Part shown: one piece after another, positions 1 to 64,000 of the stretch | Layout: each line of letters begins with the position of its first letter | Numbering within the stretch: position 1 is the stretch's first letter | Assembly: GCF_011305995.1 (NCBI RefSeq) | Contig: NZ_CP049910.1 | Location: 3,720,001 to 3,784,000, forward strand | Direction of reading: 5' to 3' | From: Diaphorobacter sp. HDW4A | GTDB lineage: Bacteria > Pseudomonadota > Gammaproteobacteria > Burkholderiales > Burkholderiaceae_C | DNA length: 64,000 bases | Notes under the pieces: model-generated | Databases searched by the model: none | What the model saw: the letters and a program-made list of their open reading frames with translations, nothing else | What the model was told of the DNA's origin: nothing | Position numbers and translations under genes: made by a program

Positions 1-604
1 TCGCATGCGCCTCGCCCTTCTCGACCGCAAGGCCCAGCATGTCGCCCGGAAACTGCCGCCACTGCACATCGCGCTCGGGATCGAGCCCGGCCTTGGCAAG
101 CAACACCGAGAAGAAATTCTTGCCGGGCGCATTCAGATCGGAGACCGCAATCGTCTTGCCCTTGAGCTTGGCAAGACTGGTCACGCCCGCCGCCTCATAG
201 CCCACCAGCCGCGAGCAGCCGCCGTGCGAGCTGCCAACCAGCTTCACGTCGAAGCCGGACTCCAATGGCTTGATCCAGCGATGAATCATGCCCACACCCG
301 CGTCGGCCTTGGACGTCGCAATCGCCTCAAGCAACTGGTCGGTCGAACCCGCAAAATTCACCAGTTCCACCTTGAGCCCATGCTTCTCGAAAATGCCGCG
401 CTCGAGCGCCACCGGCGCAGCGGAGAGGCAGATCGCATTCGCATTCCAGGCCAGCTTCACTGGCTTCAGCGCGGGCGCCGCCCACACCCGCCCTGCTACC
501 GCACCTGCAACACCCGCAGCCGTCGTCGCACCTACCGCGCGCAGCCATTTGCGACGCGCCAAAGAATCGATCACTACCTCTGCCTTGTGCCCCACGCTGT
601 TCAT
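1..604 (-). CDS. ssuA: ABC transporter substrate-binding protein, SsuA/NMT1-like (partial)
   Basis: The gene runs off the left edge, so only the first 201 residues are visible. Residues 1-43 form a Tat-type signal (ARRKWLRAVG, then a hydrophobic stretch ending VWA). The mature part has the fold of periplasmic receptors for aliphatic sulfonates or nitrate: it opens PVKLAWNAN and continues with a region naming the partner lobe (GSTDQLLEAIATSKADAGVG). An ssuE-type flavin reductase gene lies just upstream on the same strand, which favours sulfonate uptake (SsuA) over nitrate or thiamine precursor. The ATG at 604 gives a clean signal peptide. The exact ligand is inferred from context only. Confidence 0.65.
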   Translation of the reverse strand, partial: MNSVGHKAEVVIDSLARRKWLRAVGATTAAGVAGAVAGRVWAAPALKPVKLAWNANAICLSAAPVALERGIFEKHGLKVELVNFAGSTDQLLEAIATSKADAGVGMIHRWIKPLESGFDVKLVGSSHGGCSRLVGYEAAGVTSLAKLKGKTIAVSDLNAPGKNFFSVLLAKAGLDPERDVQWRQFPGDMLGLAVEKGEAHA

Positions 605-720
605 CTTTTCGTCCTTCGTTTGAGAAATGAAATCAACCCAGATTGGAGCGAATCAACGCGCATTGGCGAAGGAAGAAAAACAGAAATCGATATGCGAAAT
701 GGAGCGCAACTCAAAAAGCA

Positions 721-1302
721 TCAAACGCTCAAACGCACCTGCTCAAATCGCACTGGTGCAAAGCCCGCGTCGCGCGCCTGCAGAGCCTCAGAGAGCAAGG
801 TCTGCACCGCCACATCCACGCGACTCGACACGTCGGGATGTAGCATGCCGCCGCCCTCGGGCAGGTGCGTGACCTGCGCATCGGTCGCGTAAATGCCCGA
901 GAGAATCTGCTTGGCGCCCAATGCCTGCAGCACCGGGCGCAGCGCGTAATCCAGCGCCAGCATGTGATGCGGACTGCCACCCGTAGCCAGCGGCAGAACC
1001 GTCTTTCCTTGCAGCGCGGTCTGCGGCAACAGATCGAGAAACACCTTGAGCACACCGCTGTACGCGGCCTTGTAGACGGGCGTCGCCACCACGATCACTG
1101 TGGCGTTCGCCACCTGCTGCGCGGCCTTCACCACATCGGGATGATCAAACTGCGCCTACAGCAGAGCGGTCGCATCCAGATTGCGAATGTTCAGCGTCTC
1201 CACATGGACACGATGCTGCGCCAGACGCTGCCCCACATTCGCCAGCAAAGTGGCCGACCGCGAGCGCTCGGACGGGCTCCCGGCAATCAATAGAACGGAC
1301 AT
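721..1302 (-). pseudogene. ssuE: NADPH-dependent FMN reductase SsuE, interrupted by an in-frame stop
   Basis: SsuE supplies reduced FMN to the alkanesulfonate monooxygenase SsuD. Read from the ATG at 1302, the protein starts MSVLLIAGSPSERSRSATLL, a flavodoxin-like FMN-binding opening. It then meets TAG at 1158-1156 (codon 49). The same frame continues for 144 more codons with strong SsuE features (TPVYKAAYSG, LPLATGG, DYALRPVL). In family members I recall, the sequence at the stop is LLYAxFD; here it is LL-stop-AQFD, so a tyrosine codon appears to have become amber. The full length would be 193 aa, normal for SsuE. The downstream part could restart at GTG 1134, but it would lack the N-terminal FMN loop. 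A sequencing error is the main alternative. Confidence 0.75.
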
Positions 1303-1518
1303 GAATTTCCTGTTGCCAAACTTCAAAACTGCAGCGATCAGACCATACGAGCGCCACTCATGACCACGAAGTTTTCAAACTAAGAAACCACGTTTTCCGA
1401 ATATGCAGGAACACGGACATGCAGATCACGCAGCGCATAAGCAAGCGCACTTTTCTTTGTTCACGCCCGCAGCATCGCTGCCTATCGTGGCGGCATGACC
1501 AAAGGACTGCACCACACC

Positions 1519-2508
1519 ATGAAGCCTCTTCGTTTTCGCATAGCCGCCGTCGCAATCGCCGCTGCACTGCCCTTGCTGGCGACCTTGCCCGCCTATGCAG
1601 AGAACTGGCCTTCGCGCCCCGTGAAGCTGGTGGTTCCGTTCCCGCCGGGCGGCGCGGCGGATGCCATCGGCCGCTACTACGCCGACAAGCTGACCCGCGC
1701 GCTGGGCCAGCCGGTGATCGTCGACAACAAGGCCGGCGCAGGCACCGCCATCGCCGCCGAATACGTGGCGCGCGCTGCACCCGACGGCTACACCATCTCG
1801 CTTGCCACCAGCGGCCAACTCACCGTGCTGCCGCATCTGCAAAGCAATCTGCGGTTTGATCCGGTGAAGGATTTCACGCCGGTCTCGCTCGTCGCCTCGG
1901 TGCACAACGTCGTCGCGATCAACCCCAAGCTGCAGATCCATTCATTGCCCGAACTGCTGGCACGCGCCAAGGCCAATCCCGGCAAGGTGACTTATTCCTC
2001 GTGCGGCAGCGGCACGCTCTGCCACCTCACCGGTGAACTGCTGCAGAACCTCTCGGGCAGCGAGCTACTGCATGTGCCGTACAAAGGCAGCGCCCCCGCC
2101 GTCACCGCAGCGCTCGGCGGCGAGGTCGACCTCGCCATCGACACCCTCACCGTGCTCGCCCCGCAGATCAAGACCGGTAAGCTGCAAGGCCTGGTGCAGA
2201 CAGCAGCCACCCGCTCGCCCCAACTGCCCGACGTGCCAAGCGCGCCAGAAGCCGGTCTGCCCAGCTTCATCAGCTCAGGCTGGTTCGGCGTAGTCGTTCC
2301 CGCCAACACGCCCGCCCCCATCGTCGCGCGCCTGCAGAAAGAACTCCACACTATCGCCCGCGCACCACAAACCGATCACGACTTGCAGGAGCGCGGCATC
2401 AGCGTGGAATACAACAGCCCGGCAGAGTTTGCATCGCTGATCAGGACCGATTACTCAAGATGGGGAAAGGTAGTGCAAGCAAGCAAGATCCAGCTTGCAG
2501 CGCAATAG
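1519..2508 (+). CDS. Bug-family tripartite tricarboxylate transporter substrate-binding protein
   Basis: This is a periplasmic solute receptor of the Bug/TctC family, which is strongly expanded in Burkholderiales. The start at 1519 gives a typical signal peptide (about 27 residues ending AYA); an upstream in-frame ATG at 1495 would add eight residues before it. The mature part shows family hallmarks: WPSRPVKLVVPFPPGG near the N-terminus, the VIVDNKAGAG segment, and VPYKGSAPAVTAALGGEVD in the second lobe. The length (329 aa) is normal. No TctA or TctB membrane subunit is adjacent, as is usual for orphan Bug receptors. The ligand, probably a carboxylate, cannot be deduced. Confidence 0.85.
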   Translation: MKPLRFRIAAVAIAAALPLLATLPAYAENWPSRPVKLVVPFPPGGAADAIGRYYADKLTRALGQPVIVDNKAGAGTAIAAEYVARAAPDGYTISLATSGQLTVLPHLQSNLRFDPVKDFTPVSLVASVHNVVAINPKLQIHSLPELLARAKANPGKVTYSSCGSGTLCHLTGELLQNLSGSELLHVPYKGSAPAVTAALGGEVDLAIDTLTVLAPQIKTGKLQGLVQTAATRSPQLPDVPSAPEAGLPSFISSGWFGVVVPANTPAPIVARLQKELHTIARAPQTDHDLQERGISVEYNSPAEFASLIRTDYSRWGKVVQASKIQLAAQ

Positions 2509-2533
2509 TCTGGAAGACTTCAGGCAAAAACAA

Positions 2534-2567
2534 GAGGCCCGCTGTTGCCTTCAAAACAGCGGGCCTC
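2534..2567. terminator. Hairpin terminator after the Bug gene / downstream of serA
   Basis: A perfect 13-bp inverted repeat (GAGGCCCGCTGTT at 2534-2546, AACAGCGGGCCTC at 2555-2567) lies 25 bp past the Bug stop codon. A run of A on the plus strand at 2526-2530 gives a T-tract only for minus-strand transcripts, so it suits transcripts arriving from serA best. It may also slow plus-strand transcription. Confidence 0.6.
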
Positions 2568-2601
2568 CGAAGCACACAAGCCTCAGGATCTCCCACCCCA
2601 A

Positions 2602-2732
2602 CGCAGAGATGGGGCTTGAGACGAGGCGTCGCCGACGCAGACAATACTTCGGTATGGCAAGGAGGCGCAACGAAGGATCAAGCCCCATATCTGCGCCCCC
2701 GCACGACTAACCATCGAAGCCGCAAGGCTTCG
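2602..2732 (+). ncRNA. Candidate structured RNA or structured repeat, copy A
   Basis: The stretch folds into a defined shape. P1 pairs 2602-2607 with 2690-2695 and 2609-2619 with 2678-2688, interrupted by one conserved G/A mismatch (17 bp in all). P2 pairs 2630-2633 with 2664-2667. P3 is ATAC-TTCG-GTAT at 2644-2655. A separate 3' hairpin, P4, is CGAAGCC-GCAA-GGCTTCG at 2715-2732. A second copy at 25452-25583 has the same shape with compensatory changes. A UUCG loop and a GNRA loop occur only when the plus strand is read, so plus is the likely sense strand. It sits between two convergent genes. I do not recognise it as a named RNA class. Confidence 0.6.
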
Positions 2733-2745
2733 TAAAACCAACAGA

Positions 2746-3978
2746 CTAAAACAGCACGCGAGAACGAATCGTCCCCGGCACCTTGGCCAACTTCTCCAAG
2801 GCCAGATCGGAGGACTTGGCGTCAAGATCGATGACTACATAGCCAAGCGTCTCATTGGTCTGCAAAAACTGCGCAGAAATGTTGATGTGGTTTTCCGCAA
2901 GAATCTGATTGATCTGCGAAAGCACCCCCGGCACATTTTTGTGAATGTGCAGCAGCCGATGCTTGCCCGGGTGTGCTGGCAGCGCCACTTCAGGAAAATT
3001 CACCGACGAGGTGGTCGTTCCGTTGTCGCTGAACTTCACCAGCTTTTCCGCCACTTCGAGCCCGATATTGGCCTGCGCCTCCATGGTCGAGCCGCCGATG
3101 TGCGGCGTGAGAATGATGTTGTCCAGCCCCCGCAGTGGCGACTCGAAGATGTCGGCATTCGAACGCGGCTCGACGGGAAACACATCCACCGCCGCGCCCG
3201 CGAGCTGGCCTGACTTCAGCGCTGCGGCCAGCGGGTCGATTTCGACCACGGTACCGCGTGATGCGTTGATCAGAATCGCGCCGGGCTTCATCTTCGCGAT
3301 CTGCTCCGCGCCGATCATCCACTGCGTGGACGGCAGCTCGGGCACGTGCAGGGTCACCACATCGCTCTGCGCCAGCAATTCGTTGAGCGACACCTGGTGC
3401 GCATTGCCCAGCGGCAGCTTGCTGACCACGTCGTGAAAGATCACCTTCATGCCCAGCGATTCGGCCAGCACCGACAACTGCGTGCCAATGGAGCCATAAC
3501 CCACAATGCCCAGCGTCTTGCCGCGTGCCTCATACGACTGCTCGGCGCTCTTGCTCCAGCCCCCACGGTGCACCGCCGCGTTTTTGGCGGGAATGCCGCG
3601 CAGCAACAGCACGGTTTCAGCCAGCACCAGCTCGGCCACAGATCGCGTATTGGAATAAGGGGCATTGAAAGCGACCACGCCATGCTCGCGCGCAGCCTGC
3701 AGATCGATCTGGTTGGTGCCGATGCAGAAAGCCCCCACGGCCACCAGCTTGTGCGCATGCGCAAACACATCGGCCGTGAGTTGGGTGCGCGAGCGGATGC
3801 CGAGAAAGTGCACATCCGCAATGCGCTGCTTGAGTTCCTCGTCGGACAGCGCGCCCTTCACCGTCTCGATCTGGGTGTAGCCGGAGCCGTGCAGCACCTC
3901 CAGCGCGCTGGGGTGAACCCCCTCCAGCAACAGGAATTTGATCTTGCTTTTGTCCAGCGAAGTCGTCTTGGCGTTCAT
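2746..3978 (-). CDS. serA: D-3-phosphoglycerate dehydrogenase
   Basis: SerA oxidises 3-phosphoglycerate to 3-phosphohydroxypyruvate, the first step of serine synthesis, in the cytoplasm. At 410 aa it matches the E. coli-type short enzyme with one C-terminal ACT domain. The NAD-binding loop is GYGSIG (residues 160-165); the catalytic residues fall at Arg241 (NASRG), Glu270 (PVEP) and His293 (TPHIGG). The ACT domain (about 340-410, starting HRLLHIHKNVPGVL) is where serine feedback inhibition acts in this type. The ATG at 3978 has a good ribosome site (AGGGGA, about 6 bp upstream) and fits family length; the open frame extends further but without homology. Confidence 0.95.
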   Translation of the reverse strand: MNAKTTSLDKSKIKFLLLEGVHPSALEVLHGSGYTQIETVKGALSDEELKQRIADVHFLGIRSRTQLTADVFAHAHKLVAVGAFCIGTNQIDLQAAREHGVVAFNAPYSNTRSVAELVLAETVLLLRGIPAKNAAVHRGGWSKSAEQSYEARGKTLGIVGYGSIGTQLSVLAESLGMKVIFHDVVSKLPLGNAHQVSLNELLAQSDVVTLHVPELPSTQWMIGAEQIAKMKPGAILINASRGTVVEIDPLAAALKSGQLAGAAVDVFPVEPRSNADIFESPLRGLDNIILTPHIGGSTMEAQANIGLEVAEKLVKFSDNGTTTSSVNFPEVALPAHPGKHRLLHIHKNVPGVLSQINQILAENHINISAQFLQTNETLGYVVIDLDAKSSDLALEKLAKVPGTIRSRVLF

Positions 3979-4274
3979 GCATTCCCCTTCCATTGCCTGC
4001 GTTGCGCAGGAGTTTGTATACGCGTTTCCCACAGCATTGTGCATCGCACAAAACCTTGCTTTATCGATGACAATTGCAGCGCTCAAAATGAAGCACAATT
4101 AGTGACATAACTTTGTGACTGTCATTATCAAAAGTCATTGCAAGCCCATGTGCTCACCGTACTTCCCCTGTTGTGAGTGCCTTCTTGCTGTGCGACAACG
4201 ACATCTTCTTGTCACATTGGGCGAGTTACCATCTCGCCGCAAATAATCCTCTCTCTACATCCATAGGAGCCTAC
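3979..4274. promoter_or_regulatory. Divergent serA / ugpB control region
   Basis: This AT-richer 296-bp gap separates two divergent genes and should carry both promoters. It holds a cluster of GTGAC/GTCA words at 4102-4138, including CTGTCAT at 4119-4125 and AAGTCAT at 4132-4138. These resemble half-sites of a PhoB box, which would fit ugp, but the 13-bp spacing differs from the standard 11 bp, so the match is weak. The ugpB ribosome site AGGAG is at 4265-4269. No clear sigma-70 pair could be picked with confidence. Confidence 0.4.
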
Positions 4275-5591
4275 ATGCGGATCAAGCAACTGGCGCTGGC
4301 CACTCTCGTCGCGACCACTGGAATTGCTGCACAAGCACAAACTGAAATCCAGTGGTGGCACGCGATGACCGCCGTGAACAACGAATGGGTCAACGATCTG
4401 GCCAAGCAGTTCAACGAAAGCCAGAAGGAATTCAAGGTCATCCCCACGTACAAGGGAACCTACGACGAGACCATGACGGCTGCTGTGGCGGCCTTCCGCT
4501 CGGGCGGCGCACCGCACATTCTGCAAGTGTTCGAAGTGGGCACGGCGACGATGATGGCCTCCAAGGGCGCCACCGTTCCGGTCGCCAAGGTGCTGAGCGA
4601 TGCGGGCGTTACCTTTGATCCGAAGTCCTACATCCCTGCCGTGGCCTCGTACTACACGGCTCCCAACGGCCAGATGTTGAGCTTTCCGTTCAACAGCTCG
4701 ACCACCGTTTTTTACTACAACAAGGACGCCTTCAAGAAGGCTGGCCTGAACCCCGACAAGGCGCCAGCCACCTGGCCCGAAGTCTTTGAAGCCGCCAAGA
4801 AGCTCAAGGCCAGCGGTCACAGCTGCCCAATGACTCTGGCATGGATGGGCTGGACCCAGCTCGAGTCGTTCTCTACCTGGCACAACGTCGAATTCGCCAC
4901 GCACCAGAACGGCCTGGGCAAAGAAGGCTACAAGGCCCGCATGAAGGTCAACTCGCCTCTGCACGTGCGCCACATCGAAGACCTCGAGAAGGCTGCCAAG
5001 GCGGGCGAATTCGTCTACAAGGGTCGCGGCTCGCTGCCACAGGCTTCGTTCGTTTCGGGCGAATGCGCCATGATCCAGACTTCGTCCGGCTTCTACGGCG
5101 ATGTGGCCAAGAATGCCAAGTTCGGCTACGGCATCGCTCAACTGCCTTACTACCCGGACGTGAAGGGCGCACCGCAGAACACCGTGATCGGCGGCGCTTC
5201 GCTGTGGGTCATGGCTGGCAAGAAGCCTGCCGAATACACCGGCGTGGCCAAGTTCTTTGAATTCATCTCGCAGACCAAGGTGCAGGCCGCCAGCCACCAG
5301 CGCACCGGTTACCTGCCTGTGACGATGGCTTCGTTCGACCTGACCGAGAAGTCTGGCTTCTATCAAAAGAACCCAGGCACCGACATGGCTGTCAACCAGA
5401 TGATCCGCAAGGTGACCGACAACTCGCGCGGCATTCGTCTGGGCAACTACGTGCAGATCCGCACCATCGAGGACGAAGAACTCGAACAGGTCTGGTCCGG
5501 CAAGAAGTCTTCCAAGGATGCGCTGGACGCGATCGTCAAGCGCGGCGACGAACTGCTGGCTCGCTTCGAAGCGGCCAACAAGGGCAAGTAA
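4275..5591 (+). CDS. ugpB: sn-glycerol-3-phosphate ABC transporter, periplasmic binding protein
   Basis: UgpB captures glycerol-3-phosphate or glycerophosphodiesters in the periplasm and delivers them to UgpAE. The start at 4275 follows AGGAG by 5 bp and gives a signal peptide of about 21 residues (to AAQA); the mature protein begins TEIQWWHAM, the usual UgpB opening. Its length, 438 aa, is that of the E. coli protein. Family segments are visible: GGAPHILQVFEVGTATMMAS, the SFPFNSST hinge and GAPQNTVIGGASLWVM. It heads the ugpBAEC operon. A hairpin between ugpB and ugpA may keep the receptor in excess over the permeases. Confidence 0.95.
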   Translation: MRIKQLALATLVATTGIAAQAQTEIQWWHAMTAVNNEWVNDLAKQFNESQKEFKVIPTYKGTYDETMTAAVAAFRSGGAPHILQVFEVGTATMMASKGATVPVAKVLSDAGVTFDPKSYIPAVASYYTAPNGQMLSFPFNSSTTVFYYNKDAFKKAGLNPDKAPATWPEVFEAAKKLKASGHSCPMTLAWMGWTQLESFSTWHNVEFATHQNGLGKEGYKARMKVNSPLHVRHIEDLEKAAKAGEFVYKGRGSLPQASFVSGECAMIQTSSGFYGDVAKNAKFGYGIAQLPYYPDVKGAPQNTVIGGASLWVMAGKKPAEYTGVAKFFEFISQTKVQAASHQRTGYLPVTMASFDLTEKSGFYQKNPGTDMAVNQMIRKVTDNSRGIRLGNYVQIRTIEDEELEQVWSGKKSSKDALDAIVKRGDELLARFEAANKGK

Positions 5592-5658
5592 TCTTCATCG
5601 CGAACACCTCGCGCGGTCTCCGACTGCGTGAGGTACTCCGCATATTTCTCACACACCT

Positions 5659-5690
5659 CCGCGGCCTCATAAAGGCTTCGGCGGTTTTTT
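5659..5690 (+). terminator. Intra-operon hairpin with T-run between ugpB and ugpA
   Basis: An imperfect GC-rich hairpin (CCGCGGCC, loop, GGCTTCGGCGG at 5659-5684) is followed by six T residues (5685-5690). Its place after the binding-protein gene and 16 bp before ugpA suggests partial termination or protection of the ugpB mRNA 3' end, as is common in ABC uptake operons. The stem is not perfect. Confidence 0.5.
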
Positions 5691-5705
5691 GGTTTTTGAA
5701 GGCAT

Positions 5706-6587
5706 ATGGAAAAACGAGTCCTTTTCCGCTCCGCCTGGCTGCCTTGGTTGCTGCTGCTACCGCAGATGGCCATCATCGGAGTCTTCTTCTTCTGGCCTGC
5801 CGCGCAGGCCGTCCTGCAGTCCTTCCAAATGGAGGACGCTTTCGGATTGAGCAAGGAATGGGTTGGCTTCGACAACTTCATTCAGCTGTTCCACGACGCC
5901 TCGTATCTCGAATCGTTCTACCGCACAGCCATTTTCTCGGTGCTGGTGGCAGGCGTAGGCATTGCTGTGTCATTGGCGTTGGCCATCTTTGCGGACCGAA
6001 TCGTGCGCTTCGCCATGGTCTACAAGACGCTGCTGATCGTGCCCTACGCCGTCGCGCCCGTGATCGCCGGTGTGCTGTGGGTGTTCATGTTCTCGCCCTC
6101 CCTCGGCGTGGTGTCGTATGCGCTCGAACGCATTGGCTACAACTGGAACTTTCTCATGAACGAGAACCAGGCCATGGCGCTGATCGTGATGGCCGCCGTC
6201 TGGAAGCAGATCTCCTACAACTTCCTGTTCTTCCTCGCGGGTCTGCAATCGATTCCAAAGTCGCTCATCGAAGCCGCTTCGATTGACGGAGCCGGTCCAT
6301 GGCGCCGCTTCCTCAACGTACAGCTGCCGCTGCTGTCGCCGACCACCTTCTTCCTGCTGGTGATCAACATCGTCTACGCGTTCTTCGACACCTTCGGCAT
6401 CATCGATGCGACCACGCACGGCGGCCCCGGCCAGTCCACGACCATTCTGGTCTACAAGGTGTACCTGGACGGCTTCAAGGCGCTGGACCTCGGCGGCTCG
6501 GCAGCGCAGTCGGTGATCCTGATGTTCATCGTCATCGCGCTGACCGTGATCCAGTTCCGTTATGTTGAAAAGAAAGTGCAGTACTGA
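5706..6587 (+). CDS. ugpA: sn-glycerol-3-phosphate ABC transporter permease
   Basis: This is the first inner-membrane permease subunit of the Ugp importer, 293 aa with about six transmembrane helices; the first starts near residue 13. The EAA loop that docks on the ATPase is visible as EAASIDGAGPWRRF at about residues 192-205. The N-terminus (MEKRVLFRSAWLPWLLLLPQ) and length match UgpA. GAAGG at 5698-5702 serves the ATG at 5706. The stop is only two bases from ugpE, so the two are translated together. Confidence 0.93.
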   Translation: MEKRVLFRSAWLPWLLLLPQMAIIGVFFFWPAAQAVLQSFQMEDAFGLSKEWVGFDNFIQLFHDASYLESFYRTAIFSVLVAGVGIAVSLALAIFADRIVRFAMVYKTLLIVPYAVAPVIAGVLWVFMFSPSLGVVSYALERIGYNWNFLMNENQAMALIVMAAVWKQISYNFLFFLAGLQSIPKSLIEAASIDGAGPWRRFLNVQLPLLSPTTFFLLVINIVYAFFDTFGIIDATTHGGPGQSTTILVYKVYLDGFKALDLGGSAAQSVILMFIVIALTVIQFRYVEKKVQY

Positions 6588-6589
6588 GC

Positions 6590-7441
6590 ATGATTGACCG
6601 ACGTCCCTGGCTCGATGTGCTGTCTCACGCCGTGATGATTCTCGGCGTGGCCATCGTGGCCTTTCCCATCTATCTGGCGCTCATCGCCTCCACCCACACC
6701 GCACAGGAAATCGTGCAGGCGCCCATGCCGCTTTGGCCCGGCACCAACATGCTCGAGAGCTACAAGGAAGCCCTGTTCGGCTCCGGCAAGACCGGCTCCA
6801 ACACCGATCTCATCCGCATGATGTGGGTGAGCTTCGTGACCGCCATGGTCATCACCGTGGGCAAGATCGCGATCTCGCTGCTCTCGGCCTTTGCCATCGT
6901 GTATTTCCGCTTTCCGTTCAAACAGCTGTGCTTCTGGCTCATCTTCGTCACGCTGATGCTGCCGGTGGAAGTGCGTATCCTGCCGACCTATAAGGTGGTG
7001 GCCGATCTCGGCATGCTCAACAGCTACGCCGGTCTCACGCTGCCGCTGATCGCGTCGGCCACGGCCACGTTCCTGTTCCGCCAGTTCTTCCTAACCGTTC
7101 CCGATGAGCTCGTGGAAGCCGCGCGCATCGACGGCGCAGGCCCCATGCGCTTCTTCAAGGACGTGCTGGTGCCACTGTCCAAGACATCAATTGCCGCGCT
7201 GTTCGTGATCCAGTTCATCTACGGCTGGAACCAGTACCTCTGGCCGCTGCTCATGACGACCTCGGAAGACATGTACCCCGTGGTCATCGGCATCAAGCGC
7301 ATGGTGGCCGGTGGCGGCGAAGCGGCCATCGACTGGAACGTCGCGATGGCCACGACCATCATCGCCATGCTGCCGCCCGCGCTGGTGGTGATCCTGATGC
7401 AGAAGTGGTTCGTCAAGGGCCTGGTGGATACCGAAAAGTAA
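6590..7441 (+). CDS. ugpE: sn-glycerol-3-phosphate ABC transporter permease
   Basis: This is the second permease subunit of the Ugp importer (283 aa). The first transmembrane helix follows [16 protein letters not shown], and a long periplasmic loop contains [17 protein letters not shown]. The EAA motif is [14 protein letters not shown], followed by [17 protein letters not shown]. It starts two bases after ugpA and is followed by ugpC, completing the usual order of the operon. Confidence 0.93.
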
Positions 7442-7497
7442 TCCCCCGGTACCCCCATACAACCAGCTTCAACCAGAACGAATTCAAAGATTTTCAT

Positions 7498-8517
<1,020 letters not shown>

Positions 8518-8545
8518 CACAATCGTTTCCTTTCGGAGAACGTAC

Positions 8546-8896
8546 ATGGCCTCGCTGATTCACTCCACGGTTCCGGTGCTTCCCTCAACGGACCTCGCAG
8601 TCAGCGAGGCTTTTTACATTCAAAAACTCGGTTTTCGCGCTGCGCTTTCCATGCCCGGCACTTACTTGATCGTCGAGCGCGATGGCTGCGAAATCCATTT
8701 CTGGCCGTGCGGCGACAACACCGAGCTGCCCCGCAATTCATCCTGCTATGTGCGCGGCGACACCGACGCGCTGCATGCCGACTTCGCCGCGCGCGGCCTC
8801 ACACTTCAGCCGCCGCAGGACCGCGAATGGGGCATGCGCGAGCTGTATGTGATCGACCCGCACGGCAACCTGCTCAAATTTGGAGAACCTGTATGA
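8546..8896 (+). CDS. VOC-family protein (glyoxalase/bleomycin-resistance fold)
   Basis: This is a small 116-aa protein of the vicinal-oxygen-chelate superfamily. It shows paired beta-alpha-beta modules: STVPVLPSTDLAVSEAFYIQKLGF at the start and ELYVIDPHGNLLKFGEP at the end. The latter resembles the metal-binding or substrate-pocket strand of bleomycin-binding proteins. GGAG at 8535-8538 serves the ATG at 8546. The stop overlaps the ugpQ start (ATGA at 8893-8896), so it is part of the ugp operon. Its substrate is unknown; a role in handling a glycerophosphodiester product or a toxic analogue is only a guess. Confidence 0.8.
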   Translation: MASLIHSTVPVLPSTDLAVSEAFYIQKLGFRAALSMPGTYLIVERDGCEIHFWPCGDNTELPRNSSCYVRGDTDALHADFAARGLTLQPPQDREWGMRELYVIDPHGNLLKFGEPV

Positions 8897-9651
8897 CTTC
8901 ATTGGCCGCATGGCCCTATCCGCGCTGGGTAGCGCATCGTGGCGCGGGCAAGCTCGCGCCCGAAAACACCATGGCGGCGTTCCGCATGGGCGCGTCGTAT
9001 GGCTACCGCATGTTCGAATGCGACGCCAAGCTCAGCCAGGATGGCGTGCTGTTTCTGATGCACGACACCGATCTCAAACGCACCACCAACGGCGCGGGAA
9101 CCGGCAGCGACCGCCCCATGGGCGAGCTCGCGCAGCTCGACGCGGGCGCATGGCATTCGCGTTCGTTCGCGGGCGAGCATCTGCCCACGCTTGAGTCCTT
9201 GGCGCGCTGGTGCATCGCCAACCATCTGCACCTGAACGTGGAGATCAAACCCACACCCGGCCAGGAAGAGGCCACAGGCCGCGCCACCGGCGAGCTGATG
9301 AACCGCCTCTGGCCCAAGGATGCCGTGCCGCCGCTGTTCACTTCGTTCAAGCCTGATTCGCTGCGGGGTGCCAAAGCGACAGCGCCTGATGTTCCGCGTG
9401 GGCTGCTGGTCGACAAGTTTGCCGATGGGATAGGCGAGGCGGACATTGCAATTGCGCTGGAGTTGGGGTGTGTGGCGATGGTGCTGAACCATGCGTTGTG
9501 GAATCCTGAGCTGGTGGCTCGCGTGCATGGGGCGGGGATGCGATGCAGCAGCTATACGGTGAATGATGAGTGGGAGGCCAAGCGGTTGCTTGACATCGGT
9601 ACTGATTGCATCATTACGGATCGCGTGGATTTGTTCAGTCCTGCGGGCTGA
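8893..9651 (+). CDS. ugpQ: Glycerophosphodiester phosphodiesterase
   Basis: UgpQ cleaves glycerophosphodiesters to glycerol-3-phosphate and an alcohol in the cytoplasm. It is 252 aa. The catalytic pattern of the family is present: HRGAGKLAPENT (residues about 15-26), the ECDAKLSQDG segment with its acidic metal ligand, MHDTDLKRTTNG, and VEIKP further on. The C-terminal SYTVNDEWEAKRLLDIGTD is also typical. It overlaps the VOC gene by 4 bp and ends the ugp operon, so imported diesters can be used as phosphate or carbon source. Confidence 0.92.
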   Translation: MTSLAAWPYPRWVAHRGAGKLAPENTMAAFRMGASYGYRMFECDAKLSQDGVLFLMHDTDLKRTTNGAGTGSDRPMGELAQLDAGAWHSRSFAGEHLPTLESLARWCIANHLHLNVEIKPTPGQEEATGRATGELMNRLWPKDAVPPLFTSFKPDSLRGAKATAPDVPRGLLVDKFADGIGEADIAIALELGCVAMVLNHALWNPELVARVHGAGMRCSSYTVNDEWEAKRLLDIGTDCIITDRVDLFSPAG

Positions 9652-10028
9652 ACAGCGTCCTTCCCCCCCTCTTCACCCTCTCCCACTTGCGAAGGGGGTG
9701 GCCGGTGTGGGGTCGGTATTCTTTTTCTGTTTCTGCTCTTTGTCTAAGGGCGGAGGCCGGGACTGCCCCCGGCGGGGCAGTAACTTTTTGCTTGCGCGCA
9801 AAAAGTCACCAAAAACGCGCTTTGAAGTCATGCGGCAAAACTCTCTGCAAGCCTGCGGCTCTCCGTTCAGACAGCTTGCCGCAAAAGTGATCTAAAGAGG
9901 TATGTTCGGCAGTTCGCTTCGCTCGTGCCTTTGACGAAAGCCCGCGTGTCCGCCCGCTCCTACGAGGCGATTCTTATACTGGCGCTACAGTGGCGATTTG
10001 CTTTACGCAATTCGCACCTCAAGCCTGT
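9652..10028. repeat. Intergenic stretch with a dispersed palindromic repeat
   Basis: No gene is visible in these 377 bp. The centre resembles a palindromic repeat type common in betaproteobacterial genomes: a C/G-rich lead (GCCCCCGGCGGGGCAG, 9765-9780), then the hairpin ACTTTTTGC-loop-GCAAAAAGT (9783-9791 with 9798-9806), then CACCAAAAACGCG. A second inverted pair, TGCGGCAA near 9831 and TTGCCGCA near 9887, encloses a smaller stem. The hairpin can end ugpQ transcripts. Identification of the repeat family is from memory and not checked. Confidence 0.5.
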
Positions 10029-12542
10029 ATGGATCTGACGCACCGCTCCCCGGATTCTCTACCGCGACGCTCGCGGGCCGCCATCGTCGTGGCCTGTTTG
10101 ATTTCGCTGCTTGTCACGCTGATGTTCGTGTTGGCCCCGACCATGGACGCGCGAGCAGCCAGTCCTGTGCAAACCGATGCTGACACTGGCTCGCCGCTTC
10201 CTCAGCCTGACGATCTGCGCAAGCAGCTTGATGCCATTCCCGCCAAGCTCACCGAGGACACGGATGCGCGCAAGCTGCTCAGTCAACTCAACGGCATCGG
10301 GGCGGCGGCGGATCGGCTTGCCAAGCAGCGGACGAGCGATCTTGCCGATGTCGATGGGCGTCTCGCGGGACTGGGACCGACGCCCGAAAAAGGATCGCCC
10401 GCCGATGCGCCGGATGTGGCCGAGCAGCGGGCCACGCTCAACAAGCAGCGCTCGGCCATCGACTCGGATCTCAAGCTCGCGCGGCTCATCGGGGTGGATG
10501 CGGAGCAGCGCAGCGCCGACATTCTCAAGCAGCGACGCGCGCAGTTCCAGGCTGCGCTGACGGCGCGGGTCGAGTCGCCGATCACGCCCTCGTTCTGGCA
10601 TGTGTGGAAGCTGGCCGCGTATGACGATCTGGAGCGCTTGCGGACGCTCGGAGACGATCTCAGCGCCACGGCGGCTGAGGCCATCGCCACACCGCGCAAG
10701 CGCAACAATTTCGCACTGCATATTCTGGGAGCGCTGCTGCTGATCATCGGCGGCACTTGGGCCGCCGAGCGCATTCTGGTGCGGGTGCTGCCGTCGCGTT
10801 TGCCATCGGGTCGCCTGCGCCGCACGCTGATGGCCAGCATCGCCGTGGTGCTCAATGTGCTGATCGTCACGCTGGCCGTGAAGATCGCGTGGAACGGGTT
10901 GCGGCTGAACGCGGAGTTCGACGAGCCGCTGCAGGCGCTGGAGTCCATCTGCCTGCAGATGGCCGCCTACGGCAGTTATGTGATCGCACTCGGACATTCG
11001 CTGCTGTCAAGCAAGCGCCCGACATGGCGACTGCTGCCGATCTCGGACGATCTCGCGCGTCGCCTGAGCCCGTTTCCGTGGTGGTTTGCGCTGTCGTCCG
11101 CACTCGGCGGCGTCGCGACCGAGGTCAGCGCGATTGCGGGGCTCAGCATCTCATCGGAAGTGCTGGTGCACATCGTGTTCGCGCTGCTCGCGTCGTTCAT
11201 CACACTGTCCGCACTGCGCCATCTGCGTACGCCCGATGCGCAGGCCGCAAAGGCTGATGCATCCCAAGATGCCGCTGTAGAAAACACCGAGCAGCTCGCC
11301 GAGCGCCCTTGGTGGTTCGGCGTGCTCGCGGCGGCGGCTGGGATTGCGCTGATTACCGTCTTTGTGCTGGTCGCACTCGGCTTCGTAGCGCTCGCGGCCA
11401 CGATTGCGCGGCAGATGGTGTGGACCATGGTGGTGCTGTCCACCATGTATCTGGTGTTCAAGCTGACCGACGATCTCTGCGAATCGCTGCTGTCGTCCAA
11501 GGGTGGTTTCGGTTCGCGCATGCAGACGGCTCTCGGCATCGACGCCAAGCTGCTCGATCAGGCGGCCGTGCTGGCCTCGGGCGTGCTGCGTGTGGCGCTG
11601 TTTTTTTACATGGTGATCGCGTTGATGGCGCCACTGGGCACCGCACCCGACGAGGTGTTCCGGCGTGGAACCTCGGTCGATCACAGCCTCAAGATCGGCG
11701 AGTTCACCATCGCTCCGCAGGCCCTGCTCACGGCGGCGGCGGTGATCTGTTTCGGCTTTCTCGCGATCCATCTGTTCAAGCGCTGGCTCACCAACCGCTA
11801 TTTCCCCAACACCTCACTCGAGCCCGGCATGCGCAGCTCGATCACCACACTGATGGGTTATGTGAGTGGCGTGGTCGTGATTGCAGCTGCCCTGGCCGGT
11901 CTCGGCATCAGCGTGGAGCGCATCGCCTGGGTGGCGAGCGCACTGTCAGTGGGTATCGGCTTTGGCCTGCAAGCCATCGTGCAGAACTTCATTTCGGGCC
12001 TGATTCTGCTGGCGGAGCGGCCGGTGCGCGTGGGCGACTGGGTGAAGCTCGGGGACACTGAGGGCGATGTGCGCCGGGTGAACGTGCGGGCCACGGAAAT
12101 CCAGCTCTCGGATCGCTCAACCATGATCGTGCCGAACTCGGAGTTCATCACCAAGTCCGTGCGCAATATGACGCTGGTAGGTGCTCCCGGGCGCGTGATG
12201 TTGAACCTGCCCGCGCCCCTCGACACCGACGCGCCGCGCATGCGCGAAATCATTCTCGATGCCTACATCTCGCACCCAAGCATTCAGGACAGCCCCGCGC
12301 CCATCGTGCAGCTCGAAGGCATACAGAACGGCACGCTGATGTTCCTCGCCATCGGCTACATCGGCAATCCGCGCAACACTGGCAGCGTGCGCAGCGATCT
12401 GCTGTTCGAGATATTGAAATCATTGCGCGAAGCGGGCCTGCATTTGTCGCCGCCCGCAACCACCTCCGTCGCCTCCGGAGCCAACAACCCACCGGGCTCG
12501 AGTGGCGATCCGGTGGTTGATCAGCTCACGAATCCACGGTGA
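10029..12542 (+). CDS. Large MscS-type mechanosensitive channel with DUF3772-like N-terminus
   Basis: This is an inner-membrane channel of the long MscS class, 837 aa from the ATG at 10029. A signal/anchor helix comes first (AAIVVACLISLLVTLMFVLA). A periplasmic coiled-coil-rich part with LAKQRTSDLADVDGRL and repeated Q/R-rich helices follows (about 60-220), then several transmembrane helices. The C-terminal MscS core holds the pore-lining segment (WVASALSVGIGFGLQAIVQNF, residues about 635-655) and the beta domain (RVGDWVKLGDTEGDVRRVNV). Such channels open under hypo-osmotic stress. A GTG at 9990 could add 13 residues, but ATG 10029 gives the more usual N-terminus. Confidence 0.85.
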   Translation: MDLTHRSPDSLPRRSRAAIVVACLISLLVTLMFVLAPTMDARAASPVQTDADTGSPLPQPDDLRKQLDAIPAKLTEDTDARKLLSQLNGIGAAADRLAKQRTSDLADVDGRLAGLGPTPEKGSPADAPDVAEQRATLNKQRSAIDSDLKLARLIGVDAEQRSADILKQRRAQFQAALTARVESPITPSFWHVWKLAAYDDLERLRTLGDDLSATAAEAIATPRKRNNFALHILGALLLIIGGTWAAERILVRVLPSRLPSGRLRRTLMASIAVVLNVLIVTLAVKIAWNGLRLNAEFDEPLQALESICLQMAAYGSYVIALGHSLLSSKRPTWRLLPISDDLARRLSPFPWWFALSSALGGVATEVSAIAGLSISSEVLVHIVFALLASFITLSALRHLRTPDAQAAKADASQDAAVENTEQLAERPWWFGVLAAAAGIALITVFVLVALGFVALAATIARQMVWTMVVLSTMYLVFKLTDDLCESLLSSKGGFGSRMQTALGIDAKLLDQAAVLASGVLRVALFFYMVIALMAPLGTAPDEVFRRGTSVDHSLKIGEFTIAPQALLTAAAVICFGFLAIHLFKRWLTNRYFPNTSLEPGMRSSITTLMGYVSGVVVIAAALAGLGISVERIAWVASALSVGIGFGLQAIVQNFISGLILLAERPVRVGDWVKLGDTEGDVRRVNVRATEIQLSDRSTMIVPNSEFITKSVRNMTLVGAPGRVMLNLPAPLDTDAPRMREIILDAYISHPSIQDSPAPIVQLEGIQNGTLMFLAIGYIGNPRNTGSVRSDLLFEILKSLREAGLHLSPPATTSVASGANNPPGSSGDPVVDQLTNPR

Positions 12543-12556
12543 TCATTCCGCGCTGA

Positions 12557-13375
12557 TCAGTCCTCACTCAGCTCGGCGTGATGCGCGACCTCGCCACGCT
12601 TCCAGTACGCGGCAATGCGCATGCGCTTGGCGTCCACGCCCGGCTTGGCGAGCAAGGTGCGGCGCAGCTGCGCCATGTCGTTGTGCTCGCCCGCAGCCCA
12701 GACGAAGCCATCACCCCCGGGAATCGAGAGCTCCTGCGCGGCCGCGTCGAGCGAATCCACCCATTGCAGATCGACCTGCGCGGCGCTCGCCAGTGCACGC
12801 TGATCGGCCACGTGGTCGAGCTGCACCCGCACCGTCACGCGCGCCGTAGCTGGCAGCTCGGAAAGACGGCGCTCGATGGCGGGCAAGGCGCTCGCGTCGC
12901 CCAGCAGCCAGTGCCATTCGAAAGCCTCGGGCACGACCATGCTGCCGCGCGGGCCGGCGATGCCCACCCATTGGCCGATCTGCGCCGTGGCCGCCCACTG
13001 TGCGGCAGGACCGGCCTCGTGCATCGCGAATTCGAGCACCATCGTGCCCTTGGCATGGTCCCAGCGCACGGGCGTGAAGTCGCGAGCAATCGGGCGCGGG
13101 CCGCCTTCGAAATGCGGGCGACCATCCACCATGGTCGCCAGAGTGGGCTTTTCCTGACCCGCTACGGGCAACAGCAGCTTGACGTGGTCATCGAAGCCCA
13201 CGCTCTTGAAGTTAGACAGATCGGCGCTGCCCAGCGTCACGCGGACAAAGCCGGGGCTGACGATCTCGCGTGACATGAGCTGCATGTGGCGCGAGCTGAA
13301 GCCGTGGCGCACGCGCTCAACGCGCAGAGGATTGAGGTTGGTTGCAACCGCTTCGACAGTAGAAGGAATGGACAT
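12557..13375 (-). CDS. Siderophore-interacting protein (FAD-dependent ferric-siderophore reductase family)
   Basis: This 272-aa cytoplasmic protein belongs to the SIP/ViuB/YqjH family that reduces ferric siderophores to release iron. The N-terminal FAD-binding barrel includes RVTLGSADLSNFKSVGFDDH and the RPIARDFTPVRWD segment (an R-x-[YF]-[ST]-type flavin motif). The C-terminal SIP domain holds WHWLLGDASALPAIERRL and FVWAAGEHND, the nucleotide-binding part. It is divergent from a MarR regulator, with two palindromes in between, so repression by that regulator is likely. Whether it uses NADPH or NADH cannot be told from sequence. Confidence 0.88.
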   Translation of the reverse strand: MSIPSTVEAVATNLNPLRVERVRHGFSSRHMQLMSREIVSPGFVRVTLGSADLSNFKSVGFDDHVKLLLPVAGQEKPTLATMVDGRPHFEGGPRPIARDFTPVRWDHAKGTMVLEFAMHEAGPAAQWAATAQIGQWVGIAGPRGSMVVPEAFEWHWLLGDASALPAIERRLSELPATARVTVRVQLDHVADQRALASAAQVDLQWVDSLDAAAQELSIPGGDGFVWAAGEHNDMAQLRRTLLAKPGVDAKRMRIAAYWKRGEVAHHAELSED

Positions 13376-13403
13376 GGACAGTGACTTTCGGGATTGGCTA
13401 AAA

Positions 13404-13451
13404 TGTTGATTTAGTCAACAAGATACCCGCATCATGTTGACTTTGTCAACA
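13404..13451. promoter_or_regulatory. Two matching palindromic operators between siderophore reductase and marR
   Basis: Two 17-bp inverted repeats share the arms TGTTGA and TCAACA: TGTTGATTTAGTCAACA at 13404-13420 and TGTTGACTTTGTCAACA at 13435-13451. Their centres are 31 bp apart, about three helical turns, so dimers would sit on the same face. Arms of this kind are typical MarR-family sites. The second site overlaps a possible ATG at 13434, which supports ATG 13470 as the true marR start. Confidence 0.75.
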
Positions 13452-13469
13452 ACAAACAAAAACCACGCC

Positions 13470-13988
13470 ATGAACGCTGTTACCACCTCCACCAAGGTGC
13501 TGGATGCCTTGCACGACCTTGTCCACACCTACCGCAGCCGCATGCGCTCCGAAATGCACCGCCACGATGACAGGCTCAACCGCAACTCGGTGCGCTGCCT
13601 CCTCTTCGTGGGACACGAGCCACTGTGCACGCACAAGGCGCTGATGGATTTCCTGCGTGCCGACAAGGCGCAGGTCGCGCGCACGCTCAATGAAATGGAA
13701 GACAACGGCTGGATCGAGCGCGTGCCCCACCCCGACGACCGCCGCAGCCGCCGTCTGCAGCTGAGCGCGCAGGGCCAGACGCTGTTCACCACAATGCAGG
13801 CCGCGCGCGCCAGAGTCGGCGAGCAGATGCTGCAAGGCGTGCCAGAAGCGCAGCAGGCCGAGCTTGCCGCGCAGTTGCTGCAGATGCAGGCGTATCTGAA
13901 AGAATCCGGTGTCCCCGCTGCGCCGGACTGCGGCAAAAGCTGCGGAAGCGGTGAAAAAGGCCCGATCAACCCCTCCAGCCTCGCATGA
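13470..13988 (+). CDS. MarR-family transcriptional regulator
   Basis: This is a 172-aa winged-helix repressor. The DNA-binding part spans about residues 45-105: the recognition helix region is ALMDFLRADKAQVARTLNEM, followed by a wing with VPHPDDRRSRRLQLSAQG, a MarR hallmark. Dimerisation helices flank it. It faces the siderophore-interacting gene, and two palindromes in the shared upstream region suggest it represses both that gene and itself. The C-terminus carries a CGKSCG pair that might sense metal or oxidation, but this is a guess. ATG 13434 is an alternative start adding 12 residues. Confidence 0.85.
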   Translation: MNAVTTSTKVLDALHDLVHTYRSRMRSEMHRHDDRLNRNSVRCLLFVGHEPLCTHKALMDFLRADKAQVARTLNEMEDNGWIERVPHPDDRRSRRLQLSAQGQTLFTTMQAARARVGEQMLQGVPEAQQAELAAQLLQMQAYLKESGVPAAPDCGKSCGSGEKGPINPSSLA

Positions 13989-14244
13989 TCACCCACTGTG
14001 TGGTGGCAATCGCAACACTCAGCGCCATGTAAGAAACCCATTTGCCGTCGTTCCCGAAAACCCACGGTCCGGCGAGCAGAGCGGCACACCCCACAACGAA
14101 ATTGATAGCAATAGGTCGAATCCAGCCCAGCGGTTTGACGCGTTGACGGAAAAAAATCTGCGTCAGTCCCACCGTCAACAAAGCCACCACAAGAGCGGGT
14201 AGCACAAAATTCAGAAAATGGTTCAGCGCGAGTAAGGGATTCAT
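13966..14244 (-). CDS. Small hypothetical membrane protein
   Basis: A 92-aa protein with three predicted hydrophobic helices (FVLPALVVALLTVGLTQIFF, INFVVGCAALLAGPWVF and YMALSVAIATTQWVI). I do not recognise a named family with confidence. It is convergent with the MarR gene and overlaps its end by 23 bp. The codon pattern and membrane topology look real, but the ribosome site is poor. Confidence 0.6.
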   Translation of the reverse strand: MNPLLALNHFLNFVLPALVVALLTVGLTQIFFRQRVKPLGWIRPIAINFVVGCAALLAGPWVFGNDGKWVSYMALSVAIATTQWVIMRGWRG

Positions 14245-14304
14245 AAATATGACTCAGATCAAGTCAGCCATTCACCGCATTCAACCTTGATCGCGTACAA
14301 ATTT

Positions 14305-14310
14305 TATAAT
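14305..14310 (+). promoter_or_regulatory. Consensus -10 box directly before hemA
   Basis: A perfect TATAAT lies only six bases before the hemA ATG at 14317. A transcript from it would start at or next to the A of the ATG, giving a leaderless mRNA. The best -35 candidate is TTCAAC at 14280-14285 with a long 19-bp spacer. No ribosome site exists between the box and the start codon. Confidence 0.55.
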
Positions 14311-14316
14311 CGACCC

Positions 14317-15606
14317 ATGGCAGTTTGGGCTTTAGGTATCAATCACACGACCGCGCCGCTTGACATGCGCGGTCGTTTTGCGTTCGCGATCGATCAGATT
14401 GCGCCGACGCTGATCGGTCTGCGCCAGGCCCTGACCAGCAATACCGTGCGCCACCCCGGGGTGGAGACGGCCATTCTGTCGACCTGCAATCGCACCGAAA
14501 TCTACTGCGCCGCCGACGCGCCGGCTCTCGACCACACACTCGACTGGCTGGCCCACTCCGGCGGCGTGAGCCCCGCCTTGTTGCGCTCGCATTCCTACAC
14601 GCTCGAAAACGACCTCGTCGCGCGCCACGCCTTCCGCGTCGCAAGCGGGCTCGATTCGATGGTGCTTGGCGAAGCCCAGATCCTCGGCCAGATGAAGAAC
14701 GCCGTGCGCGCAGCCGAAACGGCGGGCGTACTCGGCACGACGCTGAACCAGCTGTTCCAGCGCAGCTTCGCCGTCGCCAAGGAAGTGCGCAGCTCCACCG
14801 AGATCGGCGCGCACAGCATCAGCATGGCGGCCGCAGCCGTTCGCCTGGCGGGTCAGCTGTTTGAAGATCTCTCGCAGATCAAGGTGCTGTTTGTCGGCGC
14901 AGGCGAGATGATCGAGCTGGTCTCCACGCACTTCGCGGCCAAGCATCCCAAGCAGATCACGATTGCCAACCGCACGCTCGAGCGTGGCGAAAAGCTGGCC
15001 TCGCAGTTCGGCGCCAACACCATGCGCCTGTCCGACCTGCCCGAGCATCTGCACGAATACGACGCGGTGATCAGTTGCACGGCCTCAAGCCTGCCGATCA
15101 TCGGTCTGGGCGCCGTCGAGAGTGCGCTCAAGAAGCGCAAGCGCCGCCCGATCTTCATGGTCGATCTCGCCGTGCCGCGCGACATCGAGGCCGAGGTCAA
15201 GGATCTGCGCGACGTCTATCTCTACACCGTGGACGATCTCGCCAACGTGGTGCGCACCGGTCAAGCCCAGCGTCAGGCGGCGGTGCAGCAGGCCGAGGTC
15301 ATCATCGACCACGGCGTTCAGAGCTTCATGCACTGGCTTGACCAGCGCCGTCCGCAAGGCGGTGCCGTGCCGCTGATCCAGCAGATCAATGCCCAGGCCG
15401 ACGAATGGCGCGCCCTTGAAATAGCGCGCGCCAAGCGGCTCATCGCCAAGGGCGAGGACATCGACACCGTGCTTGAAGCCCTCTCGCGCGGCATCACGCA
15501 GAAGATGCTCCACGGCACCATGGCCGAGCTGCACAAGGGCGACGCCGATCAGCGCGCCCAGACTGCCGACACCGTCCAGCGTCTGTTCCTGCGCAAAGAG
15601 CGTTAG
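14317..15606 (+). CDS. hemA: Glutamyl-tRNA reductase
   Basis: HemA reduces glutamyl-tRNA(Glu) to glutamate-1-semialdehyde, the committed step of C5 tetrapyrrole synthesis. The 429-aa protein opens MAVWALGINHTTAPLDMRG. The catalytic cysteine is in STCNRTEIYC (about residue 55). The substrate-binding LDSMVLGEAQILGQMKNA and the NADPH-binding FVGAGEMIEL follow, and a C-terminal dimerisation domain ends in VQRLFL. It is the first gene of a conserved run: prfA follows 120 bp later and prmC and grxD after that. Confidence 0.96.
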   Translation: MAVWALGINHTTAPLDMRGRFAFAIDQIAPTLIGLRQALTSNTVRHPGVETAILSTCNRTEIYCAADAPALDHTLDWLAHSGGVSPALLRSHSYTLENDLVARHAFRVASGLDSMVLGEAQILGQMKNAVRAAETAGVLGTTLNQLFQRSFAVAKEVRSSTEIGAHSISMAAAAVRLAGQLFEDLSQIKVLFVGAGEMIELVSTHFAAKHPKQITIANRTLERGEKLASQFGANTMRLSDLPEHLHEYDAVISCTASSLPIIGLGAVESALKKRKRRPIFMVDLAVPRDIEAEVKDLRDVYLYTVDDLANVVRTGQAQRQAAVQQAEVIIDHGVQSFMHWLDQRRPQGGAVPLIQQINAQADEWRALEIARAKRLIAKGEDIDTVLEALSRGITQKMLHGTMAELHKGDADQRAQTADTVQRLFLRKER

Positions 15607-15726
15607 CGCTCTCTCCTTTTCAGGCCAGCCCCATGCGCTGGCCTTTTCTCGCTGCGCGCGCGTCGCAGCCCGGCCGTCGATCATGCGGACCGACGGCACC
15701 GTCCAAATTCCATTGCGTCCTCCACG

Positions 15727-16809
15727 ATGAAACCCTTTCTCAGAACCCAGCTCGAGAAGTACGCGCAGCGCCTCGAAGAACTCGACTTCCTGCTCTCGCG
15801 CGAGGACATCATGTCCGACATGAAGCAGTACCGCGCGATCTCCAAGGAGCACGCCGAAGTCACGCAGATCGCCGGCCGCTACAGGCGCTACACCCAGATC
15901 GAATCCGATCTCATCGGTGCACGCGAGATGCTCGAAGACCCCGACATGGCCGAGATGGCGCAGGACGAAATCGCCAGCGGTGAAGCCGAACTCCTGCAGC
16001 TTGAGGACGAACTGCAGCGCCTCTTGTTGCCCAAGGACCCGGATGACGCGCGCAATGCCTTCATGGAAATCCGCGCGGGCACGGGCGGTGACGAATCCGC
16101 GCTGTTCGCAGGCGACCTGACCCGCATGTACACGCGCTATGCGGCCACCAAGGGCTGGAAGGTGGAGATCATGTCCGCCAACGAAAGCGAGCTCGGCGGC
16201 TACAAGGAAGTGGTGCTGCGCATCGAAGGCGACGACATCTACGGGCGCATGCGCTTCGAGTCCGGCGGCCACCGCGTGCAGCGCGTGCCCGCTACCGAAA
16301 CCCAGGGCCGCATCCACACCAGCGCCTGCACGGTCGCGGTGATGCCCGAGCCCGATGAGCATCAGGCCATCACGCTGAACCCCGTCGATCTGCGCATCGA
16401 CACCTTCCGCGCGTCCGGCGCGGGCGGCCAGCACATCAACAAGACCGACTCCGCCGTGCGCGTGGTCCACCTGCCCACCGGCATCGTCGCCGAATGCCAG
16501 GATGGCCGCAGCCAGCACAGCAACAAGGCCAAAGCCCTGCAGGTGCTGCAGGCCCGAATTCAGGAAAAGGAACGCAGCGAACGCGCAGCCAAGGAAGCCG
16601 CGCTGCGCAAGGGCCTGATCGGCTCGGGCGACCGCTCCGACCGCATCCGCACCTACAACTTCCCTCAGGGTCGATTCACGGATCACCGCATCAACCTCAC
16701 GCTCTACAAGCTGCTGGCCATCATGGAAGGCGACATGGACGAAGTGCTCGACGCGCTCGCCCATACGCGCGAGGCCGAGTTGCTCACGGAGTTGGAAGTC
16801 AACGCATAA
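15727..16809 (+). CDS. prfA: Peptide chain release factor 1
   Basis: RF1 recognises UAA and UAG stop codons and triggers peptide release. The 360-aa length is standard. The codon-reading tripeptide is PAT in [10 protein letters not shown], and the catalytic GGQ sits in [17 protein letters not shown]. Its glutamine is the substrate of PrmC, encoded next. A coiled-coil N-terminal domain ([20 protein letters not shown]) precedes these. ATG 15727 is the only sensible start. Confidence 0.97.
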
Positions 16810-16821
16810 GCGTCCCGAGTG

Positions 16822-17694
16822 ATGATGACCTCCACCTCTCCCTCCACGATCGCCCAATTGCTCGCACATGCCGCGCAACAAGGGCTAGCGCGTGTCGATG
16901 CGCAAATGCTGATGCTGCACACGGCAGGCCAGCCGACGCATGCACGCGCGTGGTTGATCACACACGATGGCGAGGCGCTGACCGACACGCAACTTCTTCA
17001 GTGGAACGACCTCTGCCACCGCAGACTGCAGGGCGAACCCGTCGCCTACCTGACTGGCCAGAAGGAATTCTTCGGCCTGACGCTGCAGGTGGATGCCCGC
17101 GTGCTCGATCCGCGCCCGGACACGGAAACGCTGGTCGATTGGGCACTCGAACTACTGCCCGGCGATGGCGGGGGCCTGCGCCTTGTCGATCTGGGCACCG
17201 GCAGCGGTGCCATCGCGCTTGCGCTGCAACAGCAACGCCCCAAGGCCGAAATCTGGGCCGTGGACGCCAGCGCCGATGCGCTCGCGGTGGCCCAAGGCAA
17301 TGCCGCACGGTTGAAGCTCCCGGTGAGCTTCGCGCACGGAAGTTGGCTGTCCCCGCTGCAAGGTACGTTCGACGCCATCGTCAGCAACCCGCCCTACATC
17401 CCCTTGGCCGACCCACATCTGGCCGCGCTGACGCACGAGCCGCTCTCGGCTCTAGCCAGCGGAGGTGATGGGCTCGACGACATCCGGCTCATCATCGGCC
17501 AAGCCCCTTCCAAGCTGAAACCGGGCGGCTGGCTTCTGCTCGAACACGGCTGGGACCAGTCCGAAGCCGTCCAAGCACTTTTAAACGATGCGGGATTTGA
17601 TGCCGTGCAAAGTCGCGTCGATCTGGCCGGGATTGCCCGCTGCACCGGAGGGAAAATCCCGCAAAGCCACTGTCCAGACCAGACAGTGGAATAA
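16822..17694 (+). CDS. prmC: Release factor glutamine methyltransferase
   Basis: PrmC methylates the GGQ glutamine of release factors, raising termination efficiency. It is 290 aa. The N-terminal helical RF-binding domain (about 1-80) is followed by a SAM-binding Rossmann fold with VDLGTGSGAIALAL, and the catalytic NPPY motif (VSNPPYIPLAD) contacts the glutamine. It begins 12 bp after prfA, consistent with co-expression with its substrate. The start is ambiguous among GTG 16819, ATG 16822 and ATG 16825. Confidence 0.93.
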   Translation: MMTSTSPSTIAQLLAHAAQQGLARVDAQMLMLHTAGQPTHARAWLITHDGEALTDTQLLQWNDLCHRRLQGEPVAYLTGQKEFFGLTLQVDARVLDPRPDTETLVDWALELLPGDGGGLRLVDLGTGSGAIALALQQQRPKAEIWAVDASADALAVAQGNAARLKLPVSFAHGSWLSPLQGTFDAIVSNPPYIPLADPHLAALTHEPLSALASGGDGLDDIRLIIGQAPSKLKPGGWLLLEHGWDQSEAVQALLNDAGFDAVQSRVDLAGIARCTGGKIPQSHCPDQTVE

Positions 17695-17750
17695 TTACCG
17701 CAACCCGCCCTGAGACTTGATCAAGGGCATCCAGTTATCAGGAGAATTTC

Positions 17751-18080
17751 ATGAGTGACGTACAACAACGCATCGACCAACTCGTCAAGGGCAGCGACGT
17801 CCTGCTCTTCATGAAGGGCAACGCCAGCTTCCCCATGTGCGGCTTCTCGGGCCGTGCGATCCAGATCCTCAAGGCCTGCGGCGTTGACCCCAAGAACGTC
17901 ACCACGGTGAACGTACTGGAAGATCAGGAAATCCGTCAGGCCATCAAGGACTACAGTCAGTGGCCCACCATTCCCCAACTGTATGTGAAGGGCGAGTTCA
18001 TCGGTGGTTCGGACATCATGATGGAAATGTACGAATCGGGTGAACTCCAGCAAGTGCTGACCGGTGGCGCTGCTGCCTGA
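17751..18080 (+). CDS. grxD: Monothiol glutaredoxin, Grx4 type
   Basis: This 109-aa protein is a CGFS-type glutaredoxin that carries or transfers [2Fe-2S] clusters. The active site is FPMCGFSGRA at residues about 27-36, with the glutathione-binding WPTIPQLYVKGEFIGGSDI further on. A good ribosome site (AGGAGA) precedes ATG 17751. It ends the hemA-prfA-prmC-grxD run, and a strong terminator follows. Confidence 0.95.
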   Translation: MSDVQQRIDQLVKGSDVLLFMKGNASFPMCGFSGRAIQILKACGVDPKNVTTVNVLEDQEIRQAIKDYSQWPTIPQLYVKGEFIGGSDIMMEMYESGELQQVLTGGAAA

Positions 18081-18104
18081 CGCGCTTCAAGCTGCTTCAT
18101 TGCT

Positions 18105-18136
18105 GAAAAGCCGACTGATTCGTTAGTCGGCTTTTT
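18105..18136 (+). terminator. Rho-independent terminator after grxD
   Basis: The stem AGCCGACT (18109-18116) with AGTCGGCT (18125-18132) has a short loop and is followed by T residues through 18136. It lies about 25 bp after the grxD stop codon. Confidence 0.85.
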
Positions 18137-18268
18137 CATTTCGGCGAACCCAAACTGCATGGTTTCCGGATGATTTCCGGACATAGCGACACCAAATCAC
18201 GCGCCCCCGCTACACTGTTTGCATCCCCATTCGAGGCACGGACGCTCTCTGGTCCTGCCATCTCGTGC

Positions 18269-19597
18269 ATGCAGCTTCCCGAAAGCATCTTCGTCATTCT
18301 CCTGTTGATCGCGCTCAGTGCCTTCTTTTCTCTGGCCGAGCTCTCGCTTGCGGCGTCGCGGCGACTGCGCTTGAGGCAACTGGCTGTCGACGGGGACATG
18401 CGCGCGGATCGCATTTTGAAACTGCAGGAATCGCCGGGGGACTACTTCACCGTCGTTCAGGTGGGGCAGAACGCTGTTGCCATTCTGGGCGGTATCGTCG
18501 GTGAAGGCGCGCTCACACCGACGCTGAGCCGGATGTTCGAGCTCTGGACGTCGAGCTCGAGCGCGCAGACGCTGGGCTTTGTCTGCTCGTTCCTCGTCAT
18601 CACGTCGCTGTTCATTCTGTTTGCCGATCTGTTTCCCAAACGCCTCGGCATGGCGGAGCCGGAGCGCTGGGCCGTGCGGGTGCTGACACCGATGCTCTGG
18701 TGCATGCGCCTGTTCAAGCCGGTGGTATGGCTGTATGCCAAGACGGCCGATCTGATCTTCAAGCTGCTCGGGATCGACACGGTGCGCGACGAGCGCATCA
18801 CGTCGGACGATATTCTGGCGATGACTGAGGCCGGAGCGCGCGCTGGCTTGCTCGCGGCGAGCGAACAACAGGTGATCGCCAATGTGTTCGAACTCGATTC
18901 GCGCACGGTGGGGTCCGCAATGACGCAGCGTGACCGCATCGCCTTCTTCCTGCAGGACGACCCGGATGCCGTGGTCCGTGCGCGCATCGCGGAGGAGCCG
19001 TTCTCGACCTACCCCGTCTGCGATGGTGACATCGACCATGTGGTCGGCTATGTCGATGCCAAAGACCTGTTTCAACGCGTACTCAACAACCAGACGCTGT
19101 CGCTCCAGGACGACCAACTGGTGCACAAGGCGCTGATCGTCCCCGACCGGCTGACGCTGGCCGAGGTGCTGGACCAGTTCCGCCAGGTGCATGAAGACTT
19201 TGCGGTTATCGTCAACGAGTACAGCCTCGTGGTCGGCGTGGTCACCCTCAACGACGTGATGAGTACGGTGATGGGTGATCTGGTGGGGCCGGACGATGAA
19301 GAGCAGATCGTGCGGCGCGATGAGAACTCCTGGTTGATCGACGGCGTGACGCCCATTGAAGATGTGCTGCGCGCGCTCAACCTGAACGAGTTGCCTCACG
19401 ATGAGGAATACGAGACGCTGGCCGGTTTCCTGATGGTCATGCTGCGCCGCGTGCCGCGCCGCACGGACAGCGTGAACTTCGGCGGCTACAAGTTCGAGGT
19501 GCTCGACGTGGACAGCTACCGCATCGACCAGGTGATGGTGTCACGGCTCAAGGATGCGAGCGGAGCGCCAGCACCTGCCCCTCAGACTGCACCATAA
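18269..19597 (+). CDS. CNNM/CorB-type membrane protein with CBS domains (hemolysin family)
   Basis: This 442-aa inner-membrane protein has the three-part layout of the UPF0053 family: an N-terminal DUF21 transmembrane domain (about 1-190, with FSLAELSLAASRRLRL), a pair of CBS domains (about 200-330, including TYPVCDGDIDHVVGYVDAKD and FAVIVNEYSLVVGVVTLND), and a C-terminal CorC_HlyC domain (about 350-430, DENSWLIDGVTPIEDV). Members act in magnesium or cobalt efflux; the older hemolysin label is misleading. ATG 18269 puts the first helix near the N-terminus. An earlier in-frame ATG at 18170 adds an unlikely 33 residues. Confidence 0.88.
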   Translation: MQLPESIFVILLLIALSAFFSLAELSLAASRRLRLRQLAVDGDMRADRILKLQESPGDYFTVVQVGQNAVAILGGIVGEGALTPTLSRMFELWTSSSSAQTLGFVCSFLVITSLFILFADLFPKRLGMAEPERWAVRVLTPMLWCMRLFKPVVWLYAKTADLIFKLLGIDTVRDERITSDDILAMTEAGARAGLLAASEQQVIANVFELDSRTVGSAMTQRDRIAFFLQDDPDAVVRARIAEEPFSTYPVCDGDIDHVVGYVDAKDLFQRVLNNQTLSLQDDQLVHKALIVPDRLTLAEVLDQFRQVHEDFAVIVNEYSLVVGVVTLNDVMSTVMGDLVGPDDEEQIVRRDENSWLIDGVTPIEDVLRALNLNELPHDEEYETLAGFLMVMLRRVPRRTDSVNFGGYKFEVLDVDSYRIDQVMVSRLKDASGAPAPAPQTAP

Positions 19598-19610
19598 GCA
19601 ACCTGAGTGA

Positions 19611-20294
19611 TCAGGCCGAGGTGACTTTTTCGTTGAAGAGCCAGTTGCGTTGCGCGCTGTATACGGCGTTAGGATACGGATCACGGCCACGGCTGCCGTT
19701 GTAGCGGCCGAGGGCCATGAAAGTGTCGCCCTTTTCACGGTCCAGATAGTGACGCAGGATCACGCAGCCGAAGCGCAGATTGGTCTGCATCTGGAACAGC
19801 TTGCCCGCGTCGCCGTCGCCGATCACCCGCGTCCAGAAGGGCATGACCTGCATGTAACCGCGCGCCCCCACCGGCGAGACTGCGAACTTGCGGAAGGCAC
19901 TTTCCACTTGCACGAGCCCTAGTACCAACGACGTATCGAGCCCCGCGCGTTTGGATTCGTACCAGACGGTCTGCAGGAAGTCGCGTCGCACCTCCCATTC
20001 AGGCTTACGCTTGCGCAGCTTGTCGCTCATCGTGCCGAGCCAGCGCAGATACATGATGCGCGCCTCGGTCGTTGCAAACAGGGGCTCCGGCGGCCCCTGA
20101 TTGGCAACGGCAGAGCTCAGGGCCGTGCGCACCGAGTCCATCAGCGGCTCTTCGAGTTGACCACCCGCGTGCGCCGTCTGTGGCACACCCAGCATGCCCA
20201 ACGGAGCTGCAGACAGGGACAGCATGAGCGAACGGCGCGACACGCCCTCCTCTCGCTGCTCTCCTCCCTCAGTGACACTTTCCTTCAAGCTCAT
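19611..20294 (-). CDS. Lytic transglycosylase, SLT domain
   Basis: This is a periplasmic peptidoglycan lytic transglycosylase of 227 aa. An N-terminal export signal with twin arginine ([18 protein letters not shown]) ends near AHA. The SLT domain has the catalytic glutamate in [14 protein letters not shown], then [12 protein letters not shown] and the [10 protein letters not shown] motif. The start overlaps the proS stop by 4 bp, so it is translated after proS in the same transcript. This neighbourhood recurs in Burkholderiales, to my memory. Confidence 0.9.
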
Positions 20295-22036
20295 ACCTTC
20301 AAACGTTCCTTCACATGCACAAACACGTCGCCCACAGCGACCTTGGTGGCGGCGGCATCACGGCGGCCCTGGTACTCCAGTTGGCCTTCCTTCAGACCAC
20401 GGTCCGAGATCACCACACGGTGTGGCACACCGATCAGTTCCCAGTCCGCGAACATCGCACCGGGACGCTCGCCACGGTCGTCCAGCAACACATCAACGCC
20501 TGCCGTCTGGAATTCGACATACAACTTTTCAGCGGCGGCCTTCACTTCCTCGTTGCGGTCCATACCGATCGGGCAGATCACCACCGTGAATGGTGCAATC
20601 GCGTCAGGCCAGATGATGCCGCGCTCGTCATGGTTCTGCTCGATGGCAGCAGCTGGCAGGCGCGTCACGCCGATGCCGTAGCAGCCCATCTCGAAGAAGG
20701 CGGGCTTTCCGTCCTCAGCAAGGAAGGTCGCGTTCATGGCTTTGCTGTACTTGGTGCCGAGGTAGAACACATGGCCCACCTCGATACCGCGCTCGATAGC
20801 CAACTCACCCTTGCCATCAGGAGACTTGTCACCCGCAACCACGTTGCGAAGGTCCGCCACCAGATCCGGCTCCGGCAGATCACGCCTCCAGTTCACGCCG
20901 GTGATGTGGTGATCGATCTGGTTTGCACCGCAAATCCAGTCCGCCATCAAAGCCACGTCGCGATCAGCAACGATCTTCACGGACTTCTTCATGTTCAGCG
21001 GGCCCAGATAGCCGGGCTTGCAACCGAAGTGCTCTTCGATCTCGGACAACGTGGCGAAGCGAAAGTTCGCTTCCAGACCCGGAACCTTGCTGACCTTGAT
21101 CTCGTTCATGTCATGGTCGCCGCGCAGAAGCAACAACCAAACCTGACTGTTCACAACTTCGCCTTGATCATTGACTTCATCTGTCGCCAAAACCAATGAC
21201 TTGACAGTTGTTGACAAATCAACACCCAGCAATTCGGCAACTTCGCCACAGGTCGCTTTGCCCGGTGTAGGCGTCAGCGTTTGGGGCTTGGTGGCGGCGG
21301 GACGCGGACCCGTGGGAGCGAGCGCCTCGGCCTTTTCCATGTTGGCCGCGTATTCGCTACTCGGGCAATAGACGATGGCGTCTTCGCCGGTCGAGGCGAT
21401 CACTTGAAACTCTTCGCTCAGATCACCACCGATGGCCCCCGAATCCGCAGCGACTGCACGGTAACGGAGTCCAAAGCGATCAAAGATGCGGCGATAGGCC
21501 GCCGCCATGACTTGATAGCTCGCCTTCGCCGCAAGTTGGTCGCGGTCAAAGCTGTATGCGTCCTTCATGATGAACTCGCGCCCACGCATCAAGCCGAAGC
21601 GCGGACGGCGCTCGTCGCGGAACTTGGTCTGGATCTGGTAGAGGTTCTTGGGCAACTGCTTGTAGCTGCGGAACTCCTGACGGGCAATGTCGGTGACAAC
21701 TTCTTCGCTGGTCGGCTGGATCACGAAATCACGTTCATGGCGATCCTTGATGCGCAGCAGCTCCGGGCCCATCTTCTCGAAGCGGCCCGTTTCCTGCCAG
21801 AGCTCGGCCGGCTGAACCACCGGCATGGTGCACTCGACGGCACCAGCGCGGTTCATTTCCTCGCGCACGATGGCCTCGACCTTGCGCACCACGCGCAGGC
21901 CCATGGGCATGTAGTTGTAGATACCCGCCCCGAGCTTTTTGATCATGCCCGCCCGCGTCATCAGCTTGTGGCTGACGACTTCCGCATCTGCGGGGGCTTC
22001 TTTGAGGGTGGAAATAAGGAATTGGGAAGCTTTCAT
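20291..22036 (-). CDS. proS: Prolyl-tRNA synthetase
   Basis: ProS charges tRNA-Pro. The 581-aa length is that of the bacterial type with an editing insertion. Class II motifs are present: motif 1 around [18 protein letters not shown], motif 2 around [20 protein letters not shown] and motif 3 in the region [14 protein letters not shown] (read here as [14 protein letters not shown]). The YbaK-like insertion, which clears Ala-tRNA(Pro), lies between motifs 2 and 3 (about 240-390). It is divergent from rppH. Confidence 0.96.
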
Positions 22037-22126
22037 CTATCGATCTCAGGCCACTGAGGTTAGCCCGCTTGCCGCGCGCGGGGTACCGTGCATAATGGAC
22101 ACAGTTTATGAATTTGAGGTTAGATT

Positions 22127-22840
22127 ATGCTCGACCGGGACGGATTTCGCCCGAACGTCGGCATCATCCTGCTCAACCAGAGGAACCAGGTATTCTGGGG
22201 AAAAAGGATCCGGACGCACAGTTGGCAGTTCCCTCAAGGTGGTATTGATCGCGGGGAATCCCCCGAGCAAGCCATGTTTCGGGAGCTTCACGAAGAAGTC
22301 GGGCTTCTGCCCGACCATGTCAGGATCATTGCCCGTACGCGGGACTGGTTGCGCTACGAGGTGCCTGACCGGTATATCCGCCGCGATGCGCGCGGACATT
22401 ACAAGGGCCAGAAGCAGATCTGGTATCTCCTGCAATTGATGGGGCACGACTGGGATTTGAACCTGCGGGCTACCAATCATCCAGAGTTCGACGCTTGGCG
22501 TTGGAACGATTATTGGGTTCCGCTCGATGTGGTGGTGGAGTTCAAGCGAGGCGTCTATGAAATGGCGCTCACCGAACTGGCCCGCTTTCTTCCGCGGCAC
22601 GAGCAGCGCAATCGCTATCTGCGAAGCGGCATGCGTTCGAGAGATGGGCAACCGGTTCTCGATGTAGTTCAGCCGACCGCAACGCGCTTTAATTCGATGA
22701 TGCTCAAACCGGGCATGGAACTTCCGCCTGGGGCGAGTTTCGACCCCAATCCACAAAGCAGGGTTCTTGCACCGGACGAGGAACTGCTCGATGACATGTC
22801 GCAGACGCTGACACCCAGCAAGCCACTGCAGCACGACTAG
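22127..22840 (+). CDS. rppH: RNA pyrophosphohydrolase
   Basis: RppH removes pyrophosphate from mRNA 5' ends and so starts 5'-dependent RNA decay. The Nudix box begins [20 protein letters not shown] at about residues 38-57. The N-terminus [17 protein letters not shown] and WQFPQG are characteristic. At 237 aa it is longer than the E. coli protein (about 176), with a proline-rich C-terminal tail seen in betaproteobacterial forms. It is divergent from proS. Confidence 0.94.
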
Positions 22841-22879
22841 CCCCTCACAAGAGGCCCTGTCACCCATCAGCGACACAAC

Positions 22880-22902
22880 CCCGGAAACCCCTGGTTTCCG
22901 GG
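22880..22902. terminator. Hairpin between convergent rppH and proB
   Basis: A perfect 10-bp stem (CCCGGAAACC at 22880-22889 and GGTTTCCGGG at 22893-22902) with a three-base loop sits between two convergent genes. There is only a short T-run on the plus side, so it may act on both strands as a moderate terminator. Confidence 0.6.
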
Positions 22903-22922
22903 CGTTTCCACTGAGCATTGTC

Positions 22923-24062
22923 TCAGTGATGTGCGAGCACCAGATTGTCGCGATGCACCATCTCGGGCTCCGCCGTGTATCCTAGCAACTGCTCGAATTC
23001 CGAAGACGGCTTGCGACACAGCAAACGAGCCTCGGCACTTGCATAGTTCGCCAGGCCGCGCGCGATTTCTGCGCCACTTTCGTTCTTGATGCCGATGACG
23101 TCGCCGCGCACAAAGTCACCCTCCACCGCAATCATGCCGATGGGCAGCAAGCTCTTGCCACTACCGATCAGCTTGGCAGCAGCTCCCGCATCCACAGTCA
23201 CCGCACCGCGCATTTGCAAATGATCAGCCATCCACTGCTTGCGCGCCTGCGTTTTCTGCGTCTGCGCAACCAGCAACGTGCCGATAGATTCGCCATTGGC
23301 CAGACGGATCAGCACATCCTTTTCACGTCCCCAGGCAATCACGGTGGAAGCACCTGAGCCGGCCGCTCGCTTGGCCGCCAGAATCTTGGTGATCATGCCG
23401 CCCTTGCCAATGCTGGAACCTGCACCACCTGCCATGACTTCGAGCGATGGATCGCCCGCGTCCGCGACATCCACAAATTTCGCATCCGGATCACGGCGCG
23501 GATCGGCGGTGTATAGGCCCTTCTGGTCGGTCAGAATCACCAGCACGTCCGCCTCCACCAGATTGGCAACCAGCGCACCCAGCGTGTCGTTGTCGCCAAA
23601 CTTGATTTCGTCGGTCACGACAGTGTCGTTCTCATTGATGACTGGCACCACTCCCAGACGCAAGAGGGTCAGCAGCGTGACGCGCGCATTCAAATAGCGC
23701 TCGCGATCTGCCAGATCTGCATGAGTGAGTAGTACCTGGGCATTGCGCATACCCTGCTCGCGCAGCTTGGTCTCGTACATCTGGGCAAGACCCATCTGCC
23801 CCACCGCTGCAGCGGCCTGCAGTTCATGGATCTCGCTCGGCCTGGTCGTCCAGCCCAAGCGTTTCATGCCCTCGGCAATGGCACCGCTCGAGACCATGAT
23901 GACCTCGCGGCGCACGCCGCCATCACCTTGCACAAGCGCCGCCAGCTGACGACTCCATTCGCCGATGGCAACTTCATCCAGCCCCTTTCCCTCGTTGGTC
24001 ACGAGACTGGAGCCGACCTTCACCACGATGCGACGTGCATCGCTCAAAACATTGGAGACCAT
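22923..24062 (-). CDS. proB: Glutamate 5-kinase
   Basis: ProB phosphorylates glutamate, the first step of proline synthesis. The 379-aa protein has an amino-acid-kinase domain ([15 protein letters not shown] at the N-terminus, then [16 protein letters not shown] and [18 protein letters not shown]) and a C-terminal PUA domain (from about 285). ATG 24062 gives the normal length. The obgE gene lies upstream in the same direction, as is common in betaproteobacteria. Confidence 0.95.
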
Positions 24063-24180
24063 TTTCTGTGTGTAGTTGGCGCTGGAGCCCGGACTACAGC
24101 GCAATGCACTGGCCACGAGCGCAAGCCATTATGAAACGTCAGACGGCTTTCATGGGAATGATGACGGCGCTTTCGACGAA

Positions 24181-25927
<1,747 letters not shown>

Positions 25928-25938
25928 GACCTATCCCC

Positions 25939-26250
25939 TTAAGCAGCAATAGCGCCGATCAGCAGTTCGGTGAACTGTTGACGGTGACCTTGAGACTTTG
26001 CGTAGTGCTTGCGACGACGCAACTTGAAGATGCGCACTTTGTCGTGCTTGCCGTGAGCAACAACCGTTGCTGTCACAGATGCGCCGGACACCAGGGGTGC
26101 ACCAACCTTGAGTTCTGCGCCGTTGCCGACTGCCAAAACCTGGTCGATCACAATTTCCTGGCCTACGTCCGCAGCAATCTGTTCTACTTTGATTTTTTCG
26201 CCAGCAGCAACACGATATTGCTTGCCACCGGTTTTTATGACCGCGTACAT
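25939..26250 (-). CDS. rplU: 50S ribosomal protein L21
   Basis: L21 binds 23S rRNA. The 103-aa length is standard, with [20 protein letters not shown] at the start and [16 protein letters not shown] near the end, the family signature. It heads the rplU-rpmA operon, with a promoter candidate about 50 bp upstream. Confidence 0.98.
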
Positions 26251-26300
26251 GTAAACCTCTTTGATATGAGCTCCGCAAACGAACTTTCGCGGAACCCAAG

Positions 26301-26330
26301 AGTATACCCTAGTCGGTTGACTGCTGGCAA
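26301..26330 (-). promoter_or_regulatory. Candidate sigma-70 promoter of rplU-rpmA
   Basis: Read on the minus strand, TTGCCA (complement of 26325-26330) and TATACT (complement of 26301-26306) are separated by 18 bp. This would place the transcript start about 40 bp before the rplU ATG at 26250. Confidence 0.55.
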
Positions 26331-26516
26331 GCCCTGCCACGATGCCCCGAAAGGCAGCACGCAAGCCTATGGCAAAGTGAGCCGCCAAATCGCCATTTGG
26401 TCTGGCACAGAGCACAATCCGCAGGCTTTCATGCTCGACTTATCCCATGCCTCAACAGGAAGGCGATCCGTCCTTCCTATAATTTGAGTCTTTGACAACA
26501 CTCTGACTGCATCACC

Positions 26517-27500
26517 TTGGCCGCCAACAACAACAGCACCAGCGCCACACTCGCATTGATCGCCGACGACATGCGTGAAGTGGACAAAGTCATCGCCGCA
26601 CGCCTCAGCTCCTCGGTGCCGTTGGTGAGCCAGGTCGCTCAGTACATCATTTCAGCTGGCGGCAAGCGCCTGCGCCCCGCCCTGCTGCTGCTGATGTCCG
26701 GCGCGCTCGGCTACAAGGACGCACAGCGCTTCAATCTGGCAGCGGTGGTGGAATTCATCCACACCGCAACCCTGTTGCACGACGACGTGGTTGACGAATC
26801 CACCCTGCGACGCGGCCGCCCCACCGCCAACGAGAACTTCGGCAATCCGGCCAGCGTTCTGGTGGGCGACTTCCTGTATTCGCGCGCCTTCCAGATGATG
26901 GTGGACACGAATAACATGCGCGTCATGCACATCCTTGCCGAGGCGACGAACATCATCGCCGAGGGCGAAGTGCAGCAGCTCATGAACACCCACGATGCAT
27001 CACTGTCCGAAGCCGCCTATCTGAATGTGATCCGCTCCAAGACCGCCAAGCTGTTCGAAGCCAGCGCGCGCCTCGCGCCCGTGCTTGCAGGCAGTTCCCC
27101 CAACGTGGAGAAGGCCTGCGCGGCCTACGGGCAGGCGATCGGCACCGCATTCCAAGTGATCGACGATGTGCTCGACTACGACGGCGATGCCGCTGAGATG
27201 GGCAAGAATCTCGGCGATGATCTCCGCGAGGGCAAGGTCACGCTGCCCCTCATCATCGCCATGCAACGCGGCAACGCCGATCAATGTGCGCTGATCAGAA
27301 ACGCCATCGAAGTGGGCGAAGCCGACAATCTAGCTGCAGTGATAGAGATCGTGAAAACCACGGGCGCGCTTGACGCCACCCGCGATGCCGCCGCCTCTCA
27401 AGCCCGACTCGCCATTGATGCCATTTCCACCCTTCAGGCCAATGCCTACACAGACGGACTGCTAAAATTGGCAGGTTCGTTGCTTGGTCGACGCATCTGA
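26517..27500 (+). CDS. ispB: Polyprenyl (octaprenyl) diphosphate synthase
   Basis: IspB makes the long isoprenoid side chain of ubiquinone. The two aspartate motifs that bind magnesium-diphosphate are present: LLHDDVVDESTLRRGRPTAN and FQVIDDVLDYDGD. GGKRLRPALLLL is the isopentenyl diphosphate site. The full frame starts with TTG at 26517 (327 aa); the first in-frame ATG is 26571 and would give 309 aa. Neither has a clear ribosome site. A TATAAT box lies at 26478-26483. Chain length (C40) is assumed from related organisms. Confidence 0.92.
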   Translation: MAANNNSTSATLALIADDMREVDKVIAARLSSSVPLVSQVAQYIISAGGKRLRPALLLLMSGALGYKDAQRFNLAAVVEFIHTATLLHDDVVDESTLRRGRPTANENFGNPASVLVGDFLYSRAFQMMVDTNNMRVMHILAEATNIIAEGEVQQLMNTHDASLSEAAYLNVIRSKTAKLFEASARLAPVLAGSSPNVEKACAAYGQAIGTAFQVIDDVLDYDGDAAEMGKNLGDDLREGKVTLPLIIAMQRGNADQCALIRNAIEVGEADNLAAVIEIVKTTGALDATRDAAASQARLAIDAISTLQANAYTDGLLKLAGSLLGRRI

Positions 27501-27526
27501 TTTCCAAGCAGCGAAGCCGCACCATC

Positions 27527-27602
27527 GGGGTGTAGCTTAGCCTGGTAGAGCGCTACGTTCGGGACGTAGAGGCCGGAGGTTCGAATCCTCTCACCCCGAC
27601 CA
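27527..27602 (+). tRNA. tRNA-Pro (anticodon CGG)
   Basis: A full cloverleaf is visible: the acceptor stem pairs CGGGGTG (27527-27533) with CACCCCG (27592-27598), the anticodon stem CTACG/CGTAG (27553-27557 and 27565-27569) encloses TTCGGGA with anticodon CGG at 27560-27562, and the T-loop is TTCGAAT. The CCA end is encoded (27600-27602). It reads the proline codon CCG. Confidence 0.95.
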
Positions 27603-27610
27603 CAATTCAA

Positions 27611-27645
27611 GAGCCAGAGCAGCCACTTGCTGTTCTGGCTCTTTT
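27611..27645 (+). terminator. Terminator after tRNA-Pro
   Basis: GAGCCAGAGCAG and CTGTTCTGGCTC form a long stem starting eight bases after the tRNA CCA end, followed by TTTT at 27642-27645. It may end the ispB-tRNA transcript. Confidence 0.8.
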
Positions 27646-28056
27646 CGTTGGGGAATTCAACTTGTGCGGATCAGCACCATGTCACGGAAAAACCGCCACT
27701 GTAAATGCGCCCGCCATCGGCGTTGCGCAACAGAATCCGCCTTCGCCTGTTAACAATTACCAACTGAATCCCGACGGTCTCGACGAACGCACCATGGATT
27801 TTGGTGAGGCGAAACATCTCTAGTCGCGCCATCACCCCCTTCGGAAGGGATAACATGCAGTCGTACCAAAACGGCAATAATTTGTTTGAAATCAACGAAC
27901 TACAATCATATAAAACGCAAAACTGCACGAACACCCGTTTCGAATCTCTTTGAGTTCTTGACGCCGCACAATCGGCCCAAGCTCGCTGTACAGCTTGTTG
28001 CGAATCAGCGATGATAGGATCGTCCTTCCTTTCCACGACACAAATCAATTGCATTC
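27646..28056. other. Low-GC gap after tRNA-Pro with a decayed coding remnant
   Basis: This 411-bp gap has visibly lower GC than its flanks, especially at 27820-27960. On the plus strand a frame without a start reads as a protein-like stretch (for example NNYQLNPDGLDERTMDFGEA) and stops at TAG 27821-27823. A minus-strand frame (27671-28054) is also open but would have to start two bases from pilB with no room for a ribosome site. I see no intact gene. Confidence 0.45.
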
Positions 28057-29793
28057 ATGGCCGCTGTTGATACCGCCCCCAAAAGCGTGACCCCCATCGT
28101 TCTGCCAGGACTGGCCAGAACATTGATGTCTGCTGGGAAACTTGATCAGAAGGCCGCAGAAGACATCGCCAAGAAGGTGCAGGGCTCGAAGTCCGCCTTC
28201 ATCGCGGAACTGATCAACTCGGGAATCATTACCGCCGCCGAGCTGGCACATACGGTTTCAAGCGTTTTCGGAGCCCCGTTGATCGATGTCGACGCACTGG
28301 ACACCATGCGTCTGCCACAGGACGCACTCGACGCCAAAATCTGCCTGAACTATCGTGTCGCGGTACTGAACAAGCGCGGCAATCGTCTCATCATTGCAAC
28401 AGCCGACCCGACCGACCACGAGGCGGCCGAGCAGATCAAGTTCACGACCCAGATGGGCGTCGACTGGATCATTGCTGAGTACGATAAGCTTGGCAAGTTC
28501 GTAGAGAAGATCACCAAAGGTGCCTCAGAGGCCTTGGACAGCATCGTGTCAGGTGGAGATTTCGAGTTCGGCGACGTCCCGGTCGAAGTGGCGGAGGATT
28601 CGCAGGACGTCGGACAGAACGACGTCGAAGACGCTCCCATCGTCAAATTTCTGCAGAAGATGCTGATCGACGCATTCAACATGCGCGCATCCGACCTACA
28701 TTTCGAACCCTATGAACACACCTACCGCGTGCGTTTTCGCATCGATGGTGAATTGCGGGAAATCTCCAGCCCACCGCCAGCCATCAAGGAAAAGCTGGCC
28801 TCACGCATCAAGGTGATCTCGCGCCTCGATATTTCAGAAAAGCGTGTGCCACAGGACGGCCGAATGAAGCTCAAGATCGGGGCCGATCGTGTGATCGATT
28901 TCCGTGTGAGCACTTTGCCGACGTTGTTTGGCGAGAAGATCGTGATCCGTATTCTGGACCCCAGCAGCGCCAAGCTCGGCATTGAGGCCCTCGGCTACGA
29001 ACCCGAGGAAAAGGCACGCCTGCTCACAGCCATCGGCCGCCCCTACGGCATGATTCTGGTCACCGGCCCCACTGGCTCTGGCAAGACCGTGTCGCTCTAC
29101 ACCTGCCTGAACCTGCTCAACAAACCCGGAGTAAACATTTCGACGGCGGAAGACCCGTCCGAAATCAACTTGCCAGGCGTGAATCAGGTCAACGTCAATG
29201 AAAAGGCGGGGATGAACTTCGCGGTCGCACTCAAGGCGTTTCTGCGTCAGGATCCGGACATCATCATGGTCGGTGAAATCCGTGACCTGGAAACGGCGGA
29301 CATCGCCATCAAGGCCGCTCAGACCGGTCACTTGGTGCTTTCCACGCTGCACACGAACGATGCGCCCACCACGTTGACGCGGATGCGCAACATGGGGATT
29401 GCGCCATTCAACATCGCGTCGAGCGTGATTCTGATCACCGCTCAGCGTCTTGCTCGCCGCCTTTGCCCCAATTGCAAGGAGCCAGCCGACATCCCGCACG
29501 AAGCGCTGGTGGACGCCGGATATCTAGAAGAAGAGATCGATGGTTCCTGGGTGACCTACAAGCCCGTGGGCTGCAGCGCCTGCAACAACGGCTACAAGGG
29601 CCGGGTCGGCATCTACGAGGTGATGCCGATCTCGGAAGAAATGCAACGCATCATTCTTCGCGATGGCAGCGCATTGGAGATCGCCAAACAGGCGCGCCTG
29701 GAGGGCGTGCGTTCGCTGCGCACCTCTGGCCTGTACAAGGCCCGAACCGGCATGACTTCGCTGGAAGAAGTTCTGGCCTGCACCAACGAATAA
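28057..29793 (+). CDS. pilB: Type IV pilus assembly ATPase
   Basis: PilB is the hexameric cytoplasmic ATPase that powers pilus extension. The 578-aa protein has the N-terminal GSPII_E domain (about 10-150), then the ATPase domain with Walker A GPTGSGKTVS, the Asp box and Walker B (PDIIMVGEIRD), the His box (TGHLVLSTLHTNDA) and a tetracysteine zinc site made of CPNC and CSAC. pilC and pilD follow in order, forming a standard pilBCD cluster. Confidence 0.96.
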   Translation: MAAVDTAPKSVTPIVLPGLARTLMSAGKLDQKAAEDIAKKVQGSKSAFIAELINSGIITAAELAHTVSSVFGAPLIDVDALDTMRLPQDALDAKICLNYRVAVLNKRGNRLIIATADPTDHEAAEQIKFTTQMGVDWIIAEYDKLGKFVEKITKGASEALDSIVSGGDFEFGDVPVEVAEDSQDVGQNDVEDAPIVKFLQKMLIDAFNMRASDLHFEPYEHTYRVRFRIDGELREISSPPPAIKEKLASRIKVISRLDISEKRVPQDGRMKLKIGADRVIDFRVSTLPTLFGEKIVIRILDPSSAKLGIEALGYEPEEKARLLTAIGRPYGMILVTGPTGSGKTVSLYTCLNLLNKPGVNISTAEDPSEINLPGVNQVNVNEKAGMNFAVALKAFLRQDPDIIMVGEIRDLETADIAIKAAQTGHLVLSTLHTNDAPTTLTRMRNMGIAPFNIASSVILITAQRLARRLCPNCKEPADIPHEALVDAGYLEEEIDGSWVTYKPVGCSACNNGYKGRVGIYEVMPISEEMQRIILRDGSALEIAKQARLEGVRSLRTSGLYKARTGMTSLEEVLACTNE

Positions 29794-29820
29794 TAAAACT
29801 GAGGAAAGCATCGACACGGT

Positions 29821-31038
29821 ATGGCAACTGCAGCATCGAGGGGAATCAAGGACTTTGTCTACGAGTGGGAAGGCAAGGACCGCGGTGGCAAGGTCGTGCG
29901 CGGCGAAATTCGTGCGGCTGGAGAAAATCAGGTCAAGGCCACGCTGCGCCGTCAGGGTGTACTGGCCACCAAGATCAAGAAGCGCCGCATGCGCTCGGGC
30001 AAGAAGATCAAGCCCAAGGATATTGCGCTCTTCACCCGCCAGATGGCGACCATGATGAAGGCCGGCGTGCCGCTGCTGCAGGCCTTCGACATCGTCGGTC
30101 GCGGCAACACCAACCCCAGCGTGACCAAGCTGCTCAACGACATCCGCGGCGATGTGGAGACGGGCACGTCGCTGAACTCCGCCTTCCGCAAGTTCCCGAT
30201 GTATTTCGACAGCCTCTACTGCAACCTGGTAGAGGCCGGCGAACAGGCCGGTATTCTGGAAGCGCTGCTGGATCGTCTTGCAACCTACATGGAAAAGACG
30301 GAGGCGATCAAGTCGAAGATCCGCTCCGCTCTGATGTATCCCTGTGCAGTGATCGTGGTGGCCTTCGTCGTGGTGACCGTCATCATGATTTTCGTGATCC
30401 CGGCCTTCAAGGAAGTTTTCACTTCGTTCGGAGCCGACCTGCCAGCCCCCACCTTGATCGTGATGGGTATCAGTGAGTTCTTTGTAGCCTATTGGTGGCT
30501 GATCTTCGGCGTCATCGGCGGCGGCGGATACTTCTTCATGCAGGCATGGAAACGCAGCGAAAAAATGCAGCGCTTCATGGATCGCGCGCTGCTCAAGATG
30601 CCGATCTTCGGTGATCTGATCAACAAGTCCTGCATCGCACGCTGGACACGAACGCTCTCCACCATGTTCGCTGCAGGTGTTCCGCTAGTGGAAGCGCTGG
30701 ATTCAGTGGGTGGTGCCTCCGGCAACTCGGTGTACAGCGAAGCCACGACCAAGATCCAGAACGAGGTCTCGACCGGTACCAGCCTGACCAATGCCATGAC
30801 GAACGCGAACGTGTTTCCGTCAATGGTGATCCAGATGGTGGCCATCGGTGAAGAATCGGGTTCCATCGACCACATGCTGGGCAAGTCAGCCGACTTCTAT
30901 GAAGCCGAGGTGGACGAAATGGTAGCGGGCCTCTCCAGCCTGATGGAGCCAATCATCATCGTGTTCCTCGGCACATTGATCGGTGGTATCGTGGTGTCCA
31001 TGTACCTCCCCATCTTCAAGCTGGGTCAGGTGGTTTGA
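29821..31038 (+). CDS. pilC: Type IV pilus inner-membrane platform protein
   Basis: PilC is the polytopic platform on which PilB acts. The 405-aa protein contains the duplicated GSPII_F domain: the first unit has LFTRQMATMMKAGVPLLQAF and the second RWTRTLSTMFAAGVPLVEAL. Three transmembrane helices separate and follow them (AVIVVAFVVVTVIMIFVIPA and the C-terminal IIIVFLGTLIGGIVVSMYLP). It overlaps the pilD start by one base. Confidence 0.96.
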   Translation: MATAASRGIKDFVYEWEGKDRGGKVVRGEIRAAGENQVKATLRRQGVLATKIKKRRMRSGKKIKPKDIALFTRQMATMMKAGVPLLQAFDIVGRGNTNPSVTKLLNDIRGDVETGTSLNSAFRKFPMYFDSLYCNLVEAGEQAGILEALLDRLATYMEKTEAIKSKIRSALMYPCAVIVVAFVVVTVIMIFVIPAFKEVFTSFGADLPAPTLIVMGISEFFVAYWWLIFGVIGGGGYFFMQAWKRSEKMQRFMDRALLKMPIFGDLINKSCIARWTRTLSTMFAAGVPLVEALDSVGGASGNSVYSEATTKIQNEVSTGTSLTNAMTNANVFPSMVIQMVAIGEESGSIDHMLGKSADFYEAEVDEMVAGLSSLMEPIIIVFLGTLIGGIVVSMYLPIFKLGQVV

Positions 31039-32006
31039 TGTTTGGTGTGGATTGGATGGATGCCGTTGCCATCGGCATTCTTGGTTTGCTGATCGGCAGT
31101 TTTCTGAATGTAGTGATTCACCGTGTGCCAGTGATGATGGAGCGGGATTGGGTCCAGGAGATTCTGCTGTTCGCTGCAGACAAAGGCTTCAAGGTCACCA
31201 ACGACAAGGACGAAGTTCTGCAAGCGAAGGAAGAAAAGGTGTTCAGTCTCATCGGCTGGATTTCTGGACTGGGCAAAAAGCAGACAGAACCCGTCGATGA
31301 CGACAAGTTCAACCTCATGACCCCCGCTTCGCGCTGCCCGCATTGCGGCCATGCGATTCGCTGGTACGAGAACATTCCCGTGGTGAGTTATCTCGCGTTG
31401 GGCGGTAAATGCTCTGGCTGCAAGGCCCGCATCAGTCCTCGCTACCCACTTGTGGAACTGGTCACGGGCGCCTTCTTCTATCTGTGCACCACAAAATGGG
31501 GATGGTCGATGACGACGCTGATGTGGTGCGGCTTCTCGGCCACCATCATTGCATTGGCCATGATCGACTGGGATACGACTTTCCTGCCCGACAGCATCAC
31601 GCTGCCGCTCGTCTGGGCCGGGTTGATTGGTTCGGCAATGCACTGGCTGCCGGTGCCGTTGATGGACTCCGTGTTCGGCGCAGCTGCCGGATATCTATCG
31701 CTCTGGCTGGTTTACTGGGCCTTCAAGCTCGTCACGGGCAAGGAAGGCATGGGTTATGGCGACTTCAAGCTGTTTGCGGCACTTGGTGCGTGGTTCGGCT
31801 GGACAGCACTCGTACCGATCATCCTCATGGCCTCCGTCATCGGCGCCATCGTCGGCCTTGGCATGAAAATGGTGAGCTCGCTGCGCGAAGGGAAGTATGT
31901 GCCGTTCGGCCCCTTTCTGGCGCTTGGTGGACTGACGGCGATGAGCTTTGGACCGCAGCGCATTCTGCAGGCCGTGTTCTCCGTCCTCGGACTTCCTCAG
32001 GGCTGA
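31038..32006 (+). CDS. pilD: Prepilin peptidase / N-methyltransferase
   Basis: PilD cuts the prepilin leader and methylates the new N-terminus at the inner membrane. It is 322 aa. The N-terminal GSFLNVVIHRVP is typical; the cytoplasmic methyltransferase loop carries two CxxC pairs (CPHC and CSGC); the two catalytic aspartates are in AMIDWDTTFLPD and GYGDFKLFAALGAW. The loop between helix 1 and the first CxxC is long and charged (about residues 35-90). The ATG at 31038 overlaps the pilC stop (TGATG). Confidence 0.95.
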   Translation: MFGVDWMDAVAIGILGLLIGSFLNVVIHRVPVMMERDWVQEILLFAADKGFKVTNDKDEVLQAKEEKVFSLIGWISGLGKKQTEPVDDDKFNLMTPASRCPHCGHAIRWYENIPVVSYLALGGKCSGCKARISPRYPLVELVTGAFFYLCTTKWGWSMTTLMWCGFSATIIALAMIDWDTTFLPDSITLPLVWAGLIGSAMHWLPVPLMDSVFGAAAGYLSLWLVYWAFKLVTGKEGMGYGDFKLFAALGAWFGWTALVPIILMASVIGAIVGLGMKMVSSLREGKYVPFGPFLALGGLTAMSFGPQRILQAVFSVLGLPQG

Positions 32007-32013
32007 GTCCGAT

Positions 32014-32634
32014 ATGACACGGCTCAAGCGAACCAGCCTGCACATCGGACTCACCGGTGGCATCGGCAGTGGCAAAAGCACCGTGGGCGGCATGCTGCGT
32101 GATCTTGGTGCTGCGCTCATCGATGCTGACCAGAATGCACGTGCAGTGACTGCCGCTGGTGGCGTGGCCGTTCCGCAGATCCGCGACATGTTCGGCGATG
32201 AATTCGTGGATGCATCGGGCGCTCTGGATCGTGCCCGCATGCGCGATCTGGTGTTCAAGGACGCCAGCGCCAAAGGGCGACTCGAAGCCATCGTCCATCC
32301 GCTCGTTGGCCAGGCCACTTGGGCAGCCGCCGCTGCGGCTGCCCAAGCCGGAATTCGTGTCATCGTGTTCGACATCCCATTGCTGGTGGAGTCTCGCCAT
32401 TGGCCATCGCAACTCGACCAAGTCATCGTCGTCGATTGCACGCGCGAGACTCAGATTGCACGGGTACAACAGCGCAACGGACTAGGGCGGGATGCCATCG
32501 AAGCCATCATCGCGGCTCAGGCCAATCGACAACAGCGCAGGGCCGCTGCGGACTGGGTGATTTTTAACGATGGGTTGTCTTTGTTAGATCTGCAAACAAA
32601 AGCTCGCGAGATCGCTGACCAGTTCGGGCTATGA
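32014..32634 (+). CDS. coaE: Dephospho-CoA kinase
   Basis: CoaE phosphorylates dephospho-CoA, the last step of coenzyme A synthesis. The 206-aa protein has a P-loop GLTGGIGSGKST at residues about 12-23, DADQNAR in the substrate site and the lid region IARVQQRNGL. It starts 7 bp after pilD, the standard placement in beta- and gammaproteobacteria. Confidence 0.95.
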   Translation: MTRLKRTSLHIGLTGGIGSGKSTVGGMLRDLGAALIDADQNARAVTAAGGVAVPQIRDMFGDEFVDASGALDRARMRDLVFKDASAKGRLEAIVHPLVGQATWAAAAAAAQAGIRVIVFDIPLLVESRHWPSQLDQVIVVDCTRETQIARVQQRNGLGRDAIEAIIAAQANRQQRRAAADWVIFNDGLSLLDLQTKAREIADQFGL

Positions 32635-32707
32635 TGTGCCCCAAAGTGCTGATACAAATCAATCATCCAGCACCATTTGAGCAGAAGAAACCCGAGAAGC
32701 CCGCAGC

Positions 32708-33463
32708 GTGATTCTCTACGAATATCCTTTCAACGAACGCCTGAGAACCTACTTACGGTTGGAGCAGTTGTTTCGCCGCCTTGGCGAACTGATCCCGCGC
32801 GCACATCCTCTGGACCATCATTTTGCTCTGGTCACCATCTTCGAGATCATGGACGTGGCCGCCCGTGCCGACCTCAAAACCGATGTGCTCAAGGATCTCG
32901 ACAAGCAGAAGCTGGTGCTTGACTCCTACCGTGGCAACCCCTCCATTTCCGAGCGTGTTCTCGATGGCTTCGTGAAGCAACTTGACGGTTGCTTCAGTGA
33001 TCTCAATGCGCAGAACGGCAAGACGGGTCAATCGCTCACCGACAACGAGTGGCTGATGAGCATCCGCAGCCGCGTGGGCATTCCGGGCGGCACCTGCAGC
33101 TTTGACCTGCCCGCTTATCACGCGTGGCGCAATCTGCCACCAGAAAAGCGCCATCGTGATCTGGAAGATTGGTCCCACTCACTGGCACCGCTGGCCGAGT
33201 CAGTCCTCCTGCTGCTGCGGTTGATGCGCGACTCCGGCATGCCGCAAAAAGTCGTGACTACACGGGGACAGTTTCAACAGACTCTCCCGCATGGTCGCAC
33301 ATTCAATCTGCTGCGCCTGCGCATCGATCCCGCATTCAAGCTGATTCCCGAAATCAGTGGCAATCGTCTGTTGGTTTCTGTACGAATGATGCAACAAGAC
33401 GAAAACGGCAAGCTGTTGCCGGCCACGGAAGATGCCAGCTTCGAATTGACGCTGTGCACCTGA
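32708..33463 (+). CDS. zapD: Cell division protein ZapD
   Basis: ZapD bundles FtsZ protofilaments at the division ring. The 251-aa protein starts at GTG 32708 with VILYEYPFNERLRTYLRLE, the family's conserved opening. Helical and beta domains follow, with HHFALVTIFEIMDVAARADL and LLLLLRLMRDSG. The coaE-zapD-yacG order is conserved in proteobacteria and supports the call. Confidence 0.93.
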   Translation: MILYEYPFNERLRTYLRLEQLFRRLGELIPRAHPLDHHFALVTIFEIMDVAARADLKTDVLKDLDKQKLVLDSYRGNPSISERVLDGFVKQLDGCFSDLNAQNGKTGQSLTDNEWLMSIRSRVGIPGGTCSFDLPAYHAWRNLPPEKRHRDLEDWSHSLAPLAESVLLLLRLMRDSGMPQKVVTTRGQFQQTLPHGRTFNLLRLRIDPAFKLIPEISGNRLLVSVRMMQQDENGKLLPATEDASFELTLCT

Positions 33464-33485
33464 TGGGAGCGAACGTCAAAACACC

Positions 33486-33707
33486 ATGAGCCAGAATGAA
33501 TCCGCATCGGGCAGCGCCCCGAAGCAAGTGAAATGCCCCACCTGTGGTGGCCCAAGTCTATACAGCCCAGCCAACCGCTTTCGCCCGTTCTGCAGCGAGC
33601 GCTGCAAGATGATCGACTTGGGCGCGTGGGGGAACGAGGACTTCCGTGTTCCTGCCGAAGCACCGCCCGAAGACAATATCTACGGCGACCCCAAGCTCGA
33701 GCCCTGA
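33486..33707 (+). CDS. yacG: DNA gyrase inhibitor YacG (zinc-binding)
   Basis: This 73-aa protein has a four-cysteine zinc site (CPTC near the N-terminus, then FCSERCK) and the WGNEDFRVP motif shared by YacG proteins, which bind GyrB and inhibit gyrase in E. coli. It follows zapD by 22 bp and ends directly next to the convergent Nudix gene. Confidence 0.93.
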   Translation: MSQNESASGSAPKQVKCPTCGGPSLYSPANRFRPFCSERCKMIDLGAWGNEDFRVPAEAPPEDNIYGDPKLEP

Positions 33708-34154
33708 TCAGCCGATCACCGATGGATCGAAGGTCTGCCCACGCTCCTCAGCAAACCATTCGAGCACCGGAACCGCTCCGGGCAGGATCGGTTTGACCAT
33801 CGGCGGCCAGTCCTGCCAGGCCATGTTCTGACCTTCGCGCATCTCGAACTCACCCTGCCAGTCGTAGACCTTGCACCAGTGCAGGCGCACAAGCGCATGG
33901 GGATAATCGTGCTCGGTCACCTTCCAGATGCTGGCCGCACCAATCGTGATGCCGAGCTCTTCCTGCAGCTCGCGGCGCAGCGCCTGTTCCACGGTCTCAC
34001 CCGCCTCCAGCTTGCCGCCCGGGAACTCCCAGTAGCCCGCATAGGGCTTACCTTCGGGGCGTGATGTGAACAACATCGAGCCATCGCGCTTGAGCAGAAT
34101 GCCGACTGCTACCTCGGTGTGCTTGCGCGCCGCGTCTGTCATCGGATCAACCAT
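33708..34154 (-). CDS. mutT: Nudix hydrolase, MutT-like (8-oxo-dGTP diphosphatase family)
   Basis: This 148-aa enzyme probably clears oxidised nucleotides such as 8-oxo-dGTP. The Nudix box starts GGKLEAGETVEQALRRELQE, and the upstream RPEGKPYAGYWEFPGGK is the usual MutT substrate loop. The ATG at 34154 overlaps the end of the upstream ATPase gene by 8 bp; ATG 34142 is another possible start. Its exact substrate cannot be fixed from sequence. Confidence 0.85.
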   Translation of the reverse strand: MVDPMTDAARKHTEVAVGILLKRDGSMLFTSRPEGKPYAGYWEFPGGKLEAGETVEQALRRELQEELGITIGAASIWKVTEHDYPHALVRLHWCKVYDWQGEFEMREGQNMAWQDWPPMVKPILPGAVPVLEWFAEERGQTFDPSVIG

Positions 34155-35022
34155 TGGCGTACTGCCCCGCGAAGTCACGCGCGAACTGCGAGGCCACGCG
34201 GCCGCTGCGCGAGCCGCGCTCAAGCGCCCAGACCAACGCCTGCGGGCGCGCTTCAACAATCGCAGCCTCCGGCACGCCAAGCGAGCGCAGCCACTGCGCC
34301 GTAATGGTGAGGTACTCCTCCTGGCTGAACGGGTAGAAACTCACCCAGAGTCCGAAGCGCTCGGACAGTGAGATCTTCTCTTCCACCGCCTCGCCCGGAT
34401 GCACCTCGCCATCGGCCGTGTGTTTGTAGCTCAGGTTTTCCTGCATGTACTCGGGCAGCAGATGACGGCGGTTGCTGGTCGCGTAGATCAACACATTGGG
34501 CGTCGATGCGGCGACCGAGCCATCCAGAATCGACTTGAGCGCTTTGTAGCTCGCTTCACCGTCCTCGAAACTCAGGTCGTCGCAGAAGACGACGAACTTT
34601 TCGGGGCGACTCGACACCACTTCCACGATGTCCGGCAGATCCACGAGATCGGCCTTGTCCACTTCGATCAGGCGCAGGCCCTTGCCTGCATAGGCGTTCA
34701 GGCAGGCCTTGATCAGCGATGACTTGCCGGTGCCGCGCGCGCCGGTCAGCAGCACGTTGTTGGCGGGTTTGCCGTCTACGAACTGCTGTGTGTTGCGCTG
34801 GATCTTCTCCTTCTGCCCGTCGATTTCCTTCAGGTCATCAAGGCCCTGGGTCGATAGGTGGCGCACCGGCTCCAGAACGCCGTGACCGCTGCTGCGCTTG
34901 CGATAACGAAAGGCCAGCGATGCCCCCCAGTCGGGCTCCGACATGGGTTTGGGCAGCACGGATTCGATCCGTTCAATCAGTTGTTCCGCTCGTTGCAGCA
35001 AGCGTTCAAAGGCTTCGTTCAT
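34147..35022 (-). CDS. ATP-binding protein of the DUF815 / AAA-like family
   Basis: This 291-aa P-loop protein has Walker A LTGARGTGKSSL and a Walker B-like FVVFCDDLSFEDGE, then YATSNRRHLLPEYM as a sensor region. This is the layout of the DUF815 family, whose role is not well known. It lies between argJ and the Nudix gene on the same strand, and the ends overlap. ATG 35022 (MNEAFERLLQRAEQLIERIE) gives the normal size; the longer open frame upstream is not supported. Confidence 0.85.
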   Translation of the reverse strand: MNEAFERLLQRAEQLIERIESVLPKPMSEPDWGASLAFRYRKRSSGHGVLEPVRHLSTQGLDDLKEIDGQKEKIQRNTQQFVDGKPANNVLLTGARGTGKSSLIKACLNAYAGKGLRLIEVDKADLVDLPDIVEVVSSRPEKFVVFCDDLSFEDGEASYKALKSILDGSVAASTPNVLIYATSNRRHLLPEYMQENLSYKHTADGEVHPGEAVEEKISLSERFGLWVSFYPFSQEEYLTITAQWLRSLGVPEAAIVEARPQALVWALERGSRSGRVASQFARDFAGQYANG

Positions 35023-35051
35023 GTCTCTTCCGTCAATCAGTCTCAGGTGCT

Positions 35052-36281
35052 TCAGGAGCGGTAGTCGGCGTTGATGGTCACGTATTCGTGGCTCAAATCG
35101 CAGGTCCACACGGTGTCCGCCGCATGGCCGCGGCCAAGCTTCACGCGCACGGTGATCTCGGTCTGCTTCATCACGCGCTGCCCGTCTTCTTCACGGTACT
35201 CGGGGTTGCGGCCGCCCTGCTTGGCGACATGCACGTCGTCCAGATACAGATCGATGCCGCTCTGGTCCAGATCATCGATGCCGGCATAACCCACAGCCGC
35301 CAGGATGCGACCGAGGTTCGGGTCGCTGGCGAAGAAGGCCGTCTTGACCAAAGGTGAGTGCGCAATCGCATAAGCCACAAGGCGGCATTCGTCGCCCGTC
35401 TTGCCACCCTCCACCTGGATGGTGATGAACTTGGTTGCACCTTCACCATCACGCACAATGGCTTGCGACAGTTTCTGCGCCACGTCCAGCAGCGCCGCCT
35501 TGAGCACCTTGCCATCGGCACTGTCCATCGACGTGACTTCGGCATTGCCTGCCTTCTGTGTGGCGATCAACACGAACGAATCATTGGTCGAGGTGTCGCC
35601 GTCAATGGTCACGCGGTTGAACGACTGGTCAGCCAGATCACGCACCAGATCCTTGAGCAGAGCCGGAGCGATGTTCGCATCGGTCGCGACGAAGCTCAGC
35701 ATGGTCGCCATGTTCGGGCGGATCATGCCCGCGCCCTTGGAGATGCCGGTCACCGATACGGTTTTGCCCGACAGTTGCACCTGAATGCTGAAGGCCTTGG
35801 GGACGGTGTCCGTGGTCATGATGCCGGAGGCGGCATTGCCCCAGTTGCTCGGTGCTGCAGCCGCGATGGCGGCAGGCAAGCCGGCGACGATGCGCTCGAC
35901 CGGCAGCGGCTCCATGATCACGCCGGTCGAGAACGGCAGGATCTGCGCGGCGGAAATACCCAGCTCCTTGGCGAGAGCGTCGCAGGTCGCATTGGCGCGC
36001 GCGAGGCCGTCTGCACCGGTACCGGCGTTGGCGTTGCCGGTGTTGATCACCATGGCGCGGATGTCCGTGCCCTTGGCCAGATGCTCGCGGCAGATCTGTA
36101 CTGGAGCCGCACAGAAACGGTTCTTGGTGAACACACCCGCGACGGCGGCCCCTTCGTCGAGCAGGAACACGGTCAGGTCCTTGCGATTGGCCTTGCGCAC
36201 ACCCGCCTCGGTCACGCCAATGCGCACACCGGCGATGGGGTGCAGAGCGGCTGGATCAGGGGCGGAAAGGTTCACTGGCAT
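35052..36281 (-). CDS. argJ: Bifunctional glutamate N-acetyltransferase / ornithine acetyltransferase
   Basis: ArgJ transfers the acetyl group from N-acetylornithine to glutamate in the cyclic arginine pathway and can also acetylate glutamate from acetyl-CoA. It is 409 aa. The self-cleavage site that yields two chains is in [11 protein letters not shown], where the second threonine of the TT pair would become the nucleophile. NTGNANAGTG and the C-terminal [14 protein letters not shown] are family marks. It lies downstream of secA on the same strand. Confidence 0.95.
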
Positions 36282-36381
36282 ACAACGGTGTCCTTGAAAA
36301 ATTTAAAATTGGTCGGTCGGTCAGTCGGACTGATCGGCGTCCGCATCGGGTGCGGAGCGAAACCATGATGCTACAAGCAAA

Positions 36382-36404
36382 AACACGGGCATGAAGCCCG
36401 TGTT
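36382..36404 (-). terminator. Rho-independent terminator after secA
   Basis: The stem AACACGGGC (36382-36390) with GCCCGTGTT (36396-36404) is followed by TTTTT in the minus-strand direction. It lies about 17 bp past the secA stop codon, so argJ probably has its own promoter. Confidence 0.85.
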
Positions 36405-36421
36405 GTTCTTTGTAGAGCAGA

Positions 36422-39172
<2,751 letters not shown>

Positions 39173-39512
39173 GCAAACAGGACCGCCGGGCACACACAAC
39201 GCGCACCAGGCGACCGTAATCCCTAAGACTAATTGGTATCAGATGGGGCCGGTTCCGGAATTTGCAACAGATGTATGTACTGTTATTTGCCTCCGGACAC
39301 GGGGGCTCGTGCCGCAGATTCTACCCGTGCGCCGTGGATCGCCCTTCACAAAGTCCAGCTACTCTGACAAGGATGTGGATTTGAGCCCATTTGGCGACGC
39401 GCGCGAGCCACGCCACCCTCAATGGAGAGCGCACAAGACACTTGAACGCAGTCGATGATCACCGCTCGATAATGGCGGACAAACCTCGTTCTTTTGTACA
39501 GAGTCCACTCAC
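39173..39512. other. Divergent secA / dciA intergenic region
   Basis: These 340 bp separate two divergent genes and must carry both promoters. I see no gene and no repeat. A TTGAAC at about 39440 and GATAAT at about 39465 could serve dciA, but the spacer is too long to be convincing. Confidence 0.4.
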
Positions 39513-39824
39513 ATGCATCGACGCCACGAATCCATCCCACTCCTGCAGGCAGCCCAGCAGTCTCCGACCCTGGCGCAGCTGGCAAGGCTGACCCGCGACT
39601 CGAGCGCCCGACTCAAAGCCATTGAGCCACTGATCCCGCCGGGCATGCGCGCGTTGATTCAGGCCGGACCCATCGAAGGCTCGACCTGGTGCTTGCTCGT
39701 CAAGGGAAATGCAGCCGCATCCAAGTTAAGACAACTGCTGCCGTCGTTTGAGGCGCACTTGCGGACCAAGGGCTGGGATGTGCAACACATTCGCGTCAGG
39801 ATCCAGACACGAACGGAGAGCTGA
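39513..39824 (+). CDS. dciA: DUF721 protein, DciA-like helicase loader/operator
   Basis: This 103-aa protein resembles the DUF721/DciA family, which recruits the replicative helicase DnaB in bacteria that lack DnaC. Family features are PTLAQLARLTRDSSARLKAI and a C-terminal beta-rich region (WCLLVKGNAAASKLRQLLPS). A dciA gene next to secA is a common arrangement, which supports the call. It ends in a strong terminator, just before the left end of the integrated element. Confidence 0.75.
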   Translation: MHRRHESIPLLQAAQQSPTLAQLARLTRDSSARLKAIEPLIPPGMRALIQAGPIEGSTWCLLVKGNAAASKLRQLLPSFEAHLRTKGWDVQHIRVRIQTRTES

Positions 39825-39845
39825 AGATTTCGTCGCTGCAGACAT

Positions 39846-39873
39846 GAAAAAACCCGCCGAAGCGGGTTTTTTG
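39846..39873 (+). terminator. Terminator after dciA
   Basis: AAAAAACCCGC and GCGGGTTTTTT form a strong A/T-flanked stem that works on both strands. Before the element inserted, it would have ended both dciA and tRNA-Thr transcription. Confidence 0.85.
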
Positions 39874-39876
39874 TTT

Positions 39877-39893
39877 TGGTGCGGTTGTCGGAC
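39877..39893 (+). repeat. Left attachment site (attL-like)
   Basis: TGGTGCGGTTGTCGGAC differs from the tRNA-Thr 3' end at 49691-49708 by one missing C. The likeness extends outward (GGGTT, TTTGT), with a few mismatches. It marks the probable left junction of the element. Confidence 0.65.
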
Positions 39894-39950
39894 TCCAACA
39901 AATTCATAACCACATGAATTTATTGAGATTTTACAAAAACAACCTCACCG

Positions 39951-39970
39951 GGATACAAATAAGGATACAA
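39951..39970 (+). repeat. Left integrase-arm-like repeats (GGATACAA twice)
   Basis: GGATACAA occurs at 39951-39958 and 39963-39970, 12 bp apart start to start. The same octamer occurs near the right end at 49557 and 49577, with a GGATACA at 49569. Such repeats at both ends, inside the att sites, are typical arm-type binding sites of a tyrosine integrase. Confidence 0.6.
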
Positions 39971-40002
39971 ACATGGAAAGACATGTATGCCAACTCCCCT
40001 AG

Positions 40003-40215
40003 TCATCTCCACTTTTCGGCAAGCGTCTCCAGCTCAACAAAAAGTTGGGGCTTGCCATATTTCCTGCGCAGCTCACACACATACGGCTTCAGAGCATCCC
40101 AATCTCGAATAAGGTTGCTCCGCTTCATGCGCTTGTAGATCTCTTCATCGAACGCACCCGTGTGTATACCTGTTGACACGTACTCGTAATTATTCAACAC
40201 ACGCAGCTTTAACAA
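40003..40215 (-). pseudogene. Fragment of a DUF4760-like protein
   Basis: The frame encodes about 70 residues ending RKYGKPQLFVELETLAEKWR, which resembles the C-terminal end of DUF4760 proteins. The N-terminal part of that family, usually a membrane segment, is missing, and no good start or ribosome site is seen (only TTG at 40215). It is probably a truncated accessory gene at the left end of the element. Confidence 0.45.
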
Positions 40216-40242
40216 AAATCAACAAATCAAACGAATTCAAAG

Positions 40243-40284
40243 CGGCCCTAAACCCAGCATCCATGCGGGTTAGCGGGCCGTTTT
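40243..40284. terminator. Hairpin terminator in the left part of the element
   Basis: CGGCCCTAAACCC (40243-40255) can pair with GGGTTAGCGGGCCG (40267-40280), and four T residues follow on the plus strand. It separates the DUF4760 fragment from the nuclease-like gene. Confidence 0.55.
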
Positions 40285-40398
40285 GCTGTCATCCGTTTGA
40301 TTAACAAATTCATACGGGGGAAATTTTCTGCGCGTGCGGAACAGCGGGGTTTCCAGCGAGGTCGCCCCTCCAAACTTCTTGCCGCCGCCCCAGAACAC

Positions 40399-40836
40399 TC
40401 AACGCCTCATGTTCGGAACATGCTGTTCCTTGTTCCAAATCGGTCTGAATTTTTGGATAAGTGCACGTTCCTCAACCTCGCACATTGAAATATCTGCTTC
40501 GCCGAAAAGTGAGATCACTCCGGCCTTTCTCGCCCATATTTCGTAGCGCTTTCCTGTCTTTATACCGTTGGATATGTTTGCCGCATGTTTAATGCCGGTG
40601 GCGCTTCCACCAGAGAATCCCGCTGTGTGTTGCCCACAACGTCTTGCAAGCGTGCTGCCAGCCTTGCCAACGTAGACTACGCGGCTCACGTCGCCGTCTA
40701 TTTCAAGCCAAAGGTAGACCCATCCATGCTCCCCTTGCTTCATGCTTAGTGCGAACCGTGGGTAGACATCCAGGCCAAGAACCAAGTCACCAACTTTTAA
40801 AAACTCAAGCTCCAACATCGATTGAATGAGATTCAT
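40399..40836 (-). CDS. GIY-YIG nuclease-like protein
   Basis: A 145-aa protein with the GIY-YIG fold: the two short motifs are WVYLWLE and VVYVGKAGS, then a conserved arginine in LARRCGQH, a glutamate in CEVEERALIQKF and an asparagine near the end (PIWNKEQ). All key positions of the family appear kept, so it may be active. It lies in the cargo region at the left end of the satellite. A role as a homing or defence nuclease is possible but unproven. The open frame extends upstream to 40980; ATG 40836 was chosen because homology begins after it. Confidence 0.65.
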   Translation of the reverse strand: MNLIQSMLELEFLKVGDLVLGLDVYPRFALSMKQGEHGWVYLWLEIDGDVSRVVYVGKAGSTLARRCGQHTAGFSGGSATGIKHAANISNGIKTGKRYEIWARKAGVISLFGEADISMCEVEERALIQKFRPIWNKEQHVPNMRR

Positions 40837-41198
40837 ATTTTCTTTTGAGTCATGTCGTAACTTACGAGAGTTGACGAATTCTATGTTTGCGTGCGATGTG
40901 GAATGGCGTGGTTTGACGCATGGTTCGCCCAGCGGGGCTTTGTCCCCGTACGATGCTTCTGCCCAAAAAAAGTATTCCATTTCGCGGTTGAGCGCACGGC
41001 GAGAACAGACCGGTTTCTATTGGCGACCCCAAAATTGATGCTACGTCCCCCGCTGCCCTCCAGATTTCTTTGCAGCAAGCAGTTCAAAGGATGAGACAGG
41101 GCGGTCTGTAACGACGTCGTTGTCGCAATGTTCTGCACCACCAGCCCAATGCAAAAGCGGGCACATGGCCCGCTGCTGAGTTCCTGCTGATGTTGTTG
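40837..41198. other. Non-coding gap with a hairpin at the end of the satellite operon
   Basis: No gene is recognisable in 362 bp. A short hairpin, AGCGGGC (41156-41162) with GCCCGCT (41168-41174), precedes T residues on the minus strand. It is the likely terminator of the long minus-strand operon ending at 41199. Confidence 0.5.
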
Positions 41199-41420
41199 CT
41201 ATGAGCCTGCTGTCGCTGCATCTGGTGTTTGCAGCATCTCACGCAAGGCCCGGATTGCACGGTCGGTCATGTCGTTGGTCATCTCCACATGTTGAGGGCA
41301 GTCCTCGGCGGGGAAGAAACCGCGCATGACCTGCTCACATGCTTGATGCCATTCGCGTGCGGTCAAGGTGCTGGCGTGCTTGGCGACGACGGCAGACAGA
41401 TCAGCAATCAGATCGTTCAT
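41199..41420 (-). CDS. Hypothetical satellite protein
   Basis: A 73-aa acidic helical protein (MNDLIADLSAVVAKHASTLT at the start). I do not recognise it. The ribosome site GGGAAA is close upstream of ATG 41420. It is the last gene of the minus-strand structural segment, just after the prohead protease. Confidence 0.6.
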   Translation of the reverse strand: MNDLIADLSAVVAKHASTLTAREWHQACEQVMRGFFPAEDCPQHVEMTNDMTDRAIRALREMLQTPDAATAGS

Positions 41421-41430
41421 GGTTTCCCTT

Positions 41431-42105
41431 TCAATTGTTTCGAGCTGATGCTCGTTGCAGTTCATTGAGCTGGAATTTCAGTTCAGCAATATGGCTGTAG
41501 GCGTCACGCACCACAATTCCCAACGCCGTCAGTGTCTGCACGATGGCAGGCGATGCCGGATCGTTCTTGACGGCCTTGGCGACATCAGCGAGTACGTTGT
41601 CAGCCATCAAGCGATGGATTGCCACGGCACTGCGGCCACTGCCAAGACGCTTCACCTCATCGATCACGGCATCTGCATTGGCCGGTACGCTGACGAGGCT
41701 CAGCTCGTGGATCTCGAAGCGCTTGAACCTAACGCCACCAGAGCGCATGTTCTCGGAGTCTAGAGAGCGGAAGCCGATGGACACGCCCTTGACGATGCCA
41801 GTACGCACCGCGTCCCATGCCTCGTTGACGCGATCACGCAATGGGCCTTGTGACAGGTCGGCGTCCTTGGGCAGCTTGGCAGTGAAGCGGATACCCTGCG
41901 CAGTAGGCTTGTGAAGCTCTACCGTCCCCACAGGCTCATCGTGCTTGTGCGCCCACAGCAGGGGAATAGGGTTCTTGAACTGTGCGCCCAGCGATTCCAC
42001 GATGTCACCCACGCGGTCAGGCTCGGGGGTAGTGGCAATGCCTCTGATGATGCGCTGCTCCACGTCAATCGTCTTGACGTTCAGAAGGCAATAGGCTCGC
42101 TTCAT
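41431..42105 (-). CDS. HK97-family prohead protease
   Basis: This 224-aa serine protease matures phage capsids. The N-terminal IRGIATTPEPDRVGDIVE, PIPLLWAHKHDEPVGTVE (with the catalytic-type histidine) and GVSIGFRSL and LSLVSVPANADA (with the serine) follow the U35/HK97 protease pattern. In the transcription direction it comes after the capsid gene; in most HK97-type phages it comes before. The start overlaps the stop of the preceding 64-aa gene (ATGA). Confidence 0.88.
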   Translation of the reverse strand: MKRAYCLLNVKTIDVEQRIIRGIATTPEPDRVGDIVESLGAQFKNPIPLLWAHKHDEPVGTVELHKPTAQGIRFTAKLPKDADLSQGPLRDRVNEAWDAVRTGIVKGVSIGFRSLDSENMRSGGVRFKRFEIHELSLVSVPANADAVIDEVKRLGSGRSAVAIHRLMADNVLADVAKAVKNDPASPAIVQTLTALGIVVRDAYSHIAELKFQLNELQRASARNN

Positions 42106-42296
42106 TTACCACCTCCTACCGCGCTTCGGATGCGGTCTACAAGGGTTGCAGGTTTGGCATCCTGCCGCGCCTTGACGTCGGCCAGTTCTTGCTGGAGCGT
42201 GGTGATCTGGTCTTGCAGCGGCTTGACGGCCTTCTCGATCTGGAGTTCGATGAAGCGGGGCAAACCGCGCATTGCGTCGTCAGGTGTCATGCTCAT
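42102..42296 (-). CDS. Small coiled-coil satellite protein
   Basis: A 64-aa protein with a probable coiled coil (KAVKPLQDQITTLQQELADV). It sits between capsid and protease genes with overlaps at both ends (TAATG with the capsid stop and ATGA with the protease start). It may be a scaffold-like or delta-domain peptide, but this is speculation from position. GGAGGG upstream supports ATG 42296. Confidence 0.6.
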   Translation of the reverse strand: MSMTPDDAMRGLPRFIELQIEKAVKPLQDQITTLQQELADVKARQDAKPATLVDRIRSAVGGGK

Positions 42297-43312
42297 TACC
42301 ACAGCCCTCCAGAGATGTAGGAAGCAGAGCCTGCACGCGCTTTCCAGCCCCGATGCAGAACACCCTTGATCGCCGTGCATTCCGTCTGGAACATGCTCAC
42401 ATAGCTGGTCGCCGCTGGTGGGTCGTCCGGAGTGTCGGACATCTGCAAAGTGGCGTTGCGGGCGAGTGAGATTTCAGCGCGGGCATCACCGCTGACGAGA
42501 ACACCGCTCTGGTCAATCAGCCCCAGATAGCCGGTTGCCGATTCGCTGGTGATGACTGGCAGTTTCAGCAGTTCGCCACCATCCACACCGATATTCGGAA
42601 ACGCTGGAGCGCCACCAGTACCGCGCATCCCTGCCAACTTGAGGGCAGACTCGGGCGTCATGATCCACGCACCATCACGCAGCTTGCCACCGGCAGCAAT
42701 CAGCAGGTCAATGGCCTTTTGCAGGTCAGCATCCACGTTCGCCAAAGATGTACCGGCAGAGACTGCTGTCGGCGCTGCGTTCATGATCGAACCCGCCACG
42801 ACTGGCGAGAAGAATGTCGCATCCTCCGCCTCACCGACTGCCAAGGCCAGATCAGCAGTAAGAGCTTCGTCCGTGCCCGGAATGCTGTTGTTCAGCAGTT
42901 CATTCGTCACGACGCTGATACCGCCTACCTTGATCGGGATGACCTGAATGCCGTTCATGTCGGCGCGGCTCACAGGAATGAGCTTGCGTTCGTTCACCGG
43001 ATAGGCTTTTGTACCGGTGCCAAATGCGATGGTGTTCACGCGGCTGGGCACCTTGCGGGCACGCTCCAGACGGCTCAGGATCGCACGGGGGCGCAGTGCC
43101 ATCATGAAATCTGCCCCCACATCAGTTTGCGGAATATCGGCCAGCGTAGAGCTACCTACAGCGGCTTTTATCTGAGAAATGATCGCGGATTTGTCAATCC
43201 AGTTTTGCGCCTCAGCATAGGCTTCTGCGGCGGCTGTCTGTCCCTCAGCCAGCGCAATGCTGCGGATGTAGCGGCCTGCGGTACGGCCAATAGATTTGTT
43301 GGTTTCCATCAT
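42296..43312 (-). CDS. HK97-type major capsid protein
   Basis: At 338 aa this matches the phage capsid family with the HK97 fold. Visible features are an N-terminal helical part (GRTAGRYIRSIALAEGQTAA), the region PVSRADMNGIQVIPIKVGGI, LAVGEAEDATFFSP, WIMTPESALKLAGMRG and the C-terminal part with VSMFQTECTAIKG. Its presence without portal and large terminase genes points to a satellite that packages itself with helper functions, or a relic. ATG 43312 and 43309 are both possible starts. Confidence 0.85.
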   Translation of the reverse strand: MMETNKSIGRTAGRYIRSIALAEGQTAAAEAYAEAQNWIDKSAIISQIKAAVGSSTLADIPQTDVGADFMMALRPRAILSRLERARKVPSRVNTIAFGTGTKAYPVNERKLIPVSRADMNGIQVIPIKVGGISVVTNELLNNSIPGTDEALTADLALAVGEAEDATFFSPVVAGSIMNAAPTAVSAGTSLANVDADLQKAIDLLIAAGGKLRDGAWIMTPESALKLAGMRGTGGAPAFPNIGVDGGELLKLPVITSESATGYLGLIDQSGVLVSGDARAEISLARNATLQMSDTPDDPPAATSYVSMFQTECTAIKGVLHRGWKARAGSASYISGGLW

Positions 43313-43335
43313 GGATAAAAAGAGTTGTTGACGCC

Positions 43336-43638
43336 TTAGTCTCTGGCGCATTGAGAGTTCTGTCGCTCATCGTCGATGAGGCTATCGACCACCTCACGGG
43401 CAAGAACTTCGGGCTTCCGATGTGAGCCACGCGGGGCAGACACACGCCAGTAATCCCGGGCGATGTCGCCGCCCTCGCGCAGCCATGACAAGCCGCCACC
43501 GGCCATGAAAAGGCATGCCTCCCGACTGGGCAGTTCTCCACGCATCAACGCCCGGAAGGCTTCGGCCAGAAGGGCAATGCGCCCCTCACGACTGAAATCG
43601 CTGGGGATGCGGTTTCTGTTGAATGGGTCGTTCAGCAT
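43336..43638 (-). CDS. Hypothetical satellite protein
   Basis: A 100-aa protein of unknown function, starting MLNDPFNRNRIPSDFSREGR and containing RGELPSREACLFMAGGGLSW. It lies between the TubC-like gene and the capsid gene and overlaps the former by 7 bp. The codon usage fits its neighbours, so it is likely real. Confidence 0.6.
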   Translation of the reverse strand: MLNDPFNRNRIPSDFSREGRIALLAEAFRALMRGELPSREACLFMAGGGLSWLREGGDIARDYWRVSAPRGSHRKPEVLAREVVDSLIDDERQNSQCARD

Positions 43639-44000
43639 CCGGCCCCTTTCGCACTGGCTTGCTGGTACACCGTCCACAGCCCCGCGCCAGCCGCGCAGCG
43701 TTCGCCATACCCGGCGCCACGGCCAGCAGCGATGCAATCAGCGCAGCCGATGTGATGCATGTAATAGCTCGTGGATCGCTCACGCCAGCGGGTCTGTTCT
43801 TTCCAGACATCGAGCCCGCGTTCATGGGCGTCAATCTCAGCCTCCAGCAGCTTCGCCAGCTCGTCCTTGTGGCTGCGGATCAGCGTGCGCAGTTCGTCGT
43901 TCAGCAGCGTTGCGGGCTTGACCTTGATCGTGTGTTCCGAGGTCAAGTTCAGTTGCAAACCAGCATCGCGGAGAGTCTCCAAAATGGCGGCGGCGGTCAT
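43632..44000 (-). CDS. TubC-N-docking-like, cysteine-containing protein
   Basis: A 122-aa protein. Residues 1-60 (ILETLRDAGLQLNLTSEHTI then ELRTLIRSHKDELAKLLEAE) resemble the small docking domain named after TubC, often found in phage replication regions. The C-terminal half holds CADC and a further cysteine (YGERC), a possible metal site. It follows the RepA-like ATPase gene directly (ATG overlap at 44000). Function unknown; perhaps a replication partner. Confidence 0.6.
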   Translation of the reverse strand: MTAAAILETLRDAGLQLNLTSEHTIKVKPATLLNDELRTLIRSHKDELAKLLEAEIDAHERGLDVWKEQTRWRERSTSYYMHHIGCADCIAAGRGAGYGERCAAGAGLWTVYQQASAKGAGC

Positions 44001-45253
44001 CAGAACTCCTCATCGCTGTCAACGTCAGCGGCAGTTTCCGTCTTCACGTCACTGGCGTTTTCTGCCGAAGATGCCCCGAAGGTGCCCAAGATGCCCTGTT
44101 TTAAAAGTTGGGCACCTTGGGCATCTTCGAGGGCATCTTCGGTTTCACCCACTGCCGCGAGCCATTCGGTTTTGGGGATAAATCCGTCCGGCAGTGACCA
44201 GTACCAACCATCCCCAACCCCACCTTTGCGCGGCTTGACTCCCATCTTCTCGCGCACCGTCCGAACCTGCTTTTTGCTGTAGCCCATGCCGACAATTGCT
44301 GCTTCAACTTGCTTGCTCTGGCGACAACCGTCCTTGAGTTCCGCCCACATGAGCATCGGCAAATCCGTCTTCCCTGCGGCGACTTCTTCAATCTCCTCGT
44401 CGGGGTCTGTCAGTAGGTCACGCGCACTGCCTTGCACCGCCTTGCCCCACGCGATACGGGATGCTTGAATGCCCGGAAGCGGCTCGCTCTGCTCAAGGTG
44501 GTATTCAAAGCCGCCATCGTCCGGGCCGATGTTGGATTTGCTACGAGCAAGAATTCGTGCGTCTTCGCCATCCTCCGCACTCTTGACCTTGGCAGCAACC
44601 AGCACGATGCGAGCAACAGCAGTGAATGCCACGCTACCCACCACGCGCTGAGCTGGGTCAGTACCTTGGCCGCCCTTGGCGAAGTGGGTGATGCCCAGCA
44701 CCGCGCAATCGCAGGCGTCGGCCAGATCAACCAGTGGTTGCAGTGCTCGGCGTACTTCGGTGTTCTTGTGGCTGTCGCCAGTCACGGCAGACACGACAGG
44801 GTCAACCACCAGCAGGCGAACACCTCCGATAACGTCGATGGCTTCCCGCAGTTGCTGGAGGTCGCGGGCTGGATCAAATGGCACCACCACACCATCACGC
44901 ATTGCGCCTTTGACGAAGTGACAGCGCGAGCGATCAGCCCCGGCGGCCAGCAATCGAGGTAGCAGCGTATCGGCGGGGTCGTCTTCGCCGCTCCAGATCA
45001 GCACGTTGCCTTGTTCGCAGCGATCACCATCCGGCCACCGGCCCCCCATCGTCACCGTCGCCGCCATTGCCAATGCAATCGTCGTCTTGCCCTGACCTGG
45101 AGCGCCCGCCAGAATGTGCAGCTTCTTGAGTGCGAGCCAGTATTTCCAGAGCCATGCAACCGGCTGGGGTGTCAGGTCCGCACCGCTCACCAGCACCACC
45201 CGATCCATGGGCACATGTTCAGCCATCTCAAAGGCGTCAGTAATGGCATTCAT
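44000..45253 (-). CDS. RepA-like AAA ATPase (replicative helicase type)
   Basis: A 417-aa ATPase of the RecA/RepA class. Walker A is GAPGQGKTTIA (residues about 50-60), Walker B is RLLVVDPVV, and GITHFAKGG and the tail region VVGSVAFTAVARIVLVAAK match RSF1010-type RepA helicases. A C-terminal wHTH-like part (KKQVRTVREKMGVKPRKGGV) and an acidic tail follow. With the primase encoded just upstream it forms a replication module. It overlaps the primase stop by 4 bp (ATGA). Confidence 0.8.
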   Translation of the reverse strand: MNAITDAFEMAEHVPMDRVVLVSGADLTPQPVAWLWKYWLALKKLHILAGAPGQGKTTIALAMAATVTMGGRWPDGDRCEQGNVLIWSGEDDPADTLLPRLLAAGADRSRCHFVKGAMRDGVVVPFDPARDLQQLREAIDVIGGVRLLVVDPVVSAVTGDSHKNTEVRRALQPLVDLADACDCAVLGITHFAKGGQGTDPAQRVVGSVAFTAVARIVLVAAKVKSAEDGEDARILARSKSNIGPDDGGFEYHLEQSEPLPGIQASRIAWGKAVQGSARDLLTDPDEEIEEVAAGKTDLPMLMWAELKDGCRQSKQVEAAIVGMGYSKKQVRTVREKMGVKPRKGGVGDGWYWSLPDGFIPKTEWLAAVGETEDALEDAQGAQLLKQGILGTFGASSAENASDVKTETAADVDSDEEF

Positions 45254-46085
45254 TGCGATGCCTCCTTTTCTTGAATCAGGCGCTTCAAATCGTTGAAATC
45301 TGAGTCCTTCGGGCCACGTTGCAGGCCGTTGAAATCAGGCTTCATCAGCAGGCCACCGACAGCGCGAGCGGCTTCCGTGGCGGCGGTCAGGCCGGGGTTG
45401 CCGGGTGTCGTCCAATCGTCATCAGCGGCGATGTACAGATCGATGCACGGATACTTGGCGCGCAGAGCCTTGGCGACTGGCAACAGGTTGCCGCTGTTGA
45501 ATGCCACCGCTACGGCGCTGCCCGCGTCCTCGTGGATCGTGCTGGCCGTCGCATAGCCCTCTGCGATCACGATGAGCCCGATGGCCTGCCAATCGAGTGA
45601 TAGCAACCCTTCACGCGACCACCGAAAAGAAAGCGCTTGTCGCCACTGCGGTCGATGGTCTGCAAGCTGTGCAGCACGCCATTCGAGTCACGCACCGGCA
45701 CCAGCAACACACCATCCAGAACCCGCAGACCGTGGGCCTTCACGCCCTTGGCTGTGAGGTAGGGATGATCCAGAACTGGAGCGGATGCAAGCCAGCGCAG
45801 GCCAGCTTCTGCAGCGGCCTGAGCCTGCCTCTCGCGCTGCTCGGCGTCGTGTTGCTTCCTGAGTGCATCCATGCGGCGCTTGTAGGCCTTGCGCTCAGTG
45901 TCGGAAAGCTCTCTCTCGTCGCGCTTGCTGACGATCAGGCCGCATTTGAAGCAGTGCGCAATGCCGTGGTCGTGCGAGAGGATCGTCACGCCCATATCCT
46001 TCTTGCGGGGCTTGGTGCCGCAGGCTGGGCAGCAAATCCGGTGATCTCCCGGCTCCAGCTCATGCCATGGAATTGGGTGAGTCAT
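45250..46085 (-). pseudogene. Toprim primase, split by a frameshift
   Basis: The N-terminal half (46085 to about 45580) has a zinc ribbon (CCPAC, HCFKC) and ends FGGRVKGCYHSIGRPSG. The C-terminal half (in the -1 frame, ending 45250) continues LIVIAEGYATASTIHEDAG, the Toprim glutamate motif, then LYIAADDDWTTPG. The two join naturally as SIGRPSG-LIVIAEGY if one base is restored near 45580. The first frame stops at 45567. The site has no slippery heptamer, so a true frameshift mutation or a sequencing error is more likely than programmed frameshifting. Confidence 0.75.
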
Positions 46086-46465
46086 GGTGCCACCTTCCTT
46101 GCCGCAAGATGCTCCTTGAACAGTGCGTCAAAGGCCGTGTCCAGTGTGGATTTGGCAACGCCGAGAATGGTCTCAACTGCATGAAAAATGATGTTGTCTT
46201 TGCTCTCGTTGACCATCCCCACAATGGCAAGCGTCGATGCGATATGACCGCTCAAATCTTCCAGAGAGTCATAGGCGGGCTCACCACGCAAAGCAGCTTC
46301 CTCGAATTGATCGTCCAACCAATCGATCAGACGAACGGCCCCCAATTCGGCATCTGTTCCCGCATCTTCCACTGCCTTGCGGGCAATCGCCATTGCCTCT
46401 ACAACCTTGCTTTTTGCAACGTCGAATGCGACCTTTGCAGCATCGTCTTTGATGGTGGTCTTCAT
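46082..46465 (-). CDS. Hypothetical satellite protein
   Basis: A 127-aa mostly helical, acidic protein (MKTTIKDDAAKVAFDVAKSK). No family recognised. Both ends overlap neighbours by 4 bp, so it is translated as part of the replication operon upstream of the primase. Confidence 0.6.
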   Translation of the reverse strand: MKTTIKDDAAKVAFDVAKSKVVEAMAIARKAVEDAGTDAELGAVRLIDWLDDQFEEAALRGEPAYDSLEDLSGHIASTLAIVGMVNESKDNIIFHAVETILGVAKSTLDTAFDALFKEHLAARKVAP

Positions 46466-46764
46466 GCTGCACCTCCCTCGTATGGGATTGCCAAACCAAA
46501 GATTTTTTGGTGCATCTCTTTGGCCGTGGTGCCGTCCTCATCAAGGTACGCCATCAGCATTCCGTTGAGAGCGAATATGCGTGTGCCGAAGCAGCGCAGC
46601 AGGCCTTCAAACTTCACATCACCATCAACCTCATCGGCCATCAACGTGACCGCCTGAGCGATGGCGCTGATGTCCCTTGTGCATTGCAGCGCGAGCATTC
46701 GGCGTTCTTCTTGGCAAGGCTCCGCCTGCACCGCTGAGCCAGCGGCGTTTTTCTTGGTGGTCAT
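46462..46764 (-). CDS. Hypothetical satellite protein
   Basis: A 100-aa protein with a basic start (MTTKKNAAGS) and a helical core (ISAIAQAVTLMADEVDGDVK). No family recognised. It lies directly upstream of the 127-aa gene with a 4-bp overlap, in the same operon. Confidence 0.6.
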   Translation of the reverse strand: MTTKKNAAGSAVQAEPCQEERRMLALQCTRDISAIAQAVTLMADEVDGDVKFEGLLRCFGTRIFALNGMLMAYLDEDGTTAKEMHQKIFGLAIPYEGGAA

Positions 46765-46767
46765 GGG

Positions 46768-47268
46768 TTAGCCCTCCGTGCTCAGATCGAGACTGCGCAG
46801 GGCAGCGAGCGCTTGGACAGCTTTGCGGCGTGCTCCGGCCACGTTGGCTTGTGGCTGGGACAGGTAATGCACGGCCATGCTCAGGGCATTGTGAGCATCA
46901 GCGTGATGTTGGATAGGGGTGCCCTTGTTGGGCGTGATGGCAGCGCGGCGGCTGGCCTTGGTGATGACGGTCATGGTCTGGATTCCTGCTGGAGAATCAG
47001 GGGAAACCACCGTTTGCGTTTTCATCGCATAGGGTGGACGGGATGTGAAAAACACGCCAGCAGGCATGCGGCGCAGGTTGCCCTTTTGCCCATCCCGTCC
47101 GAAACCGTGAGGGATAGGTGCAGGCGCACCAGTCCCCAAAATTTGGACGTGACAAAAGCTCACTTTACGGTGGAGCTTGCTACCGCTGCTGGTTTGGTGT
47201 TTCTCAGGCACCGGGCCTTTCGGCTTGGCGCTATTGTAGATCGACTCGGAAAAAGTGCAAGAGGTCAT
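46768..47268 (-). CDS. Hypothetical satellite protein following AlpA
   Basis: A 166-aa protein whose start overlaps the alpA stop (ATGA). The first 100 residues are low in structure and basic; the last 60 are helical (HHADAHNALSMAVHYLSQPQ, AGARRKAVQALAALRSLDLS). The middle part (NLRRMPAGVFF) vaguely recalls phage Ash-type proteins, which I cannot confirm. An internal ATG within the frame could give a shorter, C-terminal-only product. Confidence 0.5.
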   Translation of the reverse strand: MTSCTFSESIYNSAKPKGPVPEKHQTSSGSKLHRKVSFCHVQILGTGAPAPIPHGFGRDGQKGNLRRMPAGVFFTSRPPYAMKTQTVVSPDSPAGIQTMTVITKASRRAAITPNKGTPIQHHADAHNALSMAVHYLSQPQANVAGARRKAVQALAALRSLDLSTEG

Positions 47269-47468
47269 TGCACGGCCTCCAAACGCTGGGCCTTCTTGGA
47301 CTCGATCCAAGCGTGGATTTCAGACTGATCGAAGAACACCGCAGCCTGGCGGGTTTCACCCAGCTTGATGGGGCGCGGGAAGCTAGGATCGCCAGCAACC
47401 AGTTTTTCCAAACCGCTCTTGCTCAGGTCGAGAACCTTGGCGGCGGTGGTTTTGCGAAGCAGCGCCAT
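47265..47468 (-). CDS. AlpA-family regulator
   Basis: A 67-aa winged-helix DNA-binding protein of the AlpA type (MALLRKTTAAKVLDLSKSGL, then FPRPIKLGETRQAAVFFDQSEIHAWIE). Such regulators switch integrase and excision genes of satellites and prophages; in PICIs an AlpA-like protein is a master activator. It leads the replication and capsid operon, and two palindromic sites lie upstream. Confidence 0.85.
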   Translation of the reverse strand: MALLRKTTAAKVLDLSKSGLEKLVAGDPSFPRPIKLGETRQAAVFFDQSEIHAWIESKKAQRLEAVQ

Positions 47469-47524
47469 ATACGTGCATCTGTAGTTAAGGTGCTCGTATG
47501 GTTAATTTTCTGCCCGCCCAGTAG

Positions 47525-47556
47525 GGGCAACTGCCCAAGCAAATAGGCAACTGCCC
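47525..47556. promoter_or_regulatory. Tandem palindromic operator upstream of alpA
   Basis: GGGCAACTGCCC at 47525-47536 is a perfect inverted repeat (GGGCA-AC-TGCCC). A second copy, AGGCAACTGCCC at 47545-47556, is 20 bp further on. The two sites would face the same side of the helix. They lie 57-88 bp before the alpA start, the right place to control the main operon. Confidence 0.65.
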
Positions 47557-47565
47557 CAAGAATCC

Positions 47566-48201
47566 TTATTTCATGCGGCTTGCCAGCGCATCAGGAATTT
47601 TCTTTAGGTGGCCCTCTACAGTCGTTTCCCCCAAACTGATGCCCAATTGTGCAGCAGTTGACACGATCAACCCGGCCGCCTTAGACGCATTGCTATAGGG
47701 AATCTTCGATTCCTTGCAAAGTGCCGCGATGATGCACAGGAGCGTGTTCCGCTCCTTTGTCTGCAATGGCTTTTCATCCTGCAACTGAGAGTCAGAATCT
47801 GCCGTACCTTCGTCAGCATTCGCCATCGCTTCGAGCGCTGCGAGAGGCACGCGAACATCATCAGTCCGAACGATCACTGGGTCTTCAAACCAAAGGAACT
47901 CATCATCATTTTTTAGTGTCCCAGTAGCATGAGTCACCTCTGATTCGCCCGTTTGCCATATCTCGGCAATGCTCTGCGGATACAGAATCGCCCATGTCCA
48001 CGGAAGATCGCCCAATACTTTGACGAGTCCTTCACCGAGAATGAACCGCATTTTTTTCACACGAGTCGTGCGTGGAGGCGCTGCGCGAAGCTCGATATCC
48101 ATGTGGAGAGCTGCGTTGAAAATCATGGATGCACTCCATTCGCAACCGGTTCTCTTGCTCAGTTCGGCTATCGCTTCTGGAAGTGTGAAAAGTTTAAGCA
48201 T
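47566..48201 (-). CDS. Hypothetical satellite protein, possible regulator
   Basis: A 211-aa protein (MLKLFTLPEAIAELSKRTGC at the start) with a C-terminal conserved stretch (LLCIIAALCKESKIPYSNAS, then LGETTVEGHLKKIPDALASR). I recall similar C-terminal ends in other proteobacterial phage-like islands but no function. It lies between integrase and the alpA operator. Confidence 0.6.
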   Translation of the reverse strand: MLKLFTLPEAIAELSKRTGCEWSASMIFNAALHMDIELRAAPPRTTRVKKMRFILGEGLVKVLGDLPWTWAILYPQSIAEIWQTGESEVTHATGTLKNDDEFLWFEDPVIVRTDDVRVPLAALEAMANADEGTADSDSQLQDEKPLQTKERNTLLCIIAALCKESKIPYSNASKAAGLIVSTAAQLGISLGETTVEGHLKKIPDALASRMK

Positions 48202-48230
48202 TGCACCCCTCGATGCCCCCCGAAAGAAGT

Positions 48231-48285
48231 TGCCAGCCCAGCCTGTCAGGGAAACAGGTTTTCGGGGATCAGCCTAGGGCTGGCA
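48231..48285. repeat. Nested inverted repeats between integrase and the next gene
   Basis: TGCCAGCCC (48231-48239) pairs with GGGCTGGCA (48277-48285). Inside it, CCTGT (48242-48246) pairs with ACAGG (48254-48258). It begins 30 bp past the 47566-48201 gene start and ends 6 bp before the integrase stop codon. It may be a terminator or a replication/regulatory hairpin. Confidence 0.5.
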
Positions 48286-48290
48286 GAAAC

Positions 48291-49526
48291 TCATGCTAAC
48301 TGAATGTTGGCAATGCCACTGACAGCCAGCACATCAACCTGATCGGCCCACCACTGCGCCAGCTCCCGGCGCTGCTGCAAATACATGGCCTTGTTGTAGA
48401 CGCCCTCCACGCCCTTGACCTTATGAGCGAGCGCGGCGTCGATGATCCGATGGTCCTTGCCCGCCTCGTTCGCTGCCGTGCTGAAAAGGTGCCTCATGCC
48501 GTGGGGAGTCTGCTTGCTCTTGTATCCCATGCGGTCGAGCGCCTGATTGAACGTCATATTGCTGATCGGTTCGTTCTTGCGAGTGTTGCGACCGGGAAAA
48601 AGCCAGTCGCTACGGTCGCGGTACTTCTCCAGCTCCTGCAAGAGCTTCACGGTCTGGTCGGCCAGCGGGACAACGAAATCCCGACGCTCCTTCTTGCGGC
48701 TCTCAGGGATCGTCCACAGCCCCGCCTTGAGGTCGAATTCGCTCCATGTGGCGCTGCGCAGCTCGGTCGGGCGCACGGCCAGCAGCATCAGCAGTTGCAG
48801 GCCGATGGCGATGGGGCGCGATGGGTAGGCGCGCATGGCCCGGATCAGCTCGGGAATCTCAGCCGGGGATACATGCGCGAAGTTCTCGTTCTCGCTGGAC
48901 TCCAGAAACTTGTGCAGATTGTTGATGGGGTTGTACTGGGTGCGGTCAGTCACTTGAGCCAGAGCGTAGATGTCTTGGCAGTAGGAGCGGGCTTTGGTGA
49001 GCGTTTCCAGCAAGCCCTTTTCCTCCAGCCCCTTGAACAGGTTGAACCACTCGCTGGCAAGAATGGTGCGATAGGGGCGGTTGCCCATCTTGGGGGTGAT
49101 GTGGATTTCCAGCATCCGCTTGGCGCGGTCATAGGTGCCTTCCGTCCAGTCCTTGCGCTTGATTTCCAGCCACTCGGCCATGAGCGCGGAGAACGGCTCC
49201 TGCAAGAGTTTGTCAGGGGCCTGCTTGGAGTTCAGCTCAGATAGCGGGATACCCCTGTCCTTGGCTTCCTTGGCCCGCTTGACGGCTTCCTCACGCGCCT
49301 CCTGCCCTCCTAGCTGGTGAGCGCCCTTGCCGTAGGGGCCTAAGCCCATCCACGTCCATTTCCCGTCTGGCTTCTTGTACCGAAGCTGCCAGTCCTTCAT
49401 GCCGTTCTCTTTCACCCGGAGATACACACCGTCAGCGTGAAGCTCCCGGTACATCGAGCTTTCAGGCTCCAGCGCCTCTATGGTCGTGTCTGACAGCGGC
49501 CTTTTCTTGATGTCCTTGCGCTTCAT
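48291..49526 (-). CDS. int: Tyrosine integrase (P4/DUF4102 type)
   Basis: A 411-aa site-specific recombinase. An N-terminal DUF4102 arm-binding domain (about 1-95, GVYLRVKENGMKDWQLRY and GLGPYGKGAH) is followed by a core-binding SAM-like domain (about 110-200) and a catalytic domain with Arg (AVRPTELRSATW), HGMRHLFST and the final tyrosine (VYNKAMYLQQRRE). It is adjacent to tRNA-Thr, as expected for this class. GGATACA repeats lie just upstream of the start at 49526. Confidence 0.92.
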   Translation of the reverse strand: MKRKDIKKRPLSDTTIEALEPESSMYRELHADGVYLRVKENGMKDWQLRYKKPDGKWTWMGLGPYGKGAHQLGGQEAREEAVKRAKEAKDRGIPLSELNSKQAPDKLLQEPFSALMAEWLEIKRKDWTEGTYDRAKRMLEIHITPKMGNRPYRTILASEWFNLFKGLEEKGLLETLTKARSYCQDIYALAQVTDRTQYNPINNLHKFLESSENENFAHVSPAEIPELIRAMRAYPSRPIAIGLQLLMLLAVRPTELRSATWSEFDLKAGLWTIPESRKKERRDFVVPLADQTVKLLQELEKYRDRSDWLFPGRNTRKNEPISNMTFNQALDRMGYKSKQTPHGMRHLFSTAANEAGKDHRIIDAALAHKVKGVEGVYNKAMYLQQRRELAQWWADQVDVLAVSGIANIQLA

Positions 49527-49531
49527 TCCGT

Positions 49532-49584
49532 GTATCCCTATTCGAATTTGAACCAAGGATACAAGGATGGATACAGGGATACAA
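49532..49584. repeat. Right integrase-arm-like repeats (GGATACA)
   Basis: GGATACAA occurs at 49557-49564 and 49577-49584, GGATACA at 49569-49575, and the inverted copy TGTATCC at 49532-49538. The first two direct copies are 12 bp apart, as at the left end. They overlap the presumed int promoter, which would link DNA binding to int repression. Confidence 0.6.
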
Positions 49585-49652
49585 GCGGTGTATGGGTTTA
49601 TGCGTGGGCTTGCAGAGGCATGGAATCAGAGGTAAATCCTTGATCCACAAAG

Positions 49653-49682
49653 AAAAAACCCCCATGCGTGAGCATGAGGGTT
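49653..49682 (-). terminator. tRNA-Thr terminator supplied by the element
   Basis: An imperfect stem (AACCC with GGGTT, then CATGC with GCATG) is followed by T residues on the minus strand. It lies just inside the element, right after the tRNA 3' end, and mimics the dciA terminator on the other side. Confidence 0.6.
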
Positions 49683-49690
49683 CTTTGTAC

Positions 49691-49708
49691 TGGTGCCGGT
49701 TGTCGGAA
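49691..49708 (-). repeat. Right attachment site (attR-like) inside tRNA-Thr
   Basis: TGGTGCCGGTTGTCGGAA is the complement of the tRNA-Thr 3' end. It is repeated, minus one base, at 39877-39893. The integrase-proximal copy keeps the tRNA intact, so insertion does not inactivate it. Confidence 0.65.
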
Positions 49709-49766
49709 TCGAACTGACGACCTACCGCTTACAAGGCGGGTGCTCTACCAACTGAGCTAAACCGGC
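49691..49766 (-). tRNA. tRNA-Thr (anticodon TGT)
   Basis: Read on the minus strand, GCCGGTT pairs with AACCGGC in the acceptor stem; the D-arm is GCTCAGTTGGTAGAGC; the anticodon loop CTTGTAA has anticodon TGT (49733-49731); and the T-loop is TTCGATT. CCA is encoded at 49693-49691. It reads ACA. Its 3' end serves as the integration target. Confidence 0.95.
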
Positions 49767-49833
49767 GAAGCTCTTATTCTAGCTTCAAGTTTTGGGTGTT
49801 TTGGACAAAACCAAAAAACTTTTTCTATTTTGT

Positions 49834-50376
49834 TTACTTCACGAGCTTAAGAGATGGACGCGCACCACCACCTCCAGCAGGTGGCTTGGGAGGCGGCACA
49901 TCCTCATCGGACGCCTTCTCCTGCACACCACCCACAGGGACCAATTGTGGAGCCGGGCGCTCTGAAGCGCCGTCTACCTTGGTGGACGAATCCGCCACCT
50001 CATCCATCTGCGAAGGCACAGCGTCTTGCGATACCGCGCCGTCGAGATTATCGACCGGCGGGGGAAACGCCATGCCCTGCCCATTCTCGCGAGCATAGAC
50101 GGCGATCACACGGCCCACGGGGACCATGATCTCGCGCGCCACGCCGCCAAAGCGGGCCTTGAACTCGATGAAGTCGTTGCCAAGCTGCAGGCTGCTGGTC
50201 GCGTCGTAGCTGGCGTTCAGCACAATCTCGCCGTCCTTCACGAACTCATGCGGCACCCGAACGGAGTCGTTCACGCTGACCACGATGTAGGGCGTGAATC
50301 CGTTATCGATACACCACTCATGGATCGCGCGGACCAGATAGGGCCGGGTGGAGGTGATTTCCGGGGCATTGATCAT
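49834..50376 (-). CDS. sspB: ClpXP specificity-enhancing factor SspB
   Basis: SspB tethers ssrA-tagged proteins to ClpXP. The 180-aa protein has the substrate-binding fold (STRPYLVRAIHEWCIDNGFT, VPVGRVIAVYARENGQGM), a long acidic and proline-rich linker (about 105-165), and a C-terminal ClpX-binding peptide (ARPSLKLVK). It is downstream of sspA in the same direction. Confidence 0.94.
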   Translation of the reverse strand: MINAPEITSTRPYLVRAIHEWCIDNGFTPYIVVSVNDSVRVPHEFVKDGEIVLNASYDATSSLQLGNDFIEFKARFGGVAREIMVPVGRVIAVYARENGQGMAFPPPVDNLDGAVSQDAVPSQMDEVADSSTKVDGASERPAPQLVPVGGVQEKASDEDVPPPKPPAGGGGARPSLKLVK

Positions 50377-50426
50377 GTTTTGAATGCGTCAGTCAGTGCG
50401 TTGAGTCAGTTCAAGCAGCACGCAGC

Positions 50427-51038
50427 TTACTTGCGCATCACCTTTTCGGAAGGCGTCAGCGCTTCGATGTAGGCCGGACGCGAGAAGATGCGCTCTGCAT
50501 ACTTGAGCAGCGGAGCAGCGTTCTTGCTCAGCTCGATACCGTAGTAGTCGAGACGCCAGAGCAGCGGTGCAATCGCCACGTCGAGCATCGAGAAATTCTC
50601 GCCGAGCATGTACTTGTTCTTCAGGAACACGGGCGCCAGCTGGGTCAGGCGATCACGGATATGCGAGCGGGCCTTTTCCAATGCCTTGTCGTTGCCCTTG
50701 GAGGCGCGCGACTCGAGCGTGTTCACGTGAACGAACAGTTCCTTCTCGAAGTTCAAGAGGAACAGACGCACGCGGGCGCGATCCACAGGGTCGCCAGGCA
50801 TCAGTTGAGGATGCGGGAAGCGCTCGTCGATGTACTCGTTGATGATGTTCGACTCATACAGGATCAAATCGCGCTCGACCAGGATGGGCACCTGACCGTA
50901 CGGATTCATCACATTGATGTCTTCGGGCTTGTTGTAGAGATCCACATCACGGATTTCGAAGTCCATGCCCTTCTCGAACAGAACGAAGCGGCAACGGTGT
51001 GAAAAAGGACAGGTCGTACCCGAATAAAGCACCATCAT
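50427..51038 (-). CDS. sspA: Stringent starvation protein A
   Basis: SspA is a glutathione-S-transferase-fold protein that binds RNA polymerase. The 203-aa sequence starts MMVLYSGTTCPFSHRCRFVL; the PYGQVPILVERD and ESNIINEYIDERFPHPQL segments are typical. It usually lacks transferase activity. It sits between petC and sspB, a conserved betaproteobacterial layout. Confidence 0.95.
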   Translation of the reverse strand: MMVLYSGTTCPFSHRCRFVLFEKGMDFEIRDVDLYNKPEDINVMNPYGQVPILVERDLILYESNIINEYIDERFPHPQLMPGDPVDRARVRLFLLNFEKELFVHVNTLESRASKGNDKALEKARSHIRDRLTQLAPVFLKNKYMLGENFSMLDVAIAPLLWRLDYYGIELSKNAAPLLKYAERIFSRPAYIEALTPSEKVMRK

Positions 51039-51143
51039 GGTGAGCGGCTCCTAAAAAGTCAAAAGAGTGGACGCTTTCGCGGCCACTCTGCACCAGTCAA
51101 ACCGAAGCTCGACCGGAAGAACAAGGCATTGAATATATGGCGA

Positions 51144-51902
51144 TTACTTGACGTCTTTCCAGAAGGCTGCGTTGAGCCTCCACGCGATGAACGTCATGAT
51201 TCCCAGGAAGAACAGAACCCATACGCCCACGCGGATGCGCGTATTTTGCGCTGGTTCGCCCATCCACTGCAGGTAGTTCACAAGATCACCTACAGCCTCG
51301 TCGTATTTCTGGGGCGTCATAGTACCAGCGGTCACCTGCTCCCACCCCTTGAATACCTGAGTTTTGTGTCCGTGACTTTCCACCTCGTCGTAAACAGGGC
51401 GGCGATCACCCTGCAATTGCCACATCGGATGCGGCATGCCGACACTCGGGAAAGCCAGATTGTTCCAGCCCGTGGCCTTGGTGTCATCGCGGTAGAAGGT
51501 GCGCAGGAAGGTGTAGAGGTAGTCAGCACCCGTGCCATTGTGACCGGCACGCGAACGTGCGATCACGGTCAGGTCGGGCGGGTTGGCTCCGAACCATTCC
51601 TTGGCCAGCTTGGGATCAATGGACGCCTTCATGGTCTCACCGATCTTGTCGGTTGCGAACATGAGATTGTCCTTGATCTGCGCCTCAGACAGGCCAATGT
51701 CCTTCAAACGATTGATCCGCATGAAAGCGGCCGAATGGCAGTTCAGACAATAGTTCACGAAGATTTTCGCGCCGTTCTGCAGCGAAGCTGTGTCGCTGGT
51801 GTTGACCGGCGCCTTGTCCCACGCGATTCCACCCTCTGCAGCCTGCGCACCCGCAGCGATTCCAAGCGCCGCGACCAGGGTCAAGATAATTTTTTTCATC
51901 AT
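51144..51902 (-). CDS. petC: Cytochrome c1 of the bc1 complex
   Basis: Cytochrome c1 passes electrons from the Rieske protein to soluble cytochrome c. The 252-aa protein has a signal peptide (to AQA, about residue 21), the heme motif CLNCH, the axial-methionine region PHPMWQLQG and a C-terminal membrane anchor (VGVWVLFFLGIMTFIAWRL). ATG 51902 follows AGGAG. It is the last gene of petABC. Confidence 0.95.
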   Translation of the reverse strand: MMKKIILTLVAALGIAAGAQAAEGGIAWDKAPVNTSDTASLQNGAKIFVNYCLNCHSAAFMRINRLKDIGLSEAQIKDNLMFATDKIGETMKASIDPKLAKEWFGANPPDLTVIARSRAGHNGTGADYLYTFLRTFYRDDTKATGWNNLAFPSVGMPHPMWQLQGDRRPVYDEVESHGHKTQVFKGWEQVTAGTMTPQKYDEAVGDLVNYLQWMGEPAQNTRIRVGVWVLFFLGIMTFIAWRLNAAFWKDVK

Positions 51903-51918
51903 GGTTGTGGGCTCCTGC

Positions 51919-53340
51919 TCAATGCGCGGCAAAGGTGACACGATCCGGCACCGGCTTGGGCTCACCCAAACGGCTCCACCAAGGCATCAACAGGAAGAAA
52001 CCGAAGTAAAACAACGTACCGACCTGCGAAACGCGCTCACCAATCGGTGACGGAGGCTGCACGCCCAGATAAGCCAGCACAACGAACCAGACCACGAAGA
52101 TGGCGTACATCCACTTGTGCCAGCTCGGACGATAGCGAATCGAACGCGCGGGGCTCTGATCCAGCCATGGCAGAAAGAACAGGATGATCACGGCACCACC
52201 CATCACCACCACGCCCCAGAACTTGGCGTCAATCGACAACATCAGCGCGATGGCGACGATGGCTGCCACCGCCACAGCGCCCTTGGCAATGCTCGGCAGT
52301 TTCGATTTGAAGATGCCGAAGCCGGCACCCAGCACCACGCAGGCAATCAGCGCATACATCATCTCGCTGGTGATGGCACGCAGCATCGAATAGAACGGCG
52401 TGAAGTACCAGACCGGCGCAATGTGATTCGGCGTCTTCAGCGGATCAGCCGGGATGAAGTTGTTGTACTCAAGGAAGTAACCACCGAACTCGGGCGCAAA
52501 GAACACCACAGCCGAGAAGATGAACAGGAAGATGCAGACGCCGAAGATGTCGTGCACCGTGTAGTACGGATGGAAGGGGATGCCGTCCAGCGGATGACCC
52601 TTCGCGTCCACCGGCTTGCCGGGGCCCTTGATTTCGATCCCGTCGGGGTTGTTGGATCCCACGTCGTGCAGCGCCAGCAAGTGCGCGACGACCAGACCCA
52701 ACAGCACCAGCGGCACGGCGATCACGTGGAAGCTGAAGAAGCGATTCAGCGTTGCGTCACCCACCACATAATCGCCGCGGATCAGCAGCGCCAGATCGGG
52801 ACCGACAAAGGGAATCGCGGCAAACAGGTTCACGATCACCTGAGCGCCCCAGTACGACATCTGGCCCCATGGCAGCAGATAGCCCATGAAGGCTTCGGCC
52901 ATCAGGCACAGGAAGATCGCACAGCCGAAGATCCAGACCAGCTCACGTGGCTTGCGGTACGAGCCGTACAGCAAGCCACGGAACATGTGCAGATAGACGA
53001 CGATGAAGAACGCCGACGCACCCGTCGAGTGCATGTAGCGGATCAGCCATCCCCACGGAACGTCGCGCATGATGTACTCGACCGACTCGAACGCCTTGGC
53101 GGCGTCGGGCTTGTAGTGCATCACGAGGAAGATTCCGGTGACGATCTGGATCACCAGCACCAGCAGTGCGAGCGAGCCGAAGATGTACCAGAAATTGAAG
53201 TTCTTCGGAGCGTAGTACTCCGACATGTGAACCTTGTAGGCCTCGAAGGCCGTGGGAAAGCGGTTCTCCAGCCAGGTCGACGTCTTCTCGACAGCCGAGG
53301 CATTGGGGGAGACATCCTTGAATTCGCGGTAAGCAGCCAT
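51919..53340 (-). CDS. petB: Cytochrome b of the bc1 complex
   Basis: Cytochrome b holds hemes bL and bH and the quinol sites. The 473-aa protein has eight transmembrane helices, heme-ligand histidines (RYMHSTGASAFF, YLHMFRGLLYGSY, HVIAVPLVLLGLVVAHLLAL), the Qo-site PEWY-like segment (here IAPVWYFTPFYSMLR) and a C-terminal extension. It is between petA and petC, with short gaps. Confidence 0.96.
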   Translation of the reverse strand: MAAYREFKDVSPNASAVEKTSTWLENRFPTAFEAYKVHMSEYYAPKNFNFWYIFGSLALLVLVIQIVTGIFLVMHYKPDAAKAFESVEYIMRDVPWGWLIRYMHSTGASAFFIVVYLHMFRGLLYGSYRKPRELVWIFGCAIFLCLMAEAFMGYLLPWGQMSYWGAQVIVNLFAAIPFVGPDLALLIRGDYVVGDATLNRFFSFHVIAVPLVLLGLVVAHLLALHDVGSNNPDGIEIKGPGKPVDAKGHPLDGIPFHPYYTVHDIFGVCIFLFIFSAVVFFAPEFGGYFLEYNNFIPADPLKTPNHIAPVWYFTPFYSMLRAITSEMMYALIACVVLGAGFGIFKSKLPSIAKGAVAVAAIVAIALMLSIDAKFWGVVVMGGAVIILFFLPWLDQSPARSIRYRPSWHKWMYAIFVVWFVVLAYLGVQPPSPIGERVSQVGTLFYFGFFLLMPWWSRLGEPKPVPDRVTFAAH

Positions 53341-53351
53341 GATTGTTTCCC

Positions 53352-53951
53352 TCAAGCCTTCTTGTCGTCGCCGATGAGCAATCGGGTGTCGGACAGGTAC
53401 ATGTGAGGTGGAACCTCAAGGTTGTCGGGAGCGGGTTTGTTCTTGAACACGCGGCCAGCCAGATCGAATGTGGAGCCGTGGCAGGGACAGAGGAAACCGC
53501 CCTTCCAGTCATCCGGAAGCGAAGGCTGAGGACCCGAGTGGAACCGGTCCACCGGCGAGCAGCCCAAGTGGGTGCAGATTCCCACGACGACAAGAACATC
53601 AGGCTTGATCGAACGCGCCTCGTTGCGCGCATACGGCGGCGTAAACTCGTCGGCCTTGCGAAGCGATTTCGGATCGGCCAGTTGCGAGTCGAGCGCTGGC
53701 AACTCATCGAGCTGTTGCTTGGTTCGTTTGACGATCCAGACTGGCTTGCCGCGCCACTCCACCGTCATTTTCTCCCCTTCCTGCAGAGATGAGATATCCA
53801 CCTCCACCGGCGCACCGGCGGCCTTTGCCTTTTCCGACGGCTGAAACGTGCTCACAAAGGGGACGGCAACTCCAACGCCGCCCACCGCACCAGCGCAGCC
53901 AGACGCAATCAGCCACGTCCGTTTGCTGGAATCGATCCGGGATTCACTCAT
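53352..53951 (-). CDS. petA: Rieske iron-sulfur protein of the bc1 complex
   Basis: This subunit carries the [2Fe-2S] cluster that accepts an electron from ubiquinol. The 199-aa protein has an N-terminal Tat-like anchor (SSKRTWLIASGCAGAVGG) and cluster boxes CTHLGC and CPCHGS. It is the first gene of petABC, and its promoter should lie in 53952-54086, which faces the mscL promoter. Confidence 0.96.
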   Translation of the reverse strand: MSESRIDSSKRTWLIASGCAGAVGGVGVAVPFVSTFQPSEKAKAAGAPVEVDISSLQEGEKMTVEWRGKPVWIVKRTKQQLDELPALDSQLADPKSLRKADEFTPPYARNEARSIKPDVLVVVGICTHLGCSPVDRFHSGPQPSLPDDWKGGFLCPCHGSTFDLAGRVFKNKPAPDNLEVPPHMYLSDTRLLIGDDKKA

Positions 53952-54086
53952 GGGGGTCCTCGATTTGCTTCGCTAATATGTTTAACAATAAATTGTAGCG
54001 GAGTGAAAATGGTTAACGCACCATAGCGTTCACCCTTAAGCTAGGCAATACTTCAGTGTTTTCATCTATATCAAAGGATTTCATTT

Positions 54087-54515
54087 ATGAGCTTCATGTC
54101 TGAGTTTCGCGAATTCGCAGTCAAAGGCAACGTCATTGATTTGGCAGTCGGCGTGATCATCGGTGGAGCATTCGGCAAGATCGTTGACTCCATCGTCAAC
54201 GACCTCATCATGCCCATCGTCGGCTTGATCTTCGGCAAGCTGGACTTCTCGAATCTATTCGTTGCACTGGGAAATGTTCCAGAGGGAACACCCCATACCC
54301 TGGAAGCCATCCGCAAGGCAGGCGTCCCGGTTTTCGCCTACGGCAACTTCATCACTGTCGCCGTGAACTTCATCATCCTCGCCTTCATCATTTTCCTGAT
54401 GGTCAAGCAGGTCAACCGCCTGAAGCGCGAAGCTCCGGCCCCGGCCCCAGCTCCGGAAGCCACACCCGAAGACATCGTTCTGTTGCGTGAAATCCGCGAC
54501 AATCTCAAGCGTTGA
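54087..54515 (+). CDS. mscL: Large-conductance mechanosensitive channel
   Basis: MscL opens at high membrane tension to release solutes. The 142-aa protein starts [20 protein letters not shown] and has two transmembrane helices ([20 protein letters not shown] and [19 protein letters not shown]). A proline-alanine linker (APAPAPAP) precedes the C-terminal helix. AAAGGA serves the start. It is flanked by a strong terminator. Confidence 0.97.
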
Positions 54516-54540
54516 TTTGATTTTTTTACAACACTCCAAA

Positions 54541-54576
54541 GCAAAACGCCGCTCCATCGAGCGGCGTTTTGCTTTT
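54541..54576 (+). terminator. Rho-independent terminator after mscL
   Basis: GCAAAACGCCGCTC (54541-54554) pairs perfectly over 14 bp with GAGCGGCGTTTTGC (54559-54572), with T residues after it. It can also act on pdxA transcripts from the other side. Confidence 0.9.
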
Positions 54577-54611
54577 CATCACAATCTCATGTATTAATAA
54601 TTGCGCATATT

Positions 54612-55676
54612 TCACTCATTCCAGTTCGCAAGCCGTTTAGCGACCTGAATGGATTCAATCAAACTCGCTGCATCCGCGATTCCGCTTCCTGCAATATCGA
54701 ATGCCGTGCCGTGGTCAGGGCTGGTACGCACCAGCGGCAGGCCCAACGTCACATTCACACCGGAGTCCACACCCAGATATTTGACCGGAATGAGCCCTTG
54801 GTCGTGGTACATGGCGATCACCACGTCGAACTCGCCGTGCTTGTCCACGCTGCTACGAGCGCGCATGAAAACCGTATCTGGCGCAAAAGGACCTGTGGCG
54901 AAAATGCCTTCAACTTGAGCCGCAGCGACCGCCGGAGCGATGATTTCCAGCTCCTCGTGTCCAAACAGGCCCCCTTCTCCCGCATGCGGGTTCAAACCCG
55001 CCACACCCATGCGCGGTGGCCGGCCCAACGTCTTGGACAGCGCGTTGTGGGTAATGCGCAATGTCTGCAATACATTTTCGAAAGTAACCGCATCAATTGC
55101 ATCACGAAGTGACATGTGAATGCTCACCAGCACGGTTCGCAGCGCATCATTGGCAAGCATCATGCGCACCGGCATATCGGCGATGCCCACACCCGTGAAG
55201 GCGGCGGATTCGGCCTGCAGCAACTCGGTGTGTCCGGGAAAGCTCACGCCCGCAAGCGACAGGGCTTCCTTGTGCAGCGGCGCAGTCACCAGTGCCGCGA
55301 CCTCTTCACGCAGCGCGGCGCGCGCGGCCCAGATCACGCAATGTGCGGCAGCATCCCCACCCTCTCGGGTGATCTGGCCAAAAGGCACCAGCGCCGCCGG
55401 CATATCCGGCAACTGGAGCACCGGAATGCATCGCGGCGGCATCCGCAAAGCCTCGGCCGCATCCTCGATGCGCATCACCGGAATCGGCAGATCGCCCTCC
55501 TCACTCACGCATTGCACAGCGCGCCGCATGGTCGCCACATCGCCGACGACGAAACACCCGCGCGTGACGTCAGGCGCGTCGCGAAATGCCTTGACGATGA
55601 TTTCCGAGCCAATGCCCGCCGGGTCGCCTTGCGTGATGACCAGTGGCTTGGACAAATTCTGTGATTCAACGGACAT
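54612..55676 (-). CDS. pdxA: 4-hydroxythreonine-4-phosphate dehydrogenase
   Basis: PdxA acts in pyridoxal phosphate synthesis. The 354-aa protein has QGDPAGIGSEI at the start, TAPLHKEALSLAG, SFPGHTELLQ with a metal-binding histidine, GLNPHAGEGGLFG and AMYHDQGLIPVKYLG, all family marks. It is upstream of nothing clearly linked; a NIF3-like gene precedes it on the same strand. Confidence 0.95.
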   Translation of the reverse strand: MSVESQNLSKPLVITQGDPAGIGSEIIVKAFRDAPDVTRGCFVVGDVATMRRAVQCVSEEGDLPIPVMRIEDAAEALRMPPRCIPVLQLPDMPAALVPFGQITREGGDAAAHCVIWAARAALREEVAALVTAPLHKEALSLAGVSFPGHTELLQAESAAFTGVGIADMPVRMMLANDALRTVLVSIHMSLRDAIDAVTFENVLQTLRITHNALSKTLGRPPRMGVAGLNPHAGEGGLFGHEELEIIAPAVAAAQVEGIFATGPFAPDTVFMRARSSVDKHGEFDVVIAMYHDQGLIPVKYLGVDSGVNVTLGLPLVRTSPDHGTAFDIAGSGIADAASLIESIQVAKRLANWNE

Positions 55677-55705
55677 GGTGTTGCTTGGCGCTTGTTGCTT
55701 GCGAT

Positions 55706-56458
55706 TCAGGCCGGATTCTCGATTTCGATGAACTCATGCGCCAAGCCCAGCTGCTGCGCTACATGCGCGGCGGCGGCAGGTGCGCCGTAGCGCTCAGTCG
55801 CATGATGACCTGCGGCGAGGAAGGCCACCCCGGTCTCGCGCGCGAGGTGTGCCTGAGGTTCGGAGATCTCTCCAGTGATGAAGGCATCGGCACCAGCGGT
55901 GATGGCCGACTCGAAGAAGCCCTGGGCCCCGCCCGTGCACCAGGCGACGCGGCGAATCTCGCGTCCGTTGCCCGGATCAGCCAAGGTCACGTGACGCCCC
56001 AATACCGCTTGCACATGACGTGCCAGATCGGTTGCGCTGGCGAAATCAGCAGCGCCGGCAAAGCCCAGATCCTGCTCGCCAAAGCGTTGGTCGGCCTGCA
56101 GACCCAGTACTCGACCGAGCTGGGCGTTGTTGCCAAATTCGGGGTGCGCATCGAGCGGCAGGTGGTAGGCGAAGAGATTGATGTCGTGCGCGAGCAGCAG
56201 CTGAATGCGCTGCTTCATCCAGCCCGTGATCCGACCGTCCATGCCACGCCAGAACAGGCCGTGGTGCACGAAGATCGCATCGGCCTTCTGTGCGATGGCC
56301 GCTTCGATAAGTGCGCGGCTGGCAGTGACGCCGCTCACAATACGCGAGATGGTTTCCTTGCCTTCAACCTGCAAGCCGTTCGGGCCGTAGTCCTTGAAGC
56401 GCTCGGGCAGCAGGAGTTCGTTAAAGGAGTTCAGCAGGGTTTGCCTTGAGGTGCTCAT
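55706..56458 (-). CDS. NIF3-like metal-binding protein (GTP cyclohydrolase I type 2 family)
   Basis: A 250-aa protein of the NIF3/YbgI family. Metal ligands are visible in IFVHHGLFW near residue 65 and in the C-terminal AGHHATERYG. The role of the family is uncertain; a link to GTP cyclohydrolase has been proposed but is not firm. ATG 56458 gives normal length. Confidence 0.88.
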   Translation of the reverse strand: MSTSRQTLLNSFNELLLPERFKDYGPNGLQVEGKETISRIVSGVTASRALIEAAIAQKADAIFVHHGLFWRGMDGRITGWMKQRIQLLLAHDINLFAYHLPLDAHPEFGNNAQLGRVLGLQADQRFGEQDLGFAGAADFASATDLARHVQAVLGRHVTLADPGNGREIRRVAWCTGGAQGFFESAITAGADAFITGEISEPQAHLARETGVAFLAAGHHATERYGAPAAAAHVAQQLGLAHEFIEIENPA

Positions 56459-56498
56459 GCACTCGATTGTCCCAGATGCACGAGCCACCACAGTCACC

Positions 56499-57830
56499 TC
56501 AACGCGATTGGGGCGAGCGGGGTTGCCAGCCGCGCGAGGCCAGCGGCCAAAAACCGATCACGAAGCCAAGAATGCCCATAGCGGCCACATAGTGTGCGGG
56601 AGCCATCAGGTCGTATTTCTGCCAAATACTGATGATGATTGGCGTCAAGCCACCGAACACGGCATAGGCCATGTTGTAGGCGAACGAGAGGCCCGAAAAG
56701 CGAATGGCGGGCGGGAAGGCGCGCACGCCGGTGATGGGCAGCAGCGAGATCGAGCCGCAGAAGAAACCCACCAGCGCATACAGCCAGATCAGCGATTCGG
56801 GCGTGCCCGGCAGGCTCATGTAGAACAAGTAGGACGTGACGGCCAGACCGCCCCAACCGATCAGCATCACAGCCTTGGTGCTGAAGCGGTCGGTCGCCCA
56901 GCCGCAGACGGCGCAGCCGATGGTGAGGGTGAGCGTCGCCGCCACGTTGGCCTCGAGCGAAAGCGTGGGCGCGATGTGGAAGACCTTCTGCAGATAGGTC
57001 GGCGTCATCAGGATCACCACCACCACGGTGGTCGACAGCACCCACGTCATCAGCGCCACGAGCAGCACAGCCGGGCGATGTTCACGCAACACGGTCTTCA
57101 CCGGCAATTCACTTGCCACCTTCTTTCGTGCGGCAAGCTCCTTGAAGATAGGAGTCTCTTCGAGAAAGCGGCGCAGGTACACCGAGATCAGGCCGAACAC
57201 ACCGCCCAGAATGAACGGAATGCGCCACGCGTATTCGTTGATCTCCGCAGTGCTGTAGTGCGTATTGATGCCCACGGCGATCAACGACCCCAACAGAATG
57301 CCGCCAGTGATGCCAGCCGTCAGCGTGCCGACGGCGAGACCGTAGTGGCGCTCGGGCACATGCTCGGCCACAAAAACCCAGGCACCGGGCATTTCACCGC
57401 CAATGGCAGCACCCTGCAGCACGCGCATGACCAGCAGCAATAGTGGTGCGGCCACACCAATCGATGCATAGGTCGGCAGCAGGCCGATCACCAGCGTGGG
57501 CACGGCCATGAGGAAGATCGAGAGCGTGAACATCTTCTTGCGACCGAGCTTGTCGCCGAAGTGCGCAATGATGATGCCCCCGACGGGGCGGGCCAGATAG
57601 CCGGCCGCGAAGATGCCCAGCGTCTGCAGCTGACGCAGCCACTCAGGCATGTCTGCCGGGAAGAACAGCGCGCCCAGAATATTGGCAAAGAAAACGTAGA
57701 CGACGAAGTCGTAGAACTCCAGCGTACCGCCCAGAGCCGAGAGGCTGAGCGTCTGATAGTCGTGTTTGTTGAGTGTTCGCTGCGGTTCACCGGCAGACGG
57801 GAGCGCGGCCGCAGAAGTCATGTGGGTCAT
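56499..57830 (-). CDS. MFS transporter, metabolite:proton symporter (MHS) type
   Basis: A 443-aa twelve-helix transporter. The family loop after helix 2 is HFGDKLGRKKMFTLSIF, and RVLQGAAIGGEMPGAWVF matches the MHS/ProP/ShiA group. A short N-terminal tail precedes the first helix. Its substrate, perhaps a carboxylate or a compatible solute, cannot be assigned. It is divergent from the DegS-like gene; a 23-bp palindrome lies between. Confidence 0.88.
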   Translation of the reverse strand: MTHMTSAAALPSAGEPQRTLNKHDYQTLSLSALGGTLEFYDFVVYVFFANILGALFFPADMPEWLRQLQTLGIFAAGYLARPVGGIIIAHFGDKLGRKKMFTLSIFLMAVPTLVIGLLPTYASIGVAAPLLLLVMRVLQGAAIGGEMPGAWVFVAEHVPERHYGLAVGTLTAGITGGILLGSLIAVGINTHYSTAEINEYAWRIPFILGGVFGLISVYLRRFLEETPIFKELAARKKVASELPVKTVLREHRPAVLLVALMTWVLSTTVVVVILMTPTYLQKVFHIAPTLSLEANVAATLTLTIGCAVCGWATDRFSTKAVMLIGWGGLAVTSYLFYMSLPGTPESLIWLYALVGFFCGSISLLPITGVRAFPPAIRFSGLSFAYNMAYAVFGGLTPIIISIWQKYDLMAPAHYVAAMGILGFVIGFWPLASRGWQPRSPQSR

Positions 57831-58142
57831 TGCGTGATTCAGTAGTTCGGATGAACAACTGCACGACATATGGCGAACGGATCGCGCCACTGGGTCCAAC
57901 CTTCACAGATCGGCCGATTGGGAAATCTGGGGGTAGGCAAGCCGCGAGGATGCTGCGGATGCAAGGACGAAAGCCGTGGCAGTTGAGTACATACTAAGGG
58001 TTTACCCATAATTGCAACGGAATGAATCAAAACAACCATTCACATTGAATGGTTGAAATGACGCAGCCCTTCGGCACGCTCTTCATCCAAAGGGGGCAGA
58101 AGGACGACAATGCTTTCTTTTGCAAGTAGAGAAACACTCAAC
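57831..58142. promoter_or_regulatory. Divergent control region with a 23-bp palindrome
   Basis: No gene is visible apart from a possible 11-codon extension of degS from ATG 58110. A perfect inverted repeat with 10-bp arms (CAACCATTCA-CAT-TGAATGGTTG, 58033-58055) lies about 55 bp before that ATG. It looks like a repressor site; the regulator is not encoded nearby. Confidence 0.5.
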
Positions 58143-59294
58143 ATGAAGCGCTTCTGGCTGCTTTTTTCTCAGGTCGTCACCGTCCTGCTCGCCGCGTACT
58201 TTGTCGTGGCCACCTTGCAGCCCAGTTGGCTGCAACGCGGAGCATCGCGCAGCGGAGCGGGCATCAGTCTCATCGAAGCTCCGGCCACACCGCGCGCCGA
58301 GCCCCCTGCGGGCAGTCTGGCCAACTCCGCACGCAAGGCCTCGCCCGCCGTGGTTAGCATCAACACCAGCAAGGCCGCGCGCCCGTCACGCGGCAACGAC
58401 CCCTGGTTTGAATTCTTCTTCGGTGAACAAGGCAACCAGGCCCAGGTCGGCCTCGGCAGCGGCGTGATCGTGAGCCCGGATGGTTTCATCCTTACCAACA
58501 ACCACGTGGTCGAAGGCGCGGATGAGATCGAAGTGACACTGACCGACGCGCGCCACGCGAAGGCCAAGGTGATCGGCACCGATCCCGACACCGATCTCGC
58601 GATCCTCAAGATCGACTTGGACAAGCTGCCCGTGATCGTGCTCGGTGATTCCGACCAGTTGCTGGTCGGCGATCGCGTGCTCGCCATCGGCAATCCGTTC
58701 GGCGTGGGGCAGACCGTGACCAGCGGCATCGTCTCCGCTCTGGGCCGTAGTCAGTTGGGCATCAACACCTTCGAGAACTTCATCCAGACCGATGCGGCCA
58801 TCAACCCCGGCAACTCCGGTGGTGCACTGGTCGACGTGAACGGCAACCTCATGGGCATCAACACGGCGATCTATTCGCGCTCAGGCGGCAGCATGGGCAT
58901 CGGATTCGCGATTCCCGTTTCCACAGCACGACTGGTACTCGACGGCATCGTCAAGGACGGTCAGGTCACACGTGGCTGGATTGGTGCCGAGCCGAATGAA
59001 CTCTCACCGGAACTCGCCGAAACCTTCGGAGTGAAGGCCTCCGAAGGCGTGATCATTACCGGCGTGCTGCAAGACGGCCCAGCGGCCCAGGCGGGCCTGC
59101 GGCCCGGCGACGTGATCACAAAGGTAGGCGACAAGCACATCAGCAACGTATCCGAGTTGCTCTCGACCGTCGCGGCACTCAAACCCGGAATCGAAACCAA
59201 ATTCGCCGTGCTGCGCGGTGACAACGAGACCGAGATCAGCATCACCCCCGGCAAGCGCCCTACCCCAGCCAAGCGCGCACAACAGCAACGTTGA
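58143..59294 (+). CDS. DegS/DegQ-type periplasmic serine protease (trypsin-PDZ)
   Basis: This 383-aa protein is anchored by an N-terminal helix (FWLLFSQVVTVLLAAYFVVA). The trypsin-like domain has the triad His (LTNNHVVEG), Asp (DPDTDLAIL) and Ser (NPGNSGGALV). One PDZ domain follows (about 270-360, TRGWIGAEPNEL and AGLRPGDVITKV), so it is DegS-like in layout, although DegQ-type function is possible. ATG 58110 with AAGGA would add 11 residues; I chose 58143 because it puts the anchor at the N-terminus. Confidence 0.9.
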   Translation: MKRFWLLFSQVVTVLLAAYFVVATLQPSWLQRGASRSGAGISLIEAPATPRAEPPAGSLANSARKASPAVVSINTSKAARPSRGNDPWFEFFFGEQGNQAQVGLGSGVIVSPDGFILTNNHVVEGADEIEVTLTDARHAKAKVIGTDPDTDLAILKIDLDKLPVIVLGDSDQLLVGDRVLAIGNPFGVGQTVTSGIVSALGRSQLGINTFENFIQTDAAINPGNSGGALVDVNGNLMGINTAIYSRSGGSMGIGFAIPVSTARLVLDGIVKDGQVTRGWIGAEPNELSPELAETFGVKASEGVIITGVLQDGPAAQAGLRPGDVITKVGDKHISNVSELLSTVAALKPGIETKFAVLRGDNETEISITPGKRPTPAKRAQQQR

Positions 59295-59337
59295 ACGGCA
59301 GACGGAAAAGCAGGCGCTTCGCCGCGCCACAAAAGGC

Positions 59338-59370
59338 AAAGGGCAGTCCGTTTCCGGACTGCCCTTTTTT
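59338..59370. terminator. Bidirectional terminator between degS-like gene and tatC
   Basis: AAAGGGCAGTCCG (59338-59350) pairs with CGGACTGCCCTTT (59355-59367), and six T residues end at 59370. It serves the plus-strand gene and, through the A-tract, the convergent tatC. Confidence 0.85.
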
Positions 59371-59391
59371 GTTCGCAAAACAATGCAGGGA

Positions 59392-60201
59392 TCAGGACGA
59401 TTTTTCCGAACCCGCTTCATCCTTCGCCTGATCTTCCGGAGGTTTGGTATTCCGCTGGAACCAGCCCGCCGCAATGATGCCGATTTCGTAGAGCAGGATC
59501 ATAGGCACGGCCAGCGACACCTGCGAGAGCACGTCAGGCGGCGTCACCACCGCCGCAACCACGAAGGCCAGCACGATGAAGTAGCCACGGAAGGACTTGA
59601 GCTTGTCGATGTCCACGATGCCCAAACGAACCAGCAGAATCACCACGATGGGCACTTGAAAGGCGCAGCCAAACGCGATGTAGAGCGACAAAATCGCCTC
59701 GACATACGACGAGATGTCCGGTGTGGCCGCCACGCTCGACGGCGTGAAATGCTGGATGAAACCGAACATGCGCTCGAGCACGAAGAGTTGCACGAAGGCG
59801 ATGCCGATATAGGCCAGCGCGCTACCGAAAAAGATCAGCGGCAGTGCGAACTTCTTCTCGTGCGAGTACAAGCCCGGCGCGACGAAAGCCCAGATCTGGT
59901 ACATGATCCACGGCAGTGCAAGCAGCACGGCCGCCATCGCCAGCACCTTGAGCGGCACGATGAATGGCGAAAATACGCCCACTGCGATCAGCTTGGCGCC
60001 CTCGGGCATATGGTGCCTGATAGGTGTGGCGACAAAGTCGATCAGACCGTCCGGCCCGGGCCAGAAAGCCAGCAGCGCGAGGGCGACAAGAATGCCGTAG
60101 ATGCTGTAGAGCAGACGGTCGCGCAGCTCCATGAGATGCTGTACGAAGGGCTGCTCAGTGCCGGCCAGTTCGTCGTCTTTGGGAGATGGAGTGTCAGCCA
60201 T
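59392..60201 (-). CDS. tatC: Twin-arginine translocase subunit TatC
   Basis: TatC is the six-helix receptor for Tat signal peptides. The 269-aa protein has PFVQHLMELRDRLLYSI at the start, FAVAGLYSHEKKFA-like (here FVAPGLYSHEKKFA) and the C-terminal ADVVTPPDVLSQ-like (here AAVVTPPDVLSQ), both family marks. It is last in tatABC. Confidence 0.96.
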   Translation of the reverse strand: MADTPSPKDDELAGTEQPFVQHLMELRDRLLYSIYGILVALALLAFWPGPDGLIDFVATPIRHHMPEGAKLIAVGVFSPFIVPLKVLAMAAVLLALPWIMYQIWAFVAPGLYSHEKKFALPLIFFGSALAYIGIAFVQLFVLERMFGFIQHFTPSSVAATPDISSYVEAILSLYIAFGCAFQVPIVVILLVRLGIVDIDKLKSFRGYFIVLAFVVAAVVTPPDVLSQVSLAVPMILLYEIGIIAAGWFQRNTKPPEDQAKDEAGSEKSS

Positions 60202-60315
60202 GTTCAAACAAAAGCGCGAGCCCTCAAGACTCGCACGCAGGTATCGGAGCATGCCTTGGCGCGCGCACGGCGCACCGGGCATGGCGGCAAGACGAGTTGC
60301 CGCACGTTAAGAAAC

Positions 60316-60816
60316 TCAAAGCGGTCTTTTCGGACGGAACCGCGCCACGCGCGCCGCACCCGATTGAGCCTTGGTACGCACGCCGGAGCGCGACTTGAAC
60401 CACTGCGGTGTCGCCCCGCGCTTGACGCGCCAGTTCTTGCGCGGGTGGCTGTAGGCTGGTGTGATGGAGCTTTGCGAACTCCAGTCGTACTCGGACGAGG
60501 TGGTCTCGGAAGAACCGGACGACGTGTCGTTCAGAGACGACGTGGCGTCGCTCCAGTCCTTCTCGAAATCCTTGGCACTGGTGTGGACCGATTGCTCGAC
60601 ATCCCGCGCCGCCGATTCCACGTTGTCCTTCATCTTGCGCAGCTCATCGAGCTCCATCGAACGGTTGACTTCGGACTTCACATCGTTCACATAACGCTGC
60701 GCCTTGCCGAGCAGCGTACCCACGGTACGCGCCACTTTAGGGAGCTTCTCGGGCCCGATGACGACCAACGCCACCACGCCGATCAGCGCCATTTTCGAGA
60801 GGCCAATATCAATCAT
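60316..60816 (-). CDS. tatB: Twin-arginine translocase subunit TatB
   Basis: TatB forms the receptor with TatC. The N-terminal helix ([20 protein letters not shown]) and [13 protein letters not shown] are diagnostic. A long amphipathic, charged helix and a serine-rich, then basic C-terminal tail make up the 166 aa. It lies between tatA and tatC. Confidence 0.95.
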
Positions 60817-60855
60817 TCAAAGAACCCGGTCGTGCACTCGAACATCAACGATCCA

Positions 60856-61110
60856 TCAGCTCTTTTGCTTGGCTTCCACATCGATGGTCGACTTGTCGGC
60901 CGCAGCGTTGTTGGTCACCTGACCTGCAGCGGCATTGTTGCCAGCAGCAGCGTCGGCATTTTCAGCTTGACCACCGTCCTTGATGCCGTCCTTGAAACCC
61001 TTGACCGCACCACCCAGATCGGAGCCGATGTTCTTGAGCTTCTTGGTGCCAAAAACCATCACGACGATCAGCAGCACGATCAGCCAGTGCCAAATAGAAA
61101 ACGAACCCAT
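60856..61110 (-). CDS. tatA: Twin-arginine translocase subunit TatA
   Basis: TatA makes the Tat pore. The 84-aa protein starts [20 protein letters not shown], then [20 protein letters not shown], the standard hinge and amphipathic helix. AGGAG serves the start. It leads the tatABC operon. Confidence 0.96.
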
Positions 61111-61245
61111 GTGATTCTCCTAACGAATACAGACCATTCTAGACGCCACTCATGTCAAGACGGTCATTAACCAGTAACTTTCCCAGCCATGGGCGGGGAA
61201 TTCCGTTCGGCCTCCGCCCTTTTGAGGTCCGAGCCCTTTGAGGTC

Positions 61246-61602
61246 TCAACCCTTTTTCCAGGGACGTGGACCACCGATCACATGCACGTGCAGGTGATGC
61301 ACTTCCTGCCCGCCTTCATCCCCGGTATTCACCACCATGCGGAATCCGCCCGTCGGATAGGGGTTGCAGCCATTTTCCTGCGCCAACTGGGGGGCGAGTG
61401 TCATCATCTTTCCCAAAAGCGGCGCATCTTCCGCAGTGACTTGCGCCATCGACGGTATGTGCTTCTTGGGCACCATCAAAAAGTGCACCGGTGCCCAAGG
61501 GTTGATGTCGTGAAATGCGAAGACGTCCTCGTCCTCATAGACCTTCTTCGAGGGAATTTTGCCTTCGATGATCTTGCAGAAAATACAGTTCGGATCGTGC
61601 AT
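61246..61602 (-). CDS. HIT-family nucleotide hydrolase
   Basis: A 118-aa protein of the HIT/HINT family. It opens CIFCKIIEGKIPSKKVYED, and the histidine triad is HHLHVHVIGG near residue 105. Members hydrolyse purine nucleoside phosphoramidates. It lies between tatA and the patatin gene on the same strand. Confidence 0.93.
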   Translation of the reverse strand: MHDPNCIFCKIIEGKIPSKKVYEDEDVFAFHDINPWAPVHFLMVPKKHIPSMAQVTAEDAPLLGKMMTLAPQLAQENGCNPYPTGGFRMVVNTGDEGGQEVHHLHVHVIGGPRPWKKG

Positions 61603-61676
61603 GCAAAGCTCTCTAGGAAATACAGAAATCTGGTGAAGGGATCAAGCCGACAGCAACGGCGCGCACTTTCAGCGGG

Positions 61677-62702
61677 TCACAACTTCTCGGACAGCTTGAG
61701 CGAAGGACGCACGCCCACATCCGCAAAATGCTGCTTCAGCCAATGGGTTCCTGACTCGCGTCCAAGATCAAACAGTTGGCGCACGAACGGCATGTCAGTG
61801 CGCATCTTGCTCGCGGCGCCAAAAGGCTCGAGCACGGCACCACCGTCGATGCGATGCATCAGCACATTCTTGTAGCGTCGATTGTCCAGTTTGCCTTCAG
61901 CCAACAGCCGGCGCACGAACTCGATGGCGCGCAACTCAGCGAGCAGACCCGCGTTGAAGGTGACTTCGTTGACGCGCTCCATGATTTCCTGTGCATCGTC
62001 GGGCAGTCGGTCGTGGTCGATGGGGTTGATCTGCACGAGCAGAATGTCGGATGCCTCGGTGCGGTAGATCAGCGGATAGATCGCAGGATTGCCGGAATAG
62101 CCGCCATCCCAGTAGTGTTCTCCGTCGATCTCCACCGCCTTGAAGAGCATGGGCAGACAGGCCGAGGCCATGACCGCATCGGCGCTCAGGCGCTTGCCGT
62201 TGAAGATCTCGCCACGCCCCGTGCGCACATTGGTCGCGCACACAAAGACCTGCTTGGCATTGGTCGCGCCGATGAGCTCGAAATCGACTTCCTTCTCGAG
62301 CAGCTTGCGTAGCGGATTGATACCCAGCGGATTCATCTGGTAAGGCGAGAGCCACTGCGTGAGCATGTTCATGAACGCGCCAGCAGCTGGCATGGGAACG
62401 CCCCAGAGCATGGTCGAGCCCATGGTGCCCACGCCCTCCCACAGACGCGTAAGCGTCTCACGGGCTTTCTGGGCACCGGCTTGTTGTCGTTCGTGAGGAT
62501 CTTTGTGCTCACCCGCCGCCACGGCAAACCCGTGGGCCAACGCGACGGCATTCATCGCCCCCGCACTCGTGCCGCTCACGCCGTCGATGCGAATGCGTCC
62601 ATCCTCGAGCAGGGCATCCAGCACGCCCCACGTGAACGCGCCATGTGAGCCACCACCTTGCAGTGCAAGGTTCAGCGTCTTGTGCCCTTGCTCGTCAAGC
62701 AT
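61677..62702 (-). CDS. Patatin-like phospholipase
   Basis: A 341-aa lipid acyl hydrolase. The oxyanion hole is GGGSHGAF (residues about 17-24), the nucleophile serine is in GVSGTSAGAMNAV, and the dyad aspartate is in YWDGGYSGNP. No signal peptide is seen, so it is probably cytoplasmic. The start overlaps the upstream membrane-protein gene by 8 bp. Confidence 0.93.
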   Translation of the reverse strand: MLDEQGHKTLNLALQGGGSHGAFTWGVLDALLEDGRIRIDGVSGTSAGAMNAVALAHGFAVAAGEHKDPHERQQAGAQKARETLTRLWEGVGTMGSTMLWGVPMPAAGAFMNMLTQWLSPYQMNPLGINPLRKLLEKEVDFELIGATNAKQVFVCATNVRTGRGEIFNGKRLSADAVMASACLPMLFKAVEIDGEHYWDGGYSGNPAIYPLIYRTEASDILLVQINPIDHDRLPDDAQEIMERVNEVTFNAGLLAELRAIEFVRRLLAEGKLDNRRYKNVLMHRIDGGAVLEPFGAASKMRTDMPFVRQLFDLGRESGTHWLKQHFADVGVRPSLKLSEKL

Positions 62703-63087
62703 CGATGGCCTGCCCTTTGCTCATGGCCAGCATGCCGCGAATGATGCGATACAGGAACCACAGTGAAATGATGCCCCATGCAATCCAGCCCGGCACGAAG
62801 AACAGCAGCCACAGCGGCGCAGTCACCACATACAGGATGCCTGCCCAGATGACCGAACGGATGCGCCACGAAAAGTGGCTCGCCTGCCAAGTGCCTTCGG
62901 CGTCGCCGCGTTTGACGAGGTCGATCACCAGCGCCACCAGCAGAAGCAGCACGCTGACCTGCGCCGTCGGCAACACCGCCGCCACCGCCACGATCAGATG
63001 CAGGATGTAGCTGACCCAGCCCACCGCCTTGAGATTCTCAGCGCGCTGATTGGGTTCGATGTCGATGATGTCGTTGCGATTGTTCAA
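62695..63087 (-). CDS. Small membrane protein, DUF4870-like
   Basis: A 130-aa protein with about three to four transmembrane helices ([55 protein letters not shown]) typical of the DUF4870 family. It begins with TTG at 63087, overlapping the hisE stop, so it is translated with the his genes. Function unknown. Confidence 0.75.
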
Positions 63088-63497
63088 GTGGAACCTCCTT
63101 CATCAATGGCACGTTGATCCGCCTTGCGCGCGGCCTTTTCCTCCAGCCCGCTCAAGCCCACACGACGCTCCAACTCGGTGATCACGTCCGAAGGCTTGAG
63201 CCCGTAGTAGGACAGCGCCACCATGGAGTGGAACCACAGGTCCGCGACTTCATAGACCAGCTTGGACTTGTCTGCGCCGTGATCCACATCCTTGGCCGCC
63301 ATGACGACTTCCGTCGCCTCTTCGCCCACCTTCTTCAAGAACGCGTCGGGCCCCTTGGCGAACAGACGCGCCACATAGCTCTTGTCCGGATCACCGGCCT
63401 TGCGGCTCTCCAGCACCTCGGCCAGTCGGGCCAGGGAATCGTTGGAACTCAGATTTGCCTGCACTTGTGAGGAATTGCTCGTCATGGTGTCGCTCAT
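63084..63497 (-). CDS. hisE: Phosphoribosyl-ATP diphosphatase
   Basis: HisE removes pyrophosphate from phosphoribosyl-ATP, step 2 of histidine synthesis. The 137-aa protein has the MazG-like helical fold with [16 protein letters not shown] and [13 protein letters not shown] carrying the metal-binding acidic residues. ATG 63485 is a second possible start. It follows hisI by 11 bp. Confidence 0.94.
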
Positions 63498-63508
63498 TCA
63501 ATCATTTG

Positions 63509-63898
63509 TTATTTATAGATGGATTCGGGATCTTTCAAGACCGGATCCACCGGAGTCCAGCCTCCATCCTGCAAACGACTGTAAAAGCAGCTGTGACGTC
63601 CCGTGTGACAGGCGATGCCCGGCTCATGCCCCGTCTGGGTCACCTTGAGCAGAACGACATCGTTATCGCAGTCGATGCGGATGTCATGCACCGTCTGCAC
63701 ATGCCCCGACTCCTCGCCCTTGAACCACAGCTTGCTGCGCGAGCGGCTGAAATACACAGCACGGCCCAGCTCCGCGGTCTTCTCGAGCGCCTCGCGGTTC
63801 ATCCACGCGAACATCAGCACGTCGCCCGACGACGCCTCCTGCGCGATCACGGGCACGAGGCCCTGCGCATCCCATTTCACTTGATCTAGCCAGTTCAT
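63509..63898 (-). CDS. hisI: Phosphoribosyl-AMP cyclohydrolase
   Basis: HisI opens the purine ring of phosphoribosyl-AMP, step 3 of histidine synthesis. The 129-aa protein has [40 protein letters not shown] and the zinc-site stretch [14 protein letters not shown] 63898 fits the family. The same frame stays open to the right edge of the window, with unassigned residues upstream; hisF is expected there. Confidence 0.95.
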
Positions 63899-64000
63899 TC
63901 CCGAATTGTGAGGCATTCGCGCAATCGGCATTCGGCACGCGGAATTTTCTGTCTGAAAACCCGTCTTCTCGCTGACGAGGGCAATCAATGCCAAGCGCAC

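Follow-up and report, generated by a model that had tools for sequence, protein, structure and literature searches.

BOX elements have long been in use for strain typing, and their boxA subsequence is reportedly conserved in diverse bacteria. The BOX elements of S. pneumoniae and S. mitis (boxA-boxB-boxC) are short, dispersed, intergenic, tightly folded and multicopy. The part of the published account drawn on here describes the pneumococcal element as dispersed and folded, with terminal inverted repeats (TIR) and a target duplication, probably parasitic and apparently dormant now, and gives 125 copies in S. pneumoniae ATCC 700669 (PMC3049150). RepSU1 of S. suis, which carries BOX-type modules in another streptococcus, is described in the same part of that account, and the present repeat is likened to it by description (PMC3049150). 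MITEs, or IS-derived miniatures such as Correia elements and RUP, are likewise non-autonomous, intergenic and folded, and relatives of the present family share their TIR and target duplication; unlike Correia elements and RUP, the present family has a recognisable internal fold, differing termini and a replication-strand bias. REP and REPIN sequences, moved by RAYT (Y1) transposases, may work alike, folding specific to one strand and steps on single strands at the fork being plausible; unlike REP and REPIN, relatives of the present repeat show a T-N-A duplication. We know of no Y1 enzyme that makes T-N-A duplications.

The window (the whole stretch of DNA analysed, 64,000 nucleotides) holds two copies, A and B, of a repeat that has two sets of BOX traits: it is a many-copy, dispersed, short intergenic repeat, and it has the boxC/boxA core in sequence and fold, the core being that of BOX read in reverse (boxC', hairpin, boxA'). 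Unlike BOX, the window's copies have a GC-rich P1 stem, a single short P3 hairpin where BOX has boxB arrays, a 5' extension and, on the 3' side, an extra hairpin and an A-rich tail; no TIR was seen at their outer ends. P3 appears to occupy the position of boxB in pneumococcal BOX; a variable number of boxB modules was not seen in 28 copies from the window's own genome, which have one short hairpin at that place, apart from one copy with a 7-nt insert there. We speak of a BOX-like variant because boxB arrays were not found and terminal repeats are not readable in the window's type. Our reading, to which we give a probability of roughly 0.64, is that copy A belongs to a dispersed mobile repeat, non-autonomous and with a BOX-type core, of which the folded strand is read by a trans-acting enzyme and the insertion is biased by the replication fork.

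Copy A is flanked by a TctC-type receptor gene (1495-2508, plus strand) and a 2-hydroxyacid dehydrogenase gene (2746-3978, minus strand), both assigned by Pfam, with 13 nt from its 3' hairpin to the dehydrogenase stop codon; copy B lies upstream of, and antisense to, an OBG-type GTPase gene (GTP1/OBG, 24181-25239, minus strand; Pfam). For the extent of copy A, given in the preliminary description as 2602-2732, the location stands and the limits do not: conservation overshoots both ends, with about 45 nt conserved upstream and about 20 nt of A-rich sequence downstream of the 3' hairpin (95 full-length copies, two genomes).

Table 1. Parts of repeat copies A and B, in window coordinates.
Feature	Position	Strand	Basis
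Copy A, BOX-like repeat core (model R1 positions 1-140)	2596..2734	+	150.6 bits, E 6.6e-27; training copy
Copy A, 5' extension (AACAGCGGGCC..CGAAGC..), approximate boundary	2548..2595	+	conservation, 95 full-length copies, two genomes
Copy A, P1 5' arm	2602..2622 (2602-2607, 2609-2619, 2621-2622)	+	covariation over 28 copies; letters checked
Copy A, P1 3' arm	2675..2695 (2675-2676, 2678-2688, 2690-2695)	+	covariation over 28 copies; letters checked
Copy A, P2 5' arm, partner 2661-2667	2630..2636	+	both-side changes in 5/7 pairs
Copy A, P2 3' arm	2661..2667	+	covariation over 28 copies
Copy A, inner loop: GCAGACA / P3 hairpin 2644-2655, TTCG loop / GGCAA	2637..2660	+	conserved columns, 28 copies
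Copy A, 3' hairpin CGAAGCC-GCAA-GGCTTCG	2715..2732	+	covariation over 28 copies; loop survey
Copy A, A-rich tail, approximate boundary	2733..2755	+	column conservation
Copy B, 5' extension, approximate boundary	25400..25445	+	column conservation
Copy B, modelled core	25446..25585	+	168.2 bits, E 1.9e-30; training copy
Copy B, A-rich tail, approximate boundary	25586..25606	+	column conservation

On the plus strand the repeat folds into an imperfect long stem P1, an outer internal loop (AGGCG/CAAC-ACG), a stem P2, an inner loop (GCAGACA/GGCAA) and the P3 hairpin; in the window's genus the extra hairpin and the A-rich tail lie 3' of this shared fold. The folding z of copy A is -5.4 on the plus strand vs. 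-1.0 on the minus strand. P1 of copy A pairs 2602-2607 with 2690-2695 and 2609-2619 with 2678-2688, and P2 of copy A contains a tandem G/A mismatch where copy B is Watson-Crick. That copies A and B have one fold in common, with paired changes, was borne out: the stem pairs that differ are all still paired, and the outer arms of P1 are, as described, CGCAGA/TCTGCG in A vs. TGCCAA/TTGGCA in B. The covariance model R1 was built from 28 own-genome copies, three deviant rows (L007, L009 and L011) having been dropped from 31 aligned rows. Over the 28 copies and 37 pairs, 93.4% of cells are paired, and changes on both sides occur at 25 of the 37 pairs, including 13 of the 19 pairs of P1; shuffled controls gave means of 78.7% paired cells and 14.2 pairs with both-side changes, and slid partners gave 30-38% paired cells. 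Both-side-changed cells numbered 129, vs. a shuffled mean of 37, a count reached by 0 of 500 shuffles. The results show that the fold is common to the family and that its stems covary.

The unpaired words, held to be conserved on the strength of two copies, recur in many copies and not in all: exact counts in 83 own-genome copies are 52 for GCAGACA, 55 for GGCAAGG (69 for the shorter GGCAAG), 49 for ACGAC, 48 for AGGCGT and 45 for CGCAAC. For the 3' hairpin, conservation of the hairpin holds, and a GNRA cap is not general (28 of 85 hairpins); the 85, each with 5 bp or more, come from 125 copies in two genomes, and 41 of them have a four-base loop, of which 28 are GNRA and none is the GNRA complement.

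Copies A and B, the two first described, are two of many. R1 (E up to 0.01) finds about 87 copies on the genome's own 6.48-Mb main contig (88 rows, one antisense of another), so that further copies with covariation do exist; a plain DNA search of the same genome scored 40 places, which rules out an isolated structured RNA gene. Congeners hold 100 copies on one chromosome and 33 in another genome. Across the order the core is present, patchily, in 30 of 150 genomes and 27 of 92 genera (E up to 1e-8), in a survey with stricter scoring and a cap per genome, in which copy numbers are lower bounds. Few copies lie off the main chromosome: of 101 copies in G005, 1 is on its second contig (about 0.75 Mb; Poisson p 7e-5). 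With copy B as the lone query, no phage record matched, and 5 of 72,556 plasmid records did, two of these being N. gonorrhoeae chromosomes. Each of the two N. gonorrhoeae chromosome records has one copy-B-like stretch, with 35% of the query at 84% identity. In Janthinobacterium sp. 344, locus L381 (G070:C22 197925-198685) has four core copies in tandem, about 220 bases apart.

At the gathering score, Rfam gave no match at A, at B or at the elements in 13 loci; at a permissive threshold around A it gave six matches, all sub-gathering and all in the upstream hairpin region or earlier, one of which reaches 2633. A search with the inner-loop pattern in one genome per species returned at least 118 stretches, mostly from Betaproteobacteria, with others from Streptococcus, Clostridia and a Desulfobulbus MAG; single matches mean little, because about 7 are expected by chance (rough arithmetic). 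Model R2 was built from 85 of the listed pattern loci (nearly all Betaproteobacteria) together with A and B, the Streptococcus, clostridial and Desulfobulbus loci being left out, and it weighs the inner loop heavily because its loci were fetched by the inner-loop pattern. In alignment A5 (85 inner-loop-pattern loci, among the matches listed, with A and B) 84.4% of cells are paired and both-side changes occur at 19 of 21 pairs; the search pattern itself restricts the four P3 pairs, and P1 and P2 are free of it, P1 having both-side changes at 9 of 9 pairs and 86.5% of cells paired (again with loci among the matches listed). At E up to 0.01, four Streptococcus genomes have 116, 96, 28 and 12 R2 matches, the counts of 28 and 12 coming from the genomes that carry BOX primer sites. 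The same search gave 78 places in the Desulfobulbus MAG, 73 in a Burkholderiales MAG, 71 in Glaciimonas, 49 in Janthinobacterium, 16 in Acidovorax kalamii and 14 in Herbaspirillum, with 14 weak places in an Oscillospiraceae MAG and a single one in a Clostridiaceae MAG; these counts are no measure of prevalence, because the 12 genomes were picked for holding a pattern match.

The link to BOX itself runs through streptococcal BOX loci, two of which, both fetched by the core pattern, R2 scores at 1.1e-16 (L158) and 1.3e-14 (L145). L158, from Streptococcus sp. SPS1, contains a BOXA1R primer site (20 of 22 letters) and all 24 of 24 letters of what we take to be the BOXC1 primer sequence; the window copies match BOXA1R in part. 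The preliminary description could place the element in no known class; the core now stands with BOX elements, and the repeat is in part an already named one, a BOX-like one. A check free of the pattern comes from 18 R1 matches outside the genus: nine have GCAGACA and GGCAAG in order, with at most one mismatch each, and 15 of the 18 have the outer-loop words AGGCG and CAAC (judged by eye). Several of these matches (L068, L073, L076, L078 and L081) carry an inner loop GCAGCC/GGCGAG on a like fold, and G018, a genome with that inner loop, has 24 R1 matches, so that this type is perhaps a second large branch. Because of the 18 pattern-free matches, we regard the outer loop and the fold as the wider trait and the inner loop as the mark of a branch; the apparent invariance of the inner loop across genera is partly due to the pattern search for that loop. 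We conclude that the family spans Betaproteobacteria to Streptococcus and a Desulfobulbus MAG, with a core usable as a search model. In three clostridial MAG loci (L129, L134 and L179) the GCAGACA/GGCAA hairpin tops another stem and the outer loop is missing; these may be chance matches or a distant branch.

Sites differ among genomes in whether they hold a copy. A 0.4-Mb stretch with 10 own copies was compared across the window's genome, G004 and G005. Three of the 10 sites, copy A's included, are empty in G005; at three others, copy B's included, each of the three genomes has a copy; for two more, G004 has a copy and the G005 stretch nothing that corresponds; at one, a 5' remnant alone is left in G004, so that the copy there is broken, not absent; and one gave no judgement. 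Two of the three sites empty in G005 are filled in G004, and at the third the G004 copy lies beside a rearrangement. Copy B is broken in G001, and in G002 only its 3' hairpin is left. Absence may also be loss, because there is no outgroup, and from the empty sites no clean target duplication was readable in the window's genus. Mobility of the family is nearly established, and its present activity must be low. At one site, an own copy (C1:3567071) lies between two genes where G005 has a terminator-like hairpin instead.

In relatives a target site can be read. T-N-A flanks the arms on both sides, with TIR, in 27 of the 118 listed loci, with the same N on both sides in 20 of the 27 (permutation mean 9.6) and with TCA and TTA the commonest forms on the plus strand; the scoring avoids the outermost arms, which absorb T-N-A and yield no duplication. 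At 18 of the 27 loci the duplicated site coincides with a stop codon: among 21 cases in which the 3' T-N-A could be the stop codon of the right-hand gene, 18 have a frame of 60 codons or more that terminates right there, vs. 67 of 390 controls (TCA/TTA sites elsewhere within 400 nt), and of three possible stop-codon cases in the opposite orientation 0 reached 60 codons. On the enzyme involved, on which form of the strand is active and on the order of steps, we infer the following. A trans-acting enzyme would recognise the plus strand, folded and single-stranded, either in the course of replication or in transcript form, and would insert copies with a strand preference at the replication fork; in relatives, insertion would duplicate T-N-A, mostly TCA or TTA on the plus strand. 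Gene ends would be where such inserts survive, inserts there being tolerated because a duplicated stop codon leaves the gene intact, and the copies, we propose, would decay almost neutrally after insertion.

The chief rival to this reading, possible and yet on balance unlikely, is an ordinary MITE, in which a resident DDE transposase acts via the terminal inverted repeats and the core is a passenger. The TIR with T-N-A on both sides are what a MITE would show, and the part of the BOX account drawn on here reports a proposed likeness of the pneumococcal TIR to ISSpn2 (PMC3049150); against this, the TIR differ among genera while the core fold stays recognisable (in loci, it is true, chosen by their inner loop), and in the window's genus no inverted repeat is seen at the outer ends, which differ from those of the T-N-A relatives. 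Nor did an exact TIR pattern, in three genomes other than the window's own, find an end pair about 1 kb apart that would frame a partner transposase, and this exact-pattern IS search found no mobilising enzyme. The MITE reading gives no account of why the fold is kept or why there is a strand bias. A composite transposon was also considered and set aside: in three stretches, copies about 1-2 kb from one another have ordinary-looking ORFs between them.

The enzyme proposed above would read one strand, and mismatches in the P1 arms indicate which. Wobble-neutral, ungapped alignment of 81 loci, mostly of other genera (81 of the 85 pattern loci, among the matches listed, were usable for this count, a few being from Diaphorobacter), gave 114 G.T vs. 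25 A.C mismatches, and the consensuses of 25 clusters gave 28 vs. 3; the Streptococcus/Desulfobulbus set by itself gave 11 and 7. An earlier cross-genus count (255:226) used loose gapped arms that run into the flanks and is not relied on. Because G.T exceeds A.C in other genera, the plus strand folds under selection there, which weakens a reading at the level of DNA alone, drawn from the equality of G.T and A.C in the window's own genus (64 vs. 74 of 4387 cells; no excess). Selection on RNA or single-stranded DNA structure, as first suggested, is upheld as far as a folded single strand goes, and not for RNA specifically: single-stranded DNA could give the same asymmetry, and the own genus is without it.

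That the active form is RNA, with selection on a plus-strand transcript that is perhaps what moves or what recruits the mobilising protein, we consider a tentative proposal and rather unlikely. The G.T excess just described speaks for it, as do the GNRA loops (28 of 41 four-base loops, with none its complement) and an unpaired position pair adjoining P1, which is a pyrimidine with C or a purine with A in 72 of 87 sequences, not independent given their kinship. G.T is, however, the better tolerated mismatch in folded DNA too, and the own genus has neither an excess of G.T nor any G.U in its main-cluster consensus (111 of 125 copies), which is Watson-Crick at 37 of 37 pairs. Folding z is lower for the plus strand in 20 of 22 and 16 of 22 sampled copies with RNA parameters, but DNA parameters favour the plus strand as well (19 of 22 and 17 of 22 sampled copies; in the full sets, 107 of 125 own-genus and 103 of 113 other copies), and raw RNA energy favours it in only 15 of 125 own-genus copies, vs. 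83 of 113 others. A bias tied to the replication fork, moreover, fits a DNA step.

The window's genus shows such a bias. Copies switch strand near dnaA (4.99 Mb) and near its antipode, and the GC skew of the fetched loci flips there too. Taking the origin at dnaA, the plus strand is the lagging-strand sequence for 164 of 220 copies counted over three genomes of the genus (67 of 87, 73 of 100 and 24 of 33, a length of 5.2 Mb having been used for the third genome in place of 5.17), with a p of 2e-13 that is optimistic, the counts not being independent because genomes of the genus share some inserts. Polaromonas sp. P2-4 has a weak bias (33 of 50 lagging, weak matches included), and Janthinobacterium sp. 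LM6 has none (23 of 43). Gene context was assessed for 125 copies (83 own and 42 of the congener G005) with a crude codon-usage gene caller, and gave lagging:leading ratios of 27:11 between tandem genes on the lagging strand, 35:9 between tandem genes on the leading strand, 27:12 between convergent genes and 3:1 between divergent genes. The bias is not a by-product of gene direction, because the ratios are similar whichever strand the tandem neighbours use. In the titles and abstract openings of papers listed from an open-access library, neither a BOX-like family in Betaproteobacteria nor its replication-strand bias is described; the bias is new here, and lagging-strand placement hints at how such repeats spread.

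The bias could also arise from loss, if the stabler plus strand were deleted when it lies on the lagging-strand template. This putative route we think doubtful, although the plus strand folds better as DNA and the copies that are kept mostly carry the minus strand on the lagging template. Replication-strand placement and T-N-A duplication at stop codons are two clues to how BOX moves, and both make the question testable. Taken further, and as speculation that we would not press, BOX may be one visible branch of a cross-phylum mobile class defined, in place of its ends, by a folded internal core that some factor reads on one strand, with insertion tied to the fork and aimed at T-Y-A, exactly onto stop codons, so that genes stay intact; if true, this would be a transposition mode of its own.

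The covariation could be mutational, imperfect palindromes being perfected by template switching in replication with no selection on a fold. In the own genus, numerous C-G to G-C exchanges without wobble intermediates, along with the equality of G.T and A.C, are what template switching would give; it leaves unexplained the G.T excess in other genera, the correlated unpaired bases (72 of 87) and the AGGCG and CAAC words in 15 of the 18 R1 matches outside the genus, and we judge it improbable. The inner-loop invariance in A5 is no argument against it, the loci having been fetched by that pattern.

None of the 125 copies lies inside a called gene; between tandem genes 36 are sense and 46 antisense, 39 lie between convergent and 4 between divergent genes, and for the 36 tandem sense copies the next called gene is a median of 23.5 nt away. 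That the element is a regulatory RNA acting in cis (a leader, riboswitch or antiterminator) and retained for what it does to adjacent genes is very improbable because of this orientation to genes, in which the constant sense orientation expected of such an RNA is not found, and because site A is empty in a congener and the three flanking genes (TctC receptor, 2-hydroxyacid dehydrogenase and OBG GTPase) are unrelated, even though the tandem sense copies stand close to the next gene, G.T exceeds A.C in other genera, and pneumococcal boxA and boxC are reported, in the part of the account drawn on here, to be able to raise expression of a downstream gene (PMC3049150). Elsewhere in the window, at 48218-49766, an int-alpA RNA (48218-48284), a phage-type integrase gene (48291-49556) and a tRNA (49694-49766), all on the minus strand, lie side by side and perhaps mark the edge of an integrated element.
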